The position numbers and the translations under genes were made by a program. From IMG/VR virus record IMGVR_UViG_3300033571_005084, positions 1 to 26,221 of that record: 26,221 nt of DNA; one strand, given 5' to 3'. Positions 1-26,221 of this stretch are shown here, one piece after another (the first letter of the stretch is position 1; every line of letters begins with the position of its first letter). This stretch comes from a virus. The notes under the pieces were generated by a model. It worked only from the letters and a program-made list of their open reading frames with translations. It was not told the DNA's origin and searched no databases.

Positions 1-12
1 CTCTTCCGATCT
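1..12. other. Illumina adapter remnant at contig end
   Basis: The first twelve bases, CTCTTCCGATCT, equal the 3' end shared by Illumina TruSeq-type adapters. They are not phage sequence, and the real insert starts at base 13. The left edge is therefore an assembly break rather than a genome end. Confidence 0.93.
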
Positions 13-50
13 AGCTGGCGCATGATGAAGCTAATGGCGTCGGCGATCAT
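13..50 (-). CDS. Start of a truncated downstream gene (partial)
   Basis: An ATG at 50-48 overlaps the TGA stop of the preceding minus-strand gene as ATGA, the junction style used throughout this genome. It reads M-I-A-D-A-I-S-F-I-M-R-Q before the adapter interrupts it. No function can be inferred. It is listed because the coupling overlap makes a real start likely; the residues beyond base 13 are artefact. Confidence 0.45.
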
Positions 51-1198
51 TTCTTCTTCCTGTACGTTGCGCTTCCCCGCGGCTGCGGCGCGCGGGCAAT
101 GGCGCGGGCAATAGCGCGACCGCCTGCAACGCCGAGTTCCGGGAGTTGGCCGATTGAGCCGAGCGTTTTCGTTGCGCCGACAAGCGGGGCAAGTGCAAGC
201 GTGCCCGCGCCCTTGTTGAGCGCCGATCCTTGGATCTGTTGCGGCAGGTCTTTGAGCGCGCGGGCCGTTTCCGTTGCGTACCCGCCCGAGATGTCGGCAA
301 GGCTCACAATGTCCAACGACGTGTCCAACGCCTCGTTGAAGCGCGGCGCCTGGCGCGCGATGGCGCGGGCTAGCGCGCTGTCGGGCGTGGCGGCTTGGGC
401 TTCCTGCGGCTGCATCGCCAGCGCGCCCGCGCCGACGGCGGCGGTGGCGGGGACGGCAAGGATGGGGAGATTTGAGACATCGGTATTTTGTCCGACATCT
501 GCGCCAGTTGGCGCTGGAGCGCCCCTTTGCCTTGCAAGAATTGGACCGCGGTCTGGCCGATTTGAGTAGTTGTAGCCGGGGATTCCTTTAGCCATTGCTT
601 CATACAGTTTTTCGCGGCTGTCCGATGTCGGCGTCCAATTATACGAACGAGGACCAGCCGATGCTGCGTCACCCTTGAGAACAGCGTTTATTCGCCGGAT
701 AACTCGAAGCGTTTCGCCATCCGGCAGACGGTCTACCCGCCCCGATGTAAACATGCGCGGGTTTTCATATCCGACAGCGGCGCTCGTGCGCGCGTCTAGA
801 TCGCGTAACAATTGTGCGCGCTCGTTCCATTCAACATTCGTCAATGGTCGCTGCGACAGCGCCGCGTTAATTTCGGCAAGCCGCGGGGATTCGGCCCCCA
901 AAGCGTTGTTCGCGTCGCTCCACAATTGATTATATGTGCTTGTCGATCCGAAGCTCCAATCGACTCCCCGCGATTTGGTCCTAGCCCCTTCCGGAACTGT
1001 GACGTCCACCCAATCACCAGGAATGCGAAATTGATATCCATACGCATTGCCGGCAACAGCTTCGTTTAAAAATCGCTGCTGGTCTTGCGGCGTTCGCATT
1101 CCTAGCCGGGTTGCTTGCGCGGCCTCTTCTTGGGTGCGTAAGACGTGCGCCTTGCGAAACGCGCGCGCCGCTTCTACAGCCGCATCAAATTTGCTCAC
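47..1198 (-). CDS. Hypothetical protein, possibly virion-associated, 383 aa
   Basis: The start is a GTG at 1198 with GAGGG about five bases upstream. The N-terminal third is charged and helical (many A/R/E/Q). A hydrophobic Ala/Gly/Val stretch lies near residues 243-262, followed by a repeat-like Ala-Arg-Ala-Ile-Ala-Arg segment and a basic end (YRKKK). The Ala-rich hydrophobic patch flanked by disordered sequence resembles regions of phage ejection or 'polyvalent' virion proteins, but no catalytic motif is visible, so the role is inference only. It is the first minus-strand gene after a small divergent plus-strand regulator, so its promoter would lie in 1199-1245, where two palindromes sit. 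It is followed by a truncated gene through an ATGA overlap. Confidence 0.8.
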   Translation of the reverse strand: MSKFDAAVEAARAFRKAHVLRTQEEAAQATRLGMRTPQDQQRFLNEAVAGNAYGYQFRIPGDWVDVTVPEGARTKSRGVDWSFGSTSTYNQLWSDANNALGAESPRLAEINAALSQRPLTNVEWNERAQLLRDLDARTSAAVGYENPRMFTSGRVDRLPDGETLRVIRRINAVLKGDAASAGPRSYNWTPTSDSREKLYEAMAKGIPGYNYSNRPDRGPILARQRGAPAPTGADVGQNTDVSNLPILAVPATAAVGAGALAMQPQEAQAATPDSALARAIARQAPRFNEALDTSLDIVSLADISGGYATETARALKDLPQQIQGSALNKGAGTLALAPLVGATKTLGSIGQLPELGVAGGRAIARAIARAPQPRGSATYRKKK

Positions 1199-1210
1199 GA
1201 CCGCCCTCGC

Positions 1211-1240
1211 TTGACATTGCCGATTGTCGGCAGCACATAC
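1211..1240 (+). promoter_or_regulatory. Probable sigma70 promoter of the plus-strand HTH gene
   Basis: A perfect -35 hexamer TTGACA lies at 1211-1216. Seventeen bases further on is a weak -10 candidate, CACATA, at 1234-1239. Transcription would begin at about 1246, the ATG of the HTH gene, implying a leaderless mRNA like that of lambda cI from PRM. The -10 match is poor, so the promoter may need help or be weak. Confidence 0.5.
1218..1232. promoter_or_regulatory. Palindrome between -35 and -10 (candidate operator)
   Basis: TGCCGA-TTG-TCGGCA is a perfect inverted repeat with 6-bp arms and a 3-bp spacer. It lies between the -35 and -10 of the predicted plus-strand promoter and upstream of the divergent minus-strand gene starting at 1198. 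There is no T-run on either side, so it is not an intrinsic terminator. A repressor bound here could control both directions. Confidence 0.5.
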
Positions 1241-1256
1241 GGTGCATGAGCACCGT
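1239..1256. promoter_or_regulatory. Palindrome spanning the HTH gene start codon
   Basis: ACGGTGC-ATGA-GCACCGT is a perfect inverted repeat with 7-bp arms whose 4-base centre contains the ATG of the HTH gene. As DNA it could be an operator over the transcription start. As RNA it would form a hairpin presenting the start codon in its loop. Both readings are inference. Confidence 0.5.
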
Positions 1257-1476
1257 TCCTGTTGACCGTCACTTGCGTTTTTTCATTGAGCACGGCTGGC
1301 CCGTTCGTCGCCTCGCGCAATACGCTGGCGTGCCCGAGCGCACGTTTCGTTATTGGGTGCAGGAGGCGGGCGAAATCCCCGCCGAAGCCGCGCGCCGTCT
1401 TCTGACGCGCTTGCGAATGGAAGAGGCGAAGATCGGTGAGATGGCGCGGCGGATTGAAACGCACTTGCACGACTAG
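1246..1476 (+). CDS. Small helix-turn-helix DNA-binding protein, 76 aa (candidate regulator)
   Basis: Residues about 16-50 read as a helix-turn-helix: V-R-R-L-A-Q-Y-A-G-V, then P-E-R-T-F-R-Y-W-V-Q, followed by an I-P-A-E-A-A-R-R-L-L helix. This is the spacing of Cro/CI-type or YdaS-like small repressors. The rest is a charged helix. The frame stays open upstream, but that part is antisense to the neighbouring gene; the ATG at 1246 sits just after a TTGACA promoter and inside a palindrome, which favours this start and a leaderless transcript. No Shine-Dalgarno is seen. The TAG stop shares the tetranucleotide CTAG with the stop of the convergent membrane-protein gene. It is the best candidate here for a repressor or lysis/lysogeny switch; target sites and role are inferred. 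Confidence 0.68.
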   Translation: MSTVPVDRHLRFFIEHGWPVRRLAQYAGVPERTFRYWVQEAGEIPAEAARRLLTRLRMEEAKIGEMARRIETHLHD

Positions 1477-2930
1477 TCCGCCCTCTCCGTCCGCATCACG
1501 CCTTGACCATCCGCCAACACGATCTCATCCGCCGCGCCCTGCTGCGCGTTGCGCTCCAGCTCGCGCAGCCAAGTGCGCGTCTCGTCGCCCCACTCATGCG
1601 TGCCGGCCTCGATCATGCGTTCCGCGTCTGAGGGGGTTACTTCTTCGACGGGGGCGGGTTGCTCCGGTTCCGGCGTGTCGATCACAGGAGCGACCTCCGC
1701 TTCGCGCGGCTTACCGTACAACACGCGCCGCGCGATGTCCGCCACGACAAGGCGCAACCAAGGCTCAGCGTCGACGAACTCAGGCACCTTGCGCGGGTCT
1801 GCGTCGCTGAGGATCGGCGCCGTTTCAAACTCCGTGCCGTCCTCAACCTTGCCCGTCTTTCCGCCCTTCTTGCGGCCCTTCTTGCGCGGGTGCGCGCTAA
1901 CCATCGTCATCGGCTCGCCGTTCTCGTCGAACCATTCCATCGGCTGCGCCTTGACCGGCTCAACGTTGCGCATGTCCTCAATGGCGAACGGGCGCGGCTC
2001 ATCGTCTGCGACCGTCGCCACCTGCGGCCCAGCCGCCGCCAACTGAGCATTGCGCAGTTGCTCCAGCTTCAGCGCGATCCACGGCATGAGCAGACACACA
2101 ATGTCCATCACGAGCGCGAGCAACATAGCCCGCGTACCGTCCAGCCAATCCATCGTTGCGCCGATCCAAGTCGTGCCCTTGGTCTCGACACGCTCGGACA
2201 CGCTGGCGACGGTCGGCGCCGCCGCCAACTCTGCTTGCAGATCCGCGCGCTTTTCCTTCAGCGCATCCGCCGCCTTTGCCGCCGACATGGCGCGCTCGAT
2301 CGCTTCCCGGTTCGGCGCATCCTGCGCCCGCGCCGTATCGATCCGCGCTTGCCAGCCGATCACGCCCTCACGCGCCGCCATCATCTGCATGGTCGGGCGC
2401 GGCTGGTCCTTGCCTTGCAGGTCGTCAATGTCGCGCTGCACGCTGTCGATCCGCGCTTGGATCGCCGCGCGATCCTGGCCGATCTTCTCCACCGCCACGG
2501 CGCTGTCGCGCCCCTTCTCCATGATCGCCTTACCCTGCACGCTAAAGGTGCCGGCGATGATGACGAGCGAGACGGCAATGGCGATCAGCAAGGCCCATAG
2601 CTTGGCGTAGAACTGCCCGCGCCATTGAAGCTGCATGAAGATGCTGATTGCGTTCTTCGCAACATAGGGAATGCCCACGGCGACGATGGCGAAACCAATC
2701 ACGTAAGGGAAATGGAATTGAAGGTTCAGCCCCTCGAACATCCCCACGTCATTGATCAGCAGCGGCGCCGTGTGGTCCTTGGCGATGTCGAGCGTGTACA
2801 GGAAGAGGAAGTACACGAGCGCAGCGAAGGCGATCCACGACGCCGCCTTAGCCGCTTTGACGAGGCTTTCAGGGACGGTAACCCCCGGCGGGTCCGGCTC
2901 TTTCGCGGCCGGGCGCGGAAAGGCGAACAT
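1473..2930 (-). CDS. Four-TM protein with large central coiled coil, 485 aa
   Basis: The start is the ATG at 2930, which overlaps the upstream gene's TGA as ATGA; the longer in-frame extension is rejected. Predicted membrane segments lie near residues 31-49, 75-93, 110-129 and 267-287. Residues about 139-237 form a long charged, heptad-like coiled coil between TM3 and TM4. The C-terminal 200 residues are soluble, with a basic cluster near 349-361 (R-K-K-G-R-K-K-G-G-K), then acidic and Pro-rich linkers. No enzyme motif is visible. It follows the spanin and coiled-coil/TM genes, so a role at the host membrane (lysis, DNA entry or exclusion) is possible but unproven. The family is not recognised. 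Its stop overlaps the convergent HTH gene at CTAG. Confidence 0.82.
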   Translation of the reverse strand: MFAFPRPAAKEPDPPGVTVPESLVKAAKAASWIAFAALVYFLFLYTLDIAKDHTAPLLINDVGMFEGLNLQFHFPYVIGFAIVAVGIPYVAKNAISIFMQLQWRGQFYAKLWALLIAIAVSLVIIAGTFSVQGKAIMEKGRDSAVAVEKIGQDRAAIQARIDSVQRDIDDLQGKDQPRPTMQMMAAREGVIGWQARIDTARAQDAPNREAIERAMSAAKAADALKEKRADLQAELAAAPTVASVSERVETKGTTWIGATMDWLDGTRAMLLALVMDIVCLLMPWIALKLEQLRNAQLAAAGPQVATVADDEPRPFAIEDMRNVEPVKAQPMEWFDENGEPMTMVSAHPRKKGRKKGGKTGKVEDGTEFETAPILSDADPRKVPEFVDAEPWLRLVVADIARRVLYGKPREAEVAPVIDTPEPEQPAPVEEVTPSDAERMIEAGTHEWGDETRTWLRELERNAQQGAADEIVLADGQGVMRTERAD

Positions 2931-3256
2931 CAGCGCGCCAGCCCCATAACGTACACCGCCAGCCCGCCCACGCAGATCGCGCCGGCCCAAGCAAACAACC
3001 GCTCGACGGGCGACCCGCCCGGCTTGTTCAGCTTGTCGGCAAGGTGGTGAATGCCGAGGATGAAGTCATTCGCGTTGCTGCCGTTCGGCTGCTTCACTAA
3101 GTCCTTGAGCGCGGCAATGTCACGCCGCAACTCGCGCACTTCGTCCGGGAGCGCTTCGAGCTTGGCGCGGAGGGTCATGACCTCCTGCTTCAGCTCCGAA
3201 TGCTCGCGATACGTCACATAACGATCGTCCATTTCCACAGCCAGCCCCTCAGCCAT
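2930..3256 (-). CDS. Coiled-coil protein with C-terminal membrane anchor, XhlA/holin-like, 108 aa
   Basis: Residues about 17-60 form a heptad-rich coiled coil (E-L-K-Q-E-V, R-A-K-L-E-A-L, E-L-R-R-D-I-A-A-L). A linker leads to a single hydrophobic segment near residues 85-105 ending in a short basic tail. This is the layout of XhlA-type haemolysin/holin-associated proteins, and the position directly after the spanin genes fits a lysis accessory role (inference). The ATG at 3256 lies three bases after the upstream stop. A second ATG eight codons in is an alternative start. It is followed by an ATGA overlap with the four-TM protein. Confidence 0.75.
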   Translation of the reverse strand: MAEGLAVEMDDRYVTYREHSELKQEVMTLRAKLEALPDEVRELRRDIAALKDLVKQPNGSNANDFILGIHHLADKLNKPGGSPVERLFAWAGAICVGGLAVYVMGLAR

Positions 3257-3259
3257 CGT

Positions 3260-3604
3260 TCACTTCGTCGTCTGCGCCTCAAGCCCCACGCGGCAGGTGT
3301 CAGCCTTCAGCACGAGACCCGCGCCCCAGTCCTTCAGGGCGTTGATGTATTTGTCGCGGACCAGATCGGCCCATTCCTCAATGATGTATTCGCCAGCGTT
3401 TGGCGCCGGACGCGGATCAGCTTCCGGGAGGGGCATCTCCGCTGGCGTCTCCAGGCAAGCCGCTGGAACGATCAATGACGGTACCGCGGGGGGCGTCGGC
3501 GGGGGCAACGGCTGGGGCTGATAGGAGCGGCCGGGTAGATAGGTCGCGCAGCCAGGCGTCAGGATCGCTAAGCTCAGGGTTAGAAACTTTAGCTCGTTCC
3601 GCAT
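3260..3604 (-). CDS. Rz1: Rz1-like outer-membrane spanin lipoprotein, 114 aa
   Basis: The N-terminus has a short basic start (M-R-N-E-L-K), a hydrophobic core and a lipobox-like L-T-P-G-C with Cys19 as the lipidation site. Residues about 27-45 are strongly proline-rich (P-Q-P-L-P-P-P-T-P-P), the hallmark of Rz1 o-spanins. The start at 3604 is fixed by a GGAGGAG Shine-Dalgarno four to six bases upstream. The longer ORF extension has no signal peptide at its start. The first 188 bases lie inside the 3' end of the i-spanin-like gene in another frame, the classic Rz/Rz1 overlap. O-spanins link to i-spanins across the periplasm and fuse the membranes in the last step of lysis of Gram-negative hosts. 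At 114 residues it is longer than lambda Rz1, and the C-terminal 60 residues look globular. Confidence 0.8.
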   Translation of the reverse strand: MRNELKFLTLSLAILTPGCATYLPGRSYQPQPLPPPTPPAVPSLIVPAACLETPAEMPLPEADPRPAPNAGEYIIEEWADLVRDKYINALKDWGAGLVLKADTCRVGLEAQTTK

Positions 3605-4418
3605 TCTTCTCCTCCAGCCGCTTGCGCATCTCGCGTTCGCGCTCACGTCGCGCGACCTCGCGCTTTGAATTGTCCGAAGCCCGCTTGGCATTCTCCCAAG
3701 CGGCTTGGTTCGCCTCACTCACGCGCGCGTCCGTCTCGCGCAGCGCCTCGCGCAGTTGCACATTGTCCGCCAGCAACTCGCGCTGCGTCTGGCGCGCCTG
3801 CTTGTGTTCCGCTTTCACCTTGTCGAGCGCGGACGACAGGCCCCACGACCACATGCCAAGCAGCACCACGAGGACGGCGAGGCCCATCGAGAGATAAGCG
3901 AACAGCCCCGACAGAGGGTTCGCCATCGGCAGGCCAGCGAACGACTGCACCTGAAACGCGGGCGCGCTCGCCGTCTCGACCTGCGGCGCGGCAGGCTTCG
4001 GGATCGCCCGGTTGAGCGTCGGCGCAATGAGGCGCATCGGCCATTCGCGGTCGGTCTCGCCCAGGAAGCGCATCACGCTGGCGAGCGTCGCCCAGTCCTG
4101 TTCCTGAAGGTCAGGACCGCCGCGCGCCGCGTTGGCCTGTGTGGCGAGCAAGCTGCACAGGCTGGAGCGCAACGCCGCCTCTGCCGGATCTTTCGGCGGC
4201 TCGGGAAACAGCCGCGCTTGCAACGCCACCGCATCCGCCACGTCAGGCGGCGCAAGGCGCACCACAAGCCGCACCTGCGTGCGCCGCAGGCTGTCGACCG
4301 CGTGCATGATCAGCGCGACCGCCTGGCCGTACCACGTCCGCACGGTACGGCGGATGTCGTGGCCCAACGCCTGCGTCTCGCGCGAGAGTTGGCCGTAGAT
4401 GCGGTAATCGTCATTCAC
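3417..4418 (-). CDS. Rz-like inner-membrane spanin with long N-terminal extension, 333 aa
   Basis: Residues about 173-194 form one strong TM segment. It is followed by a long charged coiled coil (about 197-280) and a short tail. TM plus periplasmic coiled coil is the i-spanin layout, and the overlapping Rz1-like gene supports this. Unlike usual i-spanins (about 150 aa with the TM at the N-terminus), about 165 residues of unrecognised helical sequence precede the TM and would lie in the cytoplasm. Met165 would give a normal-sized spanin but has no Shine-Dalgarno. The GTG start at 4418 overlaps the upstream TGA as GTGA, with GAGGAG upstream. The last 60 residues are constrained by encoding Rz1 in another frame. 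Confidence 0.75.
   Translation of the reverse strand: MNDDYRIYGQLSRETQALGHDIRRTVRTWYGQAVALIMHAVDSLRRTQVRLVVRLAPPDVADAVALQARLFPEPPKDPAEAALRSSLCSLLATQANAARGGPDLQEQDWATLASVMRFLGETDREWPMRLIAPTLNRAIPKPAAPQVETASAPAFQVQSFAGLPMANPLSGLFAYLSMGLAVLVVLLGMWSWGLSSALDKVKAEHKQARQTQRELLADNVQLREALRETDARVSEANQAAWENAKRASDNSKREVARREREREMRKRLEEKNAERAKVSNPELSDPDAWLRDLSTRPLLSAPAVAPADAPRGTVIDRSSGLPGDASGDAPPGS
3609..3615 (-). promoter_or_regulatory. Strong Shine-Dalgarno of the Rz1-like gene
   Basis: On the minus strand GGAGGAG lies four bases before the ATG at 3604, inside the coding sequence of the i-spanin-like gene. It is one of the best Shine-Dalgarno matches seen in the window and decides the start of the nested lipoprotein gene. 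Confidence 0.75.
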
Positions 4419-5092
4419 GGCCAGTTCTCCTCAACGCTCGTCTGCATGGCTTCGAGCAGGTCAAGCCCGACCGTGATGGCCGCACTCCGCAGCGCGTCCG
4501 CGTGGTCCTTGGTCGCGCGCACCCACTGGTCCGCAGCCAGAAACTCGTCGTAAGCCGCGCGCACTTCGTCCGTGATCGGAAGGCCCAAGTCGCTGGCGTT
4601 GTGGAACTCCACGAACCCCACACGCTGGCGCTCGCGCGCGTTGGCGTCGTATCGCCCTTGCAAGCGGTTCTGCTCGATCTGCGTCACGCGCACCGTGATG
4701 ACGCCGCGCAGGTAGTTCTCGCGGTCCTCCTGCAGCATCGTTCCGGCATAGGCCGGCGCGCTTGGCGGCGACACCTGTGCAGGCGGCGGCTCCTCAGGCT
4801 GAGCAGCGCCGCCGTCCGCATCTGAGGACGCATCAACGGACGGCGGCGCGCTCGCCTCCTCCTGGGGCGTGGGCTGGACGGCCTCAGGAGCGGGAGGGGA
4901 AACCTCAACCGGCGCGGGCTTCTCGCGCTCGGCAATGTCGCGCAAATCTGCGGCGAGACTGAGAACGTCCACGCGCGACCCGCCGCGCGGCGTGCCGTAC
5001 GGATCGACGCCCACGACAAGCCAAAACGGCCCGAAATCCTGCACGCGCAGGTCCGTCCATCCCTCAAGGATGGCGGCGACATCATCTTGCAT
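4415..5092 (-). CDS. Hypothetical protein with Pro/Ala-rich linker, 225 aa
   Basis: Three parts are visible. Residues 1-55 are a small folded-looking N-terminal region containing V-D-P-Y-G-T-P-R-G-G. Residues about 56-112 are a low-complexity linker rich in Pro, Ala, Glu and Ser. Residues about 113-225 are a charged helical region. No family is recognised. It lies between the tail-fibre gene pair and the spanins, with the ATG at 5092 nine bases after the previous stop and a GTGA overlap at its end. A tail-fibre accessory or early lysis function would fit the position, but the sequence does not decide. Confidence 0.78.
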   Translation of the reverse strand: MQDDVAAILEGWTDLRVQDFGPFWLVVGVDPYGTPRGGSRVDVLSLAADLRDIAEREKPAPVEVSPPAPEAVQPTPQEEASAPPSVDASSDADGGAAQPEEPPPAQVSPPSAPAYAGTMLQEDRENYLRGVITVRVTQIEQNRLQGRYDANARERQRVGFVEFHNASDLGLPITDEVRAAYDEFLAADQWVRATKDHADALRSAAITVGLDLLEAMQTSVEENWP

Positions 5093-5101
5093 GGAAAGCC
5101 C

Positions 5102-5512
5102 CTAGAGCGTCTTGGTCGCAGAGAACGTGATGGTCGCTGTCGCCAGAACGGCGAGCGTGGACGCGTTGCGGATTTCGGCCGTGTAAACGCCGGATACGGT
5201 GCCGACACTCGTGGTCGACAGGCCCCAGTTGCGGCTCGTGCCAAGCGACAGCCACGAGCCCGCCGTGCCCGTCGTGATCGTGCTGCCGCTCACGTAGGAA
5301 AGCCGCGCCTCATAGGCCGAGCCCGCCGCGCTCGTCGGCACAACCCAAGAGCCGATCGAACCGGCGTTCGTCTGCACGTCGCCGCCGTTGGTCAGCGTGT
5401 ACGTTGCGTTCGGGTTGAAAGGGTTGACCGCCGTATCGGAGGGGTTGGCGTTCGACAACTGCACCGTGATGCCGCGCCCCGCGCCCATGACCATCGCGCG
5501 CAGGATCGACAT
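5102..5512 (-). CDS. Small tail-fibre-associated protein, 136 aa
   Basis: The sequence is rich in Thr, Ser, Gly, Ala and Asn with alternating hydrophobic residues, as in beta-rich fibre or decoration proteins, and it has almost no charged residues after residue 20. Its ATG overlaps the stop of the tail-fibre gene as ATGA, so it is probably made with the fibre and could be a fibre tip, chaperone or second receptor-binding subunit (inference from position and composition). Confidence 0.72.
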   Translation of the reverse strand: MSILRAMVMGAGRGITVQLSNANPSDTAVNPFNPNATYTLTNGGDVQTNAGSIGSWVVPTSAAGSAYEARLSYVSGSTITTGTAGSWLSLGTSRNWGLSTTSVGTVSGVYTAEIRNASTLAVLATATITFSATKTL

Positions 5513-6579
5513 CAGACGAACGCCCCCGTGAGGATGGCCTTGCTCGCTGTCTCCCAGAAGATGCCGCCGCCTGTGTTGGCGTTGAGCGTCGCGCTCGCCA
5601 CGTCCGTGCCGTTCAAGTGCATCGCAATGCCCGCGCCGCGGGTGATCGTCCGGTTCGCCGCGCCTGCATTGACGAACACCATGTCACCCGCTGCGAACAC
5701 GCTGTTCGGCAACGTGATGCCGCCCGTCAGCGTGCCGGCGCAGTTGGCGTCTGCGGCGACGAGCGTGCCCGTAGTGGTGGTCAGCGGACGCGTGCGGGCG
5801 CGGATCGAAGCGCTGGCGCCCACAAGGTCGACGTTGAACAGAAACTCCGTCAACCCCGTCGCATGCGTCTGCCGCATGATGTTCGTGGCGACGGCGTTGT
5901 ACGTCATGAGCGAGTACGTCGCATCCGCGCCAAGATAGCCGCGCAGCGTGCCGGCGAGGTTCATCTGGATTTGGAGCGACGTGCTCGTGTGGTTGAACAC
6001 CTGCGGACCCGCCGCCGAAAAGGTGTTCGCCACCCCCAACCGCGGCACATCCGTGTCCGCCAGCAAAAGCTGCGCATTCGCCGTCACGCTCGACATGGCG
6101 AACGTGTCCGCCCCCGTCGCGCGGATGTACTGGTCTGCGCTCGTGCTCAGCGCGGCAAGCGCGGTCAGGGTGGCGTCGAGGGGTTGCGCCACGTCCAGCG
6201 CGACGTGCTCCATCACCTGAAACTGCGTGCCGTCGTTCGTGATCGTGTAGACGCGCCCGCTCGTCAGGTCGCCCGCCGCCAAGGCCGTCGCCCCGCGCTT
6301 CGTCAGGTTGCGCGCGCCCAAGCCGTCTACGTTGATCGTCGCCGCGCCCGTGTTCGTGAAGTTCGGCCGGATGCGGAACGTCTGACCCGTCACGTACGCC
6401 GCAAGGCTCAGCCCGGTCGACAGCACGTACGCGTTCGCGCTGCCCGTCGTGGCGATCGTCGCAAACAGCGCGTCCATCTCGTCGATGTTGCCGTTCAGGC
6501 CCGCCGAGCCGCCCCACACGTCGGCGTCAGAGCCAACGATGGGCTTTTGGAAGGCGTAGATGGTGGTGCTGGTGGGCAT
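5512..6579 (-). CDS. Tail fibre protein, 355 aa
   Basis: The N-terminus (F-Q-K-P-I-V-G-S-D-A-D-V-W-G, then L-N-G-N-I-D-E-M-D-A-L-F) matches the conserved start of many phage tail-fibre proteins. The middle has beta-rich Thr/Ala/Gly repeats (N-T-G-A-A-T-I-N-V-D-G-L-G). The end (A-A-N-R-T-I-T-R-G-A-G-I-A-M) resembles C-terminal fibre domains. Such proteins form trimeric fibres that bind the host surface. The ATG at 6579 has AGAGG about ten bases upstream. The gene follows the ejection proteins across a 147-base gap. The product is likely a host-range determinant; the receptor is unknown. Confidence 0.85.
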   Translation of the reverse strand: MPTSTTIYAFQKPIVGSDADVWGGSAGLNGNIDEMDALFATIATTGSANAYVLSTGLSLAAYVTGQTFRIRPNFTNTGAATINVDGLGARNLTKRGATALAAGDLTSGRVYTITNDGTQFQVMEHVALDVAQPLDATLTALAALSTSADQYIRATGADTFAMSSVTANAQLLLADTDVPRLGVANTFSAAGPQVFNHTSTSLQIQMNLAGTLRGYLGADATYSLMTYNAVATNIMRQTHATGLTEFLFNVDLVGASASIRARTRPLTTTTGTLVAADANCAGTLTGGITLPNSVFAAGDMVFVNAGAANRTITRGAGIAMHLNGTDVASATLNANTGGGIFWETASKAILTGAFV

Positions 6580-6632
6580 GGGTCGTGGACCTCTGTTTGA
6601 TCAAAGGACGCGAACGGGGTTAGGCTGACCGG

Positions 6633-6926
6633 ATGCGCCCGATCCTCCTTCTTCCGATCCTGTTTGCGGCTGGTCTTTTCTTGCTCGGCTACGCCGAACT
6701 CTGGTGGCAACAGGTCGTCGCCCTAGTCATCGCGTTTGTTGTTGTGTGTATTGCGGACGATCGGGCGACGAAAGCAGAGCGGATACTTGCTGACTATAAT
6801 AGGTTGAAAGAGCAGGATCGCGTGCTGCAAGCTGTCCAAGTTGAGCCAGATGCGCCCGCCATCCGCCGATCGTCTGGCCCGCTCTTGGAGCACCAGCCAG
6901 CCAGCGAACAAACGCAGGGTTCGTGA
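6633..6926 (+). CDS. Possible small membrane protein on the opposite strand, 97 aa
   Basis: The ORF starts in the 147-base gap between two minus-strand genes. Residues about 3-20 and 25-42 are two hydrophobic segments separated by E-L-W-W-Q-Q, followed by a charged helix (K-A-E-R-I-L-A-D-Y-N-R-L-K-E-Q-D-R). The composition looks like a real small membrane protein or holin-like protein. Against it: no clear Shine-Dalgarno or promoter, and the last 200 bases are antisense to the end of the large ejection-protein gene. It could be a chance ORF. Confidence 0.35.
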   Translation: MRPILLLPILFAAGLFLLGYAELWWQQVVALVIAFVVVCIADDRATKAERILADYNRLKEQDRVLQAVQVEPDAPAIRRSSGPLLEHQPASEQTQGS

Positions 6927-8892
6927 GCATTTCGCCGGTCAGCATGACCGCCCCGCCGCCAGCAATTGCCCCGGCCGCTGGCAGCACATTGCCTGCCGCT
7001 GCTTGAGCGGCGATCGCGCCGGCCCCCGTAAGCGTGCCGACGTTTTGCACGGACACGCCCGAGCGACTGGCATTTGCCGCCTTCTCGACGCCACCTTGAA
7101 GGCGCGCCACTTCTGCCAAGTCGTCCAGCGCGTCACGCTGCGCGGTCCCTTTGGGACCAAACAGCACGTCTTTTGCGGCCTCGCTCAATCCGCCTTTTTG
7201 GCCCGACGCGCCGTAATTCTTGGCAAACTGCGTGACGCTAAACGCACCTTCGCCGCCGAGCGCCCCAGCCGTTGGCTTGCCCATATCGTCGATGAGCGTT
7301 GCCGCGACATCACCCCACACGTCTTGCGGAACCGATCGGCGCAGGGCGAGGAGGCTTTCGGCATCTGACCGAGCGCCGGACGTAGCGACGCCCTTGATGC
7401 GTGCATAAAGGTTTTCAGCGGACACGCGGTCGTTCATCACGCCAAAGCGCTGGTCGATCTGCTTAAGGCGCTGCGATCCCGTCCGGTAAAATTGATCGGC
7501 ACGGCGCAAAGCGCGTTCAGCCGCTTCGCCGCCAATCTGGCGGGCGCTTGCCCGAATGTCCTGCGTTAGCGCACCTTCAAGACGTTGAAGGGACGCGTCG
7601 TCCATGCCCTGGCGCAGTTGCGGATTGCGTTGAGCCTCGCGCACCCAGGTTCGCAGCGCGCGAAGATCGGCAAATTTGACCGCCCCTTGATCCGATCTAA
7701 GAGCCGTCATGATGCGGCCGATTTGCGGGTCGTTAACGAGGCCCGCAAGATTGGGAGACGAAACACGCCCCTCAATGTCAGAAAGCGTTTGCAGAGTTCT
7801 CTGCGTCGTGACCGGCGGGCGCATGCCGATGTTTGGTTGCATCAGGCCAGTCGCCGCCTGATCAATTCTTGCGAAGGCTTGGTCATACAGTCGCTTGGAG
7901 CGCGCAGGGAACGACCGTGGATCGTCAACGTTGCGAGCAAAGTTCGCCACGCCCTGCGCAACTTCATCGCCCGCAATCTGAGGTCCGCGCACTTGACCGA
8001 AGAGGCCGGCCACACGTCCGGCCGCCTGCTGTGTATCGTCAAGGCTGTTCTGCAAATTGCGCCGAGCTGAGCCGCCAAGCAGCCAATTTTCCGAAATGCC
8101 CTTCGCCATGCCGCCAGTTTCGGAGCCGGTCATGGCTGCGTAGGTTGGGCGCACGCCGACGCGCTTAAATAGCTTTGCGTTGTTGGCCGGGACGGCAGCT
8201 TTCGCTGTTGGTTGCGCAAGGCGATTAACAAAGGCCTGCATGCCGCTTCCAAAAAGCCCAGATGTGACGATCTGCGGCGCAGCGGCTTGCACGCGTTCCC
8301 CGATGTCGCCTTCTTGCTGAGCAATAGCAAAGGGAGACGTTAGCCCCGCCGTGATTGCGCCGGCTTTGAGGGCACTCATTGGCTTGGCCGCGACAGGAGA
8401 CATGCCCATCGTCTGCGGCCGACCAGCAACAGCAATGCCGCTCGCCGTTGCAAGGGCATTCAAGCCCGGACGCTGCTGGGCATACTGCCGTGCAAGGCCT
8501 TGGCGAACGTCTGCCGCCGCTTGGAACGCATCACCCGGAGAGATGGCTGACGGACGCCCTTGCATGGCGCCAAACGCGTTCTTGCCCGCTTGCGCGAGGA
8601 ACGCGCCCGCGCCTTCGACCTCATCACCGACGCCCAAGTTGTTGAGCACTTGATCCGTGAAGCCGCCGAACGCCCCCCGGCTGTCGAGTTGTTGTCCCAT
8701 GATGGTCGGCCCAACAGTCGACTGGCGGCGCTCTTGATCGACGCGCGCGGCCATGTACCCAGGGCGATCCGCCCTGCGCAACTCTTCTGGCGTCGTATTC
8801 TCGCTTGCAACGTAAGCGTCGATTTCTTCCTCGGGCGCGCCGAGGTCGATCATTTTGGCGACGTTGCGCTTCACGCGGGCAAGGTCGGTCAT
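6727..8892 (-). CDS. Large internal virion/ejection protein, 721 aa
   Basis: This is a long, mostly helical protein rich in Ala, Gln, Arg and Gly, with no cysteines seen. It has hydrophobic Ala/Gly stretches, notably near residues 625-660 (A-G-A-I-A-A-Q-A-A-A-G-N-V-L-P), and a Gln-rich end. Size and place (third and longest of three consecutive genes after the tail-hub group and before the fibre) match the P22 gp7-gp20-gp16 ejection set, whose proteins leave the capsid with the DNA and cross the host envelope. No lysozyme or transglycosylase motif was found. The ATG at 8892 overlaps the previous TGA. Assignment by gene order and composition, not by a diagnostic motif. Confidence 0.78.
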   Translation of the reverse strand: MTDLARVKRNVAKMIDLGAPEEEIDAYVASENTTPEELRRADRPGYMAARVDQERRQSTVGPTIMGQQLDSRGAFGGFTDQVLNNLGVGDEVEGAGAFLAQAGKNAFGAMQGRPSAISPGDAFQAAADVRQGLARQYAQQRPGLNALATASGIAVAGRPQTMGMSPVAAKPMSALKAGAITAGLTSPFAIAQQEGDIGERVQAAAPQIVTSGLFGSGMQAFVNRLAQPTAKAAVPANNAKLFKRVGVRPTYAAMTGSETGGMAKGISENWLLGGSARRNLQNSLDDTQQAAGRVAGLFGQVRGPQIAGDEVAQGVANFARNVDDPRSFPARSKRLYDQAFARIDQAATGLMQPNIGMRPPVTTQRTLQTLSDIEGRVSSPNLAGLVNDPQIGRIMTALRSDQGAVKFADLRALRTWVREAQRNPQLRQGMDDASLQRLEGALTQDIRASARQIGGEAAERALRRADQFYRTGSQRLKQIDQRFGVMNDRVSAENLYARIKGVATSGARSDAESLLALRRSVPQDVWGDVAATLIDDMGKPTAGALGGEGAFSVTQFAKNYGASGQKGGLSEAAKDVLFGPKGTAQRDALDDLAEVARLQGGVEKAANASRSGVSVQNVGTLTGAGAIAAQAAAGNVLPAAGAIAGGGAVMLTGEMLTNPAFVRWLAGAPRAGQTIGGWRAHLAQLGQLAARDPALSTYYSQQVSALLSSPDRPQYTQQQTR

Positions 8893-10028
8893 TCGAGGCC
8901 GTACTTAGCTTTAAGGTTGGGCTGCTGCGACTGAGCGGAGCCGGGGCGCGTCGGCTGCGCGCCGGGCATGGGCTGCCCAAAATCGCGTTGATAAGCCGCC
9001 GCAACGTTAGCCATTGAGTCCTGATATTGCCGCTCAAGCCGATCAAGGTTCTGCCGGAACTGCGCTTCGCTTTGGCTTTGCTTGAGGCTCCCCATAACAG
9101 CTTGCAGCAAGGCCAATTCGCGCTCCGTAACCTGTCCCAGCGCGCCGCCTGTCGGGCTGTTGTCGCGCATGTCTTGCAACTCTTTGAATCCGATGTTGGC
9201 GCCGATCGTGTCGATCAGAGAGGAAAGGTCTGCGGCAGGCGTGCCGCCGACATTGCGAGCAATGTTGCCGATGAAGCCGGTCGTCGTCCCGTCGACAAGC
9301 GCACGAGCCCTCGCGATGTCCTGCGTAACGAGGCTCTGGCGCTGAAACTGCCCCTTAAGCGAACGCCGCACCTTGTCCTGCTTTTCCGCAACAGCCGCGC
9401 CCTTTTGCCCTTGGTCAGCGGCGAAGCGCGCACGGTCGAGGTTCAATTGCGCCTGCTGATACGGTGTAAGCTGTCCCGCTTGTTGCTGGTCGAATTGGAA
9501 CTTGCGCGCGTCAAGATCGAGTCGCGCCAGCGCGATCGGGTCGACCTTTTGCGGCTCCGGGAACTTGCGCCGAAGTGCCATTTCAGGCGCTATCGCAAAC
9601 AAGTCGCGCTCATCTTGCGACATGCCCGCCGTCATGCGGTCCAGCGGCTCCGTTTGCTGCAATCTATCCAGCCCGCCCATCGCGGCGTCGTATTGGCCGC
9701 GCTGCGCCGTGTTCTCGCGGTCGTAAAGGTCATTCAACTGGCCCTGATTGTTCCCGAGCTGCTGGAGCATCGCCCCGATGACCTGCATGCGGTTGAACTC
9801 AGGCCCGTTGTAAGACGGACGCGGCATGCCCTGGACGGATTGCGTCGGCGGCAGAGAAACGCCGACATCTGCGACGTCCAAGCTGACCGGAGCGGACGAG
9901 CCGAACAACCCGCGCGGGCGCGCAAGCGCTGGCATGGGCATTTCTGCTTGTGGCGCGGCCATAGGAAGCGCCGGCATAGCGGGCGCGCTTTGAAGCGGCA
10001 GACGACGACGCGAACCAAACAGGGCCAT
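8889..10028 (-). CDS. Gln-rich probable ejection protein, 379 aa
   Basis: The chosen start, ATG at 10028 (M-A-L-F-G-S-R-R-R), is two bases after the upstream stop. The longer ORF would run through the neighbouring gene with unusual composition. Residues 10-85 are low-complexity Pro/Ala/Met. Residues about 85-200 contain many Gln/Asp/Arg helices (N-N-Q-G-Q-L-N-D-L-Y-D-R-E-N). The rest is a long amphipathic helical region. It is the second of three consecutive probable ejection genes and is followed by an ATGA overlap. No enzymatic motif is present, and the role is inferred from context. Confidence 0.75.
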   Translation of the reverse strand: MALFGSRRRLPLQSAPAMPALPMAAPQAEMPMPALARPRGLFGSSAPVSLDVADVGVSLPPTQSVQGMPRPSYNGPEFNRMQVIGAMLQQLGNNQGQLNDLYDRENTAQRGQYDAAMGGLDRLQQTEPLDRMTAGMSQDERDLFAIAPEMALRRKFPEPQKVDPIALARLDLDARKFQFDQQQAGQLTPYQQAQLNLDRARFAADQGQKGAAVAEKQDKVRRSLKGQFQRQSLVTQDIARARALVDGTTTGFIGNIARNVGGTPAADLSSLIDTIGANIGFKELQDMRDNSPTGGALGQVTERELALLQAVMGSLKQSQSEAQFRQNLDRLERQYQDSMANVAAAYQRDFGQPMPGAQPTRPGSAQSQQPNLKAKYGLE

Positions 10029-10030
10029 GA

Positions 10031-10972
10031 CTACCCCGGCTTCTTGATGTTGCGCAGCATGCCGATCCCCTGCATCAGCGTCCCAGCGCCGCCGAGAAGG
10101 CCCGTGAAGGCGCCAAGCGGGTCGCTCGTCTTGCTCGTGCTCGTGGCGTTCTGATTGGTCGTCTGGCCCGTGAAAAGCTGCGGGTTCGTCTGCCCAAGCA
10201 GCCCGCCCATCGTCGCCAGCCAAGTTGCGCGCTGCAATTCCGGGTTGTTCTGCAATTCGATATCGCGCTGATCCGCGCCCATCTGCCCAAGCAACCCGAT
10301 GTTGGCTCGCTCGTTCTGATCCGCGCCCACGCCCATGTCGAAGAGCGAGCGCGCCGCATTGCTGCGGAAGTTCGCACCCGCCAAATCCTGGCCGCTGTTG
10401 AACTGATCCGCCGCAAACCGGTTGCCAATGTCGAACATCGCGCCCTGACGCGCTTGGTCAAAGCCCTGCGAGCGCAGTTGCGCCAGCAAGCCGGCTTGAC
10501 CACGCGCCGCATCCGCGCCCGCTTGGCCCATCGCCACGCCCTGACGCGAGCCGCCGAACGCGCCCGTAGGCGTTGCCGCCTTCAGTTGATTGAACGTCTG
10601 CCCCAGCGTGTTCTCGTAGTCCGCCATCGACGCGTCGATCACGTCGCGCTGGTACGGGTTCATGTATGGCGACAGGTCCGTGTTGCTGAGCTGTCCCGCC
10701 GTCACGCTTTGCGGCGTGTAGCCGAGCAAGCCCTGCATAGCGCTCGTGCCCTGACCGATCGCCGGATTGCCGCCGAGCGCGCCTGCGCGCTGCCACGCCT
10801 GCCGCTGATTGCTGTTCGCGCCGACGCTGTAGGACGACGGATCGCGGCCAAGCAGGCCTGCAACCTCGCCCGTGTATTGCTGGTACGGCTGCTGAATCCA
10901 TGACGGGACGTTTGGCGTCTGCGTCGTCGTGCTCTGCGTAGTCGTTTTCTGCTTTTTGCTCGATAGGCCCAT
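10031..10972 (-). CDS. Virion/ejection protein with GAFGGSR motif, 313 aa
   Basis: Residues about 100-160 contain Y-M-N-P-Y-Q-R-D-V-I-D followed by T-G-A-F-G-G-S-R-Q-G, a motif widespread in podovirus internal or tail-associated proteins. The N-terminus (S-S-K-K-Q-K-T-T-T-Q-S-T-T-T) is Thr/Gln-rich, as is the region before the C-terminus, which ends in a hydrophobic Gly-rich segment. The start at 10972 overlaps the upstream TAA as TAATG; a longer in-frame extension is rejected. It is the first of the three ejection-like genes, in the place of P22 gene 7 or 14. Confidence 0.78.
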   Translation of the reverse strand: MGLSSKKQKTTTQSTTTQTPNVPSWIQQPYQQYTGEVAGLLGRDPSSYSVGANSNQRQAWQRAGALGGNPAIGQGTSAMQGLLGYTPQSVTAGQLSNTDLSPYMNPYQRDVIDASMADYENTLGQTFNQLKAATPTGAFGGSRQGVAMGQAGADAARGQAGLLAQLRSQGFDQARQGAMFDIGNRFAADQFNSGQDLAGANFRSNAARSLFDMGVGADQNERANIGLLGQMGADQRDIELQNNPELQRATWLATMGGLLGQTNPQLFTGQTTNQNATSTSKTSDPLGAFTGLLGGAGTLMQGIGMLRNIKKPG

Positions 10973-11334
10973 TAGAGCACCTTCCTCAACACCACGGCCG
11001 CCCGATCGTATCCGCGGGGCTTCATGACCCGCTCCCATCCATCTCGCCCCGCCTGAATCACGACTTGTGTGACGCCAACGGATTTTGCCCATGCCTCAAG
11101 CTGCGGCACGCCAACATCGACGATCTCGGTCAGATCGCCCCCAGCCGGGGCCATCTCCATAACAATCTCGCCGGTCTCGGCGCTCCACACGCGCATAAAA
11201 ATGGCGGATTTCTCGCCACGCCAGAGGCCTGCATGCGGGCTTTCTTCCGCCTCGCGTTTAAGCTCATCAACCGTCACGACCGGCCGCGCCTCGCGCGTCA
11301 ACGCCTGCTCAATCAGGCCCCAATGGTCGATCAC
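10972..11334 (-). CDS. Small GNAT-like or virion-associated protein, 120 aa
   Basis: The C-terminal part (L-E-A-W-A-K-S-V-G-V-T-Q-V-V-I-Q-A-G-R-D-G-W, then K-P-R-G-Y) resembles the last strands and helix of small N-acetyltransferase-fold proteins found in podovirus tail clusters, such as the T7 gp13 type. A classical acetyl-CoA loop (Q/R-x-x-G-x-G/A) is not visible, so it may be a non-catalytic member. The GTG start at 11334 overlaps the previous TGA. The assignment is a fold-level guess; the gene itself is well supported. Confidence 0.7.
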   Translation of the reverse strand: MIDHWGLIEQALTREARPVVTVDELKREAEESPHAGLWRGEKSAIFMRVWSAETGEIVMEMAPAGGDLTEIVDVGVPQLEAWAKSVGVTQVVIQAGRDGWERVMKPRGYDRAAVVLRKVL

Positions 11335-11537
11335 AGCCGCCCCAGCTTCTGCGCCACGTAGCGATGCATGCTCGACCGATCCGGGATCAGCACCACGTCA
11401 TCGCCCTCACGCGGCAGGTCGTGCCAATAGTGCCGCTGATAGTCGTCGAGCAGGCGCACGCTCACCTTGTCGTCATGCACGATCGTCGGAATGCCCGCCG
11501 CCTGCCATGCGGCCTCATCAATCGGAATGCGGATCAC
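11331..11537 (-). CDS. Small hypothetical protein, 68 aa
   Basis: The longer ORF starts inside the upstream gene; the GTG at 11537 overlaps that gene's TGA as GTGA, so it is preferred. The protein is compact and charged (V-S-V-R-L-L-D-D-Y-Q-R-H-Y-W-H-D-L-P). No family is recognised. It lies among small genes after the tail-hub gene and probably belongs to virion assembly. Confidence 0.7.
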   Translation of the reverse strand: MIRIPIDEAAWQAAGIPTIVHDDKVSVRLLDDYQRHYWHDLPREGDDVVLIPDRSSMHRYVAQKLGRL

Positions 11538-11740
11538 AGCGCGGTCGTCCCGAGCGTGCCGGTATTGCCGACCGTCAGCACCCAACGCGAGCCGTTCGGC
11601 GCCGTCAGGATGATGCGGCCACGCCCCATCTCAACGTCGTTCCCGCGCTTCAAGTTCTGCGCGTCTTCCTGCTCAAGCTGAAAGCGCGTCTGCTGCTCGT
11701 TGGCGCGGTCATACGCCTGCGGCGCGATCGGCAGCTTCAT
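11534..11740 (-). CDS. Small conserved podovirus-type protein, 68 aa
   Basis: The C-terminal half (G-R-I-I-L-T-A-P-N-G-S-R-W-V-L-T-V-G-N-T-G) with the ending T-L-G-T-T-A-L is a pattern I recognise from small proteins beside podovirus tail-hub genes; their function is not established. The N-terminal half is a charged Gln/Glu helix. The ATG overlaps the tail-hub stop as ATGA. Confidence 0.75.
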   Translation of the reverse strand: MKLPIAPQAYDRANEQQTRFQLEQEDAQNLKRGNDVEMGRGRIILTAPNGSRWVLTVGNTGTLGTTAL

Positions 11741-13221
11741 CGACGCCCGCCTTGGACCACATCAAAGCGCGGCGTGCCAAAGCGCCACGGCACTGTGTTG
11801 ACGCCCTCGACGCGCATCCTGACCTGACGCGCGCTGAACCGCACATCGACCGGGTTGCTCATCGTGAACGGCCCGACCGTCGACTCCAACGCGTTCGGCC
11901 AATCCCGCAGCTTGAATGACACCCGCACATCGCCCTGCGTCTTCTCGTCTGGGATCAGCGTTCGCACCTTCACGACGCGCTCGCCCTCGCCAATCTCAAA
12001 CGGCCCACTCTCGGCAAACGGCGTCACACCCGAATAGCTCGCGCCGGTCTCGTGGTCGTACAGGTTGCCGTCATTCCCGACCGCAATCGGGTTCGTCATC
12101 ACGCCGCGGTCGATCGCGCACAGGCGCACCCATGACGTCATGTCGTGAATGTTCCAATGCCCCTCGCGGATGTTGAACACCACCACCTTGTCGCACTCGG
12201 TCGACGCCTGCGACGGGTAGAACCACCACACCTCAGAGAACGTCGAGTTGATGAACCCCGTGATCTTGCTGCGCTGCGCCGCGTTCAGGTTCGTCTGGAT
12301 TTCATCCCACACGTCGCACGGCATTTGCTGCGTCACGCCGTCAAAGCGATAGAACCCGGCCGGGCTCATCCAATACGCCGCGCTGTCGGCCACCACGCAC
12401 GCGCCGCGCGAGATCGCACCGCAATTGTCGCCCACTTTGTCGAAGCTGTAGACGAGCGGAAGGCGAATGTAGGTCGCCAGATGCACGTCAACATCGGTCC
12501 AGATCAACGTGCCCGACCGCAGCCGCTTGCCGCACATGATCTGCCCAGACGTCTGAAGGTCAAAGTCGCCCGCCTGGTTCGTCGCGGCCGGCGTCCACGT
12601 CGTTTCGGCCTCTTGGTCCGACCACTGAACCCGTCGCCGGTTGCCCGCCGCGCCGAGCGCGAACACGAACCGCTCCGGGCTGACCACAACGCCGACACAG
12701 CTCGTCGGCGCGCCCGTCAGCGCCGCCGCAACGCCGCTCAGTTGCCAATACCAGATGCGCCCATCGGTCGGCATGCAGCCGAGCAGGTTCTGCCCGAACG
12801 TGTCGAGGCTCCACACGTCCGCCTCAAGGATCGTCGCCACGTCAAGCCGCGGCGTGCCGTATGTGCCCACGCCGTAGTTGCCCGTGCCGTACCCGCCCGC
12901 CGTCGTGGCGTCCGCGCGCCCCGTCGTGAAGCCGACCGGCGTAATGTCCGTCATCGTCGTCGCGCTCGACGTCGCCGCATACAGGTTCGTATGCGTGCCC
13001 ACCGCCACGCGCCGCGTGTTGCTGTTGTCGCGCCACGAGATCGCCGCACGCCCCTTGCCGCTGATCGTCGCCGTCGTCCGCGCCGCCCAGCCGCCGATCG
13101 GCTGCATGGTCCCCTCATACCAGCGCATAAGGTTCTGGGCGTACCAACGCCCCTTCGCGCTGCGCTCCGTGCCCCCGTTGCGGTAGAGGCCGGGCGGAAT
13201 GTCGACGCTAACCCAAGTCAT
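11737..13221 (-). CDS. Tail hub / DNA-stabilisation protein, P22 gp10-like, 494 aa
   Basis: The sequence is beta-rich with many aromatic residues, as in six-bladed propeller-like tail hubs. It has the characteristic late segment S-E-V-W-W-F-Y-P-S-Q-A-S-T-E-C-D followed by V-V-V-F-N-I-R-E-G-H-W-N-I, typical of gp10-like packaged-DNA-stabilisation proteins. The length is close to P22 gp10 (472 aa). Gp10 closes the head after packaging and carries the tail fibres or spikes. The start at 13221 (M-T-W-V-S-V-D-I-P-P-G-L) overlaps the adaptor gene's stop as TGATG; the longer upstream reading is antisense-like composition. Confidence 0.87.
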   Translation of the reverse strand: MTWVSVDIPPGLYRNGGTERSAKGRWYAQNLMRWYEGTMQPIGGWAARTTATISGKGRAAISWRDNSNTRRVAVGTHTNLYAATSSATTMTDITPVGFTTGRADATTAGGYGTGNYGVGTYGTPRLDVATILEADVWSLDTFGQNLLGCMPTDGRIWYWQLSGVAAALTGAPTSCVGVVVSPERFVFALGAAGNRRRVQWSDQEAETTWTPAATNQAGDFDLQTSGQIMCGKRLRSGTLIWTDVDVHLATYIRLPLVYSFDKVGDNCGAISRGACVVADSAAYWMSPAGFYRFDGVTQQMPCDVWDEIQTNLNAAQRSKITGFINSTFSEVWWFYPSQASTECDKVVVFNIREGHWNIHDMTSWVRLCAIDRGVMTNPIAVGNDGNLYDHETGASYSGVTPFAESGPFEIGEGERVVKVRTLIPDEKTQGDVRVSFKLRDWPNALESTVGPFTMSNPVDVRFSARQVRMRVEGVNTVPWRFGTPRFDVVQGGRR

Positions 13222-13898
13222 CAGCGGTACGGATACCGATACCAGCCAATTTCGGTGCGCAGGCCCGTGTAATTCTGCGACTTCGGGTAAGCCGTCAGGA
13301 TCTCGGCAAACGCCGCGTCGCGCTTCGCCTGCCACGTCGTCACACGCTCGTCGTTGTCCAGATAGGGCTCGGCCTCCACGAGCGCGCCCCACAGGTACAA
13401 ATCAGGATGCGCCAAGAACAGCCAGTTCACGCCGGACGCGAGCGCCGGAATGCGCTGGATGTAGACCAAGCGCGTCGTGTAGCTGGTCGTCGGCACAGGG
13501 AAAAACCGCAACTGCGTGCCCACGCGCGCAAAGTGCTTCGGCGGGCTCGTGTCGGTGCCGTAAATGTCATTCCCCCAGCGCGCATACTGGTTCTTGTCGT
13601 ACGCCATGCGCGCGATGCTCTCGGACGTGGACGGCGTAATCGTGTACGGCCGCGTCGCGCTCGGCACTTCTAGCGAAATGACCTCAAGCAGATCAGCCGG
13701 CGCAGGCTCGTACTCGGCGTCAACAATGAACGCCTCGTTCGTCGCCAGCATGATCGCCAGCCGCTTGTCAGCAAAGAACCGGTTCGCCTTCGCCTCGAAC
13801 AGCGTCACGAGATCGCCCGCAATGCTGTCCGTAATCTTGGTCGAGTTCGCCCAATCCGTGATGGACGCCTTCAGCTCCGCGTACGTGCTAAGCGGCAT
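13221..13898 (-). CDS. Head-tail adaptor, P22 gp4-like, 225 aa
   Basis: The N-terminus (T-Y-A-E-L-K-A-S-I-T-D-W, then L-V-T-L-F-E-A-K-A-N-R-F-F) matches the start of gp4/gp6-type connector proteins. P-A-D-L-L-E-V-I-S-L and L-Y-L-W-G-A-L-V-E-A-E-P-Y-L are further family-like segments. Such proteins form the ring beneath the portal. It sits between the head genes and the tail hub, as in P22. It overlaps the preceding 71-aa gene by 11 bases and the next by one. Confidence 0.85.
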   Translation of the reverse strand: MPLSTYAELKASITDWANSTKITDSIAGDLVTLFEAKANRFFADKRLAIMLATNEAFIVDAEYEPAPADLLEVISLEVPSATRPYTITPSTSESIARMAYDKNQYARWGNDIYGTDTSPPKHFARVGTQLRFFPVPTTSYTTRLVYIQRIPALASGVNWLFLAHPDLYLWGALVEAEPYLDNDERVTTWQAKRDAAFAEILTAYPKSQNYTGLRTEIGWYRYPYR

Positions 13899-14103
13899 CG
13901 CCCGGTTCTTCCGTCACGACCGCTTCCACGGCCGCCTTCGGCGGACGCCCGCGACGTTTGGCGGGCGCAGGTTCGGCCGCTTCTGCAACCTCACCCGCAC
14001 GCCGCCAGCCGTTCGCCAGATCAGCCTCAACCTCTTTTTCGTGATGCGCGTACTTAAGCCCGTAAACCGGGTGTTCGAGCAGCACGTTAAGCGAAAAGCT
14101 CAT
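13888..14103 (-). CDS. Small protein with AT-hook-like tail, 71 aa
   Basis: The N-terminal 35 residues are an ordinary small fold (L-L-E-H-P-V-Y-G-L-K-Y-A-H-H-E-K-E). The rest is Ala/Glu-rich with K-R-R-G-R-P-P-K near residues 49-56, which matches the minor-groove AT-hook core R-G-R-P. The place between head and adaptor genes suggests a head-completion or packaged-DNA-binding role, unproven. It is coupled by ATGA to the upstream gene. Confidence 0.7.
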   Translation of the reverse strand: MSFSLNVLLEHPVYGLKYAHHEKEVEADLANGWRRAGEVAEAAEPAPAKRRGRPPKAAVEAVVTEEPGDAA

Positions 14104-14402
14104 CTGTAAAGCACCCGCACCGTTCCCGTGGCGCCGCCCGCGAACTCTACATAAAGCCCGCGGTTGGCATTGATCCCTTCGGTCAGAACGCCGCCGCCGC
14201 CCGCAGCCGTGCCGGCCGGGATGACGTCGACAATCGGACCGTTGGTGACTTCGTTCCCGCTGGCGTCCATAGCCTCGCGGATGTTGATCGCCCCGGTCGC
14301 CGTCGTGACCGTGACGATATAGCCAAAGTAGTCATTGCGAGCGGCGGGCATTCCAACCCTGCCGCTCGCGCTGAAAACTTGGCTGTCGACGCCGCAGCTC
14401 AT
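14100..14402 (-). CDS. Small head protein, possible decoration protein, 100 aa
   Basis: The sequence is Gly/Ala/Thr/Val-rich and beta-like, with a glycine run near residues 68-70 (T-A-A-G-G-G-G-V-L) and a basic end (V-R-V-L-Y-R). No catalytic motif is seen. It is the second small gene after the coat gene, a frequent place for capsid decoration or stabilising proteins (inference). The ATG overlaps the previous TGA. Confidence 0.72.
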   Translation of the reverse strand: MSCGVDSQVFSASGRVGMPAARNDYFGYIVTVTTATGAINIREAMDASGNEVTNGPIVDVIPAGTAAGGGGVLTEGINANRGLYVEFAGGATGTVRVLYR

Positions 14403-14728
14403 GGGACGAACGCCGCAGGGATCTGCGCCTGAGACATCTCAGGGCGGAACACCAGCAGTTGATACGTCTCCGCGGCCGGGTCGATCGCGCCGGCCGTGGC
14501 GTTGACGAACTGCACCGCCAGCGTGTTCGCTGCGCTGACCCGCGCCGTGAGCACGCCAAGACCGGCCGAAAGCGTCGGCTTTTGCAGGATCACGAAATCC
14601 CCGACCTGTAGGCCGGGGATCGTGAAGGTCTGCTCAGCCACCGTGTTGATCGCCACAGACGCCACGTCCAACGAGACGCGCATGGCGAAGATACGCGCGA
14701 CGTTACCGCGCGCAACAAGTGTGGACAT
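14399..14728 (-). CDS. Small beta-rich head protein following coat, 109 aa
   Basis: The start at 14728 is set by AGGAGAG seven bases... upstream at 14734-14740, immediately past the coat stop; the longer ORF is antisense-like Ser/Arg-rich sequence. The product has alternating hydrophobic strands (T-F-T-I-P-G-L-Q-V-G-D-F-V-I-L-Q-K-P) and a second repeat-like half (G-V-L-T-A-R-V-S-A-A-N-T-L-A-V-Q-F). This pattern is common to small proteins next to P22-like coat genes. A decoration or cement role is likely but not shown. Confidence 0.77.
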   Translation of the reverse strand: MSTLVARGNVARIFAMRVSLDVASVAINTVAEQTFTIPGLQVGDFVILQKPTLSAGLGVLTARVSAANTLAVQFVNATAGAIDPAAETYQLLVFRPEMSQAQIPAAFVP

Positions 14729-14741
14729 GGTGGCTCTCCTA

Positions 14742-15962
14742 TCAGCCGATGATCTGAACGCCCCACTCAGGACGCACGACCTTGATGCCGAACAGGATGT
14801 CGAAGCGGCCGATGAAGTTGTCCGTGAGAACGTTGTAATCGCGCACGAAACGGAGCGACAGCCCGTCCGTCGTGGCGCGGTACGCCATATCACGACCCTT
14901 CGGCACTTCGAGGTCCGCCGTCGCCAGGACGATCGCATCCCGGTGGAACGCGAAGTTCCGCGGGAAGGCCGTCGAAGCCGCGCCCACGATCGTGATCCCA
15001 GACGAGTTGGCCGGCGCGTTCGACACGTTCTGATACGGGCCGGACACGTAGATGACCTGACCGACCGACACGTTGCCGGCGCCGCCCGCGTAGTTCGACG
15101 CAACGACGAACTGTTTGAGCTGACCCGTCGACTGCTTCGTGTCCGGGTTGACCTCGAACACGCCGGCAATCGTGAACACCTGACCCGCGTTGAGCGCGCC
15201 CGTGCCCGTGATGACCGGAATGGTCGTGGAGCCGTTGACGACCGTGGTGGAGGACGTCGTGCTCGTCGTGTAGCCCGCGCCCGCGCCGTTCGTGATCGTC
15301 GGCATGGACTGGTCCATCTTGAACGCGAAGCCCGTCATGCGGTCGATCACGCCGTCCTCGTACTGCGAGGCAATCGCCGCAGCCGATTGGAACAGGCCCT
15401 TTTGCGCGTCAGCCGTGGCCGCCATCGCAGTCGGGTTGAGAAGGACCGTGCGGTTGCCGTCACGCGGCGCCGTTTGCCAGTCCAGACGCTCGCCGGCTTG
15501 GGCGAAGGTCAGGAAGCTGCTCGGCGTCGTGCCGGGCGTGCCGATGAGCTGGTGGAAGCCCGTCGCCATCGCCGTCGACACGTCAAGCGCGATGTTGCTC
15601 GCGAGCACGCTCATGGCCGGCTTCAGGACGCGATCACTGAAGTCGTCGAGAGACAGCGTGAGTTCCGACGCGAAGAACTGCACAGGCACGTTCTTTTGCG
15701 TCGCAACGACCAGCGCGGTCGTCGTTTCCACGGTGTCCGCACCCGTACCGCCGATCGCCGTCGTGATGTCACGGCCGGTGTTCACCGCATAGCGGTTCGG
15801 CAGACGGATTTGCAGCGTGCCGCCGTTCTTGGCGCCCGTCTTGGCGAAACGGTCGTCGTATTGGCGGTTGACGGATTTAAGGGCGGAGTTCGAGTTCTTC
15901 AGGATGCGGAGCGCTTCCCGGGTAATGTCGCCGTCCGTAAGTGTACGTAAAGTGTTAGGCAT
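14742..15962 (-). CDS. Major capsid protein, P22 coat (gp5) family, 406 aa
   Basis: The N-terminal region has the P22-coat pattern: L-K-N-S-N-S-A-L-K-S-V-N-R-Q-Y-D-D-R-F-A, then G-G-T-L-Q-I-R-L-P-N-R-Y, then N-V-P-V-Q-F-F-A-S-E-L-T-L-S-L-D-D-F followed by R-V-L-K-P-A-M. The length is close to P22 gp5 (430 aa). A Thr/Ser/Gly-rich middle (about residues 230-260) probably lies in the inserted domain. The protein forms the icosahedral shell on the scaffold. It has a GGGGG-type Shine-Dalgarno five bases before the ATG and directly follows the scaffold gene. High confidence from sequence pattern and gene order. Confidence 0.93.
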   Translation of the reverse strand: MPNTLRTLTDGDITREALRILKNSNSALKSVNRQYDDRFAKTGAKNGGTLQIRLPNRYAVNTGRDITTAIGGTGADTVETTTALVVATQKNVPVQFFASELTLSLDDFSDRVLKPAMSVLASNIALDVSTAMATGFHQLIGTPGTTPSSFLTFAQAGERLDWQTAPRDGNRTVLLNPTAMAATADAQKGLFQSAAAIASQYEDGVIDRMTGFAFKMDQSMPTITNGAGAGYTTSTTSSTTVVNGSTTIPVITGTGALNAGQVFTIAGVFEVNPDTKQSTGQLKQFVVASNYAGGAGNVSVGQVIYVSGPYQNVSNAPANSSGITIVGAASTAFPRNFAFHRDAIVLATADLEVPKGRDMAYRATTDGLSLRFVRDYNVLTDNFIGRFDILFGIKVVRPEWGVQIIG

Positions 15963-15967
15963 AGTCG

Positions 15968-15980
15968 CCCCCTATTGGGG
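15968..15980 (-). promoter_or_regulatory. Coat-gene Shine-Dalgarno within a small hairpin
   Basis: On the minus strand CCCC-AATA-GGGG folds into a four-pair stem, and its 3' arm together with the next G forms the coat gene's Shine-Dalgarno (GGGGG, five bases before the ATG at 15962). The stem is short and may simply tune initiation. Confidence 0.35.
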
Positions 15981-15986
15981 AGCAGA

Positions 15987-16862
15987 TCAGCGGCGCTTGC
16001 TGGTCACTTGCTTCTCGCGCCACTTGATCCACTCCGCGTCTGACATTCGGGATGGATCTTTGCCGGCCGGGGCCGGCTGCGAGACTTTCGTGACGGGCTT
16101 GAAATCGGTCTTTGGCTTCGGCGCAGGCGCGGCTTTCGCCTTCTTCGCCTGGATGCCGAGCGCCATCAGCTCGAACAACGGGACCAAGCGCGGATCGTCG
16201 AGACCCTGAATCTCTTCGGGCTCAATGCCCGCCGAAATCATGGTTTTCGTGATCTCCGCATCCGTCTCGTCGCTCCAGCCCTGAATGGACTTCAAGCGTT
16301 CCACGAATTGCTGACGCCCCTGTTGCGCTTGGCGCTGGGCGTCTTGAAGGAGGGCAGCTTCCTTCTTGGAAATCCCCTGGACGAGTTCGCCACGGGCTTC
16401 CTTCAGGATCTGGAAGTCACGCCACGCACGATTAGCCGCCTCCGAGCCCACACGGGCCTCGTATGCGTCCCAATCGAGTTGGTTGAATTCCTGCAAACGA
16501 GCGTCGATGGCATAGAGCTGCGCTCGCTCTTGCACCGTCTTCGTTTGAATCTCGGCCAGTTGCGCAAGTTCGGCTTGGCGTTGCTCGATCTGCTTGCGGA
16601 CAGCCGCGACCTCTTGGGTCTTCTTCGTGTAGTCAGCTTGCCGCAAGAGTGCTTCACGCAACTCCTTCGGCAGCTTGTACTGCTTGCCCTCGTATTCGAC
16701 GTCTTCAAGGTCGACCGCTTCCGCCTTGGGCTCCTCGCCCTCGTCGTCCGCCTCGTCCGTAGCCTCGTCAACGTCGTTGGTGTCGTCTTGCGACGACGCA
16801 CTTTCGACTTCCGCGCCGAGGTCTTCATCCTCGACCGGATTGGTCGCATCCAGCTCTGTCAT
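15987..16862 (-). CDS. Scaffolding protein, 291 aa
   Basis: The N-terminus is strongly acidic (E-D-E-D-L-G, D-E-A-T-D-E-A-D-D-E-G-E-E). It is followed by Y-E-G-K-Q-Y-K-L-P-K-E-L-R-E-A-L-L-R-Q-A-D-Y-T-K-K-T, a segment typical of podovirus scaffold proteins. Residues about 85-190 are a long Gln/Glu/Arg helix. The C-terminus is basic (E-W-I-K-W-R-E-K-Q-V-T-S-K-R-R), as in P22 gp8, whose basic helix-loop-helix binds coat. The length is close to P22 gp8 (303 aa). It lies between portal and coat as expected. Confidence 0.9.
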   Translation of the reverse strand: MTELDATNPVEDEDLGAEVESASSQDDTNDVDEATDEADDEGEEPKAEAVDLEDVEYEGKQYKLPKELREALLRQADYTKKTQEVAAVRKQIEQRQAELAQLAEIQTKTVQERAQLYAIDARLQEFNQLDWDAYEARVGSEAANRAWRDFQILKEARGELVQGISKKEAALLQDAQRQAQQGRQQFVERLKSIQGWSDETDAEITKTMISAGIEPEEIQGLDDPRLVPLFELMALGIQAKKAKAAPAPKPKTDFKPVTKVSQPAPAGKDPSRMSDAEWIKWREKQVTSKRR

Positions 16863-16870
16863 GGGTTGGC

Positions 16871-18835
16871 CTATGCTGAGTAGCCGCCGCTCTCGCCGCG
16901 TTCTCCCATTTCGCCGTATCCGCCTTCAGCGGGGGCCATGGGCGCGCCAAAATCAGCGACATCCGGGCTGTTCGCCGCAATGGCAAGGTCGCCCGTTACC
17001 TTGATGCGCTCGGTCTCTGCCCGGTACGCATCAATCCGCAATTTCTGCGCCTCTGCGGCCTTGCTGGCCTTCAGCGCTTCGATCTCTTGTTGCAGGGCTT
17101 GGATCTGCGCCATGCCTTGCTGAATGACGTTCTGCGCCTCTTGGATGCGCGGGTCTTCGCCGCGCACCTGCGGCGGCAGAAGCGCCTTCAAGCGCTCTTC
17201 CACTTCATCCGCGCCCGGCCAATCGAGGTTTTTCGCGATCAGATCGCCCAGGACCGGCGCCGCGTCGGGGTACGCGCGGACCAGTTCGGTCATCTGCGTC
17301 GCCGCTTCCTCGCGCCGCGTCGTGAAGGACGGACCAGCGGTCACGGTCAGGTCGTACTTGCCGGCTGTCAGATCGTAGATCTTGGGCTGTTCCTCGCCCT
17401 CGGCCTGCATCGGCCCGTTGACCTTCACATACTCGGCCTTGTTGTCATGACCGAGCACGCGAACCACGCGCTCCTCGTCATAAACCTTCGGGATCAGGTC
17501 GAGCATGATGCGCCCGCTGTGGCGGATCGCGCGCGTCAGGTTGTCGAGGAAGTGAAACGTCGACACGTCCCCCTCGCGCTGCCGCGCCATGATCGCCCGG
17601 CCGCTCGTCTCGTTGCTGCGCGCGCCCAGGCTGGCGTCGTACATGCCGAGGATCTGCTTGATGTCGTCGCTGGCGCTCAGCGCCTCTTGGATCGCGCCCG
17701 CAGGCGGGCCCGCGAACGGCTGGCGCTCTGGCCGCTCTTGTCCGTCATATTCGATGTACGCGTGGTTTGTGATGTTCGCTGTCGCCCACTTCTCGGCGTC
17801 GGTCTCAAATGCGCCCTTGCGCCCGATGTACGGCGTCTTCGGCGCCAACGCGATCATCTCAGTCGTGGTCGTGCGCCAATAGTTGAACATCCGCTGCGCG
17901 TCCTTCGCGTCACGGATGAGCGACTTGAGATAACGCCGCCCCTCAACATGCACTTCTTCGCCGTAAACCGGCACAATCGGGATATAGCGGCCGAGCCACT
18001 TGCGCTCTTCCAGCACTTCCACGCCCGTCATCACGCGGTGCGTGACCTCGTACCCCTTCGTCATGCGCTCTGCGATCACGGGGACCATCAGGTAGCGCAT
18101 CGGGTTGGCGAGATAGTCCTCCTCGCTGACCACTTGGCCGTCTGCGAGGCGCAGAATTTTCTTCTCCACCTCCTCGCGGCGCCAGTATTCCGCGACCATC
18201 ACCTGTTCGTCTTGCAGCCACGGGTTCTCAATGTTCCCGTAGCCCTCGCCGTCCCAGTCGACGTCCTTTGCGCCCTTGTACTTGCGCTTGAACTCGTCGC
18301 GCGGGATCAGCTCGGTGACGAACGCGTGGTTCCAGTCGCAGCTATCGGCCGCTGACGAGTACGGATCGCCGTACACGCTGAAAGGGTTCGTGACGGGCTT
18401 GATCCAGATATCGAGGTCAAACACGTCGTCGTAGGCGTAATCGACGTCAATGCGCCAATAGCCGAACCCGCACGAGACGGCGAAGTCCACGGCCGTATCG
18501 TACGCAATGTCAGCGCTCGACCGCGCCTCAATCGAGCGCATCAGGCCGCCGATCACCTTGGCCGTCTCGGGATCGCCCGCGCTGTCGACCGGATGCACCG
18601 TCGGCGAAGGCCGGTTCTGGCGCGCGTCGTTCACGACCTGACGGATGAACGCCGTCATCTTGTTAATGGTCAGGCACGGCCGGCCGTCTTTCTCGCGGTC
18701 TTGGCGCACCTTGTCCGGCCACTGGTCCGAAAGCCGCGCAAATCGCAGGTCGTCGATTGCGTCTTGGCGGTTCTCGGCCTCGCGCTCAACGGCGAGGTCA
18801 AAAACCTCCTTGGCTTCCTCGATCAGCTTATCCAC
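16871..18835 (-). CDS. Portal protein, P22 gp1 family, 654 aa
   Basis: The N-terminal half has the P22-portal pattern: R-F-A-R-L-S-D-Q-W-P, then G-R-P-C-L-T-I-N-K-M, then V-N-D-A-R-Q-N-R-P, then T-A-V-D-F-A-V-S-C-G-F-G-Y-W-R-I. Y-I-E-Y-D-G-Q-E-R-P and S-L-G-A-R-S-N-E-T-S-G-R-A-I lie later. The C-terminus is a Gln/Glu/Ala helix (about 575-625), the likely barrel or crown, ending in a Gly-rich tail. The length is a little below P22 gp1 (725 aa). Twelve copies form the DNA channel and dock the terminase. The start is GTG at 18835, one base after the terminase stop, with GGGGTGA just upstream. Confidence 0.93.
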   Translation of the reverse strand: MDKLIEEAKEVFDLAVEREAENRQDAIDDLRFARLSDQWPDKVRQDREKDGRPCLTINKMTAFIRQVVNDARQNRPSPTVHPVDSAGDPETAKVIGGLMRSIEARSSADIAYDTAVDFAVSCGFGYWRIDVDYAYDDVFDLDIWIKPVTNPFSVYGDPYSSAADSCDWNHAFVTELIPRDEFKRKYKGAKDVDWDGEGYGNIENPWLQDEQVMVAEYWRREEVEKKILRLADGQVVSEEDYLANPMRYLMVPVIAERMTKGYEVTHRVMTGVEVLEERKWLGRYIPIVPVYGEEVHVEGRRYLKSLIRDAKDAQRMFNYWRTTTTEMIALAPKTPYIGRKGAFETDAEKWATANITNHAYIEYDGQERPERQPFAGPPAGAIQEALSASDDIKQILGMYDASLGARSNETSGRAIMARQREGDVSTFHFLDNLTRAIRHSGRIMLDLIPKVYDEERVVRVLGHDNKAEYVKVNGPMQAEGEEQPKIYDLTAGKYDLTVTAGPSFTTRREEAATQMTELVRAYPDAAPVLGDLIAKNLDWPGADEVEERLKALLPPQVRGEDPRIQEAQNVIQQGMAQIQALQQEIEALKASKAAEAQKLRIDAYRAETERIKVTGDLAIAANSPDVADFGAPMAPAEGGYGEMGERGESGGYSA

Positions 18836-18836
18836 G

Positions 18837-20120
18837 TCACCCCATCCAACCGCCGGCGCCCACGGGCTGTCTCGGCTTCGCCTTCTTCGTTATCGGTTCT
18901 TCGTACGCCACGCACATCAGGCCAAAACTGTCGGCCGCATGGCTCGACCAGTCGTGGTCTGGCCCAAGGTCAATGCCGCGCTCTTCGTCGATTTTTGCGT
19001 GATACCAGCCCAGCGCATTGCGCCCGGCCTCGGTCGTCGCCTCATTGAAGCGCATACGCGGGAACAGCCTGCGAGCCGCCTCCACGCGCATCATCGCCGC
19101 GCCCTTGCCTTGGTTCGGCACCACGTCGACCGTGAACCCAGCATCGCGCCAATGGTCCTCATAGCGCTTGCCGGTCACGTTGTTCTCGTTGACGCCATCG
19201 TGCGGCAGGATCACCCGCGCGCCCTCATAGCCGCGCTGACGCATCCACTGGACGTGATGCGCGAGCGGCTGGCCTTGCGCCTCGTAGAAGTCGAGGACGT
19301 AGATGGCCGAGCCGACGAACTGCGCCACCCAGATCGTGTACGCATCCGCCTTGGCGCCGCTGCCGCCGATGTCGTGGAAGGTCTGCAAGGTCAGAAGCGG
19401 ATCTTTGGCGACGAGCCCGATCCGGTTCTCCTTGCGCGCTTCCGTCAGATAGCGAGCGAAGTACGCCCCGCGCGTAACGCTCGCATATTCCCCTTCCCAG
19501 GTGTGCCCGTAGCCTTCCGGGTCGTTCTCAAGATCGCGCTTGCGCTCGGCCTCAAGGACGTCAGGAAACCACGGATTGTCGTTCCAGTTCGCACGCACCA
19601 CGATCGCGTCGGCGTGCGTGTGCGCCCGGAAGAACTCGTCAACCGGATCGACCTTGCGGCGCGGGTTCCAGCTCGCCCAAATCTCCGAGTTGGGACGCCG
19701 GATCGTCGGTCGCAGCATCGACCACGAGCGCGCCGAAAGCGTCTGCGCCTCTTCGACCCACGCTATGTCCATGCCTTCGAGCGACTTGATGCTTTCGGCC
19801 GTGTGGTCCTGCATGCCTTGAAACAGGATCGACCCGCCGCCCGGCGTTTTGATCTCCGTTTGCAGCACGTCAAACATGCCGCCGAGGCCGTATTCTTGAA
19901 TCTTGTCCTCGATCAGCTTCTTCGCGGACTCTTTCAGGCTCTTCTGGATTTCGCGGACGCACACGGCGCGAAGGCCGGGCGTTGCAACAGCCCGCACGAC
20001 CAAGTTGCTGGCGAAGAAATGGCTCTTGCCGCTCCCCCGCCCTCCGTACACGGCTTTGTAGCGAGACGGCTGCAACAGAGGCGCGAACGCCCTTGCCGCC
20101 TTCAGTCTCAGCTCAGACAA
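18837..20120 (-). CDS. terL: Terminase large subunit, 427 aa
   Basis: Walker A is G-G-R-G-S-G-K-S at residues 26-33. Walker B with the catalytic Glu is M-D-I-A-W-V-E-E at 117-124. S-W-N-P at 150-153 is the coupling motif region. The C-terminal RNase H-like nuclease shows acidic residues at D250 (F-H-D-I-G), D308 (L-P-H-D-G) and D397 (H-A-A-D-S-F-G). This is the Terminase_3-like type that packages DNA through the portal. The likely start is a TTG at 20120, inside the 3' end of the small-subunit gene (8-base overlap); no ATG or GTG lies before the Walker A. A CTG a few codons on is an alternative. Confidence 0.94.
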   Translation of the reverse strand: MSELRLKAARAFAPLLQPSRYKAVYGGRGSGKSHFFASNLVVRAVATPGLRAVCVREIQKSLKESAKKLIEDKIQEYGLGGMFDVLQTEIKTPGGGSILFQGMQDHTAESIKSLEGMDIAWVEEAQTLSARSWSMLRPTIRRPNSEIWASWNPRRKVDPVDEFFRAHTHADAIVVRANWNDNPWFPDVLEAERKRDLENDPEGYGHTWEGEYASVTRGAYFARYLTEARKENRIGLVAKDPLLTLQTFHDIGGSGAKADAYTIWVAQFVGSAIYVLDFYEAQGQPLAHHVQWMRQRGYEGARVILPHDGVNENNVTGKRYEDHWRDAGFTVDVVPNQGKGAAMMRVEAARRLFPRMRFNEATTEAGRNALGWYHAKIDEERGIDLGPDHDWSSHAADSFGLMCVAYEEPITKKAKPRQPVGAGGWMG

Positions 20121-20409
20121 GCTCGATCTTCACCACGCGCAAAGGCGGGGCCTCTTCGTCGCCGCTAATCGGTTGCGTCGCCTTGCCATATCCACGGTCA
20201 AGAAGCTCTTTGATCGCGGCAATCTGCGCGGCGTCAGTATCGGCAGGCATTTTGCCAAGGTGCTCAAGTAGTCCCGCCTTTTCGGCAAGACGTTCGATGG
20301 CCGCGGGGCCATATTCTCGCGCCAACTCTTTGATTTGCGCGGTAGATTTGTTCGGCGTCCCCTTCTGGCGCCCGCCAGTCTTGGGAATGCCTTTAGGCCG
20401 ACCGACCAT
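20113..20409 (-). CDS. terS: Probable terminase small subunit, 98 aa
   Basis: The N-terminus G-R-P-K-G-I-P-K-T-G-G-R-Q-K-G-T-P-N-K is the basic leader typical of small DNA-binding proteins encoded just before a large terminase. Helices follow, with A-A-I-K-E-L-L-D-R-G-Y-G-K-A, another conserved element of this type. Immediate position before terL and the 8-base overlap support the role of recognising phage DNA for packaging. The Shine-Dalgarno is weak. Small terminases diverge widely, so the assignment rests on pattern plus context. Confidence 0.72.
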   Translation of the reverse strand: MVGRPKGIPKTGGRQKGTPNKSTAQIKELAREYGPAAIERLAEKAGLLEHLGKMPADTDAAQIAAIKELLDRGYGKATQPISGDEEAPPLRVVKIELV

Positions 20410-20426
20410 TTCTAGGAAATTCCAGT

Positions 20427-20690
20427 TTAGATTTCAGTGTTCGTCGCCAACCCAGCCGCCAACAGCGCTTGCAGCGCGCTCGCTTCGTCGGGAAACACCA
20501 AGAACGCCGTATCCCGCCATGCGCTGCCGTGGTACTCGTCGCCGGCCCACACGACCTGCGGCGTTGCCGGCATGACCTCGTGCGCCTCGAGCGCGGGCGT
20601 CATGCTCGAGCGCGCGACGTTCCAGTGTGAGCCGGCCACGCCGTCGATTGCGATCGGGCCAAGCACGAGGGACGCGTTCGGCAGGATCAT
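20427..20690 (-). CDS. Hypothetical protein, 87 aa
   Basis: This is a soluble small protein with no membrane segment and no recognised motif. Segments such as A-G-S-H-W-N-V-A-R and D-E-Y-H-G-S-A-W-R-D-T-A-F-L-V-F-P give a compact alpha/beta impression. The ATG overlaps the stop of the HExxH lipoprotein gene as ATGA, and the gene ends 17 bases before the small terminase. Co-expression with packaging genes is expected; function unknown. Confidence 0.68.
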   Translation of the reverse strand: MILPNASLVLGPIAIDGVAGSHWNVARSSMTPALEAHEVMPATPQVVWAGDEYHGSAWRDTAFLVFPDEASALQALLAAGLATNTEI

Positions 20691-21046
20691 TTCCGCTCAT
20701 GCTCCCGCGTCCACCCATTCGCATGGGCGAGTTCATGGCAGACAAGCCGCGCGTAGGTCTCGCTGTAGGTGCAAGGGTCGGGCGTGACGATGCGCCAGTC
20801 AGGCCCGGCCACGCCTTCGGGCATTGGCACGGCGCACGACACGTACAGCGGATTGCCGCACTCCTGAGCGACCGCGCCTGCGTGCAGATAGACGACCGGC
20901 GCGGGGCCTTTGAAGCGCTCGGGCGGCGCTTGCACGGCCTGCGTGACCGCGCGTACGGACGTGCAGCCGGACAAGACAAACGCGATGCCGAGCGCAACGA
21001 GGATCACCGCGACGAGCAGGAGCGTGTCGGTCAAAGGGCGGCGCAT
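20687..21046 (-). CDS. Lipoprotein with HExxH zinc-protease-like motif, 119 aa
   Basis: A basic start (M-R-R-P-L), a hydrophobic segment (residues 9-25) and a canonical lipobox L-S-G-C at 25-28 mark a lipoprotein lipidated at Cys28. Near the end lies H-E-L-A-H (104-108) followed by A-N-G-W and H116. This is the zinc-ligand pattern of metallopeptidases, though the third ligand spacing is not that of metzincins. Cysteines 63, 71, 92 and 103 could form disulphides in the periplasm. The start at 21046 overlaps the fibre gene's stop as TGATG. A role in envelope modification, exclusion or lysis is possible; catalysis is not shown. Confidence 0.8.
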   Translation of the reverse strand: MRRPLTDTLLLVAVILVALGIAFVLSGCTSVRAVTQAVQAPPERFKGPAPVVYLHAGAVAQECGNPLYVSCAVPMPEGVAGPDWRIVTPDPCTYSETYARLVCHELAHANGWTREHERK

Positions 21047-22350
21047 CAGGCAGTCGCCCCGGTCAATTCTCCGTCGCTCAGGGCGCGCGGGAGGATGGCG
21101 AGGAGTTGGATGAGGCCGTTGATGAATTGCCCGCCGCCGCCTTGCCCGCCAATTGTCAAACGGGACAGCGTGCCGACCGGGAGCGTGGCTACAGTGTCCG
21201 CCGTACCAAGCGCTCCGTTGCCAGCGCCGCGCACATCGTTCGTGTTGAAGCGCGCTGCCACCCGAAAGCCGGTTGAAGCCCATGTTCCGACCGCGTTTCC
21301 GTTGGTCTGGTTGACGCCGCCCGAATCCATCAGCAACGAAATGCTGCCGCCGTTGTACATCAAAGTGCGATTAGCCGCTGACGTGTCGTCTAGATTGTAG
21401 ACATGCTGGCTGCCGGCCGTTGAGACTTGCCCCGTCAGCGCGATCACCGAATGCGCCCCGCTAAACGTGAGCCCCGTGATGCTCGCCGCATCCGCCCCGC
21501 GCGATGCGCTGGCGGTGGTGGTGGGGATGTAGCTGGACGCGGCGGAGCCGGTTTCGAGTTGCGCGCCCCAGAGGAAGACTCCGCTTCCAGCCGTGCCCGT
21601 GAAGCTGTCGGCGGCCGTGCCGTTTGACGTGAGAAAACCAATGGTGGACGAGCCGCCTGTTGCGTTCGTCGTGAACGTGCAAGCCACGCGAACGTATCCA
21701 CCGGCAAGCAGTGTGACCGTCGTCGTCGTGAATGCGACATAGCCGCCAAGCGTCGTGACCGCGCCGGTCGTCAGGTTAATCTGAACGCCAGTTGATGCCG
21801 CGAACGCACCGCCAAAGGCGATGATCGAAGCAAACGTCCGCTCAGCCGGCGCAAAAAAGATTGACAGCGTGTAAGTCGTGGACGCCGCAAACGTGAACGT
21901 TTGCCTTACGTCATGCGTGCCCGTCGTGGCGGTCTCGACCAGCTTGTCTGCCGTCAGCGTTCCGTCCGGCGCTGTGCCAGCATCCGCCGTAACGGTCGCG
22001 CCGTTCTTGCTCCACGACGCATTGTCAAACGTCTGGCTTTGCAACAGCAGGTTCGTGGCAGCCGCCTCCACCAGCAGCCCCGCAGAGGTCCGCCGCGGGA
22101 CGTTTGGGCCGAATGAGGTCGTGCCGGCGAGGTCGTAGGCCGTGCCGGTGCGGGTGTAGGTGAAGCCGGAGACGCCTGCGATAGTGGACTGCGTGCCGGC
22201 GCGGAATGCGATGTTCTGCGTAAAGTCGAGCACGAGGCCGCTGTTCTGCGCCTCGCTGAGCAGTGTCGCGAGCGCGGCCGAATAGCCTGCCCACGGGCTA
22301 ATTCGCCGGATCGCGCGTCGGCCGAATACGCCGACAGGGACGAGTGGCAC
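21046..22350 (-). CDS. Fibre/spike-like protein with CBM-like beta-sandwich domains, 434 aa
   Basis: Residues about 90-110 (L-L-V-E-A-A-A-T-N-L-L-L-Q-S-Q-T-F-D), then P-D-G-T-L-T-A-D-K-L-V-E, and later F-L-W-G-A-Q-L-E-T-G with S-S-Y-I-P-T-T, form the pattern of a carbohydrate-binding-like beta sandwich found in phage head-spike, fibre and tail proteins. Residues about 300-420 look like a second, LamG-like sandwich (T-F-S-G-A-H-S-V-I-A-L-T-G-Q-V), ending in I-L-P-R-A-L-S-D-G-E-L. The start is a GTG at 22350 without a strong Shine-Dalgarno. It lies before the terminase genes, far from the other tail fibre. It may be a head fibre or a second adhesin. Confidence 0.8.
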   Translation of the reverse strand: MPLVPVGVFGRRAIRRISPWAGYSAALATLLSEAQNSGLVLDFTQNIAFRAGTQSTIAGVSGFTYTRTGTAYDLAGTTSFGPNVPRRTSAGLLVEAAATNLLLQSQTFDNASWSKNGATVTADAGTAPDGTLTADKLVETATTGTHDVRQTFTFAASTTYTLSIFFAPAERTFASIIAFGGAFAASTGVQINLTTGAVTTLGGYVAFTTTTVTLLAGGYVRVACTFTTNATGGSSTIGFLTSNGTAADSFTGTAGSGVFLWGAQLETGSAASSYIPTTTASASRGADAASITGLTFSGAHSVIALTGQVSTAGSQHVYNLDDTSAANRTLMYNGGSISLLMDSGGVNQTNGNAVGTWASTGFRVAARFNTNDVRGAGNGALGTADTVATLPVGTLSRLTIGGQGGGGQFINGLIQLLAILPRALSDGELTGATA

Positions 22351-22359
22351 GCTAAGTGC

Positions 22360-22458
22360 TCAGCAGCCCTTCTTGCCCATCTTCTTGGAGCCGGTCATCG
22401 GCTTGGCGGGCGCAGGGGCGGCCTTAGCGGCCGGTTTGGAGGCGGGTTTCTTAGCCAT
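22360..22458 (-). CDS. Tiny Lys/Ala/Pro-rich basic peptide, 32 aa
   Basis: This 33-codon ORF has an ATG at 22458 that overlaps the end of the preceding gene by 8 bases, with GGAG nine bases upstream. The product is made almost only of Lys, Ala, Pro, Gly, Ser and Met, starts M-A-K-K-P-A-S-K-P and ends K-K-M-G-K-K-G-C. It resembles histone-tail or linker peptides and could bind nucleic acid; no homology is claimed. The start overlap, the Shine-Dalgarno and the fact that it fills the only gap before the fibre gene support a real gene. Confidence 0.6.
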   Translation of the reverse strand: MAKKPASKPAAKAAPAPAKPMTGSKKMGKKGC

Positions 22459-22747
22459 GATACGCAGCTCCGTTGGCTTGGGGTTCTTGGAACACGACTT
22501 CGTTCAGCGTCGGCTCATCATCCGGGTGGACGAACGGCACGACGCGCTCGGCGGCGGGCGGAACCGGATCCGGCTCAGGCGTCACGGGACGCTGCGCGCG
22601 GGACTTCTGCGTCTGCGCCCAGAGGGCCAGCGCCATCTCGTCTTCGCTGATCTCGTCTTCGAGGGTGCGCATTTCGAGCGCTTTCGCCGGGAGGCGTTCG
22701 AGGTTTTCGCGCAGGCGTTGCTGCCGCGCGGCGATTGTCATGCTCAT
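22451..22747 (-). CDS. Hypothetical charged protein, 98 aa
   Basis: The N-terminal half is an amphipathic, heptad-like helix (R-Q-Q-R-L-R-E-N-L-E-R-L-P, then E-D-E-I-S-E-D-E-M-A). The C-terminal half is Pro/Glu-rich and probably disordered. The ATG at 22747 overlaps the previous stop as ATGA; a second ATG two codons on is possible. It belongs to the leading part of the morphogenesis operon. No function is recognised. Confidence 0.7.
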   Translation of the reverse strand: MSMTIAARQQRLRENLERLPAKALEMRTLEDEISEDEMALALWAQTQKSRAQRPVTPEPDPVPPAAERVVPFVHPDDEPTLNEVVFQEPQANGAAYHG

Positions 22748-23094
22748 CGTGCCAGCTCCTCACGAATTTCAGCGTTGCTGCTTTCAGCCTTGGCGATGGC
22801 CGCGCCTTGAGTGGCGGCAACGCCGTACATGGCCGCGCAGGCCAGGAAGCCGCCGACTGCGCCGAGCACCAAGAAACGCCACAGCTTCGACATGCCGACC
22901 GAATGGCCGTGGTCGAACGCGATGCGGCGGGTTTCCTCGATCGTGCCTTTCAGCTCGCCGAGGATTTCGGCGCGCAGCGCGGGCGCGATCTCGTCGGCTA
23001 GCTTGGCGTTGATGTGCTCGATGGCCTCGCGCTTCACGCGGTCGAGGCGTTCGGCCTCGCTTGGCGCGGGTGCGACGCGCAGGGTGTTCGCCAT
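22744..23094 (-). CDS. Single-TM coiled-coil protein, first gene of the late operon, 116 aa
   Basis: The start ATG at 23094 has a strong GGAGG eight bases upstream; a longer in-frame reading would start beyond that site. Residues about 15-62 form a charged helix or coiled coil (E-R-L-D-R-V-K-R-E-A-I, then E-I-L-G-E-L-K-G-T-I-E-E). One membrane segment lies near residues 72-94 (F-L-V-L-G-A-V-G-G-F-L-A), followed by a short charged tail. Its ribosome-binding site can pair with part of the upstream C4-like RNA element, so its translation may be gated. The function is unknown; a holin-like or regulatory membrane protein is possible. Confidence 0.77.
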   Translation of the reverse strand: MANTLRVAPAPSEAERLDRVKREAIEHINAKLADEIAPALRAEILGELKGTIEETRRIAFDHGHSVGMSKLWRFLVLGAVGGFLACAAMYGVAATQGAAIAKAESSNAEIREELAR

Positions 23095-23098
23095 GGTT

Positions 23099-23109
23099 CC
23101 AGCCTCCAA
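23099..23109 (-). promoter_or_regulatory. Shine-Dalgarno region targeted by the C4-like element
   Basis: On the minus strand this 11-mer, TTGGAGGCTGG, contains the GGAGG Shine-Dalgarno of the gene starting at 23094. It can pair along its whole length, allowing two G-U pairs, with CCGGCCTCCGA at 23182-23172 inside the upstream structured element. Pairing would hide the ribosome-binding site. Confidence 0.5.
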
Positions 23110-23125
23110 TGGCGGGTTGAATGGT

Positions 23126-23199
23126 TTCCGCTGGCGTGGGTCGACTTACGCTCGCTTCGGGTGGGGGACGCTCGGAGGCCGGTTATCCCGCCAGCGGAA
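23126..23199 (-). ncRNA. C4/CI-like antisense RNA candidate, about 74 nt
   Basis: On the minus strand the element is bounded by perfect 11-bp arms, TTCCGCTGGCG (23199-23189) and CGCCAGCGGAA (23136-23126), enclosing 52 bases. The inside segment CCGGCCTCCGA is complementary to the Shine-Dalgarno region of the downstream gene, and TGGCGGG (23193-23187) is complementary to CCCGCCA (23117-23111) just before it. P1 C4 and P4 CI RNAs are about 70-80 nt, lie in the leader of the transcript they control and block translation by short paired segments, so size, place and complementarity agree. The family assignment is from memory and untested. Confidence 0.52.
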
Positions 23200-23303
23200 T
23201 GCAAAAGCCCGGCGCGGAACGGGTCCGGCCGGGCGAAGCAATGCGAATCTAGGCAAATCATGGCCGAAACTGATCCCGCCTGTCAACGGGTAGTTATCCC
23301 GCC
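23182..23303. repeat. Direct repeats GTTATCCCGCC
   Basis: The 11-mer GTTATCCCGCC occurs at 23182-23192 and again at 23293-23303 in the same orientation. A shorter copy, ATCCCGCC, lies between them at 23273-23280. The first overlaps the right arm of the C4-like element; the last is in the final codons of the upstream gene. They may be regulator-binding sites or remnants of duplication. Confidence 0.4.
23203..23234 (-). terminator. Rho-independent terminator after the DNA-metabolism module
   Basis: On the minus strand GCCCGGC pairs with GCCGGGC, with an inner CGGA/TCCG extension separated by one bulged base. TTTTGC follows directly. This is a strong GC stem plus U-tract. It would end transcripts from the helicase-nuclease-methyltransferase operon before the morphogenesis genes, or attenuate them if some read-through feeds the C4-like leader. 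Confidence 0.78.
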
Positions 23304-23822
23304 CTTCTCGACCCACAACGCGCGCTCCTTCTGCGTACGCTCGCGATACTCTGCGAGGCCTTCCAGGGCGACCAGGGCCATCGCCTTGATGGCGGCTTTG
23401 CGTTTGCCAAAGCGATAGCCGAGCTGCACGAGAGTTGGCCGGCCCGGCGTGCCCTCGTTGCGCTCGAACAGCGCGTCGAAGATCTGCACGGTCTGCCGGC
23501 AGCCGTTGGACCACCGCCACACAGCCATGCGCGCGGACGCTTGCTCGTTGCCGGCATGGATGGCGTCCAGATATGCCCTTTCCTGCCCATTGCAGCCGCC
23601 CTGGACGCGCTCGGCGATGCCGCCGCTACCCCTACAGCCGGACGCGGCTTCAAGCCGTCCCTCGTACCACACAGCAGCTTCCCAGCACGCGGACGGAATG
23701 TCGCCGTCATTGACCCAGCGCCGGACGCACCAGCGGTCTTGTGGGGGCTTGCGTCCTTCCAGGCCGTACTCGGCGCGTTCGGCCCATTTCTCGGCGCGCC
23801 ATTGGTCCCAGATGCGGCTCAT
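23283..23822 (-). CDS. Hypothetical protein, 179 aa
   Basis: The ATG at 23822 overlaps the winged-helix gene's stop as ATGA, so the much longer in-frame extension is discarded. The protein is rich in Trp, Arg, Glu and Cys. Cysteines cluster near residues 63-77 (A-S-G-C-R-G-S-G-G and G-G-C-N-G-Q-E). The C-terminal part (G-K-R-K-A-A-I-K-A-M-A-L-V-A-L-E-G) is helical and basic. No family is recognised. It is the last gene before the terminator and probably belongs to DNA metabolism or regulation by association. Confidence 0.74.
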   Translation of the reverse strand: MSRIWDQWRAEKWAERAEYGLEGRKPPQDRWCVRRWVNDGDIPSACWEAAVWYEGRLEAASGCRGSGGIAERVQGGCNGQERAYLDAIHAGNEQASARMAVWRWSNGCRQTVQIFDALFERNEGTPGRPTLVQLGYRFGKRKAAIKAMALVALEGLAEYRERTQKERALWVEKGGITTR

Positions 23823-24127
23823 CGCGCCCTCCCCTGCGTGTGGTTGATCGGCAGCGTCAGCTTGTCGAAGGCCTCGGCCGAGAGGCGATAGCCGACGCGG
23901 TTCTGTGCGGTGATGGCCCAACCGGCTTTGCGCAGGTCGTGAATGGCGATCCGCAAAACGTTGGTCGCGCTGTCGGGCTCGTCCCTGTCGTCCCAGAGCA
24001 CGGCGATTAGGTCGCCCGTGGTCATGGGGCGGGGGTATGCCCATGCGAGGGCGCGCAGAATCTTGCGATGACGGAGCTCGACCTTGTGGCGGCCGCGGGA
24101 GAGCGAGAGGGCTTGAGGGCGGGTCAT
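23819..24127 (-). CDS. Free-standing OmpR/PhoB-type winged-helix protein, 102 aa
   Basis: Residues about 20-82 follow the pattern of the response-regulator effector domain: R-H-R-K-I-L-R-A-L-A-W, then T-T-G-D-L-I-A-V-L-W-D-D, then S-A-T-N-V-L-R-I-A-I-H-D-L-R-K-A-G-W as the recognition helix, then R-V-G-Y-R-L as the wing. There is no receiver domain, so it is likely a constitutive DNA-binding protein. The start at 24127 overlaps the methyltransferase stop as ATGA; a start four codons earlier lacks this logic. A role as transcription factor for phage promoters is plausible; its sites are unknown. Confidence 0.78.
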   Translation of the reverse strand: MTRPQALSLSRGRHKVELRHRKILRALAWAYPRPMTTGDLIAVLWDDRDEPDSATNVLRIAIHDLRKAGWAITAQNRVGYRLSAEAFDKLTLPINHTQGRAR

Positions 24128-24693
24128 ACGCCCCTCCACGAAATGTGCTGAAGGGCGATCGGCCCCGGCTGCTTGTCACGGCTGAAGGCGAACCACGCGA
24201 AGGGCGCACCGCTGTTAGAGTGCTTGGGGCCTTCGTAGCCCTCGCGGTGCATAAACGGCAGGCGCTCACGGCCAACCCACACGCGGCTGATCTTGGCGTG
24301 AATGTCCGCCCGGCCCGCGCCTTCAAGGTAGGCGAGCCGCAGAAGCATCACGACGCGCGGGACGAGCGTGAGGCCGTGCCTGACGAACTGGTCCGCCAGC
24401 TTGAAGGGCGGGTTCGTCACGATCGCTTGCACACCGCGGGGCGCGACCGTCTCCATGAGAAAGTCGATACCGGCCTGCCCATAGCCGCGGTCCACAAGGT
24501 CCGTGCTGGTCACGTCATGCCCGGCCTCGGCAAGAACCCGGCTGATCGCGCCCTTGCCACAGGCGGGCTCCCAGATGCGATCTGGGAGCGGTTCGTAACG
24601 CAACAGGGCGCGGGTCGCCTGTTCCGGAGTTTCGTAGAAGTCGTCTTTGCGCTCAGCGAGGGCGGCGCGACCCATTTGCAGGGCGAGGCTCAT
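24124..24693 (-). CDS. Orphan DNA adenine-N6 methyltransferase, 189 aa
   Basis: The SAM-binding motif is W-E-P-A-C-G-K-G-A-I (residues 41-50), with an acidic strand end S-T-D-L-V-D (63-68). The catalytic N-P-P-F motif lies at 94-97, and D-F-Y-E-T-P near residue 18 is typical of phage Dam-like or SAM-dependent N6-adenine enzymes. The length is short and a clear target-recognition domain is missing. No restriction gene is adjacent, so it probably protects phage DNA from host restriction or marks it for replication or packaging. The ATG overlaps the nuclease gene's stop. Confidence 0.87.
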   Translation of the reverse strand: MSLALQMGRAALAERKDDFYETPEQATRALLRYEPLPDRIWEPACGKGAISRVLAEAGHDVTSTDLVDRGYGQAGIDFLMETVAPRGVQAIVTNPPFKLADQFVRHGLTLVPRVVMLLRLAYLEGAGRADIHAKISRVWVGRERLPFMHREGYEGPKHSNSGAPFAWFAFSRDKQPGPIALQHISWRGV

Positions 24694-25283
24694 ACGCCCC
24701 TCCCCTTGGCCTTTGCCGCCGCCTTGCGTAGCGCGCGGGGCTTGCGGGCCGCCCGCGGCTTTGGCGCTCCCGGCCCCTCCAGGCGGATGATCCAGTCCGG
24801 GTGCATGGCTTGCAGCACGGAAAACTTGAACAGGCTTTCGCGGGTGATCGGCGCGCCCTTGTAGTCCGCGACGACGGTCTTGCCGTTCTCGACGAACATG
24901 GCGTCAGGCTTGACCGCAAGCACGCGACTGGAGCCGATCGACCGCAAAGGCTCATCGCCCACCCAGAGCGGGATCGTGACCTGGCGGCGCAGCGCCGAGA
25001 TCTTTCCAGACCGCTCCAGCCACTCGAGGCCGGCGTACCAGCGCGACTCTCCCCGGCTGTCGAACTTCTCCCCGCTCGAGCGCGTCACGCGCTTCGATCC
25101 GTACTTTGACCGTCGCGTCCCGAACTGTCGTTTCGTCGTAGCGTCGTTCCCCCTACGGGGGGAAACGACAGCTAACGACAGTTCGGAAACCAGCGGCGTC
25201 AATAAGCTGTCGTTAGCTGTCGTTTTGTTTTTCCGGCCCATTGTTTTTCCTCGCTTTCCTAAACGACAGTACTGTCGTTTCAC
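24690..25283 (-). CDS. DUF1064-type PD-(D/E)xK nuclease, 197 aa
   Basis: The core (about residues 60-170) has the family pattern: K-Y-G-S-K-R-V, F-D-S-R-G-E-S-R-W-Y with E79, I-S-A-L-R-R-Q-V, then K-P-D at 125-127 and V-V-A-D-Y-K-G with D140 and K142, the PD-(D/E)xK catalytic arrangement. Related phage proteins are thought to resolve or cut branched DNA. The first 60 residues are unlike the core and are encoded by the AACGACAG repeat array. The tail (174-197) is Lys/Arg/Ala/Pro-rich and probably binds DNA. The GTG at 25283 overlaps the helicase stop as GTGA; the ATG at codon 15 is an alternative start. Confidence 0.8.
   Translation of the reverse strand: MKRQYCRLGKRGKTMGRKNKTTANDSLLTPLVSELSLAVVSPRRGNDATTKRQFGTRRSKYGSKRVTRSSGEKFDSRGESRWYAGLEWLERSGKISALRRQVTIPLWVGDEPLRSIGSSRVLAVKPDAMFVENGKTVVADYKGAPITRESLFKFSVLQAMHPDWIIRLEGPGAPKPRAARKPRALRKAAAKAKGRGV
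25147..25164. repeat. G/C hairpin with TACG loop in the iteron region
   Basis: TTCCCCC-TACG-GGGGGAA is a perfect 7-bp stem with a 4-base loop. In plus-strand RNA it would be a C(UACG)G tetraloop, an especially stable type. It lies between iteron copies and could be a single-strand initiation hairpin; no T-run follows in the minus sense. Confidence 0.55.
25163..25225. repeat. Perfect 19-bp inverted repeat built from paired iterons
   Basis: The left arm AAACGACAGCTAACGACAG (25163-25181) is the exact reverse complement of the right arm (25207-25225), with a 25-base spacer. Each arm holds two iteron copies spaced 11 bases apart, about one helical turn. It could form a cruciform or bind a protein dimer pair. 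Confidence 0.75.
25261..25280. repeat. Perfect 20-bp palindrome at the helicase/nuclease junction
   Basis: AAACGACAGTACTGTCGTTT is self-complementary over all 20 bases: two iterons head to head with no spacer. It ends on the first base of the helicase stop codon and lies inside the first codons of the nuclease gene, so it could serve as operator, origin element or mRNA hairpin. Confidence 0.75.
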
Positions 25284-26221
25284 TCTTCCGAAGGCTGATT
25301 TTGCGAAACGACAGTCTCCACGTAGTGGCCGTCGCGTTTTTCGATCAGATTTTTGCCCTCGAGGCTGTTCAAAGCGCGTCCGAAGTTCCGCTCGTCGGTC
25401 GCTCCGAGGCGCTTCATGAGGGTCGCAAACGTCTGCGGCCCGTCGCGCAGAGCCTCGAGAATTTGCCGCTCGTTCTTGCCCAGGCGGGTCGGCTTGCGGG
25501 CCTCTTGAGCGGCCTGCTGCACGTCCGAAAGCGTCGGGATGCGCGACGTGATGACCTCGCCGGTCTTCGGGTGAATGGCCTCGGCGATCGGTACGGTGAG
25601 CGTGAGGTCGGGCGCTTCGGGGCCGTCCTTTTGCTTCTTGACCTTGACGACGACGGTGTCGGTCAGGCCGTCGCGGCGGAGGCGTAGAGCGGCGTCGACA
25701 GCGGCGCGCAGGACGCTCGAGCCGCGCTCATCCTTCTCCTCGTCCTTGCCGCTATGGTGGACGAGCATGACGTGGGCTTGGAACTTGGCGCGGATCTTGT
25801 CGACGCCCGCTACAAAGGCGTTCATATCCTGCGTCTTGTTTTCGTCGCCCGGCCCGAAATTGCGGGCCACGGTGTCGATGACGATCATGCGGGCGCCGAC
25901 GCCGAACTTCTCAATGGCGCCGATCAGCAGCTCGACCTTGGCCGGGTCCATGAAATTGACCGGGACCGGCAGCACCCAGAAGCCGGCGCAGGTCGCGCCT
26001 TGGGCGCGATGCTCGCGCCAAACGTGGCAGCGGGCGCCAAGGCCGTGCTGGCCTTCGGCGCAGATGTAGAGGACGGGGCGCGCTTCGCGCACCTTGAAGC
26101 CGCGCCAGTCGACGCCGTGGGCGATGCTGAGGGCGATATCGAGGGCGATGAAGGTCTTGAAGCTGGCGGGCGGGCCGAACAGGACCGATGTGCCGTTCTC
26201 GACGAGATAGCTTTCCACCAG
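25280..26221 (-). CDS. RepA-like hexameric helicase/ATPase with C-terminal winged helix (partial)
   Basis: The reading frame is open to the window edge (a Leu codon precedes the GTG at 26218), so the N-terminus is probably missing. Counting from that GTG, the Walker A is G-P-P-A-S-F-K-T at 15-22 and Walker B is M-I-V-I-D at 111-115. V-H-H-S-G-K and R-G-S-S at 153-168 match the sensor-like motifs of RepA/AAA_25 helicases such as RSF1010 RepA. Residues about 246-300 look like a winged helix (E-R-Q-I-L-E-A-L, R-N-F-G-R-A-L-N-S-L, L-I-E-K-R-D-G-H-Y-V). It probably unwinds DNA at the origin; an adjacent iteron array overlaps its 3' end. The stop is in a GTGA overlap with the nuclease gene. Confidence 0.87.
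   Translation of the reverse strand: MVESYLVENGTSVLFGPPASFKTFIALDIALSIAHGVDWRGFKVREARPVLYICAEGQHGLGARCHVWREHRAQGATCAGFWVLPVPVNFMDPAKVELLIGAIEKFGVGARMIVIDTVARNFGPGDENKTQDMNAFVAGVDKIRAKFQAHVMLVHHSGKDEEKDERGSSVLRAAVDAALRLRRDGLTDTVVVKVKKQKDGPEAPDLTLTVPIAEAIHPKTGEVITSRIPTLSDVQQAAQEARKPTRLGKNERQILEALRDGPQTFATLMKRLGATDERNFGRALNSLEGKNLIEKRDGHYVETVVSQNQPSEE

Follow-up and report, generated by a model that had tools for sequence, protein, structure and literature searches.

A small exported HExxH protein family encoded near phage lysis genes, a candidate accessory peptidase of Gram-negative host lysis

The lysis of Gram-negative hosts by phages is usually described with holin, endolysin and spanins. 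In this study, a further gene was analysed in a 26,221-base virus record, which is itself the window (the whole stretch of DNA that was analysed) and which encodes P22-type portal and coat proteins according to Pfam. The product of this gene, referred to as the HExxH protein, is small, is predicted to be directed to the envelope and has a conserved putative zinc-protease site. Because the gene lies among lysis genes in about half of the relatives, it may be an extra and undescribed lysis component in bacteria with an outer membrane.

The nearest functional precedent, likened by description, is the Mtz/Tim system of Listeria. According to PMC8235301, Mtz is a secreted, phage-derived metzincin that is frequently found downstream of the holin-lysin genes in prophages, and Mtz with Tim, a TIMP-like lipoprotein, sensitises cells to lysis. 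Mtz and the HExxH protein are alike in being phage-borne and secreted, in carrying an HExxH zinc motif and in being encoded by an accessory gene that is frequently located by holin-lysin genes. However, Mtz acts in a Gram-positive host, has a metzincin motif with a Met-turn and has the partner lipoprotein Tim, whereas the HExxH protein is one short protein ending three residues past its third histidine, and its phages also carry Rz/Rz1-like genes.

Three other groups invite comparison. Rz1-type o-spanins are, like the HExxH protein, small exported lipoproteins of the lysis region in phages of Gram-negative hosts, but the HExxH protein is distinguished from them by a conserved zinc-type site, four conserved cysteines and the presence of separate Rz/Rz1-like genes. 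The SprT-like, MPTase-PolyVal and DUF3810 families have a similar HExxH helix, but they are not exported mini-domains of such a layout. Chromosomal homologues in Henriciella and Hyphomonas share the domain, a lipobox recognised by eye and, in intact domains, the third histidine; unlike the window protein, they have a long C-terminal tail, and some are tandem proteins with a degenerate first domain. The family was not named in the titles and abstract openings found on phage lysis-cassette proteases, spanins and exclusion lipoproteins, and the metalloprotease of PMC10847046 stands outside the lysis cassette.

The HExxH gene and the lysis genes of the window

An earlier note on this DNA had described a 119-residue protein with a lipobox, an HELAH motif and four further cysteines, and this was confirmed on the minus strand; the plus strand at positions 20687-21046 holds an unrelated frame. 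The residues are L25-S-G-C28, H104-E-L-A-H108, H116 and cysteines 63, 71, 92 and 103 (Table 1). In the window protein, a hydrophobic segment is followed by the lipobox cysteine (LVALGIAFVLSGC), which is the arrangement of a bacterial lipoprotein. The gene is placed between a fibre gene and terminase; its start codon shares bases with the stop codon of the fibre ORF upstream, and its own stop codon with the start codon of the following ORF, an 87-aa companion that is conserved in the relative L001 as 89 aa (dN/dS 0.18). The HExxH motif alone is weak evidence, because it occurs in 3 of the 157 six-frame ORFs of at least 60 aa in the window (25,259 residues).

Table 1. Features of the window around the HExxH gene and the candidate spanin genes
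Feature	Position	Strand	Basis
Rz-like i-spanin candidate, 333 aa	3417..4418	-	phrog_1327 Rz-like spanin, E 1e-5; membrane segment and coiled coil by eye
Candidate Rz1-like lipoprotein, in a different frame and overlapping the Rz-like gene	3260..3604	-	lipobox by eye; no profile match
HExxH envelope protein gene	20687..21046	-	119-aa ORF
Lipobox LSGC, predicted lipidated Cys28	20963..20974	-	sequence; Pfam LPAM_1 14.7 bits, under the cut-off of 20
HELAH, with H104 and H108 as predicted zinc ligands and E105 as predicted catalytic Glu	20723..20737	-	invariant in 28/28 aligned members (partly built in by search patterns); last predicted helix
H116, candidate third zinc ligand	20699..20701	-	His 10-14 residues past the first His in 26/27 relatives
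C103, probable disulfide to C92 (putative pairing)	20738..20740; C92 20771-20773	-	both invariant in the alignment
C63 and C71	20834..20860 (C63 20858-20860; C71 20834-20836)	-	conserved in 90% or more of the members
Tail/head-spike fibre gene, upstream, TGATG overlap	21046..22350	-	phrog_5939 tail protein, E 2e-45; NF048003 spike fibre domain, E 3e-48
87-aa companion ORF, joined to the HExxH gene by an ATGA overlap	20427..20690	-	no signal peptide by eye

The window phage has a candidate spanin pair located 16 kb from the HExxH gene. The Rz-like protein of this pair is unusually long, and its profile match begins only at residue 176. No endolysin was found in the window by profile scans of part of the ORFs and a motif scan for three endolysin types. 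It had also been claimed that the gene does not belong to the known P22 set, and this was supported with regard to the P22 lysis set. Since separate spanin-like genes are present, the HExxH protein is an addition and not a spanin.

Family members, conservation and predicted fold

The window protein had no match above the curated cut-offs of Pfam and NCBIfam and nothing better than E 0.025 in PHROGs. Moreover, 17 family members compared with PHROGs and Pfam gave weak matches throughout, the best being to MPTase-PolyVal (E 0.0017), and a profile compared with PDB sequences gave nothing better than E 0.9. As judged from sequence, the protein belongs to a small exported family with no Pfam, PHROGs or NCBIfam model found at the sensitivity used.

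Scans of IMG/VR revealed 22 distinct phage relative proteins on 25 contigs, a count that leaves out L084, L088 and the chromosomal copies, and a bacterial genome scan revealed chromosomal copies in Henriciella and Hyphomonas (Hyphomonadaceae). Cellular matches at E 0.001 were obtained in the Henriciella family group (12 of 105 genomes, G073 being a doubtful case) and were rare beyond it: 2 of 385 in the class, 4 of 398 in the phylum and 1 of 3 in the order of G342, each set including genomes already known to match. The cultured phages of INPHARED gave no match at E 0.01 or 0.1 in tblastn with the P0002, L029, L032 and L016 proteins; a motif query at E 10 returned seven records, of which the five examined were four long MPTase-PolyVal-like proteins (by eye) and one unrelated short frame (L039). 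Plasmids queried with the L029 protein returned three weak Streptomyces records (E 5-7).

The mature domains of the window protein and 27 relatives were aligned, L084 being the sole whole-genome locus included. The rows dropped were L004 (a match to the signal region only), L021-L023 (DUF3810-like, with the motif alone in common), L019 (a near-copy of L017) and L033, L065 and L066 (duplicates of L032 and L064). The 22 phage relatives are not independent: at 50% identity, the 28 aligned members form 17 groups. Identity of the mature domain to the window protein ranged from 28 to 47% across members, a 93% homologue left aside.

It had been proposed as a test that the histidines and the glutamate should be conserved in homologues; this held for HExxH and, apart from its spacing, for H116 in all members but one. 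The HExxH motif was kept in all 28 aligned members, which is partly built in by the search patterns. Residues P91, C92, C103, H104, E105, H108 and W112 were invariant in the alignment, and P42, C63, C71 and A99 were nearly so; the C63 and C71 columns are shifted or lost in the L013/L032 group. Most phage members came from searches with patterns that include CHE, which accounts for part of the invariance of C103, H104 and E105. The motif was also kept in members found without CHE, namely L064 (pattern PNPCVYP) and L082, L084 and L088 (profile search). Furthermore, a third histidine, which stood in no pattern, followed the first by 10-14 residues in 27 of the 28; its spacing is not fixed, being +12 in 19 of the 27 relatives, +14 in three, +10 in three and +13 in one, and it is absent in L002 alone. 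In L088, which comes from a genome of the same class, the cysteine of NPC and the cysteine before HE are both replaced and HEAAHSWGWPATH is kept. This joint loss of two cysteines with retention of the motif is what would be expected if the two cysteines are bonded to each other and the function depends on the zinc motif as its core.

The chromosomal proteins L020 and L083 have tandem domains, the first degenerate with HE lost and the second with the full motif. The combination of an intact second domain with a first domain lacking HE (L020 4383-5492; L083 1423-2272) resembles that in pseudoenzyme-enzyme pairs.

Inspection by eye revealed a signal peptide, a lipobox or an N-terminal anchor in all intact members whose N-termini were inspected. 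The protein had been called a lipoprotein, and this description holds for the window protein with its lipobox; it does not extend to the family, since by eye an ordinary signal peptide or an N-terminal anchor stands in place of a lipobox in roughly two thirds of the 28 aligned sequences.

A structural model of the mature domain, built with the 28 sequences, was confident, with a pLDDT of 89.8 (87-90 over five models) and a pTM of 0.78, and the full-length model was moderate (pLDDT 78, pTM 0.54). The mature model has the order strand-helix-strand-strand-helix, with HExxH at model positions 66-70 inside the last helix (60-71); zincins in the broad sense likewise carry HExxH in a helix. The earlier reading gains support from this predicted placement of HExxH in one helix. 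Foldseek comparison of the mature model with the PDB gave no E below 1, with yeast Cdc73 first and HtpX second, and the full-length model gave a best E of 0.05 against BFVD. A second aligner listed 10 solved structures for the mature model at Z 2.1-3.9, a level that is common according to the tool: YbeY (3.9), the zincin-like 3e11 (3.6), MMP-11 (3.5), 6mdw (3.3) and 2ejq (2.9), in addition to two PrtC entries, HtpX, an acetyltransferase and glyoxalase I. The first eight of these ten are HxxxH-type metalloproteins, as judged in part by title. The full-length model gave four weak rows with the same aligner (3e11, 6mdw, 2ejq and collagenase T). These structural matches, each weak, together fit a minimal zincin as far as a predicted model can indicate.

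Assignment of the window protein to the metzincins, the gluzincins and three Pfam zincin families was considered and rejected, though it may belong to other zincin families, including ones absent from the aligner's rows. The third histidine of a metzincin lies at +10, whereas that of the window protein lies at +12 (+10 being found just in L060, L071 and L084 among the 27 relatives), and a Met-turn is impossible in a protein that stops three residues past H116. A gluzincin would have a conserved glutamate downstream of HExxH, and none was present in the alignment. With regard to SprT-like, MPTase-PolyVal and DUF3810, the window protein scored 13.1 bits against the DUF3810 cut-off of 28, and the other two were absent at E up to 1; in the 17 members searched, weak matches to the three were obtained in one, four and one, with best E values of 0.006, 0.0017 and 0.064, respectively.

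Gene neighbourhoods of the relatives

The placement between fibre and terminase genes, which the earlier note had reported, is true of the window and is not a fixed property of the family: lysis genes lie within about 1 kb of the HExxH gene in 12 of the 22 phage relatives, the lysis-linked members forming 8 groups at 50% identity. An endolysin gene lies within about 1 kb in 11 of the 22, all matched by Pfam (eight Phage_lysozyme and three Glyco_hydro_108), and the twelfth relative, L036, has an Rz/Rz1-like pair by anatomy and a GH19-like endolysin below the Pfam cut-off. The one-strand order of endolysin, HExxH gene, Rz and Rz1-like lipoprotein is found in nine (L025, L028, L030, L031, L034, L035, L037, L056 and L058); in some of these, small ORFs, about three at most, separate adjacent genes. 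L028 is from contig IMGVR_UViG_2919617552_000003, whose number suggests that it may be a prophage of an isolate. Moreover, the HExxH gene shares an ATGA overlap with Rz in L025, L031, L056 and L058 and with the endolysin gene in L025 and L028. The Rz/Rz1-like genes adjoin on the opposite strand in L060, L033 and L036. Neighbouring genes were called mechanically and many were named by eye; the Rz calls were based on PHROG matches for the window and for 6 of the 10 candidates scanned (E of 0.1 or better), and otherwise on a membrane segment, a coiled coil and a following lipoprotein. Few of the Rz1 candidates were matched by Rz1-like profiles.

Several further small proteins were encountered in these cassettes. 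In L030 (7036-7293) and L028 (7140-7406, match below the cut-off), the endolysin gene begins within the coding region of a DUF7940-type protein, and DUF7940 may be a holin family because of this overlap. A conserved protein of 97-98 aa with two membrane segments by eye lies between the endolysin and HExxH genes in L034 (7640-7933) and L035 (7529-7825), and the L034 copy had no Pfam match. In L026, a 1288-aa protein is encoded on the minus strand (8729-12595) beside holin-like genes and the HExxH gene; neither it nor the holin-like genes had a Pfam match, and a 252-aa neighbour had no PHROG match.

In the remaining 10 of the 22 relatives, the gene lies outside any recognisable lysis cassette. 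In eight of these (L001, L002, L003, L008, L009, L029, L064 and L071), it adjoins a fibre, terminase, portal or integrase gene, in most cases identified by eye, or has one within about 2 kb; the other two, L007 and L014, had no clearly assignable neighbourhood. L084 and L088 have phage-like surroundings with no recognisable lysis cassette. In addition, the 3' part of the fibre gene, the HExxH gene and the 87-aa ORF are common to the window (20444-21570) and L024 (7480-8603) at 81% DNA identity, and the sole further DNA match at E 1e-5 was a 122-base fibre stretch, with 15.5 of the 22.5 kb of the L024 contig compared. Since there is nearly no other DNA match in the stretch compared, the block of fibre, HExxH gene and 87-aa ORF moves as a unit. 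In L001 and L024, the corresponding block with an 89-aa ORF lies between terminase-like and portal-like genes (by eye).

The chromosomal copies of Henriciella and Hyphomonas lie in clusters unrelated to phage lysis and, by eye, outside phage genes, so lysis is not the sole role of the fold. A NusG-like protein and a phosphoesterase (named by eye) are encoded near the HExxH gene in L016-L018 and L020, and an epimerase and a nucleotide-sugar dehydrogenase (by eye) lie downstream of it in L016 and L018, L017 being different downstream. This neighbourhood suggests a surface polysaccharide locus.

Proposed function and rival explanations

Taken together, export, the conservation of the zinc-type site and the recurrent linkage with endolysin and Rz genes point to a zinc-dependent peptidase that would act on the envelope late in infection and help lysis. 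It is therefore proposed, with slightly less than even confidence, that the HExxH protein is an exported zinc-dependent peptidase that aids late disruption of the envelope as an accessory lysis protein. Such a peptidase would be a minimal zincin of about 80 residues held in the periplasm, the window version being lipid-anchored, probably to the outer membrane, and its domain would be stiffened by disulfides. Zinc would be bound via H104, H108 and probably H116, and E105 would serve as the catalytic base. The protein would be produced late, together with fibre, packaging or lysis genes, and its substrate would be a protein of the envelope, most likely one by which the outer membrane or the wall is tethered or stiffened. 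Cleavage of this substrate would let the endolysin and spanins finish lysis faster or more completely. The earlier note had named envelope modification, exclusion of other phages and aid to lysis as possible roles, and aid to lysis has the most support among the three.

The main rival is an envelope moron, that is, an exported zinc peptidase that alters the surface of the host cell, for instance through cleavage of a receptor or transporter, and thereby excludes phages or protects the infected cell, while being merely resident in the late lysis/terminase region. The varied position of the gene (in a lysis cassette, beside a fibre gene, after TerL or beside an integrase gene), the phage-like non-lysis surroundings of L084 and L088 and the travel of the fibre 3' part with the HExxH gene and the 87-aa ORF, which links it to a host-specificity gene, speak for this explanation, and lambda bor, which adjoins the lysis genes, is a precedent. 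However, several relatives have the gene joined by ATGA overlaps to endolysin and Rz genes, which suits a lysis role better, and retention between Rz and two unrelated endolysin types is better suited to lysis than to an independently transcribed moron. The moron explanation is regarded as less probable than the lysis reading.

A second alternative, considered unlikely and given less weight than the moron, is a protein of lysis or of the envelope that is stabilised by zinc and has no catalytic activity, for instance one that binds a host lysozyme inhibitor or helps the spanins, and in which HExxH merely holds the fold. The very small size of the domain would agree with this, as would a third ligand of variable spacing that is missing in L002 and the persistence of the first tandem domains of L020 and L083 despite the loss of HE. 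A purely structural site needs no glutamate, however, and that of HExxH is invariant in all 28 members (in part built in by the CHE patterns) and was kept in L064, L084 and L088, which were found without those patterns.

The possibility that the HExxH protein is itself an Rz1-type outer-membrane spanin was already disfavoured and is very improbable. It is a short lipoprotein with weak PHROG Rz-like matches (E 0.025-0.32), the best covering residues 12-42, i.e. signal and lipobox, and a weaker one reaching residue 62; but distinct Rz-like and Rz1-like genes adjoin it in relatives and exist elsewhere in the window, and most members have no lipobox by eye. Finally, a chance motif in an unremarkable lipoprotein, which the frequency of HExxH among window ORFs might suggest, is refuted by family-wide conservation, by purifying selection between the window protein and its L001 homologue (the closest pair, 93% protein identity; dN/dS 0.13) and by the loss of two cysteines in L088 with the zinc motif kept.

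In conclusion, the reading as an accessory lysis peptidase leads to a broader proposal, put forward more tentatively still: the family may constitute a fifth functional class of Gram-negative phage lysis gene, encoding a minimal exported zinc peptidase, separate from holin, endolysin and the two spanins, whose cleavage of an envelope protein would cause the outer membrane to fail. The gene is kept in the cassette across unrelated endolysins and also travels with fibre genes. An anatomy is now given for a family that these profile collections had not been found to model. If the proposal is true, a conserved envelope peptidase adds a proteolytic step to lysis, and it could point to a host protein whose removal matters.
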